Source of the DNA: Sphingomonas cannabina
Lineage (GTDB): Bacteria > Pseudomonadota > Alphaproteobacteria > Sphingomonadales > Sphingomonadaceae
Length of the DNA stretch: 64,000 nt
Reading direction: 5' to 3'
Assembly (NCBI RefSeq): GCF_021391395.1
Contig: NZ_CP090059.1
Location: forward strand, 3,333,001 to 3,397,000
The translations under genes were made by a program, and so were the position numbers. Below are positions 1-64,000 of this stretch, piece after piece. The notes below the pieces were generated by a model that saw nothing but the letters and a program-made list of their open reading frames with translations, had not been told where the DNA came from and did not search any database. Numbering within the stretch: position 1 is the stretch's first letter; the number at the start of each line of letters is the position of its first letter.

Positions 1-837
1 CGGCGGCGGTACGCCGAGCGGCGGCAGCAATATCCGGCCCTCGAAATAGGCGAACATCTCGCGCCACAGTGCCTGCACGTCGCCGAATGCCTCGCCCGCC
101 GCGTCGAGGCTCGGTTTGCCGCGGTTCATCAGCTGGAGATACTTGGCGAGCTGCCCCTGCCGCTTCGGCGTGAGCATCAGATAATGGGTGAGCAGCCAGC
201 CGCGTCCATAGACCAGGGGCGACGCCGTCGCGGTGGTGAAGAATTCGCCCAGCGGCATCGAGAGATAGTCGCCCTGGGTGCGAATCAGACCCGCGCGGTA
301 ATTGGCGGGCAGTCCGATGACGATCGACCCGTCGTCGCGGAACTCGACGTTCGCGTTGAACTCGGCAAAGCCTTCCGAGAACCAGACCGGATAGGCGATC
401 GGCTCGCTCGAATACATCATGTGATGGGCGTATTCGTGGAGCAGCGTCACCTGCGAGGTCATGTCCCCCGCCTTGGCATGACGGTCGAAGCCGGGGGCAT
501 AGAGGCTGAAGATCACCGATCCGCCCGCGCGCGGACGGTAGTAGCCGGCAAGCCCGCCGCACTGGCATACGCGCGTGAACAATCCGGCCTTGAGCACGAA
601 GATGCGCACCGGATTGGCATGCGTCGCCGGGTCGTCGGGAAGGCCGTACAGCCGACGCAGCGCCGCATCGTACCGCTCGAGCCGCTCGGCGAACTCGCGC
701 GCGGCCGGTTCGTCGGCGTCGATATCGATCACGAAATGATCGGTGCGCGCCTCATACCATTCCGCATGCGCGGGCGCTGCACATGCCAACGCCCCGGCAG
801 CAAGCGCACCGAACCATGCCCTCACGAGCCCCCTCAT
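1..837 (-). CDS. Secreted metalloprotease-like protein (peptidase MA / DUF1570 type), 3' end cut by window
   Basis: Reading the minus strand from ATG at 837 gives 279 codons with no stop, running off the left edge, so the C-terminus is missing. Residues 1-25 look like a signal peptide (short basic start, Ala/Leu-rich core, AHA-E cleavage region). A zinc-binding HEYAH motif lies at residues 134-138, followed by WFSEGFAEF at about 152-160, whose glutamate can act as third ligand. This is the arrangement of gluzincin-type peptidases of the MA clan. The protein should act in the periplasm or outside the cell; the substrate is unknown. An ATG eight bases further upstream reads into a stop after three codons, which supports the start chosen. 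Its leader holds family A repeat copy 1. Confidence 0.75.
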   Translation of the reverse strand, partial: MRGLVRAWFGALAAGALACAAPAHAEWYEARTDHFVIDIDADEPAAREFAERLERYDAALRRLYGLPDDPATHANPVRIFVLKAGLFTRVCQCGGLAGYYRPRAGGSVIFSLYAPGFDRHAKAGDMTSQVTLLHEYAHHMMYSSEPIAYPVWFSEGFAEFNANVEFRDDGSIVIGLPANYRAGLIRTQGDYLSMPLGEFFTTATASPLVYGRGWLLTHYLMLTPKRQGQLAKYLQLMNRGKPSLDAAGEAFGDVQALWREMFAYFEGRILLPPLGVPPP

Positions 838-917
838 TCCGTCATGTCCCCCCAGGGCGATTCCCTCCCGTCCATCTTAGATCGGGATTTTCCGGAGGAA
901 AGCGAGCGCCGCCTTTG

Positions 918-1044
918 ATCCTCCCCCGCCAGGGGGAGGTGTCAGCCGCAGGCTGACGGAGGGGGAGGTCGGCGACAAACTATCGGCGTGCTTCCGCCCC
1001 CTCCGTCACGCTTCGCGTGCCACCTCCCCCTGGCGGGGGAGGAT
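918..1044. repeat. Palindromic intergenic repeat, family A copy 1
   Basis: About 127 bp with complementary ends (CCTCCCCCGCCAGGGGGAGG near both termini) and two internal small hairpins, GTCAGCCGCAGGCTGAC on the left and a CACGC/GCGTG hairpin on the right. The same design recurs at 8301, 20235 and 40606. It fills the gap between the metalloprotease-like gene and the 3' end of the thioesterase gene. Confidence 0.9.
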
Positions 1045-1066
1045 TCGTTCCAAATGGCGATGAGTC

Positions 1067-1822
1067 CTAGAATACCTCCACCCGCCGCGGCCGACCTGCC
1101 GGGTCGACCGCGACCATGGTGAAGGCGGCCGAGGCGGCGTGCCGACGGTCGCCGGTGAGGAGGTCCTCCGCCCACAGCTCGACACGCGTCCTGAGCGAGC
1201 TGCGCCCCACCGCGTCGACGGTGGCGATCAGCTCGATCATCTCGCCTTCCGCGATCGGCGAGCGGAAGTCGACGCGCTCGGATGCCGCCATCACCATCAC
1301 CGCGCGGGCATGGCGGGTGGCGGCGACGAACGCCGCCTTGCCGAGCATCCTGAGCGCATCGCCCCCGAACAGCGTGCCGTAATGGTTGGTCTGCGGCGGA
1401 AAGACGATGTCGGCCATGCGCAGCCCGTCCGGCTCGGGCGCCGGCTCAGCGAGGGGCGGGAGCGGCGCGCCCTCCCCGTTCATCGCGACCAGCGTGAAGC
1501 GGCCGCGCGTACACAGCCGCCGCTCGCCGGAGAGAAGCGCCTCCGCCACCAGCTCGACCTCGACGTCGAGCGACGACCGGCCGACGCGCACGACGCGGCC
1601 GCTCGCCTCGATCAGTTCGCCCTTGAGCGCCGGGGCGGCGAAATCGATCCGCTCCGATGCGGCGGTGACGAACGGCGCCCGCCCGTGGCGCGAGGCGGCG
1701 AGGAACGCCACCTTGTCCATGTGCGCGAGCGCCACGCCGCCGAACAGCGTGCCGTGATGGTTGGTGTCGCCCGGGAAGATCATGTCGATCAGCCGGACGA
1801 CACCGCCATGCGTGCCGGTCAT
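1067..1822 (-). CDS. Acyl-CoA thioesterase with two hotdog domains
   Basis: 251 residues from ATG at 1822, which overlaps the metE stop as ATGA, so the two genes are probably co-transcribed and translationally coupled. Two tandem hotdog-fold units (about 1-115 and 135-251) each begin with the family signature: PGDTNHHGTLFGG in the first and PPQTNHYGTLFGG in the second. In this family (YciA/BFIT type) the Asn and the following loop shape the thioester-cleaving active site. It probably hydrolyses fatty acyl-CoA in the cytosol. An open frame continues upstream inside metE but is only antisense-free read-through in another phase. Why a thioesterase is coupled to methionine synthase is unclear; it would share metE's vitamin B12 control. 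Confidence 0.85.
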   Translation of the reverse strand: MTGTHGGVVRLIDMIFPGDTNHHGTLFGGVALAHMDKVAFLAASRHGRAPFVTAASERIDFAAPALKGELIEASGRVVRVGRSSLDVEVELVAEALLSGERRLCTRGRFTLVAMNGEGAPLPPLAEPAPEPDGLRMADIVFPPQTNHYGTLFGGDALRMLGKAAFVAATRHARAVMVMAASERVDFRSPIAEGEMIELIATVDAVGRSSLRTRVELWAEDLLTGDRRHAASAAFTMVAVDPAGRPRRVEVF

Positions 1823-4122
1823 GCCGGCTCCAGCGCCTCGACCCGCAGGCGCCGCGCCGCCTCGACCATCGCGGCGATCGCCGGCTTCACCTCGTCCCAC
1901 TTGCGGGTCTTGAGCCCGCAGTCGGGGTTCACCCACAGCTGCTCGGGAGCGAGGTGGAGCTGGGCGAGACGCATCAGCGCGACCATCTCCTCGACGTCGG
2001 GCACGCGGTGCGAGTGGATGTCGTAGACGCCCGGGCCGATCGCGCTCGGGTAGCGATAGTCGGCGAAGCCCTCCAGCAGCTCCATCTGCGAGCGCGCGGT
2101 CTCGATCGAGATCACGTCGGTGTCCATCGCGCCGATCGCGGGCAGGATGTCGTTGAACTCCGAATAGCACATATGGGTGTGGATCTGGGTCGCGTCGCCG
2201 ACGCCCGCGGCGGTGAGGCGGAAGCAGTCCACCGCCCAGTCGAGATAATGCGGCCAGTCGCGGCGCCGCAGCGGCAGGCCCTCGCGCAGCGCCGCCTCGT
2301 CGATCTGGATCGCCTTGGCGCCGGCCGCCTCGAGGTCGAGCACCTCGTCGCGGATCGCCAGCGCGATCTGGCGGCATGACGCCTCGCGCGGCTGGTCGTC
2401 GCGGACGAACGACCAGTTGAGGATGGTGACGGGTCCGGTCAGCATCCCCTTCATCGGCCGGTCGGTGAGGCCCTGGGCATAGCGCCACCACTCGACCGTC
2501 ATCGGCCGCGGCCGCGACACGTCGCCGTAGAGGATCGGCGGCCGCACGCAGCGCGAGCCGTAGCTCTGCACCCAGCCGTTCACCGTGAAGGCGAAGCCGG
2601 CGAGCTGCTCGCCGAAATACTGCACCATGTCGTTGCGCTCGAACTCGCCGTGGACGAGCATGTCGAGGCCGGCCTCCTCCTGCCAGCGCACGGTGCGCGC
2701 GGTCTCCTCGCGCAGGAACTGCTCATAGGCGGCATCGTCCAGCGTGCCGCGATTGCGCTCGGCGCGGGCACGGCGGACCTCGGCGGTCTGCGGGAAGGAG
2801 CCGATGGTGGTGGTCGGGAAGCGTGGCAGCCCGAGCACCGCCGCCTGCGCTGCGATACGCTCGACGTGGCCGGAACGTCGCTCGCGCATGTCGGGCGTGA
2901 CCGCGGCGACGCGCGCCGCCACGGCGGGGTCGTGGATGCGCGGCGAGGTGCGGCGGTTGGCGGCGGCATTGGTGGCGGCCGCCAGCGCACCGGCGACGCT
3001 CGCGCGGCCTTGGTTGAGCGCGGTCTTGAGGATCGCCAGCTCCTCGACCTTCTGCACCGCGAAGGCGAGCCATTGCGCTACCTCCGCATCGATCTTGGTC
3101 TCCAGCGCGAGGTCGACGGGGGTGTGGAGCAGCGAGCACGACGGCGCGAGGATCAGGTCGCGCTCCGCGGCGATCGGCTCCAGCCGGTCGAGCAGCTTGG
3201 CGAGGTCGGCGCGCCAGATGTTGCGGCCGTCGATCACGCCCAGGGACAGCAGCAGCTTCTTCGGTGCCTTGGCGAGCACCGCGTCGAGCTGGTCGGGCGC
3301 GCGGACGAGGTCGACGTGGAGCCCCGAAACCGGCAGGTTGGCGGCAAGCGCGAGATTGTCCTCCAGCCCGCCGAAATAGGTCGCGAGCATGATGTCGACG
3401 CCGACCCGCGCCAGCCGGGCATAGGCGCGGGTGAGCGCGGTGCGCTGGCGCTCGGTGAGGTCGAGGACCAGGCAGGGCTCGTCGATCTGCACCCATTTGG
3501 CGCCCGCGGCGGCGAGCTGCTCCAGCACGGTCACGTAGATGCCGAGCGCCTGGTCGAGGAAGTCGAAGGGATCGACGTCGCGCCCCTTGGCCAGCGTCAG
3601 CCAGGTGACGGGGCCGAGCAGCACCGGCCGCGTCTCGTAGCCGAGCGCCTTCGCTTCGCGATAGTCGTCGACCGGCTTGGTCGAGGCGAGCGCGAGCTGC
3701 TGCCCGGCGGTCAGCTCGGGGACCATGTAATGGTAGTTGGTGTCGAACCACTTGGTCATCTCGAGCGCGGTGCGGCCGGCATGGCCGTGGCCGCAGCCCT
3801 CCCCGTCCCCGGTCGAACCGCGCGCCATAGCGAAATAGGTGGCGAGGTCGACCTGGCCCGGCGCGGCGCCGTAGCGATCGGGGATCGCGCCCAGCATCAC
3901 GCTGGTGTCGAGGACATGGTCGTAGAGCGAGAAATCGTTCGACGGCAGCCAGTCGGCGCCGAGCGCCTTCTGCCGCGCCCAGGCGGCGGCGCGGAGCGCG
4001 GCGGCGGATTCGAGCAGCTCGGTCCCGGACGACTGGCCCGACCAGAATTTCTCCAGCGCGAACTTGAGCTCGCGGCGCGGCCCGATGCGCGGGAAGCCGA
4101 GCGTGGCGACGGTGACGGTCAT
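1819..4122 (-). CDS. metE: Cobalamin-independent methionine synthase
   Basis: 767 residues, close to the 753 of E. coli MetE. It transfers the methyl group of 5-methyltetrahydropteroyl-triglutamate to homocysteine without vitamin B12. The zinc ligands fall at H650, C652 (in IHTHMCYSEF), E674 (ISIETARS) and C735 (NPDCGLKTRKW), each exactly nine positions later than in E. coli (641, 643, 665, 726), so the enzyme looks intact. Both halves of the duplicated barrel are present. The gene is preceded by a cobalamin riboswitch on the same strand and, further upstream, by a perfect 20-bp palindrome, so expression should fall when B12 is available and respond to a second, methionine-cycle signal. The acyl-CoA thioesterase follows with a 4-bp overlap. 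Confidence 0.97.
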   Translation of the reverse strand: MTVTVATLGFPRIGPRRELKFALEKFWSGQSSGTELLESAAALRAAAWARQKALGADWLPSNDFSLYDHVLDTSVMLGAIPDRYGAAPGQVDLATYFAMARGSTGDGEGCGHGHAGRTALEMTKWFDTNYHYMVPELTAGQQLALASTKPVDDYREAKALGYETRPVLLGPVTWLTLAKGRDVDPFDFLDQALGIYVTVLEQLAAAGAKWVQIDEPCLVLDLTERQRTALTRAYARLARVGVDIMLATYFGGLEDNLALAANLPVSGLHVDLVRAPDQLDAVLAKAPKKLLLSLGVIDGRNIWRADLAKLLDRLEPIAAERDLILAPSCSLLHTPVDLALETKIDAEVAQWLAFAVQKVEELAILKTALNQGRASVAGALAAATNAAANRRTSPRIHDPAVAARVAAVTPDMRERRSGHVERIAAQAAVLGLPRFPTTTIGSFPQTAEVRRARAERNRGTLDDAAYEQFLREETARTVRWQEEAGLDMLVHGEFERNDMVQYFGEQLAGFAFTVNGWVQSYGSRCVRPPILYGDVSRPRPMTVEWWRYAQGLTDRPMKGMLTGPVTILNWSFVRDDQPREASCRQIALAIRDEVLDLEAAGAKAIQIDEAALREGLPLRRRDWPHYLDWAVDCFRLTAAGVGDATQIHTHMCYSEFNDILPAIGAMDTDVISIETARSQMELLEGFADYRYPSAIGPGVYDIHSHRVPDVEEMVALMRLAQLHLAPEQLWVNPDCGLKTRKWDEVKPAIAAMVEAARRLRVEALEPA

Positions 4123-4234
4123 TGGTCTTCATACCCCGATGAAGGCGGGGCGACCGGACGGGCACGGGCGCGCGCGGACGAGCCTTCCCGGCCGCGGCAC
4201 GTCAGCGACCGACCCGGACACCCCGCCGGTGGAC

Positions 4235-4440
4235 GTTATCGCGTCGGAGGCAGGTCTCCTGGCTCACGGGTCGTCACGCCGGCCTGGCCTTCCCGGAGCG
4301 CTTGCCGCCCCAGTGACACGTATCGGCCGCCGCTCGCCGCTCACAGTTGCGGGGGCAGCGCCGGAGTTGGGCACGAGGCCCGCACCGGCTTCCCGTCTTA
4401 GCTCCGCCGCAAGGGCGGAGAACCTCGACGGTGGGAATGT
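4235..4440 (-). promoter_or_regulatory. Cobalamin (B12) riboswitch upstream of metE
   Basis: Read on the minus strand, the leader shows the hallmark segments in the right order: TAAGACGGGAAGCCGGTG, then GCTGCCCCCGCAACTGTGA, then the GTCACTGG box, then GGGAAGGC, then the B12 box AGCCAGGAGACCTGCC (about 4245-4262). About 110 bases separate the B12 box from the metE start, enough for an expression platform. This class turns off B12-independent enzymes when adenosylcobalamin is present. Exact ends are approximate. Confidence 0.95.
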
Positions 4441-4469
4441 CGCCGATCGGGAGCACGACGTCAAGTAAG

Positions 4470-4489
4470 ATATAAAGATATCTTTATAT
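4470..4489. promoter_or_regulatory. Perfect 20-bp palindrome, probable repressor operator for metE
   Basis: ATATAAAGATATCTTTATAT is identical to its own reverse complement and stands out as an AT island in GC-rich DNA. It lies just upstream of the riboswitch start, where a metE promoter is expected, and 58 bases before the divergent DUF1993 gene. From memory, ArsR-family regulators of methionine/SAH metabolism in proteobacteria use sites of this type. The identity of the regulator is inference. Confidence 0.7.
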
Positions 4490-4546
4490 TGTTATCTCTT
4501 TTTCCGTCGCTCGACAGTGACGGCGCGGCTACCTAATTGCGCGGGC

Positions 4547-5062
4547 ATGGCGACCGAACTCTACGATCTCACCGTTCCGGCCCTGCTGCGCGGCTTCGCG
4601 GCGATGGCGGCGTTCCTCGACAAGGGCCGGGCCTGGGCCGACGAGCAGGGCATGGCGCATGGCGAGCTGATCGAGGCGCGGCTGTTTCCGGACATGGCGC
4701 CGCTGACCGGCCAGGTGCAGCGCGCGAGCGACACCGCCAAGCTGGCGCTGGTCCGCATCGGCGGCGTCGAGAACGTGCCCATGGCGGACGACGAGACGAG
4801 CTTCGCCGAGCTGCAGGCACGGATCGCGAGGACGGTCGACTTCATCAAGTCGGTGCCGCGTACCGCGATCGACGGCAAGGAAGCCGCCGAGGTGATCCTG
4901 CAGACCCCGCACGGCGGCATGTCCTTCACCGGCCTCAGCTATGTGCAGGGCTTCCTGCTGCCCAATTTCTATTTCCACGTGACCACCGCCTACGCGATCC
5001 TGCGCATGAAGGGCGTGCCGGTGGGGAAGCTCGACTATCTCGGCGCCGCTTCGCCCGCGTAA
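4547..5062 (+). CDS. DUF1993 domain protein
   Basis: 171 residues from ATG 4547 (MATELYDLTV). An in-frame GTG at 4517 would add ten residues, but the family normally starts close to this ATG. The sequence resembles the DUF1993 family of small helical proteins related to the DinB/YfiT fold: an N-terminal helix LLRGFAAMAAFLDKGRAWAD and a late aromatic segment LPNFYFHVTTAYAILRMKGV. The family has no settled function. The gene is divergent from metE and shares the palindrome region. Its 3' end overlaps the convergent MarR-GNAT gene by 28 bp. Confidence 0.8.
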   Translation: MATELYDLTVPALLRGFAAMAAFLDKGRAWADEQGMAHGELIEARLFPDMAPLTGQVQRASDTAKLALVRIGGVENVPMADDETSFAELQARIARTVDFIKSVPRTAIDGKEAAEVILQTPHGGMSFTGLSYVQGFLLPNFYFHVTTAYAILRMKGVPVGKLDYLGAASPA

Positions 5063-5994
5063 CGCATCGCCACATCGCACCGGGCGTAGCGCGCACCGTA
5101 GCGGGCCATGATCCCGGCATCGTGGACGAAGCCGACCTTCTCGTAGAGGTGGATCGCCGCCGCCGATTTGCGGTTGGAGAGCAGGTAGAGCGTCGTCGCG
5201 CCGAGCTCGCGCGCGCGGCGGATCGTGGCGCGGAGCAGGAACTCGCCGGCCTTGCGGCCGCGCGCCGCCTCGCGCACGCCCATCTTGGTCAGCTCGAACA
5301 CGCCGTCGCCGCTCTTCCTGAGCGCGCAGGTGCCGATGATGCCGAGCTCCCGGTCCTCGACGAACAATATGTCGCCGCCCGGGGTGACGATGATCTCCTC
5401 CGGATGCTCGAGCGTCTCGCGGTCAGTGTCCTCGACCTCGTACATCGCCGCGACCCATTCGAGGTTGATGTCGTGGAAGTGGCGCGCGAGCTCGGGCGCC
5501 CAGCCGCGGATCGCCAGGCCCGAGGCCGCGACCGTGCGCCGGTGGAGCGGCGCCGCGGCAAGCGACGCCTCGATCGCATCGAGCTGTTCGAGCAGCGGCC
5601 CGGTTCCGCCCGCGGCCAGCTCGGCGGCCGCCGCCTCGACCCGCGGCCACACCGTCGCCTTCGATCGCGCCATCGCCGCGCGTCCCGCCTCGGTCAGTGC
5701 AACCGCCCGCCGGCGCGCATCGCGTCCGCCGTCGACCGTCTCGACCAGCCCGGTCTCGACCAGCTTCGCCAGGTTGCGCGTGACGCCGGGCTGGCTCACT
5801 CCCATCGCCGCCGCGATCTCCCCGACGGTGATCGGCCCATCTCGCTCGATCGCGGCGAGCAGCGGATATTGCGCCGGCTGGATCGGCAGCCCTTCGGCCT
5901 CGACGATCCGCAGCACGTCCGCCTGCATCCGCTCGCCGAGCCGCTTCAGGCGGCTGCCAAGGAAGAGATAGCCGCCGCTCAATATATCGTTCAT
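5035..5994 (-). CDS. MarR-type regulator fused to a GNAT acetyltransferase
   Basis: 319 residues from ATG 5994, preceded by an AAAGGG ribosome-binding site. Residues 1-150 form a winged-helix MarR domain (ITVGEIAAAMGVSQPGVTRNLAKLVETGLVE is the HTH, given here only as landmarks: VGEIAAAMGVS and PGVTRNLAKL). Residues 165-319 form a GNAT domain with an acetyl-CoA loop of the RKAGEFLL type and the C-terminal YEKVGF strand. Such fusions couple ligand-responsive DNA binding to N-acetylation of a small molecule or protein; the substrate cannot be read from sequence. A 14-bp palindrome 21 bp upstream suggests autoregulation. A longer frame begins upstream at 6096 but has no ribosome-binding site and would bury the operator. 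Confidence 0.87.
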   Translation of the reverse strand: MNDILSGGYLFLGSRLKRLGERMQADVLRIVEAEGLPIQPAQYPLLAAIERDGPITVGEIAAAMGVSQPGVTRNLAKLVETGLVETVDGGRDARRRAVALTEAGRAAMARSKATVWPRVEAAAAELAAGGTGPLLEQLDAIEASLAAAPLHRRTVAASGLAIRGWAPELARHFHDINLEWVAAMYEVEDTDRETLEHPEEIIVTPGGDILFVEDRELGIIGTCALRKSGDGVFELTKMGVREAARGRKAGEFLLRATIRRARELGATTLYLLSNRKSAAAIHLYEKVGFVHDAGIMARYGARYARCDVAMRYAGEAAPR

Positions 5995-6014
5995 CGCATC
6001 GCCCTTTCGATGCG

Positions 6015-6028
6015 AAGTTATATAACTT
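6015..6028. promoter_or_regulatory. 14-bp palindrome, probable MarR operator
   Basis: AAGTTATATAACTT is a perfect palindrome in an AT-rich patch 21 bp before the start codon of the MarR-GNAT gene. Size and place fit autorepression by the gene's own MarR domain. The molybdate operon ends at 6050 on the same strand, so it is not likely to be that operon's promoter. Confidence 0.65.
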
Positions 6029-6049
6029 GTTATGGATCTAGCAAGATCG

Positions 6050-6649
6050 CTATCCGATCTCCACGATCTGTCCGCCGAGCCGCTCGGCCTCGGCATGGTC
6101 GTGCGTCACCAGCAGGATCGGCAGGCGCACCTCGTCGCGCAGCCGCTCGATCACCTGCATCACCTCCTCGCGCCGGGCGCGGTCGAGCGAGGCGAGCGGC
6201 TCGTCGAGCAGCAGGACGGCAGGATCGCGCAGCAGCGCGCGGCCGATCGCGACCCGCTTGGCCTCGCCGCCGGACAAGGTCGCCGGCCAGCGGTCGAGCA
6301 GATGGCCGATGCCGAGGAAGTCGATCTCATCCCCCAGCCGCCGGTCGTGGGGACGGCCGTAGAGGAGATTGTCGCGCACGCGCATATGCGGGAACAGGCG
6401 CGACTCCTGGAAGACATAGCCGACGCGGCGCGCCTCGGCGGGCACGTCGGTCGCGGCATCGAACAGCGTGGCCCCGTCGACCCGCACCCAGCCATCGTCC
6501 GGCCGCACCAGCCCGGCGATCATGTTGAGCACGCTGCTCTTGCCTGCCCCCGACGGGCCGAACAGCACAGTCAGCGCAGCGTCGCTGGCGAAGGACGCGG
6601 CAATTTCGGCGTCGGCGAAGCGCTTTCGGACCGAGACGTCAAAGCGCAT
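6050..6649 (-). CDS. modC: Molybdate ABC importer ATPase, short form
   Basis: 199 residues. Energises molybdate uptake with ModB at the inner membrane. Visible are the Walker A motif GPSGAGKSS (about 31-39), the signature LSGGEAKR, Walker B LLLDEPLASLD and the switch histidine in LLVTHDHAEA. The usual ModC is about 350 residues, with a C-terminal molybdate-binding Mop/TOBE regulatory domain that is absent here; the frame ends cleanly with TAG/TGA-type termination soon after the switch region. The start overlaps modB by 11 bp. Order modA-modB-modC confirms the transporter specificity, although tungstate cannot be excluded. Confidence 0.92.
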   Translation of the reverse strand: MRFDVSVRKRFADAEIAASFASDAALTVLFGPSGAGKSSVLNMIAGLVRPDDGWVRVDGATLFDAATDVPAEARRVGYVFQESRLFPHMRVRDNLLYGRPHDRRLGDEIDFLGIGHLLDRWPATLSGGEAKRVAIGRALLRDPAVLLLDEPLASLDRARREEVMQVIERLRDEVRLPILLVTHDHAEAERLGGQIVEIG

Positions 6650-7316
6650 GGGCGCCCCTCCCCGCGCGGCGCGCCAGCAGCTCCGAGGCGATCAGCGCGA
6701 CCAGCGAGATCGCCACCGACACCGCCGCCAGCCGCCACACCGCCGCGTCCTGCCCCGGCACCTGCAGCGCGGCGTAGATCGCGAGCGGCAGCGTCTCAGT
6801 CTCGCCGGGGACGTTGGAGACGAAGGTGATGGTCGCGCCGAACTCCCCCAGCGCGCGGGCAAAGCCGAGCACGGTGCCGGCGAGCACGCCAGGCACGCTG
6901 AGCGGCAGCGTGACGGTGCGGAACACCCGCCAGCGGCCGGCACCGAGCGTGCGTGCGGCATCCTCCAGCCGGCGGTCGACCGCCTCGATCGACAGCCGGA
7001 TCGCGCGCACCATCAGCGGCAGCGCCATCACCGCCGCCGCGATCGCCGCGCCGGTCCAGCGGAACAGGACGTGCTCGGAGAGAAACCCGAACGGCCCCGC
7101 CGGCGCGAACAGCAGCAGCAGCCACCAGCCGGTCACCACCGGCGGCAGCACCAGCGGCAGGTGGACCAGCGCGTCGAGGAGGATCTTTCCGGGAAAGCGG
7201 GCGCGGGCGAGCAGCCAGGCCAGGCCGAAGGCGATCGGCAGCAGGCCGAGCATCGCGACGACGCCGACCTTGAGCGAGAGGAGGACGATGCCCCATTCCT
7301 GCGCGGAGAGGATCAA
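6639..7316 (-). CDS. modB: Molybdate ABC importer permease
   Basis: 225 residues if translation starts at TTG 7316 (LILSAQEWG), which has a GGGAG-like site upstream. An in-frame ATG at 7361 would add 15 residues, but these are encoded by the family E palindromic repeat (MPDQVRHDGEG), so they are unlikely to be original. The product has about five membrane helices and the inner-membrane permease EAA-like loop EDAARTLGAGRWRVFRTVTL, which docks ModC. Length matches E. coli ModB (229). The start remains the uncertain point. Confidence 0.9.
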   Translation of the reverse strand: MILSAQEWGIVLLSLKVGVVAMLGLLPIAFGLAWLLARARFPGKILLDALVHLPLVLPPVVTGWWLLLLFAPAGPFGFLSEHVLFRWTGAAIAAAVMALPLMVRAIRLSIEAVDRRLEDAARTLGAGRWRVFRTVTLPLSVPGVLAGTVLGFARALGEFGATITFVSNVPGETETLPLAIYAALQVPGQDAAVWRLAAVSVAISLVALIASELLARRAGRGAHAL

Positions 7317-7337
7317 GGTCGCACATCTCCCCTCCCC

Positions 7338-7430
7338 GTCATGCCGGACTTGGTCCGGCATCCACCGTGCCGCACACGCTCACGCTGCGGAGATGCTGCA
7401 CGGTGGACCCCGGACCAAGTCCGGGGTGAC
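7338..7430. repeat. Palindromic repeat, family E copy 1
   Basis: 93 bp, beginning GTCATGCCGGACTTGGTCC and ending CCGGGGTGAC, with inner arms CCACCGTG and CACGGTGG. It lies inside the mod operon between modA and modB. Other copies are at 27950 and 29795. Confidence 0.9.
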
Positions 7431-7456
7431 GATCGCTTGTGGCGACGTACTAAGCC

Positions 7457-8206
7457 TCATCGCACCGAGAACCCGTAACGCGCGAAGATCGCCTTCCCCC
7501 GCGCCGACAGCAGGAACGCCCGGAACGCGCGCGCGTCCGGGCTCCGCGACGACTTGAGCAGCGCCAGCGGATAGCGGATCGGCGGATGGCTGCCGGCCGG
7601 GAACACCGCCACCACTCTCACCGCGCGTGAGGCGGCGGCATCGGTCGCATAGACCACCCCCATCGCCGCGGCACCGCGCTCGACCAGCGCCAGCGCGGCA
7701 CGGACGTTCTCCGCGCGTACCACCCTGCCCTCGACCCCGCGCCAGGCGCCGAGCCGCGTCAACGCCGCCTTGCCGTACCGGCCCGCCGGCACGGCATCGG
7801 GATCGGCCATCGCCAGCCGCCCGCGCCTCAACGCTCCTGCGAGATCGGCGCCCGGCACCAGCCGTACCGCCGTCCGGCTCGATCGCGGCGCCACCAGCAC
7901 CAGCCGATTGCCCAGGACATCCGCCCGGCTCCCCGGCACCAGCAGCCCGCGCTGCTGGAGCGCGTCCATCCATTCCTCGTCGGCGGAGACGAACAGGTCT
8001 GCCGGCGCCCCCGCGATCGCCTGCCGCGCCAGCGCCGAGGACGCCGCAAAGGAGATGGTCGGCCGCGCATGGCCCGATCGCGCCCAGGCATCGGCAGCCG
8101 CGCTCATCGATTCCTGCAGGCTCGCGGCGGCGAGCACGAGCGGCGCGCGCGGCGCCGGCGCGGCGCCGGCCAGCAGCAGCGACAGACATGCAAACACAAG
8201 ACGCAA
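7457..8206 (-). CDS. modA: Periplasmic molybdate-binding protein
   Basis: 249 residues with a signal peptide at 1-20 (MRLVFACLSLLLAGAAPAP). The mature part carries the family landmarks APLVLAAASLQESM near the N-terminus, SFAASSALARQ (the Ser/Ala oxyanion-contact segment), ADLFVSADEEWMD, and the DPDAVPAGRYGKAALTRLG hinge region. It captures molybdate in the periplasm and delivers it to ModBC. First gene of the operon. The 93-bp repeat downstream could weaken read-through to modB, a common way to make binding protein in excess. Confidence 0.95.
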   Translation of the reverse strand: MRLVFACLSLLLAGAAPAPRAPLVLAAASLQESMSAAADAWARSGHARPTISFAASSALARQAIAGAPADLFVSADEEWMDALQQRGLLVPGSRADVLGNRLVLVAPRSSRTAVRLVPGADLAGALRRGRLAMADPDAVPAGRYGKAALTRLGAWRGVEGRVVRAENVRAALALVERGAAAMGVVYATDAAASRAVRVVAVFPAGSHPPIRYPLALLKSSRSPDARAFRAFLLSARGKAIFARYGFSVR

Positions 8207-8300
8207 AGCGCAGGCTCCGGCGGTGACCGGACCTTCCTAACGCTTCCGCCGCCGAGCGCCAGCCGGCGCTGGGATCAATGGGAGGTGCGGACCCGTTTCA

Positions 8301-8427
8301 ATCCTCCCCCGCCAGGGGGAGGTGTCAGCCGCCGGCTGACGGAGGGGGAGGACGGCGACTCACCATCGGCGTGCGTCCTCCCCCTCCGTCACGCTTCGCG
8401 TGCCACCTCCCCCTGGCGGGGGAGGAT
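8301..8427. repeat. Palindromic intergenic repeat, family A copy 2
   Basis: Same ends and the same internal hairpin order as copy 1 (GTCAGCCG/CGGCTGAC on the left, CACGC/GCGTG on the right). It occupies most of the gap between modA and the phasin gene. I see nothing else in that gap. Confidence 0.9.
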
Positions 8428-8443
8428 TGGGATACGGGCCATG

Positions 8444-8773
8444 CTATTCCTTGCCGGTGAGGCCCCCGATCGTGGCGCGGCCGAAGCTGGCGATCATCTC
8501 GCCGATCTCGCGCGCCTGGGTCACCGCGCGGCTGCCCTGGTCGCGCAGATAGTCGCTCTGGATGCGCATCACCTCGCCGATGTCCTTGGCGCCGGCGGCG
8601 GCGCGCATCGCGGCGAAGGCCTCGCGCGTGTTCGCCTCGGCCTGGTCGAGCATCTTGATGCCGAGCTGCTGGCCGTGGTCGGCCATGGCGCTGCCCGCCG
8701 CCTGGAAGCGCTCGGCCGCGTTCTGCGCCATATCGGCCGCGCTGCCGCCTGTCGTCTTCGTCTCGTTTGCCAT
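8444..8773 (-). CDS. Phasin-family protein
   Basis: 109 residues, entirely helical in appearance: MAQNAAERFQAAGSAMADH, then a heptad-like stretch LDQAEANTREAFAAMRAAAG, then IQSDYLRDQGSRAVTQAREI, which matches the Phasin_2 pattern. Phasins coat polyhydroxyalkanoate granules. A PHA depolymerase at 35436 in the same window makes granule metabolism plausible. The family also includes general membrane-associated helical proteins, so granule binding is an inference. Confidence 0.8.
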   Translation of the reverse strand: MANETKTTGGSAADMAQNAAERFQAAGSAMADHGQQLGIKMLDQAEANTREAFAAMRAAAGAKDIGEVMRIQSDYLRDQGSRAVTQAREIGEMIASFGRATIGGLTGKE

Positions 8774-8913
8774 GGAAGCTCCTGCGGTTGGCGCCGTCTT
8801 GGCCGCGGCGCTCGCAACGCGAGACGCTCGGAAGGCGTCCGGGTTCCCCCGCCCGGCGCGCTATTTACCGTCCGGTGATCATTTCGCGCGATTCTATCGA
8901 GTCGAGAGGGATC

Positions 8914-9060
8914 ATGCCGATGAAGCTGCTGATCGTCATCGCCGCCGTCGTCTTCGCCACCGTGTACGACCTGCTGTTCGGCAACGGGCATCACGTCCAT
9001 GCCGTGCTCGATTGGCTGCAGGCCATGGCCGGATCGCTGGGAAGCTGGCGGATCGACTGA
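8914..9060 (+). CDS. 48-residue single-helix membrane protein
   Basis: ATG 8914 is preceded by GAGAGGG at optimal distance. The product MPMKLLIVIAAVVFATVYDL begins with a hydrophobic helix and continues with a short tail rich in His and Trp (GNGHHVHAVLDWLQ). No family recognised. It lies 128 bp before the inositol cassette on the same strand and could belong to it. Confidence comes from the ribosome-binding site and the clean membrane helix. Confidence 0.6.
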   Translation: MPMKLLIVIAAVVFATVYDLLFGNGHHVHAVLDWLQAMAGSLGSWRID

Positions 9061-9187
9061 TTCCCGCGCGAACGCGCCGTCTCCAGCCCGACCTGACCGG
9101 GAATGCGACAAGCAGATGTCCCACGCATGACGGTTCCGTTGCAAATCGCTTGCTGAACAGGCACGCGGCGCGGTACGTGACACTCCG

Positions 9188-10057
9188 ATGACAGCTCCTC
9201 CGCCGGATCGGTCGCGGGATCGCCGGATCGAGGATCCGACGAACCTCTGGATCATCCACCCCGCAGGCCGGTTCCTGTTGCCGTGGTTCATTGCGCGCGG
9301 GATCTCGGCCAATGCCGTGTCGCTGGGCGGATTGGCCCTCGGCACGCTGGCGGCGCTTGCCTATGCGCACTGGGACGTGCGGCCGTTCGCGTTCGCCGGG
9401 CTGCTCCTGTCGATCGGCTGGCTGATCGCCGACGGGCTGGACGGGATGATCGCCCGCGCGACGGGCACCGCCAGCCCGCTGGGGCGCACGCTCGACGGCC
9501 TGTGCGATCACGGCGTCTTCGTGCTGATCTATGTCGTTCTGGCGCTGTCGATCGGGACGGCGGAGGGCTGGGCGCTGGCATGTACCGCGGGGGCGGCCCA
9601 TGCGCTGCAGTCCAATCTCTACGAAGGCGAGCGCGCACGGTTCCACCGCCGCTGCAAGGGCATCGCGGCCGTCGCGCCGATCCCAAGCGGCAATCCGGCC
9701 GCAAGGCTCTACGACCTGGTCGCGGGCACGCTGGACCGGTTCGCGGCGCCCTTCGACGACAGCCTGCGTCGCCAGAACGACCCGGCACGGCTTGCCGACG
9801 CATACGGCGCGCGGGCCGTCGGGCCGATGCGGCTGATGAGCCTGCTGTCGGCCAATGTGCGAGTCTGCACGATCTTCCTCGCCTGCCTGGCCGGCGATCC
9901 CCGGCTGTTCTGGTGGTTCGAGCTCGGCCCCCTCAGCGCGATCCTGATCGCCGGGCTGGTCTGGCACCGCGCCGTCGAGGCCCGCCTGATCCGAAGCGCG
10001 GGCACGGCGCGCGAGCATCATTCTTCACCTACTACCCTACCCACTCAAAGGACGTGA
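9188..10057 (+). CDS. CDP-alcohol phosphatidyltransferase-family membrane enzyme
   Basis: 289 residues, about six membrane helices. The family signature D-xx-DG-xx-AR-x8-G-xxx-D-xxx-D is complete: D82, D85, G86, A89-R90, G99, D103, D107. These aspartates bind the two metal ions and the CDP-alcohol. The next gene, eight bases on, makes inositol-1-phosphate and the third is a nucleotidyltransferase resembling CTP:inositol-1-phosphate cytidylyltransferases. The likely substrate is therefore either CDP-inositol (giving a di-inositol phosphate or an inositol-phosphate polymer/lipid) or CDP-diacylglycerol with inositol-1-phosphate (giving phosphatidylinositol phosphate). The sequence alone does not decide. 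Confidence 0.88.
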   Translation: MTAPPPDRSRDRRIEDPTNLWIIHPAGRFLLPWFIARGISANAVSLGGLALGTLAALAYAHWDVRPFAFAGLLLSIGWLIADGLDGMIARATGTASPLGRTLDGLCDHGVFVLIYVVLALSIGTAEGWALACTAGAAHALQSNLYEGERARFHRRCKGIAAVAPIPSGNPAARLYDLVAGTLDRFAAPFDDSLRRQNDPARLADAYGARAVGPMRLMSLLSANVRVCTIFLACLAGDPRLFWWFELGPLSAILIAGLVWHRAVEARLIRSAGTAREHHSSPTTLPTQRT

Positions 10058-10064
10058 CGAAGTC

Positions 10065-11156
10065 ATGAAGACCATCAACATCGCCGTGGTCGGCGTCGGC
10101 AATTGCGCCAGCTCGCTTGTTCAGGGCCTCACCCATTACCGCGACGGCGCGAACGAGACGATCGGGCTGATGCACTGGGACCTCGGCGGCTATCAGCCGA
10201 GCGACATCCACGTCGTCGCCGCCTGGGACGTCGACCGGCGCAAGGTGGGCAAGGACGTCGCCGAGGCGATCTTCGCCAAGCCGAACTGCACCGCGATCTT
10301 CTGCGAATCGATCGAGCCCACCGGCGCCATCGTGCAGATGGGCCGCATCCTCGACGGCGTCGCCGACCACATGGCCGATTATGCCGACGACCGCACCTTC
10401 CTCGTCTCCGACGCCAGGGAGCCGACCAAGGACGAGGTCGTCGCGATGCTCCGGGCGACCAAGACCGACGTGCTGATGAACTATCTGCCGGTGGGATCGC
10501 AGGCGGCGAGCGAATTCTACGCCGAATGCGCGCTCGAGGCGGGCGTCGCCTTCGTCAACAACATCCCCGTGTTCATCGCCAGCAACCCCGAATGGGCCGA
10601 GCGCTTCACCCAGGCCGGCGTGCCGATCATCGGCGACGACATCAAGGCGCAGCTGGGCGCGACCATCGTCCACCGCGTGCTGACCGACCTGTTCGCCAAG
10701 CGCGGCGTCAAGCTGGAGCGGACCTACCAGCTCAATACCGGCGGCAACACCGACTTCCTCAACATGGCGAACCACCGCCGGCTCGCGTCGAAGAAGATCT
10801 CCAAGACCGAGGCGGTGCAGTCGGTCGCGGCCGAGCGGCTGGAGGACGAGAACGTCCATATCGGCCCGTCGGACTACGTCCCCTGGCAGAACGACAACAA
10901 GGTTTGCTTCCTGCGCATGGAGGGCGCGATGTTCGGCGGCGTGCCGATGAACCTCGAGCTGCGCCTGTCGGTGGAGGACAGCCCCAACTCGGCGGGCGTG
11001 GCGATCGACATGATCCGCTGTGCCAAGCTGGCGAAGGACCGCGGCCTCGCCGGCCCGATCGACGCCGCGTCGGCCTTCTTCTGCAAGCATCCGCGCACGC
11101 AGATGACCGACGACCTGGCCGCACGCGCGGTCGAAGACTTCATCACCGTCCAGTGA
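10065..11156 (+). CDS. ino1: Inositol-1-phosphate synthase
   Basis: 363 residues, matching the short prokaryotic form of the enzyme. It converts glucose-6-phosphate to 1D-myo-inositol 3-phosphate (L-myo-inositol 1-phosphate) with NAD. The NAD-binding motif VVGVGNCASSL is at 8-18; later blocks NYLPVGSQAAS, NNIPVFIASNP, GDDIKAQLGATI and LNTGGNTDFLNM match the catalytic core of the family. The gene is tightly packed with its neighbours (7 bp after the phosphatidyltransferase, 1 bp before the nucleotidyltransferase), which indicates one operon. Confidence 0.95.
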   Translation: MKTINIAVVGVGNCASSLVQGLTHYRDGANETIGLMHWDLGGYQPSDIHVVAAWDVDRRKVGKDVAEAIFAKPNCTAIFCESIEPTGAIVQMGRILDGVADHMADYADDRTFLVSDAREPTKDEVVAMLRATKTDVLMNYLPVGSQAASEFYAECALEAGVAFVNNIPVFIASNPEWAERFTQAGVPIIGDDIKAQLGATIVHRVLTDLFAKRGVKLERTYQLNTGGNTDFLNMANHRRLASKKISKTEAVQSVAAERLEDENVHIGPSDYVPWQNDNKVCFLRMEGAMFGGVPMNLELRLSVEDSPNSAGVAIDMIRCAKLAKDRGLAGPIDAASAFFCKHPRTQMTDDLAARAVEDFITVQ

Positions 11157-11157
11157 G

Positions 11158-11886
11158 ATGATCGAGACCGCGATCCTGCTCGCGGCGGGCGAAGGCAGCC
11201 GTCTCCGCGCCGCGGCGCCGCTGAAGCCGCTGTGCATGGTGGGCGGCCGTTCGCTGCTCGGCCATGCGCTCTGCGGCCTCGCCGAAGCGGGGCTCGCGCG
11301 GGCGGTGATCGTGCTCGGCTACGGCGCCGAACGGATCGAGGCGCACATCGCGGCGCATCCATGGTCGCTCGCGGTCGAGACCGTCAGGACCGACGACCAC
11401 CGCAAGCCCAACGGCGTGTCGGTCCTGGCCGCCGAGCCGCTCGTCGGCGGCGAGGACGCCTTGCTCGCGATGTGCGATCATCTCGTGGAGCCCGAGCTTT
11501 ATCGCCGGACCGCCCGGGCCGGGGCGTCGGCCGGCGCCCGGCTGGCGATCGATCGGCGGATCGGGAGCGACTGGGTCGACCTCGACGACGTCACCCGCGT
11601 GCAGACCGACGGCGAGCGGATCGTCGCCATCGGCAAGGGGCTGGAGCCCTATGACTGTTTCGACACTGGCGTGTTCGCGATCGGGCCGGCCCTGTTCGCG
11701 GCGCTTCGCGGGCTCGAAGCGCCGTCGCTGACCGAGGGGATGCGCGTCCTCGCGGACCAGGGGACGGCGCTGACGCTCGACTGCGGCGACCTGAACTGGA
11801 TCGACGTCGACGACCAATGGGCGCTCGACAAGGCCAGGCTCTGGCACGGAACGCCGGCGCGGCGAGTAGGCATCCAGGCCGCCTGA
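11158..11886 (+). CDS. NTP-transferase-family protein, probable inositol-1-phosphate cytidylyltransferase
   Basis: 242 residues with a sugar-nucleotidyltransferase fold: nucleotide-binding loop ILLAAGEGSRL (6-16), PLKPLCMVGGRSLL, the metal-binding segment AMCDHLVEPELY, and WIDVDDQWALD near the C-terminus, which resembles the WxDVDTxxD motif of CTP:inositol-1-phosphate and related cytidylyltransferases. It would activate inositol-1-phosphate to CDP-inositol. Its position directly after the inositol-1-phosphate synthase supports that substrate. Other nucleotidyltransferase activities cannot be excluded from sequence alone. Confidence 0.82.
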   Translation: MIETAILLAAGEGSRLRAAAPLKPLCMVGGRSLLGHALCGLAEAGLARAVIVLGYGAERIEAHIAAHPWSLAVETVRTDDHRKPNGVSVLAAEPLVGGEDALLAMCDHLVEPELYRRTARAGASAGARLAIDRRIGSDWVDLDDVTRVQTDGERIVAIGKGLEPYDCFDTGVFAIGPALFAALRGLEAPSLTEGMRVLADQGTALTLDCGDLNWIDVDDQWALDKARLWHGTPARRVGIQAA

Positions 11887-11958
11887 GCCCTGGAACCAAC
11901 AACTTCCGGCGATCCGAGACACTTTCCCCTCCTTCTCAGTCGTCGTTCAACCCGATGA

Positions 11959-12444
11959 ATGTCGATCCGTCCTGGAACGATCGCCGGGGGCCTCCCCCAT
12001 TCTGGAGCGCTACGGCGCAAGGTCTGGTCCGAGCGCCGGCACCGTCCGGCCGGCGAGGTCGTCGCCGCCGACTTCACGCTGCGCCAGCTCACCCATATCG
12101 AGCTGATCCTCGACTGCAGCGGCCGCGGCCTGGCGCTGATCGACGCGTGGACGCGCCGGCCGGGCCTTTACGGCGATACCGAGGCGCTCTTCGCCAGCCC
12201 GATCAGCAGCCACCTGGAGGAGATCCGCCGCGCCGTCTGGGAAGAGCTGGGCGATCCCCCGCGCCCGCCCCTCCCGCTCGACGCGAAGCTCCCGCACGCC
12301 GCTCTCTCGGGCGGACCGACCAACGTCGAACGGCGCAAGGCCCGCCGCGACGCGGAACGCCGGATCGCCGAGGCCCAGCGCGAATGGGAGGCGGCGGCGC
12401 GGGAGGATAGTTGGGAGGCGTGGAAGATGGGGCGGGGCGGGTGA
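11959..12444 (+). CDS. Hypothetical protein, 161 residues
   Basis: The frame shows the strong G/C third-position bias of real genes in this genome over residues 40-115 (for example TLRQLTHIELILDCSGRGL), and the C-terminus is a charged helix (NVERRKARRDAERRIAEAQ). The N-terminal 30 residues are less convincing and no ribosome-binding site is visible at ATG 11959, so the start is uncertain. No family recognised. It separates the inositol cassette from the accessory ATPase cassette. Confidence 0.55.
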   Translation: MSIRPGTIAGGLPHSGALRRKVWSERRHRPAGEVVAADFTLRQLTHIELILDCSGRGLALIDAWTRRPGLYGDTEALFASPISSHLEEIRRAVWEELGDPPRPPLPLDAKLPHAALSGGPTNVERRKARRDAERRIAEAQREWEAAAREDSWEAWKMGRGG

Positions 12445-12564
12445 GGTTTGGGTCGGAAGCGGACTGGCAGCTTTCGGATCGCTTGCACGCTAAACGGACG
12501 ATTGTTCAGAAAGCCTGTAGAGTTGCCGAGGCCCAATTGTGGACTTCGGTGCAGTGCTTTTAGG

Positions 12565-12604
12565 CATAATAGTCGTACGACTCGGGCCGTCCGAGATTTC
12601 GGAC
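12565..12604. promoter_or_regulatory. Palindrome-rich control region of the accessory cassette
   Basis: A CATAAT sequence (12565-12570) that could be a -10 box abuts a perfect 12-bp palindrome AGTCGTACGACT (12571-12582). A stem GTCCGA-4 nt-TCGGAC follows at 12589-12604. Together they lie 55-95 bases before the first cassette gene. No well-spaced -35 was found. The 215-bp gap 12445-12659 has no gene and is less GC-rich than its surroundings. Confidence 0.5.
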
Positions 12605-12659
12605 AGGGCAATTGACGGGCGACGGTCGCGACTGTCACATGGGTCTTGGGGGTGATTAG

Positions 12660-13079
12660 ATGGCGTACGGGCAGGATCTGCAGGGCTCGGCGCGGCGCCA
12701 TTTGAGAGCAGCGACAGAATTGCATCAGCTCGCTTCTGCCGGGGCACAGCCGGGATGCAGAGCGGTCGCTGGCTATCTTTATGGCTTGGCAGGCGAGCTG
12801 GCCATCAAGGCCCTGATGCGGACCAGCGGCATGGCGCCGCTGCCGCCAAAAGAGCGACGCGACGATCCCTATTATGCCCATTTTCCCGAGCTGAAGACGC
12901 AGTTGCGCAACACGGCTCAGGGACGGCGGTCAGGCGAACTGCTCGCGATTGCCAACTCCAATCATTTTCAAAACTGGAGCACGGATATGCGCTATGCTCC
13001 GGCGGCGGAGGTGCAGCCCGGGTGGATCGAAGCCTGGAAAGCAAGCGCGCATAGTCTCGTCGAAACAATGGACGCGTAG
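12660..13079 (+). CDS. Small HEPN-like protein of the accessory cassette
   Basis: 139 residues from ATG 12660 with GGGGGTG nearby as ribosome-binding site. The pattern is that of compact four-helix HEPN-like proteins: VAGYLYGLAGELAIKALMR resembles their characteristic central helix, and AHFPELKTQLRN the following segment. A possible R-x6-H nuclease-type motif is RDDPYYAH (R and H at about 66 and 73), but it sits between helices and may be chance. No closer match recognised. It is followed after two bases by the MinD-like ATPase gene, so it is the first gene of a three-gene unit. Role unknown; toxin, adaptor or nuclease are all open. Confidence 0.7.
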   Translation: MAYGQDLQGSARRHLRAATELHQLASAGAQPGCRAVAGYLYGLAGELAIKALMRTSGMAPLPPKERRDDPYYAHFPELKTQLRNTAQGRRSGELLAIANSNHFQNWSTDMRYAPAAEVQPGWIEAWKASAHSLVETMDA

Positions 13080-13081
13080 TG

Positions 13082-14422
13082 ATGGCCGGACCCCTTTTCG
13101 ACGATTCCCTCGCTGTCCTTGTCGCCACGCTCGCCGACCTCGTCGATGGCGAGTTTGTCGAAGCGGGAACTGCGCTTCGCGATGCCTCCGGGCAGCTGAC
13201 GTTCATCGCGGGGCGCGAAGCCGCGGACGATGCGGAACGCGACAAACTCGGGGCCGCGCTGATCGAGGCGCTGGGAAGCTATGCTCGAACGGATCGGCCG
13301 ATCAGCTTTCGCGGCGACAGCGGAAGCGAGCGGTTGCTGTCCGCGCCCGAGCGGCTTCCGGTCAAGGTCGGGGACCGATTTTGCCAAGTCATCGATCGGC
13401 GCATCGTGGGCGCAGGCTGGCTGGACGAGCCGACTTCGGTGGCAACAGATCCGCCCCGCGTCGTGTTCGCTACCCTAAAGGGAGGGGTGGGTCGGTCGAC
13501 GGCGCTTGCGATTGCCGCCGCCGACCTGGCCCGCCGCAACCGGAACGTGCTTGTGGTCGATCTCGACCTCGAAGCGCCGGGTCTCGGCGATCTCCTGCTT
13601 GCGTCAGACCGTACGCCGGAGTTTGGTGCCATCGACTACCTTGTCGAGGACGGCCTCGGCGGCATCGCGGACAGCGACTTGTATCGGTTCATCGGCTCAA
13701 GCGGGCTGACCCAGGGCGGCGGCGGACGCGTCGATGTTCTTCCCGCGCTGGGCAGGCGATCCAACAATCAGCCCGAAAATATCCTGCCGAAGCTTTCTCG
13801 GGCGATGATCGAAGATGTCGTGGGGGGCAATTCGATCCCGGTCGCAGCGCAGATCTCGAAAATGATCGCCCGCATCACAGCGCGCGAGCAGTACGACGTG
13901 GTCTTTATCGACAGTCGCGCGGGCCTGTCCGAGCTGGCGGCGCCCGCAGTGTTGGGTTTGGGTGCAACGGTTCTCCTGTTCGGAACGGCTCAGAAGCAGA
14001 CGATCGAAGGGTATCGCGCGTTGTTCGCGGCGCTCCAGTTGCTTGCACAGCGCGATACCGCAGCCGGCCGCGACGCGGATTGGCGCATGATGCTAAAGCC
14101 GGTCTACGCCAAGGCGAGCCTTGACGCGAGTGTGTCGGAACGCTTTGTCGATGAAATGTACGAACTTTATTCAGCTCATCTCTACGATGCTGAAACCGAC
14201 GGCGCGGAAGCGATTGATCTGCTTCGCTTCGCGCGCTCGGACGAGTCCGCTCCGCACTGGCCGCTCATCGTGCCCTTCAGTCAAAGCTTCGTCGATTTCG
14301 ATCCCGGCCGTAATGCCGATCAGCTCACCCAAAATTTCTACGAGCAGACCTATCGTGAATTCCTGTCCGGTCTCGACGCTGCGATAAACGCTTCCACGTT
14401 TGCCAGCGAGCCGAACGCGTGA
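13082..14422 (+). CDS. MinD/ParA-like ATPase with variant KGGVGR P-loop
   Basis: 446 residues from ATG 13082 (a GTG at 13079 overlaps the previous stop and would add one residue). Residues 1-125 match nothing I recognise. A ParA/MinD-type domain follows: deviant Walker A KGGVGRST starts at K133, DLDLEAPGLGDLLL is the switch/Walker A' region, and VVFIDSRAGLSEL the Walker B. The signature lysine is kept, but the P-loop lysine is arginine. From memory, a family with this KGGVGR variant is known without an assigned function. The domain may bind ATP and dimerise as a switch rather than turn over fast. It ends in a GTGA overlap with the next gene. Confidence 0.82.
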   Translation: MAGPLFDDSLAVLVATLADLVDGEFVEAGTALRDASGQLTFIAGREAADDAERDKLGAALIEALGSYARTDRPISFRGDSGSERLLSAPERLPVKVGDRFCQVIDRRIVGAGWLDEPTSVATDPPRVVFATLKGGVGRSTALAIAAADLARRNRNVLVVDLDLEAPGLGDLLLASDRTPEFGAIDYLVEDGLGGIADSDLYRFIGSSGLTQGGGGRVDVLPALGRRSNNQPENILPKLSRAMIEDVVGGNSIPVAAQISKMIARITAREQYDVVFIDSRAGLSELAAPAVLGLGATVLLFGTAQKQTIEGYRALFAALQLLAQRDTAAGRDADWRMMLKPVYAKASLDASVSERFVDEMYELYSAHLYDAETDGAEAIDLLRFARSDESAPHWPLIVPFSQSFVDFDPGRNADQLTQNFYEQTYREFLSGLDAAINASTFASEPNA

Positions 14423-15870
14423 ACGCTATCCAGCCAGATTTCGCAGTCCTCCGTGACGCGATCGCCGCATTCGACCCGTCACCGCGGGTCGAACCCAATG
14501 CAACGATCTCGGTCGAGGAGGCTTTCCTGCCCGCAGGCCATCGCGGGGTTCTCGATCTTCGCCGCCAGTTGGTCGTCGGCAATCGGGGTATGGGCAAAAG
14601 CTTCTGGACCCATGCTCTGCTCAGCGGGGATCTGCGTAGCCGCCTTGCTGAAGTCTACAAGCATCCGCAGCTCGCGAACGCCGATGTGGTCATCGGCTTC
14701 AACGGTTCGAGCAAGGAAAGCCCGACCGCACCGACGGTCGACGAGATTACGTCGCTCTACGCTGGCGGCTGCGACCCCGACCTGATCTGGCGGGCGGTCA
14801 TGATCCGGATCGCGTCGAGAGCTCTTCCGGGTAAGCACAGCGGATCGTTGGACGGCATCATCGCTTCCCTGGGCACTGATCCCAATCTCTATTCGAGGAT
14901 ACTGTCGCAGGCCGATGACGAGTCGGCGCGCACCGGCAAGACACTTCTGGTGGTGTTCGATGCGCTCGATCGTCTTGGGCGGGATTGGGAAAGTATCCGG
15001 CAGTTGACCCGCGCGCTTCTGGCGCTGGCTGTCGGGCTGCAATCTTTCCGGGCGATCCGCGCGAAGATTTTCATGCGGGTCGACCAGTTTGCCGATCAGG
15101 AGCTGTTCCGTTTCCCGGACAGTTCCAAGATTAAGAACGATCATGTCGACCTGTTCTGGCGGCCAGCTGAGCTGTACGGCCTGCTGTTGTTCGAGCTTCT
15201 CCGCGATCCACAGGCCAGCGGTCCGCTCAAGGAGCTTGCGGAGCGGGAGGACGCGATTGCGGCGCTCCCGAATACGGGCGCCCAGATTTGGTCGTCTGAG
15301 GAGACACAAGCCCGAATCATTAACGGGCTCGCAGGGGAGTTCATGGGGAGCAACAAGAAGCGCGGTCGCGTCTATTCCTGGCTACCACTTCACCTAAGTG
15401 ATGCGGCCCAGACCTGTTCTCCACGCATCTTCCTGACCGCCTGGAAAAAGGCGGCTGAACATTATCCCGCTCCAGCAGGGCGCGCGGTCGATCATCTCGG
15501 TCTTCAAGAGGGCGTCCGTCAGGCATCGAGCAGTCGGCTCGAAGAGCTCTACGAAGACTATCCGTGGATTCAGCCTGCGCTCGAAGCGCTTCGCCGTCAG
15601 TTCGTTCCGATGGAGCGCGAGCAGTTATTCGAATTGTGGGCGTCTGAGCGTGTCGTCGATAGAATACGGGAAAAGGCGGCATCGGATGAGTCCCGTACGC
15701 CGGTGAAGTTTCTCGCAGGAGACGAGCCTTCCGCGTTGCTCTCGTCGATGCGCGACGTCGCGGTCATGGAAGAGCGGGCCAACGGCAAGATCAACGTCCC
15801 TGACATCTACCGCGTCGAGGCAGCGATTCTCCGCAAGGGCGGCGTGGCAGTGCCAAAACGCCGGGGCTAA
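14419..15870 (+). CDS. P-loop ATPase of the accessory cassette
   Basis: 483 residues from GTG 14419, overlapping the previous stop by 4 bp. Walker A GNRGMGKS is at 54-61 and a Walker B-like LLVVFDALDRL at about 175. Between them lies a long insertion, and after them an arginine-containing segment (AIRAKIFMRVDQF). The plan resembles KAP/STAND-like or AAA-type NTPases that sense or remodel a partner. The C-terminal 200 residues are charged and mostly helical, with no recognised domain. It shows less extreme GC and codon bias than flanking core genes such as lepA. No nuclease or membrane segment is visible, so the effector of the cassette, if any, is one of the other two proteins. Confidence 0.8.
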   Translation: MNAIQPDFAVLRDAIAAFDPSPRVEPNATISVEEAFLPAGHRGVLDLRRQLVVGNRGMGKSFWTHALLSGDLRSRLAEVYKHPQLANADVVIGFNGSSKESPTAPTVDEITSLYAGGCDPDLIWRAVMIRIASRALPGKHSGSLDGIIASLGTDPNLYSRILSQADDESARTGKTLLVVFDALDRLGRDWESIRQLTRALLALAVGLQSFRAIRAKIFMRVDQFADQELFRFPDSSKIKNDHVDLFWRPAELYGLLLFELLRDPQASGPLKELAEREDAIAALPNTGAQIWSSEETQARIINGLAGEFMGSNKKRGRVYSWLPLHLSDAAQTCSPRIFLTAWKKAAEHYPAPAGRAVDHLGLQEGVRQASSSRLEELYEDYPWIQPALEALRRQFVPMEREQLFELWASERVVDRIREKAASDESRTPVKFLAGDEPSALLSSMRDVAVMEERANGKINVPDIYRVEAAILRKGGVAVPKRRG

Positions 15871-15970
15871 GGCAGACGACCGACCGGGCGCGCGGGTGTC
15901 GTCCGCTGCTAATTGACAACCACGGCCGTGCGCCGAATCCTGGCTGCCGACGCTGCCGCGCTGAGTTCGC

Positions 15971-16019
15971 CGCTCAAAAGTACGTCCGCTTATGAGTCGT
16001 CGACGACGTACGTTGAGCG
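15971..16019. other. Large imperfect hairpin at the 3' side of the accessory cassette
   Basis: Left arm CGCTCAA-AAG-TACGTC (15971-15986) pairs with right arm GACGTA-CG-TTGAGCG (16005-16019), 13 base pairs around a small internal loop. The perfect palindrome GTCGTCGACGAC (15996-16007) overlaps the loop and right arm. No T-run follows on either strand, so it is not a typical terminator. The rest of the gap 15871-16050 holds nothing I recognise. Confidence 0.55.
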
Positions 16020-16050
16020 ACTGAGTTGAGGGCGCAAAGCCACTCCGCCC

Positions 16051-17856
16051 CTACTCCTCCCCCATCCTCAACGCCGCGATGAACGCCTCCTGCGGGATCT
16101 GCACGGACCCATACTCCCGCATCCGCTTCTTGCCTTCCTTCTGCTTCTCCAGCAGCTTGCGCTTGCGCGTGATGTCGCCGCCGTAGCATTTCGCGGTCAC
16201 GTCCTTGCGCAGCGCCGCGATCGTCTCGCGGGCGATCACCTTGCCGCCGATCGCCGCCTGGATCGGGATCTTGAACAGGTGGCGCGGGATCAGGTCCTTC
16301 AGGCGCTCGCACATGCCGCGGCCGCGGGCCTCGGCGCTGGCGCGGTGGACGATCATGCTGAGCGCGTCGACCGGCTCGTTGTTGACCAGGATGCTCATCT
16401 TGACGAGGTCGCCGGGGCGGTGGCCGATCTGCTCATAGTCGAAGCTCGCATAGCCCCGGCTGATGCTCTTCAGGCGGTCGTAGAAGTCGAACACCACCTC
16501 GTTCAGCGGCAGCTCGTAGGTGAGCTGCGCGCGCCCGCCGACATAGGTCAGGTCCTTCTGGATGCCGCGGCGGTCCTGGCAGAGCTTGAGGATCGAGCCG
16601 AGATACTCGTCGGGGACGTAGATCACCGCCTTGATCCACGGTTCCTCGATCTCCTCGATGCGGTTGGGATCGGGCATGTCGGCGGGGTTGTGGAGCTCGA
16701 TCGCGCGCGCCTCGGCCTCGCCCGCGGCCTTGGTCAGCTGCAGCTTGTAGACCACCGACGGCGCGGTGGTGATGAGGTCGAGGTCGTACTCGCGGGTCAG
16801 CCGCTCCTGGATGATCTCGAGGTGGAGCAGGCCGAGGAAGCCGCAGCGGAAGCCGAAGCCGAGCGCGGCCGAGGTCTCCATCTCGAAGCTGAACGAGGCG
16901 TCGTTGAGGCGGAGCTTCGAGATCGATTCCCTGAGCTTCTCGAAGTCGGCGGCGTCGACCGGGAACAGGCCGCAGAACACGACCGGCTGGACTTCCTTGA
17001 ACCCCGGCAGCGCCTCGCTCGCGGGCCGCTTGGCGTCGGTCAGCGTGTCGCCGACGCGCGCCTGGGCGACTTCCTTGATCTGCGCGGTGATGAAGCCGAT
17101 CTCGCCCGGGCCGAGCTCGGGCAGGTTCTCGATCTTGGGCCGGAAGCAGCCGACGCGGTCGACGAGGTGGGTCGTGCCGGCGGCCATGAACTTGACCTGC
17201 TGGCCCTTGCGGATCGTGCCGTCCATCACGCGGACGAGGATGACGACGCCGAGGTAGGGGTCGTACCAGCTGTCGACCAGCATCGCCCGAAGCGGGGCGG
17301 CCGGGTCGCCCTTGGGCGCCGGGATGCGCTCGACGATCGCGTCGAGCACCTCGTCGATGCCGATGCCGGACTTGGCGCTGGCGAGGACGGCGTTGCTGGC
17401 GTCGAGGCCGATGATCTCCTCGATCTCCGCCTTCACCTTCTCGGGCTCGGCGCTGGGGAGATCGATCTTGTTGATGACGGGGATGATCTCGTGGTCGTGC
17501 TCGATCGACTGGTAGACGTTGGCGAGCGTCTGCGCCTCGACCCCCTGCGCGGCGTCGACGACCAGGAGGGCGCCTTCGCATGCGGCGAGGCTGCGCGACA
17601 CCTCATAGGCGAAGTCGACGTGGCCGGGCGTGTCCATGAGGTTGAGGACATGGCCCTTCCATTCGAGGCGCACGGTCTGCGCCTTGATGGTGATGCCGCG
17701 CTCCTTCTCGATGTCCATATTGTCGAGCACCTGCGCCGACATCTCGCGCTCGGACAGGCCGCCGGTGCGCTGGATCAACCGGTCGGCCAGCGTCGACTTG
17801 CCGTGGTCGATATGCGCGATGATGCTGAAATTACGGATCTTTTCGAGTTCTGTCAC
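16051..17856 (-). CDS. lepA: Elongation factor 4 (LepA), back-translocating GTPase
   Basis: 601 residues, typical length. G-domain motifs: AHIDHGKST (G1, 14-22), [12 protein letters not shown] (G3), [12 protein letters not shown] (G4) and [11 protein letters not shown] (G5). EF-G-like domains III and V follow, then the LepA-specific C-terminal domain ending in [20 protein letters not shown], which reaches the peptidyl-transferase centre. It acts on ribosomes in the cytosol. The gene stands alone between the accessory cassette and the divergent CsgG-like gene. Confidence 0.97.
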
Positions 17857-18019
17857 GAAGCGTCATCTTTTCAGGGAAGAGGATTTGCGCCGCCGATAGC
17901 ACCGCCGCCGCCCGATCCCAAGCATGGGCGCTTCGTCGCGCGCATTAACCCACTCGACCTATTCCCACGCCGCGCGCGGTCGGGTATCGCGACTCGGCAT
18001 CCATAAGGGGGAAGCATCG

Positions 18020-19033
18020 ATGTTGAAGTATCCGGCGGTGGCCCTCACCGCGCTTGCGCTGTGCCTGACGAGCGGGGCCGAGGCACAGCGACTCGCGAAG
18101 CAGAGCAGCGGCCAGAAGCTGCAGGAACAGACGATGAGCGACGTGCCGCGCTGCGCGCGCAAGCTCGGCACCGTCTCGGTCGTCGACGGCGACGATCCCG
18201 TCGGCTGGACGCAATATTCGCTGGCGCCGCCGCAGAAGTTGCTCAAGGTGCTGATCCAGCGTTCGGGCTGCTTCAATCTGGTCGACCGCGGCAGCGGCCT
18301 GCAGGCGGCGGAGCGCGAGCGGCAGATCGGCGGCCACCTCGGCCTCCAGCGCGGGTCGAACGTCGGCCAGAACCAGATCAAGGCGGCGGACTATGTGCTG
18401 GTCGCGGAGATCCAGGGCGCCAACAGCAACGTCAGCGGCAGCGGCGCCGGCGGCCTGATCGGCGGCCTGGTCGGCGGCCGGCTCGGCGCGCTCGCCGGCG
18501 GCTTCCGCACGAAGAAGATGGAGGCGAACACCGTCCTCTCGCTCACCAACGTCCGCACCACCGAGACGATCGCGACGCAGGAAGGCTATGCCGCCAAGAA
18601 CAGCACGGTCTTCGGTGCCGGCGGCGGGGCGGGCTTCCTCGGCGGCGCGGCCGGCGCGGTCGGCGGCGGCTATGACAACACCGACATTGGTCGGATCGTC
18701 ACGCTCTCGTTCATCCAGGCCTATACCAAGATGGTGACCGACCTCGGGCTGGTGCAGCCGGGCGATGCCGGCACCGCGCAGGCCTCCCCGGTCAAGGGCT
18801 ACACCGCACAGCGCCCGGTGGCGATGCGCGCCTCGTCGATCGGCTCGTCCAAGCTGATCCGCACGCTGCCGGCGGGCGCGACGGTCTATCCCACCGGCAA
18901 CAAGAACGGCCTGTGGTGGGAAGTGGCCGACGAGAACGACAATGTCGGCTGGGTGCTCAACACCGGCCTCGCGCCGACCGAGCACGCGCCGCAGGACGAG
19001 CATGGTCCGACGGTGGTGATCAAGAACAGGTAA
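18020..19033 (+). CDS. Secreted CsgG-like protein with C-terminal SH3 domain
   Basis: 337 residues from ATG 18020, with AAGGGGGA as ribosome-binding site. Signal peptide at about 1-22 (VALTALALCLTSGAEA). Residues 40-265 resemble CsgG/HfaB-type lipoprotein-related domains: a conserved start with Arg-Cys-Ala-Arg-Lys, a LIQRSGCFNLVDRG block and two Gly-rich helices (GLIGGLVGGRLGALAGGF). A bacterial SH3-like domain occupies the last 60 residues (MRASSIGSSKLIRTLPAGA). No lipobox cysteine is visible, so unlike CsgG it may not be a lipoprotein. Likely a periplasmic or envelope protein. An intrinsic terminator follows. Confidence 0.82.
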   Translation: MLKYPAVALTALALCLTSGAEAQRLAKQSSGQKLQEQTMSDVPRCARKLGTVSVVDGDDPVGWTQYSLAPPQKLLKVLIQRSGCFNLVDRGSGLQAAERERQIGGHLGLQRGSNVGQNQIKAADYVLVAEIQGANSNVSGSGAGGLIGGLVGGRLGALAGGFRTKKMEANTVLSLTNVRTTETIATQEGYAAKNSTVFGAGGGAGFLGGAAGAVGGGYDNTDIGRIVTLSFIQAYTKMVTDLGLVQPGDAGTAQASPVKGYTAQRPVAMRASSIGSSKLIRTLPAGATVYPTGNKNGLWWEVADENDNVGWVLNTGLAPTEHAPQDEHGPTVVIKNR

Positions 19034-19052
19034 GGTCCGGCCCTACGCGAGA

Positions 19053-19086
19053 GGCCCGTTCCGCTACGCGCGGAGCGGGCCTTTTT
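19053..19086. terminator. Intrinsic terminator between convergent genes
   Basis: GGCCCGTTCCGC and GCGGAGCGGGCC form a 12-bp stem with one G-T wobble around a short loop, followed by TTTTT at 19082-19086. It ends the CsgG-like gene transcript. It lies directly beyond the stop of the convergent kinase gene and may serve both strands in part. Confidence 0.88.
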
Positions 19087-19087
19087 G

Positions 19088-19606
19088 CTATCCGAGCCCG
19101 GCGCCGCGGATCGCCGCCATCGCGCTCTCGAAGCGCGCCTCACCCTCGCCCCGCACCCAGGCCCAGCGGAGGCCGCGCCGCTCCAGTTCCTCGCGCGAGA
19201 CGTCGAGGAAGCGCTGGCGGAGCTCGGCCGTGCCGAACAGGCGGGTGCCGTCGTCGATCCACGGCAGGTCGATGTCGAGCAGCAGATAGAGATCGGCGGT
19301 GCCGCTCCAGCGGTCGAACCAGGGATCGCGGCGCCCGAACAGCATCACCGCCCAGGCCGCGGTCATCAGCGGGTCGGTGTCGAGGATCACCGGATCGACG
19401 CCGCGCGCGACCGCTTCCTGCGTCAGCCGGTCGTGCGTCTCGGCGATCTCGACCAGGTCGGCCATGGTGAAGTCGGTCCCGCGCTCCTCGGCGAAGGTGC
19501 GGCCATATTCGGCGACCACCTCGCCGCCGAGCGCCGCCGCCAGCCGCGGGGCGAGCGTCGACTTGCCGGTGCTTTCCGGCCCGTGGAGGCAGATCAGGCG
19601 GCTCAC
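19088..19606 (-). CDS. NadR-like nicotinamide riboside kinase (AAA ATPase family)
   Basis: 172 residues from GTG 19606, which overlaps the pnuC stop as GTGA. Walker A GPESTGKST is at 9-17; further landmarks are EYGRTFAEERG, DTDPLMTAAWAVML and DLYLLLDIDLPW, all typical of the C-terminal kinase domain of NadR. The HTH and adenylyltransferase domains of E. coli NadR are absent. It would phosphorylate imported nicotinamide riboside to NMN in the cytosol, and coupling to pnuC strongly supports this. Confidence 0.9.
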   Translation of the reverse strand: MSRLICLHGPESTGKSTLAPRLAAALGGEVVAEYGRTFAEERGTDFTMADLVEIAETHDRLTQEAVARGVDPVILDTDPLMTAAWAVMLFGRRDPWFDRWSGTADLYLLLDIDLPWIDDGTRLFGTAELRQRFLDVSREELERRGLRWAWVRGEGEARFESAMAAIRGAGLG

Positions 19607-20160
19607 GCCCGCATCGCCCGCCGCCAGCCGATCAGGCCCCATACCGACATCGCCAGGAAGACCGCATAGAGCGCGGAGGTCGCCCACAGGTCGCGCACCG
19701 CGTAGAGCGGGATCGCGAGCAGATCGACGGCGATCCACAGCACCCAATTCTCCCAATAGCGGCGCGACAGCAGGATCTGGCCCGCGACGCTCAGCATCGC
19801 GATGCCGGCGTCCCACCAGGGATAGGCGGCGTCGGTATGGCGGTGCATCAGCCAGCCCCAGCCCGCCGTCGCCGCCGCCACGGCAGCGATCCAGGCCAGC
19901 CGTGCGGCGCCGGACAATCGCTCGACCCGCACCTCGCCCTGCTCGGCGCGGCTGCGCGACCAGTTCCACCAGCCGTAGAGGTTGACCGCGAAGAAGAAGA
20001 GCTGGAGCAGCGCGTCGGAGTAGAGCTTCGCCTCGAAGAAGACGACGCCGTAGAGCGACACCATCGCCAGCGCGAACGGGTAGTTCCACACGCTGCGGCG
20101 GACGACGAGGACGATGTTGGCGAGGCCGAGCGCGGCGGCGGTCAGCTCGATGGGGCTCAC
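19603..20160 (-). CDS. pnuC: Nicotinamide riboside transporter
   Basis: 185 residues from GTG 20160 (VSPIELTAAALG), chosen because upstream codons read into the family A repeat and an unstructured stretch. Six to seven membrane helices. The pattern NLYGWWNWSR and YWENWVLWIAVDLLAIPLY is typical of PnuC, with the Trp/Asn substrate contacts. It carries nicotinamide riboside across the inner membrane by facilitated diffusion, trapped by the kinase encoded just downstream. Confidence 0.93.
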   Translation of the reverse strand: MSPIELTAAALGLANIVLVVRRSVWNYPFALAMVSLYGVVFFEAKLYSDALLQLFFFAVNLYGWWNWSRSRAEQGEVRVERLSGAARLAWIAAVAAATAGWGWLMHRHTDAAYPWWDAGIAMLSVAGQILLSRRYWENWVLWIAVDLLAIPLYAVRDLWATSALYAVFLAMSVWGLIGWRRAMRA

Positions 20161-20234
20161 GCGGGCGTCTTCGTCGTCATCGTGAGCGGCGCCTAGACGA
20201 GGCTTTCGAGCGCGGTCAATCGTCGCCCTCGTCA

Positions 20235-20362
20235 ATCCTCCCCCGCCAGGGGGAGGTGGCACGCAGAGCGTGACGGAGGGGGCGGAAGCACGTCGATAGC
20301 GAGTCGCCGTCCTCCCCCTCCGTCAGCCTGCGGCTGACACCTCCCCCTGGCGGGAGAGGATT
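20235..20362. repeat. Palindromic intergenic repeat, family A copy 3, inverted
   Basis: Same terminal arms as the other family A copies, but the internal hairpins are exchanged: GGCACGC/GCGTGAC now lies on the left and GTCAGCCTGCGGCTGAC on the right. The element is therefore inserted in the opposite orientation. It lies between divergent pnuC and the ferredoxin reductase gene. Confidence 0.9.
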
Positions 20363-20440
20363 GAAGAGGGCGAACGGAAATTCTGGATCGACCCGGGCCA
20401 AAATTTCTCTAGCATCGCACCCACAGACGCGGGAGGATGC

Positions 20441-21739
20441 ATGCGGCATATCGCGGTGATCGGCTCCGGGCCGGCGGGCTATTATACCGCCGAGGCGGCG
20501 CAGAAGGCCTTCGGCGACCAGGTTCGCGTCGACATCATCGATAAGTTGCCGGTGCCGTTCGGCCTGATCCGCACGGGGGTCGCACCCGATCACCAGTCGA
20601 TCAAAGCGGTGTCACGCCGCTACGAGGCGACCGCGCTGACCGAGAACGTCCGCTTCGTCGGCAATGTCGCGGTCGGCCGCGACGTCTCGATTCACGAGCT
20701 CATCGACCTCTACGACGCGGTGGTGCTGGCGACCGGCGCGCCGGCGGACCGGCCGCTCGGTATCCCCGGAGACGACCTGCCCGGCGTGATCGGATCGGCG
20801 GCGTTCGTCGGCTGGTACAACGGCCATCCCGACCATGCCGGGCTCGCGCCCGCGCTCGACGGCGGCGGCGCGGTGGTGGTCGGCAACGGCAACGTCGCGC
20901 TCGACGTCGCGCGCATCCTCGCCAAGGCCGAGGCGGAGTTCGCCGGCTCCGACATCGTCGGCCACGCGCTCGACCGGCTGAAGGCGGGTCATGCCGGCGA
21001 CATCACCATCCTCGGCCGCCGCGGGCCGCACCAGATCGCGATGACCCCCAAGGAGCTCGGCGAGCTCGGCGAGCTCCAGCGCGCCGCGCCGGTGGTCGAT
21101 CCCGCCGACCTGCCGCCCGTCGAGGCCGATGCCGCACTCGAGCCGGGCGTGCGCAAGTCGGTGACGCACCTGCGCGACTTCGCCGGCCGGCCGGCTTCGG
21201 ACAAGCCGATCCGCATCGTGTTCGATTTCTTCGCCCGGCCGGTCCGGATCGAAGGCGACGGCAGGGTTGAGCGCGTGATCGTCGAGCGCACCGAGCTCGA
21301 CGCCGCCGGCAACGCCCGCGGCACCGGCGAGACCTATGCGGTCCCGGCGCATCTGGTGGTGAGCTGCATCGGCTATCGCACCCCGCCGATCGAGGGCGTG
21401 CCCTATGACGAGAAGCTCGGCCGCTTCGCCAACGAGGACGGGCGGATCGTGCCCGGCCTCTATGCGGTGGGCTGGGCGCGGCGCGGACCGACGGGGACGA
21501 TCGGCACCAACCGGCCGGACGGCTTCGCGATCGTCGACAAGATCGCCGAGGACACGCACGGCGACAGCGGCAAGCCCGGCCGTGCCGGACTCGATGCGCT
21601 GCTGGCGGAACGCGGGGCCGAGGTCGTCACCTTCCGCGACTGGCAGCGGATCGATGCGGCCGAAGTGGCGCGTGCCAGGATCGGTTCCCCGCGCGAGAAG
21701 TTCGTCGCGGTCGAGGACATGCTGGGGGCGCGGGGCTGA
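20441..21739 (+). CDS. Ferredoxin-NADP+ reductase, FprA/adrenodoxin-reductase type
   Basis: 432 residues from ATG 20441, with GGGAGG upstream. FAD-binding GxGxxG motif IGSGPAGYYTAEA at 6-18; second nucleotide-binding motif VVVGNGNVALDVARIL for NADP; family blocks PFGLIRTGVAPDHQ, RRGPHQIAMTPKELGEL and GWARRGPTGTIGTNRPD. It passes electrons between NADPH and ferredoxin for P450s, Fe-S assembly or biosynthetic oxygenases, in the cytosol. Stands alone. Confidence 0.93.
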   Translation: MRHIAVIGSGPAGYYTAEAAQKAFGDQVRVDIIDKLPVPFGLIRTGVAPDHQSIKAVSRRYEATALTENVRFVGNVAVGRDVSIHELIDLYDAVVLATGAPADRPLGIPGDDLPGVIGSAAFVGWYNGHPDHAGLAPALDGGGAVVVGNGNVALDVARILAKAEAEFAGSDIVGHALDRLKAGHAGDITILGRRGPHQIAMTPKELGELGELQRAAPVVDPADLPPVEADAALEPGVRKSVTHLRDFAGRPASDKPIRIVFDFFARPVRIEGDGRVERVIVERTELDAAGNARGTGETYAVPAHLVVSCIGYRTPPIEGVPYDEKLGRFANEDGRIVPGLYAVGWARRGPTGTIGTNRPDGFAIVDKIAEDTHGDSGKPGRAGLDALLAERGAEVVTFRDWQRIDAAEVARARIGSPREKFVAVEDMLGARG

Positions 21740-21744
21740 AAAGC

Positions 21745-21866
21745 TCCTCCCCGGGACGGGGAGGGGGACCAGCGAAGCTGGTGGAGGGGGCTTGCCTCCT
21801 CGGACTCGCTCGCGGTGGGCCCCCTCCACCGCGCAAGCGCGGTCCCCCTCCCCGTCCCGGGGAGGA
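21745..21866. repeat. Palindromic intergenic repeat, family B copy 1
   Basis: 122 bp with ends CTCCTCCCCGGGACGGGGAG and its complement CTCCCCGTCCCGGGGAGG, and inner AGCGAAGCTGGTGGAGGGGG / CCCCCTCCACC arms. Further copies at 38739 and 62364. It begins six bases after the ferredoxin reductase stop. Confidence 0.9.
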
Positions 21867-21942
21867 TTATGGAGCTTGAAACCCTCAGCCGTGGTGGTAT
21901 AGGCCGCCCCTCGCTGACGGGGCTCACCCCGGAAGCGCCGGT

Positions 21943-22019
21943 CGGGGAATAGCTCAGCCTGGTAGAGCACTGTGTTCGGGACGCAGGGGCCGGAGGTTCG
22001 AATCCTCTTTCCCCGACCA
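21943..22019 (+). tRNA. tRNA-Pro (anticodon CGG)
   Basis: 77 nt with CCA encoded. Acceptor stem CGGGGAA pairs with TTCCCCG, D-arm GCTC...GAGC, anticodon loop TTCGGGA gives anticodon CGG, and the T-arm GGAGG-TTCGAAT-CCTCT follows. It reads CCG, a dominant proline codon in this GC-rich genome. Confidence 0.96.
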
Positions 22020-22055
22020 ATTTCTTCCCGGTTCTTTGTCGCCATCCTAAAAGTC

Positions 22056-22148
22056 GTCATTCCCGCGAAGGCGGGAATCCATTCTGGCTGGCCCTGGTGG
22101 GTCTCACGACATTCAGCGACAATGGATTCCCGCCTTCGCGGGAATGAC
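22056..22148. repeat. Palindromic intergenic repeat, family D copy 1
   Basis: 93 bp from GTCATTCCCGCGAAGGCGGG to CCGCCTTCGCGGGAATGAC. Each end is itself a small hairpin, and the two ends are mutually complementary. Copies at 26691 and 33056. It lies between tRNA-Pro and the 3' end of the ABC-F gene. Confidence 0.92.
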
Positions 22149-22160
22149 GGTGGTTGGATT

Positions 22161-24032
22161 TCAAGCTGCCGCCAATAGCTCCAGCGCCTCGCTGGCGTCC
22201 ATCCACGCCGCTTCAGCCGCCTCGATTCGCGACTCCAGCTCGGCACGGCGCTTCATCAGCTCCGTCATCGTCAGCTTCGCCAGCGCCGCATCGGCCGAGG
22301 CTGGATCGAACATCGCCCGATCGATCGCGCTGCGCTGCTCGGTGAGCTTCCCCAGCTCGCGCTCCGCCTCCTGCGCGCGCTTACGCAGCGCGGTGCCCTT
22401 CTCGCGCGCCTCGGCGGCCTGGCGTCGCGCCTCCTTGCGGTCGACCTTCGGGGCGCCGGCGGCATCCTTCGCGTCCTTGGTCAGCACGAACGCGATATAG
22501 TCGTCTAGCGAGCCGTCGAACGGCCGCGCGGTGCCGCCGTCGACCAGCACCAGCCGGTCCGCGGTCATCTCCAGCATGTGGCGGTCGTGGCTGACGATCA
22601 CCACCGCGCCGGTATAGGCGTTGAGCGCCTGCACCAGCGCCTCGCGCGCGTCGACATCGAGGTGGTTGGTCGGCTCGTCGAGGATCAGCATGTGCGGCGC
22701 GTCGCGGGTGATCAGCGCCAGCGCCAGCCGCGCGCGCTCGCCGCCCGAGAGCCTGCCGACCTTGGTGGTCGCCTTGTCGCCCGAGAAGCCGAACCGCCCG
22801 AGCTGCGCGCGCACCGCCGACGGGGTCGCGCCCTTCATCAGCCGCGCCATATGTTCGAGCGGGGTATCGTCGCGGTCGAGCTCCTCGACCTGATACTGGG
22901 TGAAATAGCCGACGCGCATCTTGCCCGAGGCGGTCATGCCGCCGTCCATCGGCTTGAGCTGCGCGCACAGCAGCCGGGCGAGCGTGGTCTTGCCGTTGCC
23001 GTTGCGGCCGAGCAGCGCGACGCGGTCGTCGGGATCGAGCCGGAGGTTCAGCCGCTGGAGGATCGGCGTATCGCCATAGCCGACGCTCGCCATGTCGAGC
23101 GTGATCAGCGGCGGACGGAGCTCGTCGGGATTGGGGAAGTCGAACGACAGGCTGGGGTCGTCGAGCACCGCCGCGATCGGCTGCATCTTCGCCAGCGCCT
23201 TGGCGCGCGACTGCGCCTGCTTGGCAGTGGAGGCGCGGGCGGAATTGCGGGCGATATAGTCCTGGAGCTTGGCGCGCTCGGCGAGCTGGCGCTCGCGCGC
23301 CGCCGCCTGCTGGGCCTGCCGCTCGGCGCGCTGGCGCTCGAACGCGTCATAGCCGCCCGGGTAGAGCGTCAGCTTGCCGCGATCGAGGTGGAGGATGTGG
23401 TCGACGACGTTGTTGAGGAAATCGCGCTCGTGGCTGACGATCAGGATCGTCGCCGGATAGGCGCGCAGGAAATCCTCCAGCCACAGCACCGCCTCGAGGT
23501 CGAGGTGGTTCGACGGCTCGTCGAGCAGCAGCACGTCGGGCTGCGAGAACAAGAGCGACGCCAGCGCCACGCGCATCCGCCAGCCGCCCGAGAAGCTGTC
23601 GAGCGGGCGGTGCTGCGCCGCCTCGTCGAAGCCGAGGCCGACGAGGATGCGGGCGGCACGGGCGGGCGCGGCATGGGCATCGATCGCGTTCAGCCGCTCG
23701 TGGATCTCGCCCAGCCGGTCGGGATCGTGGCTGGTCTCGCTCTCGGCCATCAGCGCGGCGCGTTCGGTATCGGCCGCCAGCACCGTCTCGAACGGGGTCG
23801 CGGCGCCGGCGGGCGCTTCCTGCGCGATATAGCCGAGCCTGGTGCCGCGCGGCATCTCCGCCGAACCGCCGTCGGGCTCCAGCTGCCCCGCGATCACGCG
23901 CACCAGCGTCGACTTGCCGGCGCCGTTGCGACCGATCAGCCCGACCCGGCTGCGCGGCGGCAGCGCGGCGCTGGCGCCGTCGAGGATCGTGCGTCCGCCG
24001 AGGCGGACGGTGACGTCGGTGATCGTGAGCAT
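22161..24032 (-). CDS. ABC-F family ATPase
   Basis: 623 residues with two ATP-binding domains in one chain and no membrane part: Walker A GRNGAGKST (34-42) and GRNGNGKTT (about 340), signatures FSGGWRMR and LSGGERAR, Walker B LLLDEPSNHLD and LILDEPTNHLD. A linker rich in Gln/Arg (AFERQRAERQAQQAAARERQ) forms the P-site tRNA interaction motif, and the C-terminus is a coiled coil. ABC-F proteins act on the ribosome. The layout fits the YheS/Uup group of housekeeping factors. Drug protection cannot be excluded. Confidence 0.93.
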   Translation of the reverse strand: MLTITDVTVRLGGRTILDGASAALPPRSRVGLIGRNGAGKSTLVRVIAGQLEPDGGSAEMPRGTRLGYIAQEAPAGAATPFETVLAADTERAALMAESETSHDPDRLGEIHERLNAIDAHAAPARAARILVGLGFDEAAQHRPLDSFSGGWRMRVALASLLFSQPDVLLLDEPSNHLDLEAVLWLEDFLRAYPATILIVSHERDFLNNVVDHILHLDRGKLTLYPGGYDAFERQRAERQAQQAAARERQLAERAKLQDYIARNSARASTAKQAQSRAKALAKMQPIAAVLDDPSLSFDFPNPDELRPPLITLDMASVGYGDTPILQRLNLRLDPDDRVALLGRNGNGKTTLARLLCAQLKPMDGGMTASGKMRVGYFTQYQVEELDRDDTPLEHMARLMKGATPSAVRAQLGRFGFSGDKATTKVGRLSGGERARLALALITRDAPHMLILDEPTNHLDVDAREALVQALNAYTGAVVIVSHDRHMLEMTADRLVLVDGGTARPFDGSLDDYIAFVLTKDAKDAAGAPKVDRKEARRQAAEAREKGTALRKRAQEAERELGKLTEQRSAIDRAMFDPASADAALAKLTMTELMKRRAELESRIEAAEAAWMDASEALELLAAA

Positions 24033-24077
24033 CGGGCGGCCTTAGAGGAAGTTCGAGGCGATCGGTATCCCCTCGAT

Positions 24078-24169
24078 CCGTTCGCCCTGAGCTTGTCGAA
24101 GGGCCGTACTTCTTCTTCGAGCGGTGGAGAAAGAAAGGACGGCCCTTCGACAAGCTCAGGGCGAACGGG
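24078..24169. repeat. Palindromic intergenic repeat, family F copy 1
   Basis: 92 bp; left CCGTTCGCCCTGAGCTTGTC with GAAGGGCC, right its complement, with a symmetric AGAAAG/CTTCTTC-rich centre. Copy 2 at 63322. It sits between the ABC-F start and the 3' end of the exporter operon. Confidence 0.9.
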
Positions 24170-24183
24170 TTTGGGGGAAGCGC

Positions 24184-25572
24184 TCAGCTCCAGCCGCCGC
24201 CCAGCGACTTGAACAGCGCGATCGCGGCCTGGCCCTTCGCGGCGGCAGCGGAGTCGCGGCGGCGTTCGGCGGCAGTGAGCGATGATTGGGCACGCATCAG
24301 GGCGAGGCGGTCGTCCTCGCCTCGGGTGGTGCGCTGTTCGGCCAATGCGAAGGCGGTGCGCTCGCGGGCGAGCGATGCCTCCGCCTCGGCCAGCGCGGCG
24401 CGGGCGTTGAGGAAACGGTTGATCGCGCCTTCGCTGTCCGAGAGCGCGCCGACCACCGCCTTTTCATAGCGGGCGGCTGCGCCCTGAGCCCGCGCATCCG
24501 CGGCGCGGATCTGCGCGCGGATCGTGCCGCCCGAGAAGATCGGCCAGGAGAAGCTCGGCCCGACCTGGAGCCGCGTGCTGTCGCCCGAGAAGAGATCGCC
24601 GACGCTGCGCGCCTGCTGGCCGACGCTTCCCATCAGGCTGAAGCGCGGGAACAGGTCGGCGGTGGCGACGCCGATGTCGGCGGTGGCGGCGGCCAGCTCG
24701 CGCTCGGCGCTGCGCACGTCGGGGCGGCGCTCGAGCAGCTCGGAGCGGACGCCGACCAGGATCTCGTCGGGCGCGACCGGCAGCGGCGCGGCGGCCTTGA
24801 GCTCCGGCGCCACCTCCTCCGGCGGCACGCCGACGAGGGTGGCGATGCGGTAGGTGGCCGCCGCGGCGCTGGCGCGGGCCTGGGTCACCGCGCCAGCGCT
24901 GACGCGCGCCTGCGCCTCGGCGCGGTCGGCGTCGATCTTCGAGCTTTCCCCGGCGCGGTAGCGCAGCGCGGTCAGCCGCGCGGTCTCGGCATCGGCAGAA
25001 GCGGCGGCTTCGCCGGTGGCGATGTCGGCCTGGGCGGAGCGCAGATCGTAATAGGCGCGCGCCACTTCCGCGATCAGCGTCAGCATCACGTCCTGCCGGC
25101 TCGCCTCGGCCGCCTGCATCCGCGCGGTGGCCGCCTCGACCTGCCGGGTGCGGCGGCCCCAGAAGTCGAGCTCCCAGCTCGCGTCGAAACCGAGGTCGAA
25201 CAGCGGGAAATCGCGCGTGAAGACGGGAATCTGGCCGATCGGGATCTGGCCGTTCTCGCTCAGCACATTCTCGGTGGCGGAGCCGGTCGCCTGTACCGTC
25301 GGCAAGCGGCCGCCGGCGGTGGCGTCGCGGTTGGCGCGCGCCTCGGCGAGCCGGGCGGAGGCTTCGGCGAGGTCCGGGCTCGACTTCAGCGCGCGCTCGA
25401 CCAGCGCCGTCAGCTCGGCGTCGTTGAAGCGCCGCCACCAGGTGAGGTCGACCGCGCCGGGCGTGCCGGGCTCGACCCATTGGGATGCGGCCTTGGTCTC
25501 AGGGCGGTGATAGTCGGGGCCGACGGTGCAGCCGGCGAGGAGGCCCAGGGCAAGGAAGGACAGGCGGCGCAT
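24184..25572 (-). CDS. Outer-membrane efflux lipoprotein, NodT/OprM type
   Basis: 462 residues. Lipobox LLAGC with the lipidated Cys at 15, then the family start TVGPDYHRPE. Two repeated halves of the TolC-like fold are visible, each with long helices rich in Ala and Glu (RALKSSPDLAEASARLAEAR and RERTAFALAEQRTTRGEDD). It should form a trimeric outer-membrane channel. It is the last gene of a six-gene operon-like block (regulator, adaptor, double ATPase, two permeases, channel), completing a tripartite ABC exporter. Confidence 0.94.
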   Translation of the reverse strand: MRRLSFLALGLLAGCTVGPDYHRPETKAASQWVEPGTPGAVDLTWWRRFNDAELTALVERALKSSPDLAEASARLAEARANRDATAGGRLPTVQATGSATENVLSENGQIPIGQIPVFTRDFPLFDLGFDASWELDFWGRRTRQVEAATARMQAAEASRQDVMLTLIAEVARAYYDLRSAQADIATGEAAASADAETARLTALRYRAGESSKIDADRAEAQARVSAGAVTQARASAAAATYRIATLVGVPPEEVAPELKAAAPLPVAPDEILVGVRSELLERRPDVRSAERELAAATADIGVATADLFPRFSLMGSVGQQARSVGDLFSGDSTRLQVGPSFSWPIFSGGTIRAQIRAADARAQGAAARYEKAVVGALSDSEGAINRFLNARAALAEAEASLARERTAFALAEQRTTRGEDDRLALMRAQSSLTAAERRRDSAAAAKGQAAIALFKSLGGGWS

Positions 25573-25575
25573 CGG

Positions 25576-26673
25576 TCACTCCATTCGCGCGCGGAACAGC
25601 CAGGCCGCGGCGGTGAGCGTCACGCAGGCGATGATCGCCAGCGGCCAGAGCTGGTGGAACACGGCCTCCGCCGGCATCGCCTTGAGGAACAGCCCCTGGA
25701 CGATGACGAGGAAGTAGCGCGCCGGATCGGCGTAGGTGATGACCTGCAGCCAGTCCGGCATGTTGTCGATCGGGCTGGCATAGCCCGACAGCAGGATCAG
25801 CGGCGTGATCGCCAGGAACACGCCGAGGAACGCCTGCTGTTGCGTCGCCGAGGCGGCCGAGACCAGCATCCCCACGCCGATCAGCGCGAGCAGATAGACC
25901 GACAGCGACAGGAAGAAGAGGGTCAGCGAACCGAGGAACGGCACCCCGAACACCAAAGGCGCGATGATCAGGTAGATCGAGCCGTTGAACATGCCGAGCA
26001 GGAACGGCGGCACCATCTTGCCGATCAGGATCTCGTGGACGCGAAGAGGCGAGACCATCAGCTGATCGAAGGTGCCGAGCTCGCGCTCGCGCGCCACCGA
26101 TTGCGAGGTGACGGCGAGGCCCGACACCGACACGATAATCGCAACCAGCGAGGGCAGCGTGAACCAGATATAGTCGAGCGAGGGGTTGTACCAGTTGGTG
26201 ACGACGCTGCCCGGGCTGGCCGAGGCGCGGGGCATCAGGTCGGCGCCGATACCGCCGGCTATCTGACTCAAATAGCCGGAGACGATCTGCGCGGCGTTGG
26301 AGCGCCGCCCGTCGAGCACCACGCCGATCGTCGCGGGACGGCCGGCGTCGACCGCACGGTCGAAGTCCTCGTCGATCACCACCGCCGCGATCACCTCCTG
26401 CCGGTCGATCGCGTCGGCGAGTTCGTCGGGCGAGCGCAGCGGGAGTACCTTGCGGAAATTGGGGCTGCCGGCGACGCGCGAGACGAACTCGCTCGAATGC
26501 ACGCCGGTCGCGCGGTTGAGCACGCCGATGTCGACGTTCTTGACGTCGAGCGTGGTAGCGAAGGTGAAGATGAACAGCTGGATGAGCGGCGGCACCACCA
26601 GCACGATCCGCGAGCGCGGATCGCGCAGCACCGCCCACATCTCCTTGACGATCATCGCGCGCAGCCGCCTCAT
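25576..26673 (-). CDS. ABC-2 type export permease (YbhR-like)
   Basis: 365 residues. One N-terminal helix (IVLVVPPLIQLFIFTFATTL), a periplasmic domain of about 130 residues, then five C-terminal helices with the ABC-2 signature VARERELGTFDQLMVSPLRVHEILIGK. It forms the inner-membrane channel with the next permease. Starts 18 bp before the family D repeat that separates it from that gene. Confidence 0.92.
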   Translation of the reverse strand: MRRLRAMIVKEMWAVLRDPRSRIVLVVPPLIQLFIFTFATTLDVKNVDIGVLNRATGVHSSEFVSRVAGSPNFRKVLPLRSPDELADAIDRQEVIAAVVIDEDFDRAVDAGRPATIGVVLDGRRSNAAQIVSGYLSQIAGGIGADLMPRASASPGSVVTNWYNPSLDYIWFTLPSLVAIIVSVSGLAVTSQSVARERELGTFDQLMVSPLRVHEILIGKMVPPFLLGMFNGSIYLIIAPLVFGVPFLGSLTLFFLSLSVYLLALIGVGMLVSAASATQQQAFLGVFLAITPLILLSGYASPIDNMPDWLQVITYADPARYFLVIVQGLFLKAMPAEAVFHQLWPLAIIACVTLTAAAWLFRARME

Positions 26674-26690
26674 GCCGAACGCTCTCGGTC

Positions 26691-26784
26691 GTCATTCCCG
26701 CGAAGGCGGGAATCCATTGGCACTGCGCTCAGGATTAGACACGCGAAGGCAGCCTGAATGGATTCCCGCCTTCGCGGGAATGAC
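26691..26784. repeat. Palindromic repeat, family D copy 2, between two permease genes
   Basis: 94 bp with the GTCATTCCCGCGAAGGCGGG end and its complement. It lies inside the exporter operon between the two permease genes, on a transcript expected to be shared. Confidence 0.92.
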
Positions 26785-26809
26785 GGTGGATAAGAAGCAT
26801 GCGCGGCCA

Positions 26810-27922
26810 TCAGTCGAGACTCCGTCGCGTGACGCGGAAGGCCAGCAGGAAGAAGCCCATGCCGAACAGCAGCATGATGCCGATGTTGGGCAGGATCAGC
26901 CCCCAGAGGTCGCCCGCCAGGAACACCGTCTGCAGCGACGGGATCAGGTAGCGCGCCGGCACCGCATAGGTGATCGCCTGGATCGGCCACGGCATCGACC
27001 CGATCTCGAAGATGAAGCCCGAGAGCAGGAAGGTCGGCAGGAAGGCGGAGAGCAGCGCCACCTGGCTCGCGACGAACTGGTTCTTGGTCGCCGCCGAGAT
27101 GAACAGGCCGAGCCCCAGCGCCGGCATCAGGAAGGCGCTGGCGATCGCGAACAGCGCGAACACGCTGCCGCGGAACGGCACGCCGAACGCGAACACCGCG
27201 ATCAGCGTGCACAGGGTCATCGATCCCAGTGCGAGCAGGTAATAGGGCAGCACCTTGCTGGCGATGAACTCGGCCATGCTGATGGGGGTCGCCATCATCG
27301 CCTCCATCGTCCCGCGCTCCCATTCGCGGGCGACAACGAGCGCGGTGAGCAGGGTGCCGATCATCGTCATCACGATCGCGATCGATCCGGGGACGAGGAA
27401 ATAGCGGCTCTTGAGCTCGGGATTGTACCAGAAGCGGGTCGACAGCCCGACCGGCGGCTGGCGGTTGTCGTCGCCCGCCGCCCAGGCGGCGCGCACGCCC
27501 TCCCCATAGGCGGCGGCGAAGTTGGCGGTGTTGGGCTGGGAGCCGTCGGTGACGATCTGGATCGGCGGCGGATTGCCCTGCTTCACGCCCTCGCCGAAAT
27601 CGGGCGGGATGACGATGATCGCGCGGACGCGGCCGTCGACCATCCACTGCTTCACCGGCTGGACCGCGCGGGCGAAGGTCACGTCAAAATAGGGCGAGTG
27701 CGCATAGCTCTGGGCGAGGCTGAGCGCCGGCGCGCTCGAATCCTGCACCACCAGCGCGACGCGGGTGCGCGTGCTGTCGAGCGACACCGCATAGCCGAAC
27801 AGGAACAGCAGGATCAGCGGCAGCACGAAGGCGATCAGGAAGGTCGAGGGATCGCGCACGATCTGCGATCCTTCCTTCGCGACCAACGCGGCGAGGCGAC
27901 GGGGGGAGAAGCGGAGGTTCAT
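26810..27922 (-). CDS. ABC-2 type export permease (YbhS-like)
   Basis: 370 residues from ATG 27922, with GGGGAGGGG as ribosome-binding site. Same plan as its neighbour: first helix FLIAFVLPLILLFLFGYAVS, periplasmic domain, then VAREWERGTMEAMMATPISM and five helices. Paralogous but distinct from the downstream permease; the two should form a heterodimer, as YbhS and YbhR do. Confidence 0.92.
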   Translation of the reverse strand: MNLRFSPRRLAALVAKEGSQIVRDPSTFLIAFVLPLILLFLFGYAVSLDSTRTRVALVVQDSSAPALSLAQSYAHSPYFDVTFARAVQPVKQWMVDGRVRAIIVIPPDFGEGVKQGNPPPIQIVTDGSQPNTANFAAAYGEGVRAAWAAGDDNRQPPVGLSTRFWYNPELKSRYFLVPGSIAIVMTMIGTLLTALVVAREWERGTMEAMMATPISMAEFIASKVLPYYLLALGSMTLCTLIAVFAFGVPFRGSVFALFAIASAFLMPALGLGLFISAATKNQFVASQVALLSAFLPTFLLSGFIFEIGSMPWPIQAITYAVPARYLIPSLQTVFLAGDLWGLILPNIGIMLLFGMGFFLLAFRVTRRSLD

Positions 27923-27949
27923 AGCCCCTCCCCCTGCCACCTGTACATC

Positions 27950-28042
27950 GTCACCCCGGCCTCGTGCCGGGGTCCACCGTGCCGCGTACCCCACACCGGC
28001 GGAGGTGCGGCCCGGTGGATGCCGGAACAAGTCCGGCATGAC
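27950..28042. repeat. Palindromic repeat, family E copy 2
   Basis: 93 bp, GTCACCCCGG at one end and CCGGCATGAC at the other, with CCACCGTG/CACGGTGG-type inner arms. It lies in the exporter operon between the ATPase and the first permease, in the opposite orientation to copy 1. Confidence 0.9.
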
Positions 28043-28055
28043 GGGGTGGAAAGGG

Positions 28056-29780
28056 TCACGCCGCCGCCCTCCCCTCGGCTTCGCGCTTGCGGTCGAATTC
28101 CTCGATCAGCGCGATGAAGGCGTCCTCCATCGTCGGGTCGTCGAGGTCCGCCAGCCGCGCGGCCTCGGCCTTGAGCTCGTCGGGGGTGCCGGTCGCGATC
28201 TGCTCGGCGCGGTAGATCAGCGTCGCGCGGTCGCAATATTCGGCCTCGTCCATGAAGTGCGTCGTGACCAGCACGGTCACGCCCTTCTCGACCAGGCCGT
28301 TGATGATCATCCAGAACTCGCGCCGCGACACCGGGTCGACGCCCGAAGTCGGCTCGTCGAGGAACAGCACCGGCGGCTCGTGCATCACCGCGCAGGCGAG
28401 CGCGAGCCGCTGCTTGAAGCCGAGCGGCAGGGTGCCGGCGTTGACGTTCACGTGCGGGCCGAGCTCGAAGATGTCGATCATCGCCTCGATCGCCCGCGCC
28501 GCAGTGCCGCGGTCGAGGCCATAGGCGCCGGCGAAGAAATCGAGGTTCTGCCGTACCGACAGATCGCCGTAGAGCGAGAATTTCTGCGCCATATAGCCGA
28601 GCGAATTGCGCGCGTCGGCGGCGGCGTGGCGGAGGTCATGCCCCGCCACCGCGCCGGTGCCGGCGGTGGGCGTCAGCAGCCCGCACAGCATCTTGAAGGT
28701 GGTCGACTTGCCCGCCCCGTTCGGGCCCAGCAGGCCGAAGATCTGCCCGCGCGGGATCGAGAACTCCATGTCCTTCGCAGCGGTGAAGTCGCCGAAACGC
28801 TTGGTCAGCCCCTTGGCCTCGATCGCAGGCGCGTCGTTCTCGGGGATGGTGCGATAGCGTTCGGCGAGCGGGCTGGTGCCCTTGGGGCCGCCGCCGAGGA
28901 TCTCGATGAAGCCGTCCTCGAAGCGCGGCGCGGCCTGTTCGATCGTCGCGCCCTCGAACTTGGGCTGCGCGGTCCCTTCCTTCAGCAGCAAACGCACCGC
29001 GCGGCCCTGGATGGTGCCGTCGATCACGTCGTCGCGGTCGAGCGCCCTGGTCAGGAACTGGCGGCGGCGCTCCTTGAAGCCGGCGACGCGGATCACGCGG
29101 TCCTTCACCCTGCCGGTGAGCTCGGCAGGCGGGCCGTCGAACAGCAGCTTGCCCTCGTTGAGGAGATAGACGCTGTCGCACTTCTCCGCTTCGTCGAGAT
29201 AGGCGGTCGACCACAGCACGCCGATCCCCTCGCCGGTCAGCTCGCCGACCATCGCCCACAATTCGCGCCGCGAGATCGGGTCGACGCCGACGCCCGGCTC
29301 GTCGAGCAGCAGCAGCCGCGGCGTCTTCACCAGCGCACAGGCGAGGCCGAGCTTCTGCTTCATGCCGCCCGAGAGCTTGCCGGCAAGACGGCTCTGGAAG
29401 CGCTTGAGGTCCGTGAAATCGAGCAGCCTGTCGAACGCCGCCTCGCGCTCCGACCGGTCGAGCCCGCGCACCTCGGAATAGAGCACGAGGTTCTCGCGTA
29501 CGCTCAGATCCTCATAGAGGCCGAAGCGCTGCGGCATGTAGCCGAGATCGTCGAGCGCCTCGCCAGGCGGTTTGCCGAGCACCTCGACGGTGCCGCCGGT
29601 CGGCGCCATCAGGCCGGCGAGGATGCGGATCAGCGTGGTCTTGCCGGCACCGTCGGGGCCGACGAGGCCGGTCACCTGCCCCGGCGGGATTGCGATACGC
29701 ACGCCGTCGAGCGCGGTCAGCTCGCCGAAGCGCTTGACCAGCCCCTCGGCACGGGCGGCGGGATGCGATTCACTCGCCAC
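28056..29780 (-). CDS. Double ATP-binding subunit of the exporter (YbhF-like)
   Basis: 574 residues with two fused nucleotide-binding domains. First: Walker A GPDGAGKTT, signature LSGGMKQKLG, Walker B LLLLDEPGVGVDP. Second: Walker A GPNGAGKST, a degenerate signature LPLGFKQRLA in place of LSGG, and Walker B LFLDEPTSGVDP. The two sites are therefore probably unequal. Energises the YbhSR-like permeases. A family E repeat precedes and another follows the gene. Confidence 0.94.
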   Translation of the reverse strand: MASESHPAARAEGLVKRFGELTALDGVRIAIPPGQVTGLVGPDGAGKTTLIRILAGLMAPTGGTVEVLGKPPGEALDDLGYMPQRFGLYEDLSVRENLVLYSEVRGLDRSEREAAFDRLLDFTDLKRFQSRLAGKLSGGMKQKLGLACALVKTPRLLLLDEPGVGVDPISRRELWAMVGELTGEGIGVLWSTAYLDEAEKCDSVYLLNEGKLLFDGPPAELTGRVKDRVIRVAGFKERRRQFLTRALDRDDVIDGTIQGRAVRLLLKEGTAQPKFEGATIEQAAPRFEDGFIEILGGGPKGTSPLAERYRTIPENDAPAIEAKGLTKRFGDFTAAKDMEFSIPRGQIFGLLGPNGAGKSTTFKMLCGLLTPTAGTGAVAGHDLRHAAADARNSLGYMAQKFSLYGDLSVRQNLDFFAGAYGLDRGTAARAIEAMIDIFELGPHVNVNAGTLPLGFKQRLALACAVMHEPPVLFLDEPTSGVDPVSRREFWMIINGLVEKGVTVLVTTHFMDEAEYCDRATLIYRAEQIATGTPDELKAEAARLADLDDPTMEDAFIALIEEFDRKREAEGRAAA

Positions 29781-29794
29781 GCCACGCCCTTCTC

Positions 29795-29887
29795 GTCACC
29801 CCGGCCTTGTGCCGGGGTCCACGGTGCCGCGAGCCAATCAGCCGAAGTGAACGCTGCACGGTGGATGCCGGAACAAGTCCGGCATGA
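29795..29887. repeat. Palindromic repeat, family E copy 3
   Basis: 93 bp with the same ends and orientation as copy 2. It lies between the adaptor gene and the double ATPase gene of the exporter operon. Confidence 0.9.
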
Positions 29888-29914
29888 CGGATGGGATGCG
29901 GGGACATGGAGCCC

Positions 29915-30922
29915 TCAATCCCGATGCGCCGGCCGCGCGCCGGGCACGCGCACCGTCACCGGCTGTCCCTGGCGGAGCGCATCGTCTGGATCGTTGACGA
30001 TGATCCGCAGCCGATAGACGAGGTCCGTCCGCAGCGCCTCGGTCTCGACCGACTTGGGCGTGAACTCGCTGCGCGGCGAGATGTAGCCGATCGTGCCGTG
30101 ATAAACCTTCGGATTGCCGTCGGTGCGTACCTCGACCGCCATGCCCGGGCTGATACGGCTCAAGTCCGGCTCGGCGATATAGGCGCGCACCCGCATCGGG
30201 CGATCGATCGAGAGGGTGAGCAGGGTCTGCCCCGGCTGGACGATCGCTCCCGGCTCCTGCGCACGGGTCACGACCGTGGCGGCAGTCTCCGCGATCAGGC
30301 GCGTGTCGCCGAGGTCGGTCGCGGCGCTGCGCCGGGTCGCCTCGGCGGCGCGGAGCTGCGCCTCGCCGGCGGCGATGTCCTCGCGCCGGCTGCCCGCCTC
30401 CAGCAGCGACAACGCCTGCCGTGCCTCGGCGAGCTGGGCATTGGCATTGTCGCGCGCCGCCACGGTCTGGTCCCACACCGCGCGGCTGATCGCGCCCGGC
30501 GCCACCAGCGGCTGGCGGCGGGCATAATCGCGCTGGGCATTGGCCGCCGAAGCCTGCGCCGCGACGACTCGCGCGCGCGCCTGGGCGATGTCCTGCGCGC
30601 GGTTGCCGTTGCGCAGCTTGTCGAGCTGCGCGCGCGCCTGCTGCACCTGCGCGTCCGCCTCGCCGATGCGCGCGTCGAGCGTCGCGGTGTCGAGCGTCGC
30701 CAGCAGCTGCCCCGGCTGGACCTTGGCGCCTTCCTCGACCGCGATCGTCTTGATGCGCCCGCCGACGCGGAAGCCCATGTCGACCTCGCGGATGTCGACG
30801 TTGCCGTAGAGCTGGAGCGGTTTGTCGCGCTCTCCGCCGAACAGGCCGAACCCCTTGGTCGCGACCGCGGCGATCGCGAGCGCGGCGAGCACGACGACGG
30901 CAATGATCAGGCGGCGGTTCAT
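29915..30922 (-). CDS. HlyD-family periplasmic adaptor (YbhG-like)
   Basis: 335 residues. N-terminal anchor LIIAVVVLAALAIAAVATKG; lipoyl half-motifs GGRIKTIAVEEGAKVQPGQLL and VVTRAQEPGAIVQPGQTLL (each spanning about 20 residues) on either side of a long Ala/Arg/Gln coiled coil; beta-barrel region after about 230. It links the inner-membrane permeases to the outer-membrane channel encoded at the end of the operon. It overlaps the regulator gene by 4 bp. Confidence 0.94.
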   Translation of the reverse strand: MNRRLIIAVVVLAALAIAAVATKGFGLFGGERDKPLQLYGNVDIREVDMGFRVGGRIKTIAVEEGAKVQPGQLLATLDTATLDARIGEADAQVQQARAQLDKLRNGNRAQDIAQARARVVAAQASAANAQRDYARRQPLVAPGAISRAVWDQTVAARDNANAQLAEARQALSLLEAGSRREDIAAGEAQLRAAEATRRSAATDLGDTRLIAETAATVVTRAQEPGAIVQPGQTLLTLSIDRPMRVRAYIAEPDLSRISPGMAVEVRTDGNPKVYHGTIGYISPRSEFTPKSVETEALRTDLVYRLRIIVNDPDDALRQGQPVTVRVPGARPAHRD

Positions 30923-31539
30923 TCCGGTTTCTCCGAAAGGATGCAGCGGGCATTGGCGCGCAGGCGCCGGATCAAGAGGTCGGCAAGGTCACGGTCGATC
31001 TCGAGCACCTCGAATACGCGGCATACCGCCGCGTGGCCGGCGCGCAGCATCAGCACCTGGCCGACCATCAGCACCGCGGTCGCCCGCAGCTCGCGCGGGT
31101 CGAGATCGGTGCGGACCTGCCCTACCAGGCCGATCAGCGTCTCGGCGATCGGCTGCATCGCGCCGCCGAAGATGCGGTGGAACGCCTCGGTCGGAAATTG
31201 CTGCTCGCGAATGATGAACCGGGCCCAATGCTCGGTATCCTTGGCCAGCATCATGCGAGCGAGGCTTTCGAGCAGCATCAGCACCTCCTCGATCGCCTGT
31301 TCGCGGGTCGCGGCACCGGCTTCGCGCACCCTCTGCAACACTTCCGCCTGCCGCTCGGCGATGCCCGCGGCAATGTGATCGGCAGCGGCGAGATAGAGTC
31401 CTTTCTTGCCGCCGAAATGATAGGTGATCGAGGACATGGCGGTGCGCGAGGCGTTGGCGATCGCGCGCGTGCTCGCCCCCTCGTAACCGTTGCGCCCGAA
31501 ATGCTCGATCGCGGTGTCGAGAAGAACGGAGGAAAGCAT
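30919..31539 (-). CDS. TetR-family regulator with CecR-type C-terminal domain
   Basis: 206 residues from ATG 31539, with AAGAGG upstream. TetR helix-turn-helix at 8-55 (EGASTRAIANASRTAMSSIT, then YHFGGKKGLYLAA). The C-terminal half resembles the DUF1956 domain of E. coli CecR (YbiH), which controls ybhGFSR. Here it is the first gene of a homologous exporter operon and overlaps the adaptor gene (ATGA), so it probably represses its own operon until a ligand binds. Confidence 0.9.
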   Translation of the reverse strand: MLSSVLLDTAIEHFGRNGYEGASTRAIANASRTAMSSITYHFGGKKGLYLAAADHIAAGIAERQAEVLQRVREAGAATREQAIEEVLMLLESLARMMLAKDTEHWARFIIREQQFPTEAFHRIFGGAMQPIAETLIGLVGQVRTDLDPRELRATAVLMVGQVLMLRAGHAAVCRVFEVLEIDRDLADLLIRRLRANARCILSEKPE

Positions 31540-31549
31540 TGCCTCTTTT

Positions 31550-31561
31550 GTTCGATCGAAC
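31550..31561. promoter_or_regulatory. Palindrome upstream of the CecR-like gene, probable operator
   Basis: GTTCGATCGAAC is a perfect 12-bp palindrome 11 bp before the start codon; a third GAAC follows at once. The place fits autorepression by the TetR-type regulator. Confidence 0.65.
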
Positions 31562-31606
31562 GAACAGAGTCAAGGTCGGCAATCGCCGATGCCGTATCGA
31601 CCTCGG

Positions 31607-32494
31607 CTATTTCCTTGCGAGAAATGCCGGCACGTCGGGCGGGATGGCGGCATTCCACCAGCGTTCGACCGCCACGGTCTCGGGCGGCGCGCCGGGCTCA
31701 TCGGAGCGGCGCTGGATCAGCGTGGCCCCCTGTTGGACGGTGTCGCCGATCGTGGCGCGGGTGCGCACCCAGAAGGTGTTGGAGCGAAAGCCCGTGGCCG
31801 GCGGCATCGCGACATTCTCGTCCGCCAGGTCCTTCATCGTCAGCATCCCCTGACGCTCGCGCACCTTGACCAGCCGGTCGGCGACGACGGAGTCGTGAAA
31901 CAGGATCGCCAGCATCTCGGGGGAGGCGGCGTTGAGGTTGATCTGGGTCTGCCCGGGCAGCGCCGTCACCAGCCGCTCGAGCTGCCCCGCCACCTTGGGA
32001 TCGAGCCCGGCGAAGCGCAGCGGGCGCAGGTCCGTCACCGGCCCGGCGAGGCGCACGAACGCGATCGCCTTGGCGATCTGATCGTCGTCGAGCCCGACCG
32101 AGCGGGCGATCTCGCCGAACAGGATCACCGGTCCCGCCTGCCCGCTCATCAGCGTGTTGAGGTTGAAGCGGCCCTCGGCATCGGCGATGGTGAGGTCGAA
32201 GCTGCCGCCCTCGATCGGCGCGCCGCTCTCGGCGAGCGCGCCCCAGGGTTCGGAGGCGGCGTCGTAGTCGCGCTCCTCGGCGATATCGCGGCGGAGCGCC
32301 ACCACCGCCGACAGCTCGCCGCCCCGCACCACCGCCTGCGCTCGCGCCGCCTCGCGGGTGCGCAGCGCGCGGTCGAGCGCCAGCTCCTCACGGTCGACCA
32401 TCAGCAGCACCAGCCCCGCGGCGATCGCCACGAACATCAGCACGTTGACCAGGATCATGCCGCGCTCGTCCTCATGGAGCCGGCGCGGCGTCAT
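31607..32494 (-). CDS. gspK: Type II secretion minor pseudopilin GspK
   Basis: 295 residues. Short basic leader with DERGMILVNVLMFVAIAAGL, the class III signal and hydrophobic N-terminal helix of pseudopilins. The large GspK-specific domain follows, with GRFNLNTLMSG and a SAM-like helical insertion (LPGQTQINLNAASPEMLAIL). GspK caps the pseudopilus tip with GspI and GspJ. It overlaps gspJ by 4 bp (ATGA). No calcium-site claim can be made. Confidence 0.9.
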   Translation of the reverse strand: MTPRRLHEDERGMILVNVLMFVAIAAGLVLLMVDREELALDRALRTREAARAQAVVRGGELSAVVALRRDIAEERDYDAASEPWGALAESGAPIEGGSFDLTIADAEGRFNLNTLMSGQAGPVILFGEIARSVGLDDDQIAKAIAFVRLAGPVTDLRPLRFAGLDPKVAGQLERLVTALPGQTQINLNAASPEMLAILFHDSVVADRLVKVRERQGMLTMKDLADENVAMPPATGFRSNTFWVRTRATIGDTVQQGATLIQRRSDEPGAPPETVAVERWWNAAIPPDVPAFLARK

Positions 32495-33060
32495 TGCTCC
32501 GCCTCCGTTTTCGCACGGGCGGGCAGCAGGACCACGCGGCGGAGCTGCCCCTGCGGTCCCCGCCCCGCCACCGTCAGCTCCAGTTCGACCGCGCGCGGCC
32601 AGGCCGCCACGGCCTCATCGTCCTCCGACAACGGCCACCGCGTCTGCCAGTCCTGGTCGAAGAAGCGCCAGCGCGCGCCGGTCACGCCGGTGAGCAGCAG
32701 CTGCGGCCGCCCACCGACGCTGCGGATCAGCGCGCCGCCGCGCACCACATAGGTCACCGGCACCGGCGGTCCGCCGAGCCCAGGCGCGGCGCGGGTGAAG
32801 GTCAGCCGGTCGCCGCCGCCCGAGACGTTGCCGAGCGCGATCTGCTCGACGTCGCTCGTCACCACCAGCATCGTGCGCTGGAGATCGGCGAGCCGGTCGA
32901 GCCGCGTCTCGGTCCGCCCCTGCACGCCCAGCACGCTGTCGACCAGCGCCAGCCCCGCCACCGCGATCAGCGCGAACAGGACCAGGCTGATCATCAGCTC
33001 GATCAGCGTGAAGCCGGATTCGCCGGCCGTGACGTTCCGGTGCCCCCCTCCCTTCGTCAT
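32491..33060 (-). CDS. gspJ: Type II secretion minor pseudopilin GspJ
   Basis: 189 residues. The prepilin cleavage motif is GESGFTLIELMISLVLFAL, with cleavage after the first Gly-rich residue of ESG|FTLIE type. The start is taken as ATG 33060, which is the terminal ATG of family D repeat copy 3 (5' strand ends CGGGAATG), giving a 17-residue leader. No other ATG, GTG or TTG lies between the repeat and the cleavage site. The partner gspI and gspH genes are not next to it. Confidence 0.88.
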   Translation of the reverse strand: MTKGGGHRNVTAGESGFTLIELMISLVLFALIAVAGLALVDSVLGVQGRTETRLDRLADLQRTMLVVTSDVEQIALGNVSGGGDRLTFTRAAPGLGGPPVPVTYVVRGGALIRSVGGRPQLLLTGVTGARWRFFDQDWQTRWPLSEDDEAVAAWPRAVELELTVAGRGPQGQLRRVVLLPARAKTEAEQ

Positions 33061-33148
33061 TCCCGCGAAGGCGGGAATCCATTCTGGCTGGCTTCTCGAA
33101 AGAGTCGCTCCATCAGCGACAATGGATCCCCGCCTTCGCGGGGATGAC
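33056..33148. repeat. Palindromic repeat, family D copy 3, touching the gspJ start
   Basis: 93 bp with family D ends (right-end variant GGGGATGAC). The left-end CAT at 33058-33060 is the start codon of gspJ on the minus strand, so repeat and gene overlap by five bases. Confidence 0.92.
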
Positions 33149-33178
33149 GGGAATGGGAAGCGCCGCACGGCAATCACC

Positions 33179-34231
33179 TCACGCTCCCCGCGAGGTCGCC
33201 ACGCTCTCATAGCCGCTGCGCCGCGCCACCAGGATCGCGAGCTCGCGCGCGCAGCTTCCGTCGGTGCGGAAGCGGACCGCGCCGGTGACGCAGGGGAAGC
33301 TCTCCGTTCCAAGCAGGCCGGCACGGTCGAGCTGATGGTTGGCGCGCAACGCCTTGGCGATCCCGGCCGCGTCATAGGCGAGCGCCGCCAGCGCGCCGGG
33401 CGAACCGCCGACCTTCGTCTCGAACTCGGAGGAGAAGGTGCCGAACGACTTGGGATCGGGCGCCGCGATCCAGGCCCCCTCGAGCGCCTCCAGCGCCGAC
33501 GGACGGTTGTCGAGCGCCTGCACGGTGCCGAGCAGCTGGATGCCGGTCTCCTTGAGATTGCGCGCTGCCGCGAGCACGGCGTCGCCGCCGCCGGTCGCGA
33601 GCACCGCATCGGGCGGCTCGCCGGCGGAGGGCAAGGGCTGGCCGGCGGCGATCGTGATCGCGCGCACGTCGATGCCGAGCTCGCCCTGCAATGCCTGCGC
33701 TACCTCGACCGCGGCGGCGCTCCACGGGGTGCCGTCGCCGATCGCCAGCACCGACTTGATCCCACGCGAGCGGGCATAGCGCAGCACCGCGCTGGTCGAC
33801 TGCCGCGGCGTCAGGCCGAACACATAGGCGCCGCTCGCGGCGACGCTCATGTCGTTGGTGAAAGCGATCACCGGCACCTTCCCCGCCACGACACCCGCCG
33901 CGCCGCGCGCCTCCTCGGCGGAGAGCGGGCCGAGCACCATCGCCACGCGGCGCTTCATCGCCTCGGCCGCGGCGCGCGCGGCGCCCTCGGCGGTGCCGCC
34001 GGTGTCGAGCAGCTGCATCAGCTTGCCGTCACTTTCGGCAAGCGCGGCCGCGCGGCTCATGCTAAGCCCCAGCGCCGCCCGCTCGCCGGTGAGCGGGAGC
34101 AGCAGCGCCACGGGCCGTTTGTCGGGTTTCGGCTTCCGCTCGGCGGCAATCGACGATGAGGGCACGACCAATGACGCCGCTGATCCGACGAGGCCTGATC
34201 GCAGAAGCCTCAGAACGTCCCGGCGGTCCAC
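33179..34231 (-). CDS. Periplasmic-binding-type protein, penicillin-binding-protein activator-like
   Basis: 350 residues from GTG 34231; a TTG five codons upstream is the alternative. The N-terminus [12 protein letters not shown] resembles a twin-arginine export signal, then a hydrophobic stretch. The mature part has the two-lobe type 1 periplasmic-binding fold ([52 protein letters not shown]), as in leucine-binding and LpoA-like activators. Ligand or partner unknown. The 5' end overlaps the divergent gspN by about 60 bp. Confidence 0.82.
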
Positions 34232-34947
34232 TCGATCTCTCCGCAATTGCGCAAACCGGCGCGCGGCGCCGTCTTATCCTCTTCGTCGGCATCGGCATAG
34301 CCGCTTACGTGCTGGCGATGATCTGGACGATCCCGGCGAGCACCGTGTTCAAGAACCGGCCGTGGCGGACCGGGATCGCCGGCACGGTCTGGAACGGCGA
34401 GGTCGGCATCGCCGGCGGCAGCGTGCTTTCGTGGCAATGGGCGCCGCTGCGGTCGCTGGTGGGCCTGGGCTTCGCAATCGACTGGAAGGTGACCGGCGCC
34501 GACACCGCTCTGGGTGGCCGCGCGCTGCTGAAGCCCGGCCGCACCGTGGTCGATTCGGTGAGCGGCTCGGCCGACGCCTCGCTGCTCCAGGCGCTGCAGC
34601 CGAACCTGCCCTTCACCTGCAATTTCGTCGGGCAGGCGGATTTTCCGAGGATCATCGTCAGCGCCTCGGGGGCCATGGCGCAGGGCCGGCTCGTCACCGA
34701 CCCGGGCTCCTGCCAGACCAAGCAGGGCGGCGCACCGACGGCGGTCCCGTCGCTGCTGCTGACCGCCGAGCATATCGGCGACGAAAGCCGCCTCCGCCTC
34801 GCCCCGGCGACGCAGCGGCTGCGCACGCTGATGACGATCACGCTGGGCGAGGACGGCACCGTCGACATCGGCATGACCCGCGAGGGCGCTGCGGCGCTGC
34901 CGTTCGTCGGTCTGCCCGGCGGCGCAAGCATCAAGGGCGGGATGTAG
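34171..34947 (+). CDS. gspN: Type II secretion protein N
   Basis: 258 residues from ATG 34171; ATG 34156 would add five. One membrane helix ([21 protein letters not shown]) near residue 35, then the GspN periplasmic domain ([40 protein letters not shown]). The first 30 residues before the helix are longer than usual and coincide with the overlap with the divergent gene. No later start would keep the membrane helix. GspN is an accessory inner-membrane component of some T2SS. Confidence 0.85.
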
Positions 34948-34955
34948 GCTGGGTC

Positions 34956-35327
34956 ATGCCGTCGCCGTCGCTGGTTCACCGTCTTCGCGTTGAGACACAT
35001 GCCGTCTGGCTGGCCGTGCGCGATCCGCGCACGCCCTGGCCGGCGCGGGCGATCGGGCTGCTCGTCGCTGCCTATGCCCTGTCGCCGATCGACCTGATAC
35101 CCGATTTCATTCCGGTGCTCGGCCTGCTGGACGACGCCATCCTGATCCCGGCGGGCGTCTGGCTCGCGACCCGCTTCATCCCCGCCGCTGTGATGGCCGA
35201 GCATCGCGCCGCCGCCGAGGCCGCCGCCGAACGCCCCGCCTCGCGCTGGGGGCTCGTCCTCGTGCTGCTCGCCTGGGCGGCGATCGCGTGGCTGGCGTGG
35301 TCGCTGGTGCGGACCTTGTACGACTGA
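34956..35327 (+). CDS. DUF1232 (YkvA-type) membrane protein
   Basis: 123 residues from ATG 34956, eight bases after gspN. The DUF1232 core is [20 protein letters not shown], followed by [18 protein letters not shown] and a C-terminal helix [20 protein letters not shown]. Function of the family is not settled. Confidence 0.87.
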
Positions 35328-35435
35328 GCCGTCAGGCCAGACCGACGTTCAGGCAAGAAGACGTTCGCTCCCTACCCCGTCACCCGTGACGGTTGGAAAC
35401 GGGCAAGCGATGATCCAGAACTTCAAATGTCGCCG

Positions 35436-36668
35436 CTATGCCGCGTGCGCGGCGATCCAATCCTCGACCACCGGTGCGATCTGGCCGCGCCACTTGGAGC
35501 CGTTGAAGATGCCGTAATGGCCGACCTTCGGCGCCATGTGGTATTTCTTCTCCTTGGCGGCCAGCTTGGTCGCCAGCGTCAGCGCCGCCCTGGTCTGCCC
35601 CAGGCCGGAGATGTCGTCGCGCTCGCCCTCGATCGCGAGCAGGCCGATGTCGGTGATCGCCGCCGGATCGACCCGGCGCCCGCGATGCTCCATCTCGCCT
35701 TTCGGCAGCGCATGGCGCTGGAACACCACGTCGATCGTCTGGAGGTAGAACTCCGCCGTCATGTCGCAGACCGAGCGATACTCGTCGTAGAACGCCATCG
35801 TCGCCTCGGCGCTGTCGTCGTCGCCCTGCACGAGATGCTTGAACAGCTCCCAATGCGAGATCATGTGGTTGCCGAGGTTCATCGTCATGAACCCGGCGAG
35901 CTGCAGGAAGCCCGGATAGACCCGCCGTCCGGCACCCGGATAGAGCAGCGGCACGGTGGCGATGACGTTCTGCTCGAACCAGGCATGCGGCCGCTCGGTC
36001 GCCAGCGTGTTGACCGCGGTCGGCGCCTCGCGCGTGTCGATCGGCCCGCCCATCAGCGTCAGCGTGCGCGGGCGGTTGGGGTGCTTGTCGGCGCTCATCA
36101 GCGCCGCGGCGGCATAGCAGGGCACCGACGGCTGGCACACGGCGAGCATGTGCGGGCGCGGATCGCCCTCGCGGCCGATGAGCTCCAGGAACTCGACGAT
36201 GTAGTCGATGTAATCGTCGAGGTCGAAGCGTCCCTCGTCGGTGGGAACCAGCTTCGCGTCGCGCCAGTCGGTGATGTAGACGTCATGCTTCGGCAGCATC
36301 CGCTCGACCGTGCCGCGCAGCAGCGTCGCGTAGTGGCCGGACATCGGCGCCACGATCAGCAGCTTGGGTCCGCCCTCGATCCCCTCGCGCGCGAAATGCT
36401 TGAGCTGGCCGAACGGCTTCTTGAGAACGACCTCCTCATGAACGGCGACCTGGCGTCCGTCGACCGTCGTGCGGTCGAGCCCGAAGTGCGGCTTGCCGCG
36501 CGGCGCCGCAGCATGGGCGAACACCTCCAGCGCCGAGGCGAGCACCGGCCCGCCGCCGAAATAGGCGAACGGGTTTGCCGGATTGTTCAGCAGCCCGGCC
36601 GAAAAATTCGCGAACGCGCTCGCCCCCGCAAGCATCGATCGTTGCACTTCATACGCATCATAGAGCAT
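35436..36668 (-). CDS. phaZ: Intracellular polyhydroxyalkanoate depolymerase
   Basis: 410 residues from ATG 36668, with GGGGAAC upstream. Alpha/beta-hydrolase fold with the lipase-box-like sequence AVCQPSVPCYAA, where the cysteine replaces the usual serine nucleophile, as in PhaZ1-type intracellular depolymerases. The N-terminal region LYDAYEVQRSMLAGASAFAN and the C-terminal histidine region VGHYGIFNGSKWRGQIAP match the family. It releases 3-hydroxyacids from native PHA granules. A phasin-family gene is at 8444. Confidence 0.93.
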   Translation of the reverse strand: MLYDAYEVQRSMLAGASAFANFSAGLLNNPANPFAYFGGGPVLASALEVFAHAAAPRGKPHFGLDRTTVDGRQVAVHEEVVLKKPFGQLKHFAREGIEGGPKLLIVAPMSGHYATLLRGTVERMLPKHDVYITDWRDAKLVPTDEGRFDLDDYIDYIVEFLELIGREGDPRPHMLAVCQPSVPCYAAAALMSADKHPNRPRTLTLMGGPIDTREAPTAVNTLATERPHAWFEQNVIATVPLLYPGAGRRVYPGFLQLAGFMTMNLGNHMISHWELFKHLVQGDDDSAEATMAFYDEYRSVCDMTAEFYLQTIDVVFQRHALPKGEMEHRGRRVDPAAITDIGLLAIEGERDDISGLGQTRAALTLATKLAAKEKKYHMAPKVGHYGIFNGSKWRGQIAPVVEDWIAAHAA

Positions 36669-36783
36669 TCGGTATGTTCCCCACCGTGGGTGGAAGCCAC
36701 GGCCCCGATATGGGTATAGCGTGCCGCAGTTGCGAGACAATGCGGATGACGGGGAAAGCGACGAAGCGAGTTGGGGAACTTTA

Positions 36784-36887
36784 AAGCCCCTCCCCTTCAG
36801 GGGAGGGGTTGGGGTGGGGAGGTGCGGCAGGCTCGTCGCTCGCGGATAGCCCCCACCCCCAACCCCTCCCCTGAAGGGGAGGGGCTT
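36784..36887. repeat. Palindromic intergenic repeat, family C copy 1
   Basis: 104 bp: AAGCCCCTCCCCTTCAGGGG and its complement at the ends, with GGTTGGGGTGGGG/CCCCAACCCC inner arms. It lies between divergent phaZ and the ABC exporter. Copy 2 is inside prmC at 60322. Apart from it the 289-bp gap 36669-36957 shows nothing. Confidence 0.92.
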
Positions 36888-36957
36888 GCAAGCCCACACG
36901 CCTCGCTATCCTTCCGAATCCATTGCCGATCGCCCTCACAAGCCCTAGTCCCCGCGC

Positions 36958-38733
36958 ATGGCCGACGCCCCACCCCCGCCGCGCGCCTCGCTCGGCAACC
37001 TCGCGCTCGTCTGGCGCTTCACTGCGCGCTATCCCGTCCGCATCCTGCTCGCGCTGATCGCGCTCGTCACCGCCGCCGGCGCGACGCTGTGGGTGCCGCG
37101 CACGTTCAAGCAGGTGGTCGACAAGGGCTTCGCCAGCGGCGATTTCGACGCCGCCTCGGTCGCGCCCTATTTCGAGGGGCTGATCGCCGTCGTCGTGGTG
37201 CTCGCCCTCTCGACCGCGGTCCGCTTCTACATGGTCTCGTGGCTCGGCGAGCGCACCGTCGCCGACATCCGCGCGGCGGTGCACCGCAACCTGCTCCGCC
37301 AGCCGCCCGGCTGGTTCGAGACCAACCGCCCGTCCGAGATCGCCTCGCGCCTCACCGCCGATACCGCGGTCATCGAGCAGATCGTCGGCGGCACCGTGTC
37401 GATCGCGCTCCGCAACCTGCTGGTCGGCGTCGGCGGCGTCATCACCCTGTTCGCGCTGGCACCCAAGCTCGCGGTCTATCTGATCATCGGCCTGCCGCTG
37501 GTGACGCTGCCGATCATGATCCTCGGCCGCCGCGTGCGCAGCTTCTCCCGGACCAGCCAAGACCGTATCGCCGACATCGGCGCGATGACCGCGGAGACGC
37601 TGGGCGCGATGCGGATCGTCCAGGCATTCGGCCAGGAGGATCGCGAGAGCGAGCGTTTCCGCGGCGCGGTCAACCGCGGCTTCCAGGCGGCACGGCGCCG
37701 CTTCGCCACCCGCGCGGCGATGACCGCCGCCGTCATCTTCCTGCTGTTCGGCGCGATGACGATGCTGTTGTGGGAGGCGGTGCAGGACGTCGCCAACGGC
37801 ACCATCTCCGGCGGATCGATCACCGCCTTCGTCATCACCGCCGGGCTGGTCTCGGGCTCGTTCGGCGCGCTGACCGAGGTCTATGGCGACCTGCTGCGCG
37901 GATCCGGCGCCGCAGCCCGACTCGCCGAGCTGCTCCGCGTCGAGCCCGAGATCAGCGCGCCGGCCGACCCGGTGCCGCTGCCCGAGCCGGCACGCGGCGC
38001 GATCGCCTTCGACCATGTCACCTTCCGCTATCCCACTCGCCCGGAGCTTGCCGCGCTGCACGATTTCTCGCTCGAGGTGAGCCCGGGCGAGACGGTGGCG
38101 GTGGTCGGCCCCTCGGGCGCGGGCAAGTCGACGCTGTTCCAGCTCGTCCAGCGATTCTACGATCCCCAGTCGGGCGAGATCCGCGTCGACGGCGTGCCGG
38201 TGCACCGGGCCGATCCGGCCGAGGTCCGCGCCCGCATCGCGATGGTGCCGCAGGAAACGGTGATCTTCGCCGCCTCCGCGCGCGACAACCTCCGCTACGG
38301 TCGCTGGGATGCGAGCGACGAGGCGATCTGGGCCGCGGCCGAGGCCGCCAACGCCGCCGAGTTCCTGCGCGCGCTCCCCGACGGGCTCGACACCTTCCTC
38401 GGCGAGGCCGGCGCGCGCCTGTCCGGCGGCCAGCGCCAGCGCGTCGCGATCGCCCGCGCGCTGCTGCGCGACGCCCCGATCCTGCTGCTCGACGAGGCGA
38501 CCAGCGCGCTCGATGCCGAGAGCGAGCGGCTGGTCCAGTCCGCGCTGGACCGGCTGATGGCGAACCGCACCACGCTGGTGATCGCCCACCGCCTCGCCAC
38601 CGTCCGCGCCGCCGGGCGCATCGTCGTGATGGACGCCGGCCGCATCGTCGAGACCGGCACCCACGCCGAGCTGATCGGCGGCGGCGGCCTCTACGCGCGC
38701 CTCGCGAGCCTGCAGTTCAGCGAGGCGGCGTAG
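36958..38733 (+). CDS. ABC exporter, fused membrane and ATPase domains
   Basis: 591 residues. Six membrane helices in residues 20-300, then one nucleotide-binding domain: Walker A GPSGAGKST at about 385, Q-loop PQETVIFAASARDNL, signature LSGGQRQR, Walker B ILLLDEATSALD, switch His in VIAHRLATV. It resembles the MsbA/lipid-flippase branch of exporters, working as a homodimer. Substrate unknown. It stands alone between two palindromic repeats. Confidence 0.93.
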   Translation: MADAPPPPRASLGNLALVWRFTARYPVRILLALIALVTAAGATLWVPRTFKQVVDKGFASGDFDAASVAPYFEGLIAVVVVLALSTAVRFYMVSWLGERTVADIRAAVHRNLLRQPPGWFETNRPSEIASRLTADTAVIEQIVGGTVSIALRNLLVGVGGVITLFALAPKLAVYLIIGLPLVTLPIMILGRRVRSFSRTSQDRIADIGAMTAETLGAMRIVQAFGQEDRESERFRGAVNRGFQAARRRFATRAAMTAAVIFLLFGAMTMLLWEAVQDVANGTISGGSITAFVITAGLVSGSFGALTEVYGDLLRGSGAAARLAELLRVEPEISAPADPVPLPEPARGAIAFDHVTFRYPTRPELAALHDFSLEVSPGETVAVVGPSGAGKSTLFQLVQRFYDPQSGEIRVDGVPVHRADPAEVRARIAMVPQETVIFAASARDNLRYGRWDASDEAIWAAAEAANAAEFLRALPDGLDTFLGEAGARLSGGQRQRVAIARALLRDAPILLLDEATSALDAESERLVQSALDRLMANRTTLVIAHRLATVRAAGRIVVMDAGRIVETGTHAELIGGGGLYARLASLQFSEAA

Positions 38734-38738
38734 CCCTA

Positions 38739-38877
38739 GCTCCTCCCCGGCACGGGGAGGGGGACCGCCGCCGAAGGCGGTGGTGGAGGGGGCCCTCCAT
38801 GAAACGAATCGCTTGCGGCTGGCCCCCTCCACCATCCGCTAACGCGGATGGTCCCCCTCCCCGTACCGGGGAGGAGC
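38739..38877. repeat. Palindromic intergenic repeat, family B copy 2
   Basis: About 139 bp with CTCCTCCCCGGCACGGGGAG ends. It is longer than copy 1 because the centre differs. It begins six bases after the ABC exporter stop. Confidence 0.9.
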
Positions 38878-38882
38878 TGAGC

Positions 38883-39524
38883 TCAACGTGTCGCGTTGTA
38901 CTTGAGCTGGTCGTCGGTGAGCTGGAACCCCACCAGCGCCTCGAAGGTCGCCTTCAGCACCGCCTGGCGGACGGCGGGGTTGGCGAGCGGGTCCATCGCC
39001 GCTTCCTGCTGCCCGGCCTTGCGCCGCTGCACGATCTGGCTGCGCACCTCGGGGGGCAGCGTCGCCGCGGCGCGGTCGACATAGGCGCCGGCGGTGCCGC
39101 TTGCGGTCGCGCGCGCCTGCCCCGCATCGAAATGCACGGTGATCTGGCTCACCCGCTTGGCGGTGACGACGGTGCCGCCCTGCACGACCGCGCTGTAGAA
39201 GGGCAAGGTCACGTCGCGCGCGCCATCGGTGCGGGTCCGCCGCGCCTGCACGTCGAAGGTGATCGAGGTGTAGATCGGGTCGACCGTATCGTTGCAGGTC
39301 GAGCGCACGTTGGTGATGCTCGCCACCACGTCGATCGCGTCGGCGGTGCGTGCCGTCTCCGGGTTGAACAGCGTGACGTCGCCGGTCGCGGCCGGCACGC
39401 CCACCGACGGGCAGGCGGTGCGCACCGCGGTGATGCCGCCCGACGGATCGATCTCGCCCCGATTCGAGCAGCCGGCGGCAAGCAGCGCCAGGACGGAGAG
39501 GGCAGTGAGGCTGCGGACGTTCAC
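38883..39524 (-). CDS. Hypothetical lipoprotein
   Basis: 213 residues. Lipobox LLAAGC with Cys19 after a hydrophobic signal ([14 protein letters not shown]). The mature part contains a beta-rich region [19 protein letters not shown] with paired cysteines and an Ala-rich C-terminus. No family recognised beyond lipoprotein. Anchored in the periplasmic face of the inner or outer membrane (the residue after Cys is Ser, so probably outer). Divergent from ispH. Confidence 0.8.
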
Positions 39525-39618
39525 GAATGACCTTTCAAATACGGGCGGGCACGGCCGCAGCCCGCGTGGCTACCAAGCGCCTTCCGCCTGCGCAAGCAAT
39601 CGCGTAGAGCGGCACGCG

Positions 39619-40563
39619 ATGACCAAGCCCGCGCTCACCCTGCTGATCGCCGCCCCGCGCGGCTTCTGCGCCGGCGTCGACCGCGCCATCCGCATCGTCG
39701 AGCTGGCGATCGAGCGCTACGGCGCGCCGGTCTACGTCCGGCACGAGATCGTCCACAACAAGTTCGTCGTCGACAACCTCAAGGCCAAGGGCGCGGTGTT
39801 CGTCGAGGAGCTCGACCAGGTGCCGGACGGCGTGCCCGTGGTGTTCTCCGCCCACGGCGTGCCCAAGGTAGTGCCGGCGAGCGCGGCGGAGCGCGGCCTC
39901 GAATATCTCGACGCCACCTGCCCGCTGGTCTCCAAGGTCCATCGCCAGGCCGAACGTCTGGTCGCCGCCGGCAAGCACATCCTGTTCGTCGGCCACGCCG
40001 GTCATCCCGAGGTGATCGGCACCTTCGGCCAGGTGCCGGAAGGATCGATGACCCTGGTCGAGACCGTCGCCGATGCCGAGGCGCTCGAGCCCGCCGATCC
40101 CGACAATCTCGCCTTCCTCACGCAGACCACGCTGTCGGTCGACGATACGGCCGCGGTGGTCGGCGTGTTCACCCGCCGCTTCCCCAGCATCGTCGCGCCG
40201 CGCGCCGACGACATCTGCTACGCGACCTCGAACCGCCAGGCCGCGGTCAAGGCGATCGCCGCTACCTGCGAGCTGATGCTGGTGATCGGCGCCCCCAATT
40301 CCTCCAACTCGGTCCGCCTGGTCGAGGTCGCCGAGCGCGAGGGCACGCCGGCCAAGCTGATCCAGCGCGCCACCGACCTCGAATGGGACTGGCTGGAGGG
40401 CGTGACGACGCTCGGCCTCACCGCCGGCGCCTCCGCACCCGAGCTGCTCGTGCGCGAGCTCGTCGACCGCCTCGCCACCCGCTACGAGGTCGCCGAGCGC
40501 GAGGTGGTCACCACGCACGAGGACCTGACCTTCAAGCTGCCGCGGGGATTGCAGGCGGCTTAG
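39619..40563 (+). CDS. ispH: 4-hydroxy-3-methylbut-2-enyl diphosphate reductase
   Basis: 314 residues. Last step of the MEP isoprenoid pathway, giving IPP and DMAPP. The three Fe-S cluster cysteines are in [22 protein letters not shown] and [11 protein letters not shown]; substrate-contact motifs [32 protein letters not shown] and [10 protein letters not shown] are all present. In many alphaproteobacteria ispH is followed by thrB and rnhA; here those genes lie 4.5 kb further on. Confidence 0.97.
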
Positions 40564-40605
40564 GCGGATCGACTCCCGATCCCCCGGGCAGTGCGCCCCT
40601 TTTCA

Positions 40606-40732
40606 ATCCTCCCCCGCCAGGGGGAGGTGGCACGCGAAGCGTGACGGAGGGGGAGGAAGCACGCCGAGAGTTGAGTCGCCGTCCTCCCCCTCCGTCGCCT
40701 TCGGCGCCACCTCCCCCTGGCGGGGGAGGATT
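40606..40732. repeat. Palindromic intergenic repeat, family A copy 4
   Basis: 127 bp in the same orientation as copy 3 (left hairpin GGCACGCGAAGCGTGAC); its right hairpin is the variant GGCGCC type (GTCGCCTTCGGCGCC). Lies downstream of ispH. Confidence 0.9.
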
Positions 40733-40770
40733 TGGCTCCCTGTTGCATAACCCTCGGCGCGTGACATAAG

Positions 40771-40791
40771 TTACCGCTAACAAGACGGTAA
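40771..40791. promoter_or_regulatory. Inverted repeat upstream of the antiporter gene
   Basis: TTACCG-9 nt-CGGTAA is a perfect 6+6 inverted repeat 24 bp before ATG 40816; a strong AGGAGGGGG ribosome-binding site lies between. Possible operator; no regulator gene is adjacent. Confidence 0.5.
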
Positions 40792-40815
40792 AGACCGCAT
40801 CAGGAGGGGGCATCC

Positions 40816-42126
40816 ATGACACCGGCCGAGCTCAGCGTCGTCTTCTTCCTCGAGCTGTTCGTGATCGTCGCCGCGGCGCGCGCGGTCGGCTGGCTCGGCA
40901 AGCGCTTCCTCGGCCAGCCGCAGGTGGTCGGCGAGATGATCGCCGGCGTGCTGCTCGGCCCGTCGCTGTTCGGCCTGATCGCGCCGGACCTGCAGGCGCA
41001 GCTGTTCCCCAAGGACGCCAAGGGCGTGCTCTACGTCGGCGCCCAGCTCGGCGTCGGCCTCTACATGTTCCTCGTCGGGCTCGGCTTCGACCGGTCGCAT
41101 TTCCGCAGCAACGTCAGGAGCGCGAGCGCGGTCTCGCTGTCGGGCATGGCGGCGCCGTTCCTGATCGCCGTGCTGCTGGCGCCGTGGCTGATGAGCCTCG
41201 GGCTGTTCTCGCCGCGGCTCGGCGCGGCGCAGGCGACATTGTTCATGGGCGCGTGCATCTCGATCACCGCCTTCCCGATGCTGGCGCGCATCATCCACGA
41301 GCGCGGGCTGTCGAAGTCGCCGCTCGGCTCGCTGTCGCTGTCGGCGGGAGCGATCGACGACGCAGGCGCCTGGACGGTGCTGGCGGTCGTGCTCGCGACC
41401 TTCGGCGCCGGCCCCGGCGTCGCGGTCAAAGCGATCGTCGGCGCGATCCTGTTCGCGGTGCTGGTGCTGGGGTTCGGGCCGAAGCTGCTCGCGCCGCTCG
41501 GCGTGGCGGCGGAGAAGGCGAACGGCGTCAGCCAGGGCCTGCTCGCGACCGTGCTGATGCTGTTCCTGCTCGCCGCCTTCGCGATGGACTGGGTCGGGAT
41601 GCACGCGGTGTTCGGCGGCTTCCTGCTCGGCACGGCGATGCCGCGCGGCGTGCTGACCCGCGAGCTGCGTGCCAAGCTGGAGCCGTTCACGGTGGTCCTG
41701 CTGCTGCCGATGTTCTTCACCTTCTCGGGCCTCAACACGCAGCTGAACATGGTCGCGACGCCGTCGCTGCTGCTGGTCGCGCTCGCGATCCTCGCCGCCT
41801 CGATCCTCGCCAAGGGCGGCGCGTGCTGGGCGGCGGCGCGGCTGACGGGTCAGGACAATCCCACCGCGCTCGGCATCGGCGCGCTGATGAACGCGCGCGG
41901 CCTGATGGAGCTGATCATCATCAACATCGGCCTGCAGCGCGGTCTGATCGGCGTCGAGCTGTTCTCGATGCTGGTGCTGATGGCGGTGGTGACGACGCTG
42001 ATGGCCTCGCCGCTGTTCGAGGTCGTCTACGGCCGCAAGGCGCGCGAGCGCGGCGAGCTCGGCGCGATCCGTGACGTGCGGGAGGATGGCGCGGTGGCGG
42101 CGGCGGCGGGCCAGCCGGCCGGCTGA
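40816..42126 (+). CDS. CPA2-type cation/proton antiporter (Kef-like)
   Basis: 436 residues, about 12 membrane helices, no cytosolic TrkA-N domain. Landmarks: GEMIAGVLLGPSLFG near 45-60, CISITAFPMLARIIHERGLS, LSAGAIDDAGAWTVLA (the paired acidic residues of the ion site) and ARGLMELIIINIGLQ. It should exchange K+ or Na+ for H+ in the inner membrane. Strong ribosome-binding site. Confidence 0.93.
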   Translation: MTPAELSVVFFLELFVIVAAARAVGWLGKRFLGQPQVVGEMIAGVLLGPSLFGLIAPDLQAQLFPKDAKGVLYVGAQLGVGLYMFLVGLGFDRSHFRSNVRSASAVSLSGMAAPFLIAVLLAPWLMSLGLFSPRLGAAQATLFMGACISITAFPMLARIIHERGLSKSPLGSLSLSAGAIDDAGAWTVLAVVLATFGAGPGVAVKAIVGAILFAVLVLGFGPKLLAPLGVAAEKANGVSQGLLATVLMLFLLAAFAMDWVGMHAVFGGFLLGTAMPRGVLTRELRAKLEPFTVVLLLPMFFTFSGLNTQLNMVATPSLLLVALAILAASILAKGGACWAAARLTGQDNPTALGIGALMNARGLMELIIINIGLQRGLIGVELFSMLVLMAVVTTLMASPLFEVVYGRKARERGELGAIRDVREDGAVAAAAGQPAG

Positions 42127-42142
42127 CGGGCGGCTCCGCCTG

Positions 42143-42604
42143 ATGCAGCAGCTCACCATCAGGCCGTACCAGGCGTCCGACTGGCCCGCGATCAATGCCA
42201 TCCACGACGCCGCGCGGTTGGACGAGCTTCGGCTGAGCGTCGGCCTCCACGCCTTTCGCCCGCTTGCCGAGGTCGCCGAGGACGAGGGCCTCTTCGACGG
42301 AGAACTATGGGTCGCGGAGGCGCCGCACGTCGTCGGATTCGTCGCTTTCGACCGCGAGGAGGTGAGCTGGCTGTATGTCGATCCGGCTCACTATGGAAAG
42401 GGGGTGGGCAAGCGCCTCCTTCGCCACGCGCTCGCCCGGATTCCCGGGGACGCGACGACTTCGGTGCTTGCCGGCAACGATCCCGCGCTGAATCTCTACC
42501 TCGCTGCCGGATTCGAGATCGTCGAGACCAGGTCGGGGCACCTCTCGGGCGCGCCCGATGTTCCCGCTACGGGGCACCTTCTGAAACGCGGCGGCCGCAA
42601 CTGA
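42143..42604 (+). CDS. GNAT-family N-acetyltransferase
   Basis: 153 residues from ATG 42143, 16 bases after the antiporter stop. Acetyl-CoA loop GKGVGKRLLRHALA, preceded by VSWLYVDPAHYG and followed by GNDPALNLYLAAGFEIVE. Substrate unknown. Confidence 0.9.
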   Translation: MQQLTIRPYQASDWPAINAIHDAARLDELRLSVGLHAFRPLAEVAEDEGLFDGELWVAEAPHVVGFVAFDREEVSWLYVDPAHYGKGVGKRLLRHALARIPGDATTSVLAGNDPALNLYLAAGFEIVETRSGHLSGAPDVPATGHLLKRGGRN

Positions 42605-42761
42605 ACGTGAGCGCGCCGCCATTCTTTGAGAGACGCGCTGCGTTGGAATTTACGAGATCGTTGGTTGGTCGACGTTCCGTTCTGCGGCGAAGTGCCCCTA
42701 GAGCCGACATGCAAAATAGGCTCTAACCCGTCCCACCAGCTTGACGGATTCAGGAGTGCCG

Positions 42762-43346
42762 ATGTTCGTGTTAGCAGGGATTGTGCTAGCCGCGATGAGT
42801 GCCCGTGGCGTCGAAGTACCTGTAAAGGCTGCTGGCCTTGAAGGTCATTGGGCGTCTGATTGCCAGCCGATCGGCAAGAACGGCAGACACGGCGTAGCCA
42901 TCCAGATCACCATCAAAGGTGAACGCATGCGGGCGGAAGCTCAGATGTATGCGACCAACGCCTGCCAGACGCCTACATTTAAGCTGTCCTATAGGGGCAG
43001 CATAGTGTTCCAACGACTTGCCGATGGCAGCATTGTCTTCGACCATATGGTCAGATCGATCATCTTAACTCCCCAGGCATCAGATGTTGTTATCCAGTAC
43101 AATATGGAAGGTGATCACGGTTGCGGCCTGCAAGGATGGAAGATTAACGTTCAGAAGTCAGTTGCCGGAAAGACTTGCTACCCGTTCTCGTTCCCAATCG
43201 AGGGTACGACTCTTCATGATGTAGCTTGGTTAAATGGCGATGCTTTGCGCTTGGGAGCCTTTCCTATACTCTGGTCTAACACCGTTTCTGCCAAGCGCCC
43301 GACGAAACCATCTTCCACAGTATACCACAAGGTGATCGGCAGTTAA
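42762..43346 (+). CDS. Low-GC orphan secreted protein
   Basis: 194 residues from ATG 42762, with CAGGAG as ribosome-binding site. The N-terminus MFVLAGIVLAAMSARGVEVP is a short signal peptide. The rest is beta-rich with cysteines (EGHWASDCQPIGKNGRHGV, ATNACQTPTF, DHGCGLQGWK, KTCYPFSFP) that can form disulphides, resembling small lipocalin-like or periplasmic domains. No family recognised. Codon use is AT-richer than neighbours, and the gap before it (42605-42761) and after it (43347-43471) is also lower in GC, which points to recent acquisition. Confidence 0.7.
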   Translation: MFVLAGIVLAAMSARGVEVPVKAAGLEGHWASDCQPIGKNGRHGVAIQITIKGERMRAEAQMYATNACQTPTFKLSYRGSIVFQRLADGSIVFDHMVRSIILTPQASDVVIQYNMEGDHGCGLQGWKINVQKSVAGKTCYPFSFPIEGTTLHDVAWLNGDALRLGAFPILWSNTVSAKRPTKPSSTVYHKVIGS

Positions 43347-43471
43347 GCATCGACTGCTATCGGCTCTGAGAGACAAACTCGTAAACGTCTACTCCTGGGG
43401 GGCCTGGCAGCCGCTCCACTTTGCGGGGCTGAGACTGGCAAACAGGAACAGCGTGCCGTTGCTTCCGCGAA

Positions 43472-44869
43472 CTATTCCACCCCGGCGCCGCCGGCCGCGT
43501 CGCCCGCCGCCCGATAGACCGCCTTCAGGTTCATGAACTCGTGCAGTCCGAACGGCCCGAGCTCGCGGCCATGCCCCGAACGCTTGATCCCGCCGAACGG
43601 CGCCTCCGGAGCCGAGGCGAGCATCTGGTTGATCGCGACCATGCCCGCCGCGATGTCGCGGACGAAGCGCTGCTGCTCGCCGGGCTCGTCGGTCCAGACC
43701 GACGATCCCAGACCGAACGGCACCTCATTGGCGATCCGGATCGCCTCGTCGATGTCCGCGGCGCGGAACACCATGGCGATCGGCCCGAACAGTTCTTCGT
43801 TCGCGAAGGGGCTGTCCAGCGGCACGTCGGTCAGGATGCCGGCGGTGAGATAGGCGCCCGGCAGGTCGGGCTTCTCGCCCCCGACCAGCAGCTTCGCCCC
43901 CAGCCGCTTCGCTTCGTCGAGCTGCCCGAGCACGGTGTCGCGCTGACCGAAGCTCGACAACGGCCCCATGTCGCTCGCCGGGTCCATGGGATCGCCGGCC
44001 TTCACCGCCTTCATGGCCGCGCTGAACCTGTCGAGGAACGCATCGTAGATGTCGGCATGGACGATCATCCGCTTTGCGCAGATGCACGACTGCCCGGTGT
44101 TCTGGATACGTGCCTTCACCGCCTGGCCGACCGCCTTGTCGAGATCGGCCGAGGGCATCACGATGAACGGATCGGACCCGCCGAGCTCGAGCACCACCTT
44201 CTTCAGGTTGCGCCCCGCCTGCTCCGCCACCGCCGCGCCGGCGCCTTCGCTGCCGGTCAGCGTCACCGCCACCACCCGGTCGTCGGCGATGATACGCTCG
44301 ACCGCGCCCGACTTGATCGCCAGGTTCTGGAACAACCCCTCGGGTCCGCCGGCGGCCAGCACCATCTCCTCCATCAACTCGGCCACGCCCTGGACGATGC
44401 TGGCATGCTTCAGCAGCCCGACGTTGCCGGCAAGGATGGTCGGCGCGAGGAAGCGCACCACCTGCCAATAGGGGAAGTTCCACGGCATCACCGCCAGCAC
44501 CGGTCCCTGCGGCTGCCACTGCGCCTCGGCGGTGCCGCCGTTGGCCAGCCGGAACGTCCGCGGCTCGAGCATCGCCGGGCCGTGCTCGGCATAATGGCGG
44601 AAGGCCGCGGCGCATTTCTCCACCTCGGCGACCGCGGAGGCATAGGTCTTGCCCATCTCCTCCGTCGCCGTCCGCGCCAACCGCGCCTTGTCGGCCTCGT
44701 ACCGGTCGGCGATGCGGGCTAGCAGTTCGGTCCGCACCGAAAGCGGCGTCGTGCGCCACTGCCGGTAAGTATCGGCGGCACGGGCGAGCTTCGCATCGAC
44801 CTCCTCATCCGTCAGTTCCGCATGGGCCGCGATCTCTTCGCCGGTGGCCGGATTGATGCTCTTGAACAT
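43472..44869 (-). CDS. NAD(P)-dependent aldehyde dehydrogenase, succinate-semialdehyde type
   Basis: 465 residues. Catalytic Cys in NTGQSCICAKRM, general base Glu in VVLELGGSDPF, cofactor block VMPWNFPYWQVVRFLAP. The C-terminal ending IKRSGHGRELGPFGLHEFMN is typical of the short SSADH group (GabD1/Sad type), though the start FKSINPATGEEIA is generic. Probably oxidises succinate semialdehyde or a similar aldehyde. Stands alone. Confidence 0.88.
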   Translation of the reverse strand: MFKSINPATGEEIAAHAELTDEEVDAKLARAADTYRQWRTTPLSVRTELLARIADRYEADKARLARTATEEMGKTYASAVAEVEKCAAAFRHYAEHGPAMLEPRTFRLANGGTAEAQWQPQGPVLAVMPWNFPYWQVVRFLAPTILAGNVGLLKHASIVQGVAELMEEMVLAAGGPEGLFQNLAIKSGAVERIIADDRVVAVTLTGSEGAGAAVAEQAGRNLKKVVLELGGSDPFIVMPSADLDKAVGQAVKARIQNTGQSCICAKRMIVHADIYDAFLDRFSAAMKAVKAGDPMDPASDMGPLSSFGQRDTVLGQLDEAKRLGAKLLVGGEKPDLPGAYLTAGILTDVPLDSPFANEELFGPIAMVFRAADIDEAIRIANEVPFGLGSSVWTDEPGEQQRFVRDIAAGMVAINQMLASAPEAPFGGIKRSGHGRELGPFGLHEFMNLKAVYRAAGDAAGGAGVE

Positions 44870-45062
44870 GGCTGGTCCTGGATGGTTGCGGGCTTGGCTG
44901 AAGCTGGGCGATGAGCCGGATCGGCCGAGGATGCAACGCCGACCTGCGATCGGAGTTTCCGCTCGCCCGTCGAACCATCCTCGCCGTTGCCAGCCACCGG
45001 CGGCACCCGTAAGGCCGGCTGCTGGAATTCCGGCGGGAACCGCCGCTCTCAGGGGGCATGGC

Positions 45063-46019
45063 TTGGCAGTCTACACGCAGGTTTCGGCGGAAGCACTCAC
45101 GGCCTTCCTCGCGCGCTACGACGTCGGCGAGCTGGTGTCGGCGAAGGGAATCGCGGAGGGAGTCGAGAACAGCAACTATCTGGTGGACACCACCCGGGCA
45201 CGCTTCATCCTGACTCTCTACGAAAAGCGCGTCGCAGCCGCCGACCTGCCGTTCTTCTTCGCGCTGCTCGATCATCTCGCCGCGCGCGGCAATCCGGTGC
45301 CGCCGGGCATCGCCGACCGCGAGGGCCGGGTGATCCACGAATTGGAAGGGCGACCGGCCTGCCTCATCAGGTTCCTGCCCGGCGTATCGGTCAGCCATCC
45401 GACGGCGATCCAGGCGCGCGCGGCGGGCGCGGCGATGGGGCGGATGCACGGCTCGCTCGCCGATTTCGCGCCCGTGCGGCCGAACAGCCTCGGCATCGAG
45501 TCCTGGCCCGGCCTGCTCGCGCAATGCGGCCGCTCGCTCGATGAGATCGAACCGGGACTCCACGCGAGGGTCGAGGCGGCGCTCGCCGAGGTCCGTGCGC
45601 AGTGGCCCACCGGCCTCGCCACCGCCGCCATCCATGCCGATCTGTTCCCGGACAATGTGCTGATGCTCGGCGACGAGGTGACGGGGCTGATCGACTTCTA
45701 TTTCGCCTGCACCGACATTCGCGCCTATGACCTTGCCGTGATGCATTCGGCGTGGAGCTTCGACGCGACTGGCGCGCCGCTCGATCCAAGCGTGGGCCAT
45801 GGACTGGTCGAGGGCTATGCCGCAGCCTTCCCGCTCGCGCCCGAGGAGCGGGCCGCGCTGCCGGTGCTCGCGCGGGGCGCCTGCATCCGCTTCCTGCTGA
45901 CGCGCGCCTGGGACTGGCTCAACACGCCGGCTGACGCGCTGGTGACGCGCAAGGACCCGCTCGCCTATCGCCGCCGGCTCGACTGGTACGACGCCAACCC
46001 CGACGCCTTCGCCGCATGA
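45063..46019 (+). CDS. thrB: Homoserine kinase, ThrB2/APH type
   Basis: 318 residues from TTG 45063 ([12 protein letters not shown]), which has AGGGGG six bases upstream and gives the usual family start MAVYTQVS. Kinase-like (aminoglycoside-phosphotransferase) fold: [21 protein letters not shown]-lobe, Brenner-type [11 protein letters not shown] and [10 protein letters not shown] catalytic loop. Phosphorylates homoserine for threonine synthesis. It overlaps rnhA by 4 bp. Confidence 0.93.
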
Positions 46020-46465
46020 CCGCCCTCCCCCATGTCGAGATCGCCACCGACGGCGCGTGCAAGGGCAATCCCGGCCCCGGCGGCTGGGGCGCGGTGCTGC
46101 GCTTCAACGGCAAGGAGAAGGAGTTGTCGGGCGGCGAGCGGCTCACCACCAACAACCGCATGGAGCTGACCGCCGCGATCCGCGGGCTGGAGGCGCTGAC
46201 CCGGCCGTGCCGCGTCACCCTGTCGACCGACAGCCGCTACGTGATGGACGGCCTCACCAAATGGATCCACGGCTGGCAGCGCAACGGCTGGAGGACCGCC
46301 GACAAGAAGCCGGTCAAGAATGCCGAGCTATGGCAGGAACTGCTCGCCGCGGCGAAGCCCCACAAGATCGACTGGATATGGGTGAAGGGCCATGCCGGCC
46401 ACCCCGACAACGAACGCGCCGACCGGCTGGCGAGCGACGCCGCGCTCGCCGCCGGGGCCGGGTAA
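46016..46465 (+). CDS. rnhA: Ribonuclease HI
   Basis: 149 residues. Active-site residues D12 ([11 protein letters not shown]), E50 (NRMELTAAI), D72 ([10 protein letters not shown]) and D136 with H126 ([13 protein letters not shown]) are all present. Removes RNA from RNA-DNA hybrids. Overlaps thrB as ATGA, the classical alphaproteobacterial pairing. Confidence 0.97.
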
Positions 46466-46636
46466 TTACTCCTCGACCGGCGCGCCCGGGCCGTTCTTGA
46501 GGATAGAATCGATGGCGTTCTTGGCCGATGCCTTGCTGGTGTAGCCTTCGGTCCAGAAGATCACTTCGCTGTTGTACTTGAACTTGGCGACATACTCGCC
46601 GGCCTTGTTCTGCTCGATCACGAACTTGTGCGCCAT
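46466..46636 (-). CDS. Small DUF1508-family protein
   Basis: 56 residues from ATG 46636, with GGGAGAG upstream; it ends flush with the rnhA stop on the other strand. The sequence MAHKFVIEQNKAGEYVAKFK continues with SEVIFWTEGYTSKASAKNAI, the compact beta-alpha unit of DUF1508/YegP proteins. Function unknown. Confidence 0.88.
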   Translation of the reverse strand: MAHKFVIEQNKAGEYVAKFKYNSEVIFWTEGYTSKASAKNAIDSILKNGPGAPVEE

Positions 46637-46661
46637 CACTCACTCTCCCGAATCACTTGGG

Positions 46662-46675
46662 CTAACATATGTTAG
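46662..46675. promoter_or_regulatory. 14-bp palindrome upstream of the DUF1508 gene
   Basis: CTAACATATGTTAG is a perfect palindrome 25 bp before the DUF1508 start and 18 bp past the stop of the upstream FAD gene. Place and symmetry suggest an operator or a -10-spanning control site. Confidence 0.55.
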
Positions 46676-46693
46676 TAGGGGGCCCGGGAGCTG

Positions 46694-47761
46694 TCACCGT
46701 GCGAAACGATCCGGCGCATAGGGGGCCGGATCGAGCTCCGGTGCCGTCCCGAGCAGCAGCGCGGCGGCAAGCCGGGCCGCGGCGGGTGCGGTCTGGATGC
46801 CGAAGCCGCCCTGCCCTGCGCACCAGAAGAAGCCCGGCCGGTCGGGAGCGAAGCCATAGACCGGCCGCCGGTCGGGCGCGAAGCTCCTGAGGCCCGCCCA
46901 TTTCCGCTCGACCGCGGCGACGCGCCAGTCGACCACCCGCTCGAACCGGTCGACGGCGACGGCAACGTCGATCTCCTCGGGCTGCGCGTCGCAGGGATCG
47001 GTGGGAATCTCGTCATGCGGGCTCAACCACAGCCGGCCGCCCGTCTCCGGCTTGAAGTAGAAGCTTCCGCCGATGTGCACGACGAGCGGCAGCGTCATCG
47101 ACGCCGCCGGATCGGTGCGCAGCTGGGCCATGGTCCGGCGATAGGGCCGGATGCCGAGCGGCCTGGCGCCGCAACGCTCGGCGACCGGATCGGCCCAGGC
47201 TCCCGCGGCATCGATCAGGATGCCGGCGGCGACCGGCCCGTCGGCCGTCTCGATCCGCCAATCCACCCCCTGTCGCTCGGCGGCGCGGAGGCCGGCGTTC
47301 AGCCGGATCACCGCTCCCGCCTGCCGCGCCCGCGCGAGCGCATCGGCATGGAGCCCGGCGACGTCGATATAGGCGCAGCTCGGCTCGATCACCCCGAGCG
47401 CCCATTCCGATCGCAGCCCAGGCACATAGGCAGCGGGATCGACCGGGCGAAGTTCCACACCGCTGCCTTCGAACTCGACGAGCAGAGCGTCGATCGCCGC
47501 AGCTTCCTCCGCCCGTCCGATATGGAGCGAGCCGAGTGGCGCCAGATACGGATCGAGCGCCTCGCGCGAGGCGGTGGTGAGCGGCTGGACGGCGGGCCCG
47601 CCATAGGTCTCGGACCAGAAGGCGGCCGAACGCCCGGTCGCATGATAGCCCGCGACCTCCTCTTCCTCCAGCACCACCACCGATCCATGCGGTGCCAATT
47701 CGGCAGCCAGCGTCGCACCGGCGATCCCCGCGCCGACGATCGCGAAGTCGAACCGGCTCAC
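46694..47761 (-). CDS. FAD-dependent oxidoreductase, D-amino-acid dehydrogenase/glycine oxidase-like
   Basis: 355 residues from GTG 47761, overlapping the hydrolase stop by 4 bp (GTGA). Dinucleotide-binding motif AIVGAGIAGATLAAEL at about 7-22, then LEEEEVAGYHATGRSAA. The C-terminal PGFFWCAGQGGFGIQTAPAA is the FAD-closing segment of the DAO/DadA family. It probably oxidises an amine or 2-hydroxy/amino acid; the substrate is unknown. Pairing with a hydrolase suggests a catabolic role. Confidence 0.88.
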   Translation of the reverse strand: MSRFDFAIVGAGIAGATLAAELAPHGSVVVLEEEEVAGYHATGRSAAFWSETYGGPAVQPLTTASREALDPYLAPLGSLHIGRAEEAAAIDALLVEFEGSGVELRPVDPAAYVPGLRSEWALGVIEPSCAYIDVAGLHADALARARQAGAVIRLNAGLRAAERQGVDWRIETADGPVAAGILIDAAGAWADPVAERCGARPLGIRPYRRTMAQLRTDPAASMTLPLVVHIGGSFYFKPETGGRLWLSPHDEIPTDPCDAQPEEIDVAVAVDRFERVVDWRVAAVERKWAGLRSFAPDRRPVYGFAPDRPGFFWCAGQGGFGIQTAPAAARLAAALLLGTAPELDPAPYAPDRFAR

Positions 47762-48705
47762 CGCGATGCCTTCGCCTCGAGAAACAGGTCGATCTCCTCG
47801 ATCGCGCGGTCGCGCACCGGATCGGCTTCGCGCAGGATCTCGTGCGCCGATTCCTTGCCGAAGCGCACCACGCGCACGTCGGGCAGCTTCTCCGCCACCG
47901 CCAGCGCCGCCCGGGCGTCGACCAGGCCGTCCGCCTCGGCGATCAGCATCAGCATCGGCACGTCCATCGTCGCGAGCGCCGGTGAGGCATTGAGCGTCCG
48001 GGTCGAGGCGAACGCCTCGATCACCCAGCGCCAGCTCGGCGGGCCGGTGAGCAGCGAACGGTCGTGCTGCTGCCACCACAGCTCGTCGGCATAGCGGTCG
48101 GGATCGAAGGTCAGCAGGCTCTGCCGCGTCTCGGTGGTATAGGGCTTCTCGTTCCCCTTCCACGCCGCCCGCGCCGGATTGCCGAGGCTGCCCATCCGCC
48201 GCGCCAGCCACTCGCCGAACCGCGGCCCGATCGGTGCGTGGAGGCCGAGCATCGGCGCCACCAGCACCGCCGCGTCGGGCGCAACTGCCCCCTCCGCCAG
48301 CGCGCGGAGCAGCAGATGGCCGCCCATCGAATGCCCCATCGCTACCCGTGGCCCCGGGGTATCCGCCGCCCAGTCACGCCAGAAAACGGCGATGTCCTCG
48401 ATGAACTGCCCGAAGCTCTCGATATGCCCGACATGCGGCCGTTCGGTGAGTCGGCCCGACCCGCCCTGCCCTCGCCAGTCGAACGAGGTCACCCGCCAGC
48501 CGCGCTCGTGCCAGTGCGCGAACGTCTCCAGATATTTCTCGAAGATGTCGCCGCGCCCGCCCTGGAACAGGATCGATCCGCGCGGCTCCACGCCCTCGGG
48601 CGCGGGCCAGTCGAAGGTGCGCAGCGCATGGCCGTCGGGCGCCATCCAGCGGCCGACGACGGCACCCGCCGGATAGGCGCGGCGGTCGAATGCGGGAGAG
48701 GTCAT
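47758..48705 (-). CDS. Alpha/beta hydrolase, lysophospholipase/monoacylglycerol-lipase type
   Basis: 315 residues. Nucleophile elbow MGHSMGGHLLLRALAEG (Ser in GHSMG), oxyanion region FQGGRGDIFEKYLETFAHW, Asp region MLMLIAEADGLVDARA, and the catalytic His in RFGKESAHEILREAD. Matches PldB/MGL-like hydrolases. No signal peptide, so cytosolic. Confidence 0.9.
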   Translation of the reverse strand: MTSPAFDRRAYPAGAVVGRWMAPDGHALRTFDWPAPEGVEPRGSILFQGGRGDIFEKYLETFAHWHERGWRVTSFDWRGQGGSGRLTERPHVGHIESFGQFIEDIAVFWRDWAADTPGPRVAMGHSMGGHLLLRALAEGAVAPDAAVLVAPMLGLHAPIGPRFGEWLARRMGSLGNPARAAWKGNEKPYTTETRQSLLTFDPDRYADELWWQQHDRSLLTGPPSWRWVIEAFASTRTLNASPALATMDVPMLMLIAEADGLVDARAALAVAEKLPDVRVVRFGKESAHEILREADPVRDRAIEEIDLFLEAKASR

Positions 48706-48755
48706 GCCCGCTGGTTACGTTTTGGAAAGCGCGCTCGTCTAGGCAATTACGATTG

Positions 48756-49226
48756 ATGGGGGATTATCTTTCTTTGGCGCTGCTCGGCGCGCTCGCGCTG
48801 CTCCTGGTCTCGGCCGGGATCGAGGACGTGCGCACCCGCGAGATCGCCAATTGGAAGAACGCCCTGATCGCGCTGCTCGCGCCCGCCTGGTGGTGGGCGA
48901 GCGGGCTGGGAGTTTGGCCGGGCGCCGCGATCCAGCTTGGAGTCGCGCTGCTGGTATTCGTCGTCTTCGTCGGCGCCTTCGCGCTGGGACAGATGGGCGG
49001 GGGCGACGTCAAGCTGATCGGCGCGCTGGCGCTGTGGCTGCCGCCGATGCCGCTGATGTGGATGCTGGTGGTGATGTCGCTGGCCGGCGGTGCGCTCACG
49101 CTGGTGATGCTGGCCGAGAGATGGTGGCGCCCCGCGGAGCGCCCGCTCGAGATTCCCTATGGGGTCGCGATCGCCATCGCCGGCCTGCTCAGCCTTCACG
49201 AACCGATAATTAACCAATTGCGGTGA
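48756..49226 (+). CDS. cpaA: Prepilin peptidase of the Tad pilus
   Basis: 156 residues, membrane protein of the type A24 aspartyl protease family. Active aspartates: in IEDVRTREIANWKN (first) and GQMGGGDVKLIGAL (second, the GxGD motif). It cuts and can methylate the N-terminus of Flp pilins and pseudopilins. First gene of the Tad locus here; no Flp pilin gene precedes it. Confidence 0.93.
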   Translation: MGDYLSLALLGALALLLVSAGIEDVRTREIANWKNALIALLAPAWWWASGLGVWPGAAIQLGVALLVFVVFVGAFALGQMGGGDVKLIGALALWLPPMPLMWMLVVMSLAGGALTLVMLAERWWRPAERPLEIPYGVAIAIAGLLSLHEPIINQLR

Positions 49227-49275
49227 TTGCTTAATCGCGGATCAACCCCGCCGAATCTGGAAAGGCCTGCTCGGC

Positions 49276-50352
49276 ATGGATGGACGGAAGATAGTGCTGC
49301 TGGTGGCCGCGTTGCTCGTCGCCGCCGTGACCGCCTTCATGGCGCGCAGCCTGATGCAGGGCGCCGCCACGCCGGTGGCTGCCGCGAACAATGTCGCGCC
49401 GAACGCGGACGGCCCCCAGGTGCTCGTCGCCACGCGCGCGCTGCCGGTCGGGACGATTCTCGACGAAAGCTCGATGAAGTTCCAGCCCTGGCCCAAGGAG
49501 CTGGTCGAGGGCGCCTATTACCTCAAGGACAAGACGCCCGACCTCAAGGCGCTGCAGGGGACGGTGGTGCGCTTCGCAATTCCCGCGGGCCAGCCGATCA
49601 CCCAGGGCGCGCTGGTCAAGCCCGGCGACCGCGGCTTCCTCGCCGCCGCGCTGGCACCCGGCATGCGCGCGGTCACCGTGCCCGTGTCGGCGCAGACCTC
49701 CGTGGCAGGCTTCATCTTCCCGGGCGACCGCGTCGATCTGATCCTCACCCAGTCGGTGGCGGGCGGCGGCGATGGTTCCCCGCTCAAGACGTCGGAGACG
49801 GTGCTGCGCAACCTGCGCGTGCTCGCGACGGATCAGAAGACCGACAAGAGCGTCGACGACAAGGGCAACACCGTCGTCAACACCTATTCGATGGTGACGA
49901 TCGAGGCGACGCCCAAGATCGCCGAGAAGATTGCCGTGGCGCAGACGCTCGGCTCGCTGTCGCTGTCGCTGCGCTCGATCGCCGACAATGCCGGCGAACT
50001 CGAGGAGGCGATCGCGTCCGGCGAGGTCAACGTGCCGGACGGCGACAAGGCCGAGAAGGCGATGCTGGCATCGGTCGCCGCGCGCCCGGTCGACGGCAAG
50101 GGCACCTTCTCGACCGGTGCCGACGTGTCGCGCTTCCAGCGCAGCACCGTACCCGGCAAGCCGGTGGAAGCCGGTGGGGCGGGCGGCGCTCCGCAGGTGC
50201 TGGCGGCGCCGAGCGGACCGATGGTGCGCGTCGTGCGCGGCAACAATGTCCAGGACGTCGTCATCGGCAGCAGGGTCACGCCGGCTGCGGTTCCGGTTCC
50301 GGCACCGCCGCCGGTCCACGCCGGCGGCACGCCTTCGGGGGGGACGAATTAA
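49276..50352 (+). CDS. cpaB: Flp pilus assembly protein CpaB/RcpC
   Basis: 358 residues. N-terminal helix IVLLVAALLVAAVTAFMARS, then an SAF domain (VLVATRALPVGTILDESSMK) and the CpaB core MRAVTVPVSAQTSVAGFIFP. Periplasmic assembly protein that probably contacts the secretin. C-terminal tail Pro-rich. Confidence 0.94.
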   Translation: MDGRKIVLLVAALLVAAVTAFMARSLMQGAATPVAAANNVAPNADGPQVLVATRALPVGTILDESSMKFQPWPKELVEGAYYLKDKTPDLKALQGTVVRFAIPAGQPITQGALVKPGDRGFLAAALAPGMRAVTVPVSAQTSVAGFIFPGDRVDLILTQSVAGGGDGSPLKTSETVLRNLRVLATDQKTDKSVDDKGNTVVNTYSMVTIEATPKIAEKIAVAQTLGSLSLSLRSIADNAGELEEAIASGEVNVPDGDKAEKAMLASVAARPVDGKGTFSTGADVSRFQRSTVPGKPVEAGGAGGAPQVLAAPSGPMVRVVRGNNVQDVVIGSRVTPAAVPVPAPPPVHAGGTPSGGTN

Positions 50353-50353
50353 G

Positions 50354-51985
50354 ATGCATAGGAAAACCTTCCTGCGGCGATCGCTCGCGGCGACGGTGGC
50401 TACGGCCCTTGTCGCGGGCACCGCAGCCACCGCACGTCCGGGCCCAGCGGAACGGGCAGGACCGGCCCGAGTCGCCAAGTTCCCGGCCGGCGCCCAGCGC
50501 CCGACCACGGAAGTCACGCTGTCGGTCGGTCAGGGCGAACTCGTCAACCTGCCCGCGAGCGTCGCGAGCGTGTGGACGTCGAACCCGGCGGTCGCGGACG
50601 TCTTCGTCAACAATCCGCGCCAGATCCATCTCTTCGGCAAGGAGTTCGGCGAGGCGACCGTGTTCGCCACCGCGGCCAACGGTTCGGTGGTCTATGCCAC
50701 CAACGTCCGCGTCAGCCAGAACATCACCTCGATCGATCGGATGATGAAGCTGGCGATGCCCGACGCCGACGTGAAGGTCACGACGGTCGGCCAGATCGCG
50801 GTGCTGACCGGCACCGTCGCCTCGCCCGACGACAGCGCCGAGGCGCAGCGGCTGGTGACGGCGCTGCTCAACCCCGGCGTCAACGTGAACTCACCGGACG
50901 CGCAGCTCAAGATCGGCGTGGTGAACCGCCTGCGTACCGCGACGCCGCTGCAGGTCAACCTGCAGGTGCGCATCGCCGAGGTGAGCCGTAGCTTCGTCAA
51001 GAATATTGGCGTCAACATGACCACGTTCGACCCGACGGGCGGGTTCAAGTTCGGCATCGGCCAGGGCCGCAAGATCTTCAACCAATATGCTCCCGGCGGA
51101 CCGCTCGGAGTTGGCGACGAAGCGTCCAACGGCGTCACCTCGGTGATCAAGAGCCCGAACGGCACCTCGCTGTTCGGCAATGGCAAGCTGTTCGGCATGG
51201 ACGTCCTGGGCGGGCTCGACCTGGGCGAGCAGCTGGGTCAGGTGACCACCCTCGCCAACCCGAACCTCACCGCCCTGTCGGGCGAGACCGCGACCTTCCT
51301 CGCCGGTGGCGAGGTTCCGATCCTGATCAGCCAGCCGCTGGGCGGCGTCACGGTCGAATACAAGCAATATGGCGTCAGCCTCGCCTACACGCCGACGGTG
51401 CTGAGCGACGGGCGTATCTCGCTGCGCGTCCGGCCGGAAGTGTCGGAGCTGTCGGCCGCGGGCGCGATCGTGGTCGGCAATACGCAGATTCCCGCGATGA
51501 CCACTCGCCGCACCGAAACGACGGTCGAGCTGGGCTCGGGCGAAAGCCTTGTGATCGGCGGCCTGCTGTCGAACCGGCACGACAACGGTTTCGACAAGAC
51601 GCCGGGCGTCGGCGACCTGCCGATCCTTGGCGCCCTGTTCCGCTCGAACAGCTTCAAGCGCAATGAATCCGAGCTGGTCATCGTCGTGACGCCGTATCTG
51701 GTGAAGCCGGTCAACGCGAACGAGATCGCCCTGCCCACCGACGGCTACAAGGCGCCGACCGACCTCGGCCGCATCTTCATGGGCGAGCTGGCGAGCGGCC
51801 AGAGCGGCGCTTCGCGGCCCAAGCCGTCGATGGCGACGCCGTCGGCGCCGTCCCCGTCGATCGGCGCAGTGGCGCCCCTGACCCCGGCACCGGTGGCGCC
51901 GCAGCGGCAGGAGACCGCCCCGGCGCCCGAACCGCGCAAGGTCAAGAAGGACGCCGGCGCCATGCCCGGCTTCAGCTTCCGGTGA
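50354..51985 (+). CDS. cpaC: Tad pilus outer-membrane secretin CpaC/RcpA
   Basis: 543 residues from ATG 50354, one base after cpaB. Signal peptide (RRSLAATVATALVAGTAAT), N-terminal pilus-assembly domain VTLSVGQGELVNLPASVASV with SNPAVADVFV, then a secretin domain ending RTETTVELGSGESLVIGGLL and GVGDLPILGALFRS. Pro-rich C-terminal tail. It forms the outer-membrane ring for the pilus. Confidence 0.95.
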   Translation: MHRKTFLRRSLAATVATALVAGTAATARPGPAERAGPARVAKFPAGAQRPTTEVTLSVGQGELVNLPASVASVWTSNPAVADVFVNNPRQIHLFGKEFGEATVFATAANGSVVYATNVRVSQNITSIDRMMKLAMPDADVKVTTVGQIAVLTGTVASPDDSAEAQRLVTALLNPGVNVNSPDAQLKIGVVNRLRTATPLQVNLQVRIAEVSRSFVKNIGVNMTTFDPTGGFKFGIGQGRKIFNQYAPGGPLGVGDEASNGVTSVIKSPNGTSLFGNGKLFGMDVLGGLDLGEQLGQVTTLANPNLTALSGETATFLAGGEVPILISQPLGGVTVEYKQYGVSLAYTPTVLSDGRISLRVRPEVSELSAAGAIVVGNTQIPAMTTRRTETTVELGSGESLVIGGLLSNRHDNGFDKTPGVGDLPILGALFRSNSFKRNESELVIVVTPYLVKPVNANEIALPTDGYKAPTDLGRIFMGELASGQSGASRPKPSMATPSAPSPSIGAVAPLTPAPVAPQRQETAPAPEPRKVKKDAGAMPGFSFR

Positions 51986-51996
51986 TGGAGATCGAG

Positions 51997-52632
51997 ATGA
52001 CGATGCCTGGACGTCTGTTGGCCCTTCTCGCGCCGGCGCTGCTGCTCGGCGGATGCGGGGTGGGCAATCGCGACCTCGAATCGGTCCACCAACCGGTGGT
52101 ATCGCGCGCCGATTACGCGCTCGACCTCGCCGTCTCGGGCGATGGGCTCGCCTCGGGCGAGCGGCAGCGCCTCGCCGGCTGGCTGGCCTCGCTCAACGTC
52201 GGCTATGGCGACCGTATCGCGGTCGACGACGGCAGCCAGGACTATGCGGGCGGCGTGCACGCGGCGGTCACGGACGAAGCCGCACATTATGGCCTCCTGG
52301 TGAACGACAAGGTGCCGGTGATCGCAGGTCCGCTGACGCCAGGCACGGCGCGCGTGGTCGTCTCACGCATGACCGCCTCGGTTCCGGGCTGTCCCGATCA
52401 TAGCGGACTGCGCGGTAGCGACCTCAATGCCAACACCTGGTCCAACTACGGCTGCGCGACCAACACCAATCTGGCGGCGATGGTGGCCCGGCCGGAGGAT
52501 CTGATCCGCGGCCAGCAGGGTGACCCGACCGCCGACACGATGACGACGTACAAGGCCGTGACCACGTTCCGTGCCAAGGCGCCGACGGGTGCCGGCGACG
52601 TCAAGCGCGAATCGACGAAGGGCGGAAACTGA
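51997..52632 (+). CDS. cpaD: Tad pilus lipoprotein CpaD
   Basis: 211 residues from ATG 51997, which has GGAG six bases upstream; ATG 51985 overlaps the cpaC stop and ATG 52003 is a further choice. Lipobox LLLGGC near residue 18, then GVGNRDLESVHQPVVSRADY, typical of CpaD; the C-terminal NYGCATNTNLAAMVARPEDL is the most conserved block of the family. Supports secretin assembly. Confidence 0.92.
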   Translation: MTMPGRLLALLAPALLLGGCGVGNRDLESVHQPVVSRADYALDLAVSGDGLASGERQRLAGWLASLNVGYGDRIAVDDGSQDYAGGVHAAVTDEAAHYGLLVNDKVPVIAGPLTPGTARVVVSRMTASVPGCPDHSGLRGSDLNANTWSNYGCATNTNLAAMVARPEDLIRGQQGDPTADTMTTYKAVTTFRAKAPTGAGDVKRESTKGGN

Positions 52633-53942
52633 TGAACGCTCCCTGGAATCCCGCACGCATCGGCAACCGCGATCCCTTCGTCGCCTTCGTCTGCGACGAA
52701 ACGACCGCCGAGGCGATCCGGCCGATCGCGATCGAAATGGGCTGGCCGCCGGAGAAGGTGAACAAGGGCGGCCTGCGCAACGCCGTGCAGACGCTGTCGG
52801 TCACCGCCAGCCCCAACATCCTGTTCGTCGACCTGTCCGAATCGGGCGATCCGCTCAACGACATCAACGCGCTGGCCGAGGTCTGCGAGCCGGGCACGGT
52901 GGTGATCGCCGCCGGCCAGGTGAACGACGTCCGCCTCTATCGCGACCTCGTCGCCAGCGGCATCCACGATTATCTGCTGAAGCCGCTCAATCCCGACATG
53001 CTGCGGGATAGCCTCGCTCAGGCGCAGGCGATCCTGAACGCCCCTCGCGCCGCCGAGGCGGCATCGGAGCGCCCGCATTGCGGCATCGCGGTGATCGGCG
53101 CCCGCGGCGGCGCCGGCGCATCGACCGTCGCGACGTCGCTCGCCTGGCTGCTGAGCAGCAAGAACAGCCGCACCACCGCGCTGCTCGATCTCGACGTGCA
53201 TTTCGGCACCGGCGCGCTGGCGCTCGACCTCGAGCCGGGCCGCGGTCTCACCGACGCGATCGAGAACCCGAGCCGCATCGACGGGCTGTTCATCGAGCGC
53301 GCGATGGTCCGCGCGTCGGACCGGCTCGCCGTGCTCTCCGCCGAGGCGCCGATCCATTCGCCGATCGTCACCGACGGCGCGGCTTTCTACCAGCTCCAGG
53401 AGGAGCTGAGGGGCGCGTTCGAGGCGACCGTGGTCGACCTGCCCCGCGCGATGCTGGTCAACCACCCGCATCTCGTCAGCGACCTGCAGATCGCGGTGCT
53501 GGTGACCGAGCTGACGCTCGCCTCCGCCCGCGACACGATCCGCCTTCTCGCCTGGTTCAAGTCGAACGCGCCGCACCTCAGGCTGCTGGTCGTCGCCAAT
53601 CGCGTCCATGCCGCCTCGCAGCTCGAGATCAGCCGGCGGGATTTCGAGAGCTCGATCGAGCGCAAGATCGATTTCACCGTGCCGTTCGAGCCCAAGCAGG
53701 CTGCCCAGGCCGCCAAGCTGGGCAAGCCGCTCGCCGAGGCCGCGAAGGGCGTCAAGTCGCTGCAGCCGCTCACCGCACTGGCCGATCAGCTGGCCGGCAT
53801 GGCCGAAGCCGATGACGACGAAGCTCCCGCAAAGGGCAAGAAGGTGCCGGGCAAGGCGCAGAAGTCGGACAAGAACGGCGGCTCGCTGCTGGGCAAGCTC
53901 ACCCAGCTGACGGCGAAGCTGCCCAGCAAGGCGCGGAAGTGA
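52632..53942 (+). CDS. cpaE: Tad pilus polar-localisation ATPase CpaE/TadZ
   Basis: 436 residues, overlapping cpaD by one base (TGATG). N-terminal receiver-like domain (VIAAGQVNDVRLYRDLVASG), then a ParA/MinD domain with deviant P-loop GARGGAGAST, where the signature lysine is replaced, and LDLDVHFGTGALALDLEPG. The C-terminus is a Lys-rich tail. It positions the pilus machinery. The next gene in related loci is normally cpaF, which is absent here. Confidence 0.94.
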   Translation: MNAPWNPARIGNRDPFVAFVCDETTAEAIRPIAIEMGWPPEKVNKGGLRNAVQTLSVTASPNILFVDLSESGDPLNDINALAEVCEPGTVVIAAGQVNDVRLYRDLVASGIHDYLLKPLNPDMLRDSLAQAQAILNAPRAAEAASERPHCGIAVIGARGGAGASTVATSLAWLLSSKNSRTTALLDLDVHFGTGALALDLEPGRGLTDAIENPSRIDGLFIERAMVRASDRLAVLSAEAPIHSPIVTDGAAFYQLQEELRGAFEATVVDLPRAMLVNHPHLVSDLQIAVLVTELTLASARDTIRLLAWFKSNAPHLRLLVVANRVHAASQLEISRRDFESSIERKIDFTVPFEPKQAAQAAKLGKPLAEAAKGVKSLQPLTALADQLAGMAEADDDEAPAKGKKVPGKAQKSDKNGGSLLGKLTQLTAKLPSKARK

Positions 53943-53974
53943 TCGGGTTTGAACCCTGAGGGGGAGTTGATCGG

Positions 53975-54952
53975 GTGGAATTGATGCCGCTGATGATGCT
54001 CGGGGCCGGCGCGTTCCTGACGCTCGCGGTGCTCGCGATCGCGTTCAGCGGTCCGTCGCCGAGCCGCGTTGCCGCGCGGCGACTGACGAGCATGCGCGAA
54101 CGTCATTCCGGCGGCAATTCCGCGATCGCGATCGAGGCGCAGGTCCGCAAGATATCCGCCAACCGCGCGACCCGGATGGACGAGACCTTCTCGCGGCTGT
54201 TGCCCAATCCGGCGCAGCTCCAGAAGCGCCTCAACATGACCGGCCGCAACTGGACCGTCGGCCGCTATGGCCTGGCGACGCTCACCCTCACCGCCGTCCC
54301 CGCGCTGCTGCTCGCGCTGCGTGGCGCGCCGATCCTGCTCGCGCTGTTCATCGGCCTGTTCTTCGGCGTCGGTCTGCCGCACATGGCCGTCGGCTTCCTC
54401 ATCAAGCGCCGCATCGCCCAGTTCAACGCCAAGTTCCCCGACGCGATCGAGCTGCTGGTGCGCGGCCTGCGCTCGGGCCTACCGATCACCGAGACCATCG
54501 GCGTCGTCGGGCAGGAGGTGCCGGGGCCCGTCGGCGAGGAATTCCGCGCGATCGCGGACCGCATGAAGATCGGCCGGACGATGGACGCGGCGCTGCAGGA
54601 GACCGCCGACCGGCTCGGCACGCCCGAATTCCAGTTCTTCTGCATCACCATCGCGATCCAGCGCGAGACCGGCGGCAACCTCGCCGAGACGCTGTCCAAC
54701 CTCGCCGACGTGCTGCGCAAGCGCGCGCAGATGAAGCTCAAGATCAAGGCGATGTCGTCGGAATCGAAGGCGTCCGCCTACATCATCGGCGCGCTGCCGT
54801 TCATCGTCTTCGGCCTCATCTGGTACATCAACGGCCGCTATATGCAGAATTTCTTCGTCGACGAACGGCTGATGATCGCCGGCGGCGGCGGGCTCGTCTG
54901 GATGGCGATCGGCGCGTTCATCATGCGCAAGATGATCAACTTCGAGATTTGA
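53975..54952 (+). CDS. tadB: Tad pilus inner-membrane platform protein TadB
   Basis: 325 residues from GTG 53975; ATG 53984 is an alternative. GspF-like domain FPDAIELLVRGLRSGLPITE between helices, with membrane segments near 5, 105, 270 and 300. With TadC it forms the platform on which the motor acts. Only 32 bp separate it from cpaE. Confidence 0.93.
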   Translation: MELMPLMMLGAGAFLTLAVLAIAFSGPSPSRVAARRLTSMRERHSGGNSAIAIEAQVRKISANRATRMDETFSRLLPNPAQLQKRLNMTGRNWTVGRYGLATLTLTAVPALLLALRGAPILLALFIGLFFGVGLPHMAVGFLIKRRIAQFNAKFPDAIELLVRGLRSGLPITETIGVVGQEVPGPVGEEFRAIADRMKIGRTMDAALQETADRLGTPEFQFFCITIAIQRETGGNLAETLSNLADVLRKRAQMKLKIKAMSSESKASAYIIGALPFIVFGLIWYINGRYMQNFFVDERLMIAGGGGLVWMAIGAFIMRKMINFEI

Positions 54953-54962
54953 GAACGGCACC

Positions 54963-55961
54963 GTGACCCCTCCTCCCCACAGCCCGACCATCATGGGCAT
55001 CGACGTGATCTGGGCGGCGACCCTGCTCTCGGGCGTCGCTGCGCTGGCAGTCCTGTTCGCGATCTACACCGCCACCACGGTGCGCGACCCGATGGCCAAG
55101 CGCGTCAAGGCGCTCAACGACCGGCGCGAGCAGCTGAAGGCCGGCATTACCGCCTCGACGTCGAAGCGCCGCGCCAAGCTCGTCCAGCGCAACGAGACCA
55201 CCGACCGCATCCGCGCGCTGCTTTCCTCGATGAAGGTGCTGCAGGATTCGCAGATCAAGGACGCACAGCAGAAGCTGCTCCAGGCGGGCATCCGCTCCAA
55301 GGACTGGGCGGTCGCGGTGATCTTCGGCCGGCTCGTGCTGCCGATCGTGCTCGGCGGGCCGATGCTCTACTGGGTCTACGGCACCGATGGGTTTGCCGAC
55401 TGGAGCCCGGTCAAGGCCTATGGCCTGGTCGCCGGCACCTTCATTCTCGCCTACAAGGCGCCCGACCTCTATCTCAAGAACAAGATCGACAAGCGCTCGG
55501 CGGCGATCCGCAAGGGCCTGCCCGACGCGCTCGACCTGCTGGTGATCTGCGCCGAGGCGGGCCTGACCGTCGACGCCGCCTTCCATCGCGTCGCCAAGGA
55601 ACTGGGCCGCGCCTATCCCGAACTGGGCGAGGAATTCTCGCTGACCGCGATCGAGCTGGGCTTCCTCACCGACCGGCGGCAGGCGTTCGAGAATCTCGCG
55701 CATCGCGTCAAGCTCGACGCGATCAAGGGTGTCGTCACCACCATGATCCAGACCGAGAAATACGGCACCCCGCTCGCCTCGGCGCTGCGCGTGCTCTCGG
55801 CCGAGTTCCGTCACGAACGCATGATGCGCGCCGAGGAAAAGGCGGCGCGCCTGCCGGCAATCATGACGGTGCCGCTGATCCTGTTCATCCTGCCGGTGCT
55901 GTTCATCGTGATCCTGGGCCCGGCGGCCTGCTCGATCAGCGACGCGCTGATCGCCAAGTAA
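54963..55961 (+). CDS. tadC: Tad pilus inner-membrane platform protein TadC
   Basis: 332 residues from GTG 54963 (GAGAACGG upstream); ATG 54993 (MGIDVIWAATL) is the alternative. GspF-like domain GLPDALDLLVICAEAGLTVD and C-terminal helices VPLILFILPVLFIVILGPAA. Last gene of the Tad locus in this window. No tadD/E/F or pilin follows; a convergent HD-GYP gene does. Confidence 0.93.
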   Translation: MTPPPHSPTIMGIDVIWAATLLSGVAALAVLFAIYTATTVRDPMAKRVKALNDRREQLKAGITASTSKRRAKLVQRNETTDRIRALLSSMKVLQDSQIKDAQQKLLQAGIRSKDWAVAVIFGRLVLPIVLGGPMLYWVYGTDGFADWSPVKAYGLVAGTFILAYKAPDLYLKNKIDKRSAAIRKGLPDALDLLVICAEAGLTVDAAFHRVAKELGRAYPELGEEFSLTAIELGFLTDRRQAFENLAHRVKLDAIKGVVTTMIQTEKYGTPLASALRVLSAEFRHERMMRAEEKAARLPAIMTVPLILFILPVLFIVILGPAACSISDALIAK

Positions 55962-56068
55962 GGCGATCGGGGAGATCCGTTCCAACTATAACCCTGTCTC
56001 ATGATGGGTGACGACGAAGAAAAAGCGGACGTTACCGCGGGGAGCGCCGACTGCACCGCCCTCCCGGA

Positions 56069-57223
56069 TCACGCGGCCAGGCCGCACTCCCGGCCATGCG
56101 CCAGCAGGCGATCGCGCAGCGCCTCCCACTCCTCCGGCGACCAGCGGTGGGGCCGTTCGATCGCGACGATCGGATCGAACGCCGTATCGATCCGCTCATA
56201 GGGCACCGCTCGGCTGGTCGCGTTGCAGTGGAAGGTGAGCACCGGCGGGGTCGCGGTGCTGCCACCCCCGCCGTCGAGCACCACCGCCAGCCGGTCGCTC
56301 GCCAGCCGTACCAGCGTGCCGGCGGGAAAGGCGCCGACCAGCCGGCGGAACGCCAGAAACATGCGCCGGTCGAAATGCCCCTCGACCCCGGTCATCCACT
56401 CCAGTGCCTGCGCCGGCGACCAGCTGTCCTTGTAGGGCCGGGCCGAGGTGATCGCGTCATAGACATCGCAGATCGCGGCGATGCGCGCGAAGACGCTGAG
56501 CTCTTCGCCCGCCAGCCCCTCCGGATAGCCGGTGCCGTTGAACCGCTCGTGATGGTGAAGGCAGACATCGAGCACGATCGGCGCGTCGCAGCCGCAGCGC
56601 TTGAGCAGCGCGTGGCCCAGCGCCGGATGCGTGACGATCGTCGCCCGCTCGTCGTCGGTGAGCGGCCCGGCCTTGTCGAGCACCGCCACCGGCACGCGCG
56701 CCTTGCCGATGTCGTGCAGCAGGCCGGCGAGCGCGATCTCGTTGATGAGCGATTCGTCGATGTCGAGCTCGCGCGCCAGCCCGACCATGAAGGCGCACAC
56801 ACCGACCGAATGCACATAGGTATAGTCGTGGCGGGACCTGAGCCGCGTCAGCCCGGTGATCGCGAAGGGATTGCGCAGCATCGAGCTCGCGATCTCCTCC
56901 GCCACGTCGGCGAGCGTGTCGAGCGGCAGGCTGCGGCCGAAGCGAACCTCGTCGAATGTCTCGATCAGCGCGGTGCGTGAGCGCTCGACGATCGCCTCGG
57001 CCTGCTTGCGTTCGACCGCGAAACTGGTCGGGCGGGTGGAGGGCTTGCGCTTGACCGGACCGCGCTGGCGCGTAGGGCGCGGTTCCTGCTCGCCGCCGAA
57101 GCGCGACAGCTCCGGGCGCCAATCGCTCTCGAGCAGAATCTGCTGCGTTGCCGCCGGTCCGCCGGAGGAAACCCTGTCCCCCTTGCGGCGCCTCGGTGTC
57201 ATTGGTGCCGGCCCGCGTTCCAT
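56069..57223 (-). CDS. HD-GYP domain cyclic-di-GMP phosphodiesterase
   Basis: 384 residues from ATG 57223; ATG 57202 is a second choice. A basic, low-complexity N-terminus of about 75 residues precedes the HD-GYP domain: HSVGVCAFMVGLAREL, LLHDIGKARVPVAVLD and HHERFNGTGYPEGLAG, all metal and GYP residues present. It should hydrolyse cyclic-di-GMP. Located beside the Tad pilus locus, a c-di-GMP-linked surface system, although they are convergent and not one operon. Confidence 0.92.
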   Translation of the reverse strand: MERGPAPMTPRRRKGDRVSSGGPAATQQILLESDWRPELSRFGGEQEPRPTRQRGPVKRKPSTRPTSFAVERKQAEAIVERSRTALIETFDEVRFGRSLPLDTLADVAEEIASSMLRNPFAITGLTRLRSRHDYTYVHSVGVCAFMVGLARELDIDESLINEIALAGLLHDIGKARVPVAVLDKAGPLTDDERATIVTHPALGHALLKRCGCDAPIVLDVCLHHHERFNGTGYPEGLAGEELSVFARIAAICDVYDAITSARPYKDSWSPAQALEWMTGVEGHFDRRMFLAFRRLVGAFPAGTLVRLASDRLAVVLDGGGGSTATPPVLTFHCNATSRAVPYERIDTAFDPIVAIERPHRWSPEEWEALRDRLLAHGRECGLAA

Positions 57224-57352
57224 CCAGCCTCCCCCGCCGTGGACGCGGAGGCTAGCAAGCGATGGATTAAGAAATATCCAATCAGCCGGTGAGGGACGGT
57301 AACGGGCGGCCGCCGGCGGCGAGGAGGGAGGAGCCGGCGACCGCCCGCGACG

Positions 57353-57607
57353 TCACGCCGCCTTGGAACCCGGCGTGCCGCACTTCACGAACTTGCCGCC
57401 CAGCCGGCAGCGGGCCGGCGACGCCTTGGCGGTCTTGGCGGGCATCGTTCTTGCCGCCGTCATCGTCTTCGTGGCCTTCACGGTCTTTGCCGCCGCCGTG
57501 GGACAGCGCACGAACTTGCCGTGCGCATCGCGGCACGGCGCAGCAAAGGCCGGCGCGCCGGCGAAGAGCATCGCGGACGCGGCGGCAATCAGGAGCGAAC
57601 GGGTCAT
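57353..57607 (-). CDS. Small secreted Cys/Lys-rich protein
   Basis: 84 residues from ATG 57607 with GAGGAGAC upstream. Signal peptide LLIAAASAMLFAGAPAFA; mature part starts APCRDAHGKFVRCP and ends ARCRLGGKFVKCGTP, two copies of a C-R-x-GKFV-x-C unit joined by an Ala/Lys/Thr linker. Each unit could form a disulphide hairpin. No named family recognised. Confidence 0.8.
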   Translation of the reverse strand: MTRSLLIAAASAMLFAGAPAFAAPCRDAHGKFVRCPTAAAKTVKATKTMTAARTMPAKTAKASPARCRLGGKFVKCGTPGSKAA

Positions 57608-57716
57608 CGACAGTCTCCTCGGCCGAGGATCGGCCATGGGGCGGACTATCGGACAGCGCGCATGGCGTGCCGGTGACGGGGCGATGAAAAAGCCGTCATG
57701 GAAGGGGATGTTGCCG

Positions 57717-57790
57717 TGGAGCGGGTAGCGGGAATCGAACCCGCGTATTCAGCTTGGAAGGCTGCTGCACTACCATTGTGCTATACCCGC
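57717..57790 (-). tRNA. tRNA-Gly (anticodon TCC)
   Basis: 74 nt with CCA encoded. Acceptor GCGGGTA/TACCCGC, D-arm GCAC/GTGC, anticodon loop CTTCCAA giving TCC, T-arm GCGGG-TTCGATT-CCCGC. The first anticodon-stem pair is a G-A mismatch; the other four pairs are normal. Confidence 0.95.
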
Positions 57791-57886
57791 CCACCGGCAG
57801 ACGGCGGGAATTAGCCCGCGTCATTGCCGGATTCAACCCGCAAGACCTTTGCATCGCACCGGTCGAGCGAATAGAGAGCGCGACCC

Positions 57887-59215
57887 ATGGCGCGCGTCAC
57901 CACTCCCAACCGCATCCGCGGCACCCAGGACATCTTCGGCGAGGACCAGCGGCGGTTCGCGCACGTGCTGGAGACGTTCGACCGCGTGCGGCGGCTCTAC
58001 GGCTTCCAGCGCGTCGAGATTCCGATCTTCGAGGACACGCAGGTCTTCGCCCGCTCGATCGGCGAGACCACCGACGTCGTGTCGAAGGAGATGTATACTT
58101 TCGCCGACAAGGGCGGCGATTCGATCACGCTCAGGCCCGAGTTCACCGCCGGCATCTGCCGCGCCTACCTGACCGAGGGTTGGCAGCAGTACGCGCCGCT
58201 CAAGCTCGTCGCGTCGGGCCCGGTGTTCCGCTATGAGCGCCCGCAGAAAGGCCGCTACCGGCAATTCCACCAGATCGACGCCGAGGTGATCGGCGCCGCC
58301 GAGCCGCAAGCCGACGTCGAGCTGCTCGCCCTCGCCGACCAGCTCCTGCACGAATTGGGCATCGCCGAGGGCGTGACCCTCCAGCTCAACACGCTGGGCG
58401 ATGCCGAGACGCGCGACGCCTGGCGCACGGCGCTGGTCGCGCATTTCGAGCAGCACCGTGGTGAGCTGTCGGAGGACAGCCTGACTCGGCTGGAGAAGAA
58501 CCCGCTGCGCATCCTCGACAGCAAGGACCCGCGCGACCGCCCGATCGCGGACGCGGCGCCGGGGATCGACGACTTCCTGACCAGCGAGGCCGGCGCCTTC
58601 TTCGAGAGCGTGACCAGCGGTCTCGACGCGGCCGGGGTGAAATGGACCCGCAACGCGCGGCTGGTCCGCGGCCTCGACTATTACCGCCACACCGCCTTCG
58701 AGTTCGTCACCGATCGGCTCGGCGCGCAGGGCACGGTGCTGGCCGGCGGCCGCTATGACGGACTGATCGAAAGCCTCGGCGGCCCGGCGACGCCGGGTGT
58801 GGGCTGGGCGGCGGGAGTCGAGCGGCTGGCGATGCTGATTGGGGAGCCGACGACACAGGCTGTTGATGCCGTCGTCATTCCACTCGGACCGGCAGCCGAG
58901 GCGAGAGCTCAAGGTATCGTAGCCGAGTTGCGTCGCGCGGGAATCGCCGCGGACATGGCATTCCGCGGCAATATGAAGCGTCGGTTGTCCAAAGCAAATG
59001 AGCAAGGGGCAGAATTTGCCCTGATCCTCGGTGACGACGAGCTGGCGACCAACAGGATCGTTGTGCGAAACCTCAAGGAAGGACAGCAAGCGACGACCTC
59101 AATCGACAATATCGGTAAGGTGCCGCTTTCGCTTCTTTGGCAGATACCTACCGGTGGTCAGGCCGACGCCGCCGCGCATCCTATCGGACGGCTATTGGCG
59201 GAGAAGCCAGAATGA
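57887..59215 (+). CDS. hisS: Histidyl-tRNA synthetase
   Basis: 442 residues. Class II motifs: motif 1 region [15 protein letters not shown], motif 2 [16 protein letters not shown], histidine-A motif [15 protein letters not shown] and motif 3 [14 protein letters not shown]. The C-terminal anticodon-binding domain follows. The last 360 bases (from about 58855) use clearly less GC-rich codons than the rest, as if a different allele had replaced them. A 25-bp gap separates it from prfA. Confidence 0.97.
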
Positions 59216-59240
59216 TCCGTTCCGCCGGGGCGGAGGTATA

Positions 59241-60311
59241 ATGCGCATCCCCGCCGACCGTATCGCGCAGATCGAGGCGCGGCGTGACGAACTGCAGGCG
59301 ATGATGGCGACCGGCGACCTTCCCGGCGACCGTTTCGTCCAGGTCTCGAAGGAATATGCCGAGCTCGAGCCCGTCGCCCTCGCCGCTGCCGAGGTGCGCC
59401 GGCTGCGCGCCGAGGCGGACAGCCTCGCCTTCATGGCGCAGGACGGCGACGACGAGCTGCGCGCGATGGCGGTCGAGGAGCTGCACCTCAACAAGACCGC
59501 GCTGGAGGTGGCCGAGCGCAACCTCGCCCTCGCTCTCCTTCCCCGCGACGTCGCCGACGAGCGCGCGGCGATGCTCGAGATCCGCGCCGGCACCGGCGGC
59601 GACGAGGCGGCGCTGTTCGCCGGCGACCTGCTGCGCATGTACCAGCGCTATGCCGACCGCCAGGGCTGGAAGGTCGAGCTGATCTCCGCCTCCCCCTCCG
59701 AGGCCGGCGGCTACAAGGAGGTGATCGCCTCGGTCGAAGGCAAGGGCGTGTTCGCGAAGTTGAAGTTCGAGAGCGGCGTCCACCGCGTCCAGCGCGTGCC
59801 GGTGACCGAGAGCGGCGGCCGCATCCACACCTCCGCCGCCACCGTTGCGGTGCTGCCGGAGGCCGAGGACGTCGACGTCCAGATCGACGACAAGGACCTG
59901 CGCGTCGACATCTACCGCTCGTCAGGCGCGGGCGGACAGCACGTCAACACCACCGACTCCGCGATCCGCATCACCCATATCCCGACCGGCATCGTCGTCA
60001 TCCAGCAGGACGAGCGCAGCCAGCACAAGAACCGCGCCAAGGCGATGAAGGTCCTGCGCACCCGCCTCTACGAGGCCGAGCGCGAGCGGCTCGCCGCCGA
60101 GCGCTCGGGCACGCGCCGGGCGATGGTTGGCTCGGGCGACCGTTCCGAGCGCATCCGCACCTACAATTTCCCCCAGGGCCGCGTCACCGACCACCGCATC
60201 AACCTCACACTCCACCGCTTGCCGGAGATTCTGGAAGGCGAGATGGACGAGCTGGTCGGCGCCCTCGTCGCCGAGGACGAAGCCGAGCGGCTGGCGAGTT
60301 TGGATGGCTGA
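59241..60311 (+). CDS. prfA: Peptide chain release factor 1
   Basis: 356 residues from ATG 59241 with a GGAGG site. The PVT anticodon tripeptide ([15 protein letters not shown]) recognises UAA/UAG and the GGQ motif is in [13 protein letters not shown]. It ends in ATGGCTGA, where the prmC start overlaps. PrmC methylates the GGQ glutamine of this protein, so coupling makes biological sense. Confidence 0.97.
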
Positions 60312-61239
60312 AGAACAGGATAAGCCCCTCCCCTTCAGGGGAGGGGTTGGGGGTGGGGCGGTGCCCCAAGCGATATCGCCTGAGGATAGGCCCCACCCCA
60401 ACCCCTCCCCTGAAGGGGAGGGGCTTGCGCGGGAAGCGATCGCCCGCGCCGCCGAGCAATTCACCTTCTCCGAAACCCCTCGCCTCGATGCCGAGCTGCT
60501 GATGGCGCACGCCCTCGGCACCACTCGCGACGAGATGCTGCTCCGTGGCCTGATCGACACCCCCGCCCCGCCCGCTTTCGCCGAGCTGGCCGCCCGCCGC
60601 GCCGCGCACGAACCCATCGCCTATATCCTCGGCAAGCGCGATTTCTGGACGATCGAGCTTCAGGTCGGCCCCGGCGCCCTCGTACCGCGGGCCGACAGCG
60701 AGACGCTGATCGAGGCGGCCGTCGATCACTTCAAGGGAACCCCGGGCCCCGCACGCGTGCTCGACCTCGGCACCGGCCCCGGCACGCTGCTGCTGGCGGC
60801 GCTCGCCGAATGGCCGCAGGCGGCCGGCCTCGGCGTCGATTCGTCCTCCCGCGCGCTCACCTGGGCGTGGCGCAACGTCGCCTCGCTCGGGATGAGCGGC
60901 CGCGCACGCTTCGTCCTCGGCGATTGGGCGGCGCGAATCGCGGACTCTTTCGATCTAATCCTCGCCAATCCGCCCTATATCGGGACAGCCGAACCCCTTC
61001 CCGCCGAGGTGCGCGAGCATGAACCCGCCTCGGCTCTGTTCGCCGGCGCAGACGGGCTCGATGCCTATCGCGCGATCGTACCGCATCTCCCGCGCCTGCT
61101 CGCCCCCGGCGGCGTGGCGATCCTCGAGATCGGCTGGACCCAGGCCGACACAGTCACCGCGCTCGTCGAGACGCAGGGCCTCGCCGCCACCCTCCGCCGC
61201 GACCTCGCCGGTCATCCGCGGGCTATCCTCGCCGCTTGA
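60304..61239 (+). CDS. prmC: Release-factor glutamine methyltransferase with in-frame repeat insertion
   Basis: 311 residues from ATG 60304, overlapping the prfA stop by 8 bp. SAM motif I is [16 protein letters not shown] and the catalytic NPPY is in [10 protein letters not shown]; the N-terminal helical domain ([30 protein letters not shown]) matches E. coli PrmC, which begins about five residues before that helix. Codons 7-41 are a complete family C palindromic repeat, 105 bp, in frame and without stop, encoding [16 protein letters not shown]... and ending SPEGEGL. The extra 35 residues lie at the very N-terminus, outside the catalytic domain. No better start follows the repeat. Confidence 0.93.
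60322..60426. repeat. Palindromic repeat, family C copy 2, inside the prmC reading frame
   Basis: 105 bp with the same AAGCCCCTCCCCTTCAGGGG end and complement as copy 1 at 36784. Its length is a multiple of three and it is read through as 35 codons of prmC. No target-site duplication was recognised by eye. Confidence 0.93.
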
Positions 61240-61401
61240 AACCGCCGTACCGCGACCCAATATTCCGCTTGGCGATCGGTGCCGCAGCCGCTAAGGCATT
61301 TCGCGGGGCAGGCACCTTCGACCAGCTTTTGAAAGCAGAGGCGCTCGCCCAATCAAGTCATGAAGCCGCTGCAGTCCGGCGGCCAATGGCGGGGCGCTGA
61401 T

Positions 61402-61420
61402 CCGCCGGATCGTCCGGCGG
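61402..61420. other. Strong hairpin in the leader of the DUF4167 gene
   Basis: CCGCCGGA and TCCGGCGG pair perfectly around a 3-nt loop, about 82 bp before the start codon. The 263-bp region 61240-61502 has no gene and is otherwise unassigned; a regulatory leader or small RNA are possible. No T-run follows, so it is not a terminator. Confidence 0.4.
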
Positions 61421-61502
61421 CGCCCGGGGGGTGTTGTCATGCGCCCGCAATGCCCGTGAACGGGTCTGGCGGGGGCCAGTTGCAAGGACAGGACAGACTA
61501 AA

Positions 61503-62297
61503 TTGATCAATAATCGTCAGGCCGGCCGCCGTCGCGGCCGTGGCGGGCAGCGCTCAGGGAATAATCCGGGGCGCCCGGACAACGGCAACCGCATCGACAA
61601 CCGCGCGCGCGGCAACGCGGCGCAGCTTCTCGAGAAATACAAGAATCTCGCGCGCGACGCGCAGATGAGCGGCGACCGCGTCAACACCGAATATTACCTC
61701 CAGTTCGCGGACCATTATTTCCGCGTGCTCAACGAGAGCCGCGCGCGCTTCGAGGAGAACCGCCGCCAGCGCGAGGACGCCGAGGGCGAGGAGGACGAGG
61801 AGTTCGGCTTCGAGGGCGAGCCTGCGACCGCGGACGCCTATCAGGGCCAGGATCGCGACAATCGCGAGAATCGTGAGCCGCGCGGCGACCGTGAGAACCG
61901 CGGACAGCGCGAGTTCCGTCGCGACCGTGAGCCCCGCGAGGTGCGCGAGCCGCGCAACGGCTATGCCAGCCATGGCAACGGCAACGGCTACGCCAACGGC
62001 TTCGATGTCGCTGCCGACGAGCGGGCGCCGGTCGCCGAGGCGCGTCCTGCTCCTACCGCTGCCGCGGACGAGCCGCACGACGAGGCCCCCGCCCCTGCCC
62101 CCGAGCGGCCGCGCCGCGGCCGCCCGCGCAAGACGCCGGTCGAGGCCGAGGCAGCGGAGCCCAGCATGTTCGACGTCGACCGCCTGCCGCCGTCGCTGTC
62201 GACCGAATCCAACGGCGCGGACGAGCCGGCGGAGGAGCGGCCCCGCCGCACCCGCCGCCGCCGCACCAGCGACGAGGAGGCCACGCCGACGGCGTGA
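61503..62297 (+). CDS. DUF4167 domain protein
   Basis: 264 residues from TTG 61503 (LINNRQAGRR, the usual family start MINNRQ). DUF4167 core: NGNRIDNRARGNAAQLLEKY, KNLARDAQMSGDRVNTEYYL, QFADHYFRVL. The rest is a long disordered region of NREN/DREPR-type charged repeats and a C-terminal RRTRRRRT tract. The family is restricted to alphaproteobacteria and is often next to prmC; an RNA-binding role has been suggested by its basic composition. It has an intrinsic terminator. Confidence 0.9.
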   Translation: MINNRQAGRRRGRGGQRSGNNPGRPDNGNRIDNRARGNAAQLLEKYKNLARDAQMSGDRVNTEYYLQFADHYFRVLNESRARFEENRRQREDAEGEEDEEFGFEGEPATADAYQGQDRDNRENREPRGDRENRGQREFRRDREPREVREPRNGYASHGNGNGYANGFDVAADERAPVAEARPAPTAAADEPHDEAPAPAPERPRRGRPRKTPVEAEAAEPSMFDVDRLPPSLSTESNGADEPAEERPRRTRRRRTSDEEATPTA

Positions 62298-62323
62298 CCG
62301 GCGACATCGCCAAGTCAAGTAGA

Positions 62324-62354
62324 GGGCGGGATTCAGCCGAATCCCGCCCTTTTT
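62324..62354 (+). terminator. Intrinsic terminator after the DUF4167 gene
   Basis: GGGCGGGATTC and GAATCCCGCCC form a perfect 11-bp stem with a 4-nt loop, followed by TTTTTCTTTT. Ends the prfA-prmC-DUF4167 transcript. Confidence 0.95.
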
Positions 62355-62363
62355 CTTTTCAGG

Positions 62364-62485
62364 TCCTCCCCGGCACGGGGAGGGGGACCGCCGAAGGCGG
62401 TGGAGGGGGCTCGCCCCAAACGACGTCGCCTGCCGCGCTCCCCCTCCACCAGCTGCGCTGGTCCCCCTCCCCGTGCCGGGGAGGA
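62364..62485. repeat. Palindromic intergenic repeat, family B copy 3
   Basis: About 122 bp with TCCTCCCCGGCACGGGGAGG at the left and its complement at the right. It lies between the terminator and the membrane-protein stop. Confidence 0.9.
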
Positions 62486-62486
62486 A

Positions 62487-62804
62487 CTAGGAGTCCCCGT
62501 TTTTCCACGCCTGCGCATCCTCGCCCAGGTCGGCCCGTTCGACCTCCTCGTCATGTCCGGTGCCGGAGCTCAGGAACACCAGCCCCATCAACGCCGCCGC
62601 CATCAGGACGGTGAAGCCCACCCCCAGCGCGGTCGCGATCGCGACGTGGATCGGGAGCGGCCCGACCCACCACCACAGCACCGCCACCGCCACGCCCGCC
62701 GCCACCGCGGCGACCAGCGCCATCCAACCCAGCAGCCGCCGATAACGCGCCCAGGCGAAGGCGGCATAGTCGGGATCGTCGAGGCCGCCCGGAGGTTTCT
62801 CCAT
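62487..62804 (-). CDS. Hypothetical two-helix membrane protein
   Basis: 105 residues. N-terminal MEKPPGGLDDPDYAAFAWAR, then hydrophobic helices LGWMALVAAVAAGVAVAVLW and VAIATALGVGFTVLMAAALM, and an acidic C-terminus (GHDEEVERADLGEDAQAW). Divergent from the CBS protein gene. The short-proline start resembles small inner-membrane proteins found in sphingomonads; no function known. Confidence 0.8.
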   Translation of the reverse strand: MEKPPGGLDDPDYAAFAWARYRRLLGWMALVAAVAAGVAVAVLWWWVGPLPIHVAIATALGVGFTVLMAAALMGLVFLSSGTGHDEEVERADLGEDAQAWKNGDS

Positions 62805-62867
62805 CGCTTCCCATTGCGCGTGATTCGTGGGACACTCAAGCAGATAGGCTGATTAGGAGAGAAGGCG

Positions 62868-63296
62868 ATGACGATCGCGGCAATCCTGGGCGGCAAGGGG
62901 CATGAGGTGGTGTCGGTCAGCGGCGACACGCCGGTCTCCGACGTGGTCGCGCTGCTCGCCGAGCGGCGGATCGGGGCGGTTCCGGTGGTCGACGGCGGCC
63001 AGGTCGCCGGCATCTTCTCCGAACGTGACGTGATCCACGCGCTCGCCGCGGAGGGTGCGGGAGCGCTCGACCGACCGGTGCGCGAGCGGATGACGTCGCC
63101 CGCGCTGACGGTGCGGCCGGACGAGCCGGTACTCGGCGCGCTGTCGCTGATGACGCGACGCCGCATCCGCCACCTGCCGGTGGTCGACAGCGGCCGCATG
63201 GTGGGCTTCGTGTCGATCGGCGACCTAGTCAAATACCGCATCGACCGCATCGAATCCGAGGCCAATGCGATGCGCGAATATATCCAGACGGCTTGA
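62868..63296 (+). CDS. CBS-domain pair protein
   Basis: 142 residues holding two CBS domains and nothing else: VSVSGDTPVSDVVALLAERR with GAVPVVDGGQVAGIFSERDV, and LTVRPDEPVLGALSLMTRRR with IRHLPVVDSGRMVGFVSIGD. Such proteins bind adenosine nucleotides and regulate partners; the partner is unknown. Confidence 0.93.
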   Translation: MTIAAILGGKGHEVVSVSGDTPVSDVVALLAERRIGAVPVVDGGQVAGIFSERDVIHALAAEGAGALDRPVRERMTSPALTVRPDEPVLGALSLMTRRRIRHLPVVDSGRMVGFVSIGDLVKYRIDRIESEANAMREYIQTA

Positions 63297-63321
63297 TGGG
63301 AGTCCCAGCAAACCGCCTCCC

Positions 63322-63414
63322 CCGTTCGCCCTGAGCTTGTCGAAGGGCCACCCTTTCTTTCTCCACCGCTCGGAGAAGAAGGACGGTGCTTTCGACATGC
63401 TCAGCACGAACGGG
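63322..63414. repeat. Palindromic intergenic repeat, family F copy 2
   Basis: 93 bp, CCGTTCGCCCTGAGCTTGTC at the left and a diverged complement at the right. Lies between the CBS gene and the oxygenase gene. Confidence 0.88.
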
Positions 63415-63426
63415 AATGGATGAATC

Positions 63427-64000
63427 TCACCGATAGTTGAAGCTGATGCTGATCCGGTCATCCTTCGCCTGGTTCGGCATCACCTCGTGCCGCAGCCAGC
63501 TTTCCCACAGGAACACGCTGCCCACGGCCGGCTCGGCATAGACGAAGGTGTCGGGCCGCCCCGGCGCCGCCATCAGCATCGGCAGCCGCGGGTCCTCGAG
63601 CTTGAGCGCGCCCGATCCCGGCGGCACCGCGACATAGACCGTGCCCGAGACGACGCTGTGCGGGTGGATATGGCCCGAATGGGTGCCGCCCGGCTTCAGG
63701 ACGTTGACCCACAGGCTGTCGAGCCTGAGCCGACGCCCGCCCAGCTCGAACCCGCAATCCTTCGCGAATGCCGCGACATGCCGGTTGAGCAGCCGCACCA
63801 GATCGTCGAACCGCGGGTCACGCTGCGGCAGATCGTCCAGCGAGGCGTAGCTGGTATAGCCCCGGTAGCCGTGCTCCTTAGACCAGGCGCGTCCCGCACG
63901 GTCCTCGGCCGCCAGGTCGCGACAGGCCTCGGCGAGCTCGACGACCAGCGTCTCGTCATCGAGTCGGCCTTCGTAGAAGAAGGTGGGAAACAGCGCCCGC
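63427..64000 (-). CDS. Putative 2-oxoglutarate/Fe(II)-type oxygenase (TIGR02466 family), 5' end beyond window
   Basis: 191 residues visible; the frame is open at the right edge, so the N-terminus is missing. HSGHIHPHSVVSGTVYV carries the first iron-ligand histidines and VFLWESWLRHEVMPNQ the distal one, in the double-stranded beta-helix layout. Typical family ending ISISFNYR. Substrate unknown. Confidence 0.85.
   Translation of the reverse strand, partial: RALFPTFFYEGRLDDETLVVELAEACRDLAAEDRAGRAWSKEHGYRGYTSYASLDDLPQRDPRFDDLVRLLNRHVAAFAKDCGFELGGRRLRLDSLWVNVLKPGGTHSGHIHPHSVVSGTVYVAVPPGSGALKLEDPRLPMLMAAPGRPDTFVYAEPAVGSVFLWESWLRHEVMPNQAKDDRISISFNYR

Follow-up and report, generated by a model that had tools for sequence, protein, structure and literature searches.

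A PDC-M28-type cassette of HEPN-fold, MinD-like and STAND-type proteins in Sphingomonas cannabina as a candidate mobile defence module

What is the role of three coupled genes, encoding a small HEPN-like protein and two different ATPases, that stand next to lepA in Sphingomonas cannabina? They lie in a stretch of 64,000 nucleotides which was analysed as a whole (the window), and an earlier note on it had proposed that they follow the sensor-switch-effector logic of defence systems. The features on which the answer depends are the following:

12660..13079, + strand: gene A, coding for a 139-aa HEPN-fold protein (PDC-M28A)
12879..12995, + strand: stretch of A from the conserved H74 to the invariant R111-Y112 (R13, E46 and K50 precede it)
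13082..14422, + strand: gene B, coding for a 446-aa MinD/ParA-like ATPase (PDC-M28B) whose N-terminus is extended by about 120 aa
13478..13495, + strand: deviant P-loop of B, KGGVGR, where the canonical P-loop lysine is replaced by arginine
14419..15870, + strand: gene C, coding for a 483-aa STAND/Orc-Cdc6-like ATPase (PDC-M28C)
14578..14601, + strand: Walker A motif of C, GNRGMGKS (G54, G57, G59 and K60 in 36/36 loci)
14944..14970, + strand: Walker B-type motif of C, LLVVFDALD (D181 and D184 in 36/36 loci)

The layout described in the earlier note was confirmed, coordinates included: A and B are separated by 2 bp (TAG-TG-ATG) and B and C overlap by GTGA. A GTG at 13079 is an alternative start for B, which would overlap the stop codon of A. 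The less biased codon usage was confirmed as well, the three genes having a GC content of 0.61-0.63 and a GC3 of 0.69-0.73, against a GC3 of 0.86-0.96 in seven of the eight flanking ORFs (our own ORF calls, not annotation); the eighth (19088-20089) is at 0.73. A promoter scan found none (0.6 expected) and three terminator-like sites were found (3.3 expected).

The claim that the genes stand between core genes held on one side only. On the right, lepA is matched over nearly its full length in 40 of 41 genomes of the genus (the remaining one, G691, is 83% complete and shows only a weaker GTPase match). On the left, however, the neighbouring ORF (11959-12444) has no Pfam or NCBIfam match, and the inositol-phosphate synthase block that sits to the left of it is not beside lepA in relatives: the block was found in five stretches (L104-L108) and lepA in six (L098-L103), with both together in none, which places the window trio at a synteny junction. 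At 29 loci of the genus, no blastn match to positions 10000-16050 was present in the 1,500 bases beyond lepA, and the comparison yielded no empty counterpart of the window site. Direct repeats around the trio in the window are limited to short, imperfect pairs, no tRNA was found at 6000-20000, and the Pfam names obtained for other window genes include none from BREX, restriction-modification (R-M) or Hma systems.

Protein B is, by its sequence, a member of the MinD/ParA fold family; it matches NCBIfam NF047398 (AAA_KGGVGR) with 180.2 bits for a cut-off of 90. The two P-loops announced by the earlier note, KGGVGR in B and GNRGMGKS in C, are both present. That of B is KGGVGR in 51 of 52 sequences (from 32 loci and 20 listed homologues) and KGGAGR in the other one; it is again KGGVGR in 120/120 listed homologues, a set overlapping partly with the loci proteins (Rhodovulum, Acidiphilium). 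Its first lysine we take to be the MinD-type signature lysine, and the second, canonical one is an arginine in all 52 sequences and all 120 listed homologues. Protein C is a STAND/Orc-Cdc6-like ATPase, which bears out at the fold level the STAND part of the KAP/STAND guess made for it: the STAND ATPase module is matched along model residues 17-470. Its score against the Sll1717-family model NF047389 is 54.8 bits, below the cut-off of 75, and a PDB sequence search with the C profile gave nothing at E up to 0.1. C has no C-terminal repeat or sensor region: the protein is 483 residues long, and the STAND match extends as far as residue 470.

Protein A is predicted to adopt a HEPN-like fold, which assigns it to the HEPN superfamily; its fold matches include toxins of HEPN/MNT pairs. 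The HEPN-like assignment, already made in the earlier note, rests on this predicted fold and on the Pfam matches of some orthologues: HEPN_AbiV (PF18728) is matched, at E up to 0.01, by 4 of 27 A-family sequences, the window protein not being among them. Pfam itself gave no match for window A, and the PDB sequence search with the A profile nothing, both at E up to 1; A and C were thus both placed by folds and orthologues alone. Five residues (R13, E46, K50, R111 and Y112) are invariant in 27/27 sequences and three more (H14, H74 and W106) are found in 26/27. The conserved RX4-6H RNase motif was not found in A: the best pair of columns has it in 10 of 27 rows and, as read from the alignment, window A is outside those 10.

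The earlier note knew of no named system that the trio would match; there is one. All three proteins match the PADLOC-DB 2.0.0 models of PDC-M28 (A, 6.4e-23; B, model PDLC04559, 5.3e-98; C, 1.3e-117) and the genes are adjacent on one strand, as the PADLOC rule, in our own reading, demands. From these matches we take the window trio to be a member of this catalogued candidate system. In the literature searched, the name PDC-M28 was absent, KGGVGR retrieved mushroom lectins only and Sll1717 nothing; one anti-phage article retrieved for the combination of HEPN, MinD and ATPase describes, in its accessible part, no such trio. One article (PMC12988326) traces the PDC names to the 'guilt-by-embedding' preprint of Payne et al. 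2024 (bioRxiv 10.1101/2024.01.29.577857) and, in its accessible part, presents PDC systems as mostly without validation; in the accessible part of another article (PMC13356809), their association with other defence loci is typically poor. What is already known, then, is PDC-M28 as a catalogued, unvalidated candidate. The present analysis adds the folds assigned to the proteins, the count of P-loop variants, the empty site and the exchange site, the position on a prophage, and the fusions.

To what extent does the trio recur? A set of 36 loci was assembled: besides the window, it comprises 12 plasmid loci, 20 loci taken from 18 genomes and 3 that a genome scan supplied. The first profiles detected A, B and C together in 27 of them, and in all 27 they follow one another as A-B-C on one strand; a broader A profile revealed A directly before B in five more, which raised the number of ordered A-B-C loci to 32 (L066, among these five, had contributed to the broader profile, and its A is annotated HEPN). 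C stands without A or B in four loci: L039, L054 and two fetched Streptomyces plasmids. Since most loci were found via C (L001-L003 via B), the frequency of A or B alone is not derivable from this set. Some loci are not independent: genomes G326 and G442 contribute two each, the Enterobacter pair is closely related, L159 and L160 hardly differ, and L149 and L135 repeat the Rhodovulum contig and L062, respectively. The pairwise distances of the three proteins are correlated (A-B 0.85, A-C 0.80, B-C 0.88; n = 26, L051 with its shortened A being left out; 0 of 2000 permutations; relatedness not controlled), as expected if the genes travel together.

The distribution is patchy. C was found in 1 of 298 family-sample genomes, the window's own, in 6 of 385 class-sample genomes (E up to 1e-20) and in 27 of 398 phylum-sample genomes (E up to 0.001). 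In 19 of these 27 the match extends over most of the profile (the window's own genome is included, and G457 was matched in two pieces); the other eight, with weak or partial matches, were left out of the loci. C is also matched in 20 plasmid records, whose hosts include Alpha-, Beta- and Gammaproteobacteria, Streptomyces, Kitasatospora and Calothrix; 12 of these are in the 36-locus set, H4 was added later outside the count, and H3, H12, H15, H16, H17, H19 and H20 were left out. Neither C nor B was matched in phage records, and the DNA of the Enterobacter trio had no match in the E. coli genomes searched. To conclude on this point, the trio is found repeatedly in Pseudomonadota and also in one cyanobacterium; it is carried by plasmids, by predicted proviruses and by chromosomes, several loci being in or beside defence genes; the recurrence check put forward in the earlier note was thus largely passed.

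These data bear on a first alternative, a housekeeping or partition function exerted by B with the HEPN protein as helper. Membership of B in the MinD/ParA fold family is what speaks for it, against the absence of C from the other 297 family-sample genomes (five of the same genus among them), the replacement of the P-loop lysine in everything counted (32 loci, 120 listed homologues) and the low GC3. Because of the distribution and the P-loop change, a partition role is disfavoured, and we consider it very improbable.

Several cases delimit the trio as a mobile unit. Genome G745 has an empty site: it matches both flanks of the trio of a Tistrella relative (L062), in which a segment of 3,297 bp (L062:6171-9467) containing just A, B and C is replaced by 27 bp in G745. 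On Burkholderia glumae plasmids, the left flank is common up to about L056:5865-5877, after which come, depending on the plasmid, the trio (L056, L142), a HEPN + ParA-type pair (L141) or a methyltransferase gene (L140); in L139, with a TrlF-family ATPase at the site, the shared DNA stops earlier on the left (4324) and resumes at 9714. A tyrosine recombinase gene directly precedes A in 4 of the 12 fetched plasmid loci. Of the IMG/VR contigs with a relative of B, 13/16 hold the full trio, and the matches of 63 ORFs around 10 such trios include integrases, repressors, terminases and a portal protein. In L153, the two genes next to the trio code for a P2-like portal protein and a terminase, and a P2-like terminase is near the trio of L158. 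An anti-phage hot spot of P2-like phages is, in the part of Rousset et al. 2022 available, the region from gpA to the portal gene gpQ; the L153 trio is on the portal side of that region, gpA not being identified on the other side. Judging from these comparisons, the trio is horizontally mobile, its genes travelling together in a conserved order.

Such carriage could also be that of an addiction or maintenance module, in which a toxin A kept in check by B and C would stabilize plasmids, prophages and islands, defence being a side effect. The plasmid and predicted-provirus locations, the adjoining recombinase genes (4/12) and the HEPN/MNT toxins in the fold list of A are in line with it. Two ATPases are, however, unusual for toxin-antitoxin pairs, the trio is also found on chromosomes, inside BREX-2 and beside R-M and Hma genes (see below), and in Tistrella G745 does without it, its site being intact in other respects. 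We regard addiction as unlikely.

Several neighbourhoods point to defence. In 2 of the 12 fetched plasmid loci the trio is inside a BREX-2 cluster, on the same strand, between pglX and the DUF6079/phage-resistance, pglZ and brxD genes; in one plasmid locus it is beside HmaC and HmaA, and in Rhodovulum it comes behind the methylase, specificity and nuclease genes of a type I R-M system. It could then be a regulatory or accessory add-on to BREX, R-M or Hma rather than a self-standing system, a possibility suggested by the same-strand embedding in BREX-2 and by the position behind type I R-M. Yet no such system is listed, within the stretch read, for the remaining annotated plasmid loci that carry the trio, and what is missing at the empty site or swapped at the exchange site is just the trio; an add-on role is, in our estimation, distinctly unlikely. 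PADLOC gave no match for eight neighbours in L002, L003, L057, L058 and L066 (in L066, the two genes after the trio). Among the metagenome-assembled genomes (MAGs), 129 PADLOC families were matched over 68 trio neighbours versus 95 over 75 control ORFs from arbitrary stretches of 17 of the same genomes (families, not proteins hit): there is no enrichment in this comparison, and the trio loci are not separated from the controls. As a consequence, the defence reading is based on the embedding, hot-spot and exchange cases rather than on enrichment statistics.

From this genomic context, we conclude that the trio is probably a mobile cassette of the PDC-M28 type, directed against phages or mobile elements. 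Several observations were counted against the defence reading: RX4-6H is not conserved, C is without C-terminal repeats, C occurs alone in 4/36 loci, the MAG neighbours show no enrichment, the eight neighbours named above are unmatched in PADLOC and, by the Pfam names obtained, the window trio has no defence gene beside it. With respect to the logic proposed in the earlier note, the accessory character and the defence-island logic stood, but A, being without the conserved RNase motif, is only a candidate effector.

How the three proteins could work together may be pictured as follows. C, the STAND-type ATPase, would sense an invasion signal or assemble upon it; B, with its arginine P-loop, would be the switch that couples the parts, probably an ATP binder that turns over slowly or not at all; and A would be restrained by B and C until they let it go and would provide the output, either as an RNase with a non-canonical active site (candidate residues: R13/H14, E46/K50, H74 and R111/Y112) or as an adaptor. 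A relay with C as sensor, B as switch and A as RNase is possible but doubtful, A as an RNase being its weakest step.

A few fusions bear on the modularity of the system. A long extension of C exists in five MAG loci from four genomes (L044, L045, L046, L053 and L054). It contains Metallophos and NACHT domains in the two that were scanned with Pfam (L046 and L053); the L044 extension was inspected visually for these motifs, and those of L045 and L054 were recognized by their length. The phosphoesterase part of L046, the one protein scanned, resembles NCBIfam DS9_1_antiphage (3e-27) and a second anti-phage NCBIfam (3e-21), both below cut-off. In L052, B and C are merged into one ORF. The C-Metallophos-NACHT fusions are a hint that other effectors, too, can be gated by the module. 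Together with the HEPN + ParA-type pair at the B. glumae site, whose HEPN has RX4H, the C-NACHT fusions suggest a common theme, in which an ATPase of the MinD/ParA or STAND type controls an effector distinct from it. In the fullest version of the relay, a modular immune device, the arginine P-loop MinD-like protein would be a one-shot ATP switch placed between the STAND sensor and a HEPN protein that cuts RNA without RX4-6H, and the same device would also gate Metallophos-NACHT via the C fusion; we hold this version to be tentative and rather improbable as a whole. We know of no studied immune system in which a MinD-type switch is used this way.

The empty site, the site exchange, the BREX-2 embedding, the P2-like portal position and the NACHT fusion make PDC-M28 a good first choice for assay. 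It would show how an ATPase of the MinD/ParA type, a kind familiar above all from partition and cell division, serves as an immunity switch, and whether a HEPN protein devoid of the usual catalytic motif can be the output.

When compared with known systems, the trio is closest to PDC-M28 itself, whose A, B and C models are matched by the window proteins along nearly their full length; no difference was found between the two. With HEPN/MNT (HepT/MntA) toxin-antitoxin pairs and AbiV, protein A has a HEPN-like predicted fold in common, and HEPN_AbiV is the Pfam model that 4/27 of its family match; the trio differs from HEPN/MNT by having no MNT gene and two ATPase partners, and from HEPN RNases by the non-conservation of RX4-6H. 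C shares its ATPase module with STAND NTPases (the archaeal 2qen/2fna ATPases, CED-4, Avs3 and bacterial NACHT proteins), but window C has neither a repeat region of its own nor an appended effector domain. The vWA-MoxR ternary conflict systems are, in the extracts available of Kaur et al. 2020 (PMC7159879), NTPase-rich systems with a MinD/ParA-like domain, as in the trio, and that domain is predicted there to be inactive; the trio differs by having no MoxR or vWA gene. The pair on B. glumae plasmid pBIN_1 (L141:9944-11583) differs by its two genes without C, its ordinary KGGVSKTT P-loop and its HEPN with RX4H (RNAIVH), but here too a HEPN gene adjoins that of a MinD/ParA-type ATPase, at the very site that the trio occupies elsewhere.

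Genes lying to the left of the trio (A, HEPN-fold; B, MinD-like ATPase; C, STAND/Orc-Cdc6-like ATPase) form a conserved block:

Window 9188-11886: CDP-alcohol phosphatidyltransferase, inositol-1-phosphate synthase and nucleotidyltransferase genes

These are likely inositol lipid synthesis genes. In the relatives fetched, lepA, the core gene to the right of the trio, does not adjoin the inositol-1-phosphate synthase block. Immediately left of the trio, a 161-aa ORF (window 11959-12444) gave no match in Pfam or NCBIfam. The HEPN profile PF05168 found four matches elsewhere in the window's own genome, G000 (stretches L131-L133), and none at the trio.

The site that carries the trio on some B. glumae plasmids has other occupants on related ones. 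On pBIN_1, its position is taken by a two-gene unit:

L141:9944-11583 (B. glumae pBIN_1): HEPN protein with RX4H, and ParA-type KGGVSKTT ATPase

Searches with the PADLOC and NCBIfam profiles returned no match for this HEPN protein. On the related plasmid p3_BGR21S, the same site is filled by a TrlF-family AAA-like ATPase (L139:2575-5661). C-like genes are also present on Streptomyces plasmids (loci L064 and L065), where a profile search of both loci detected neither A nor B.

The tyrosine recombinase gene adjoining the trio (plasmid locus L060:4848-5837) was found repeatedly on enterobacterial plasmids, L143 and L144 among them, with varying neighbours. In that search the query was matched, at least in part, by 1152 records, and among the 25 listed nearly all aligned at the recombinase. 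Its neighbours in L144 include a ThsB-like TIR protein and mcr-10.2.
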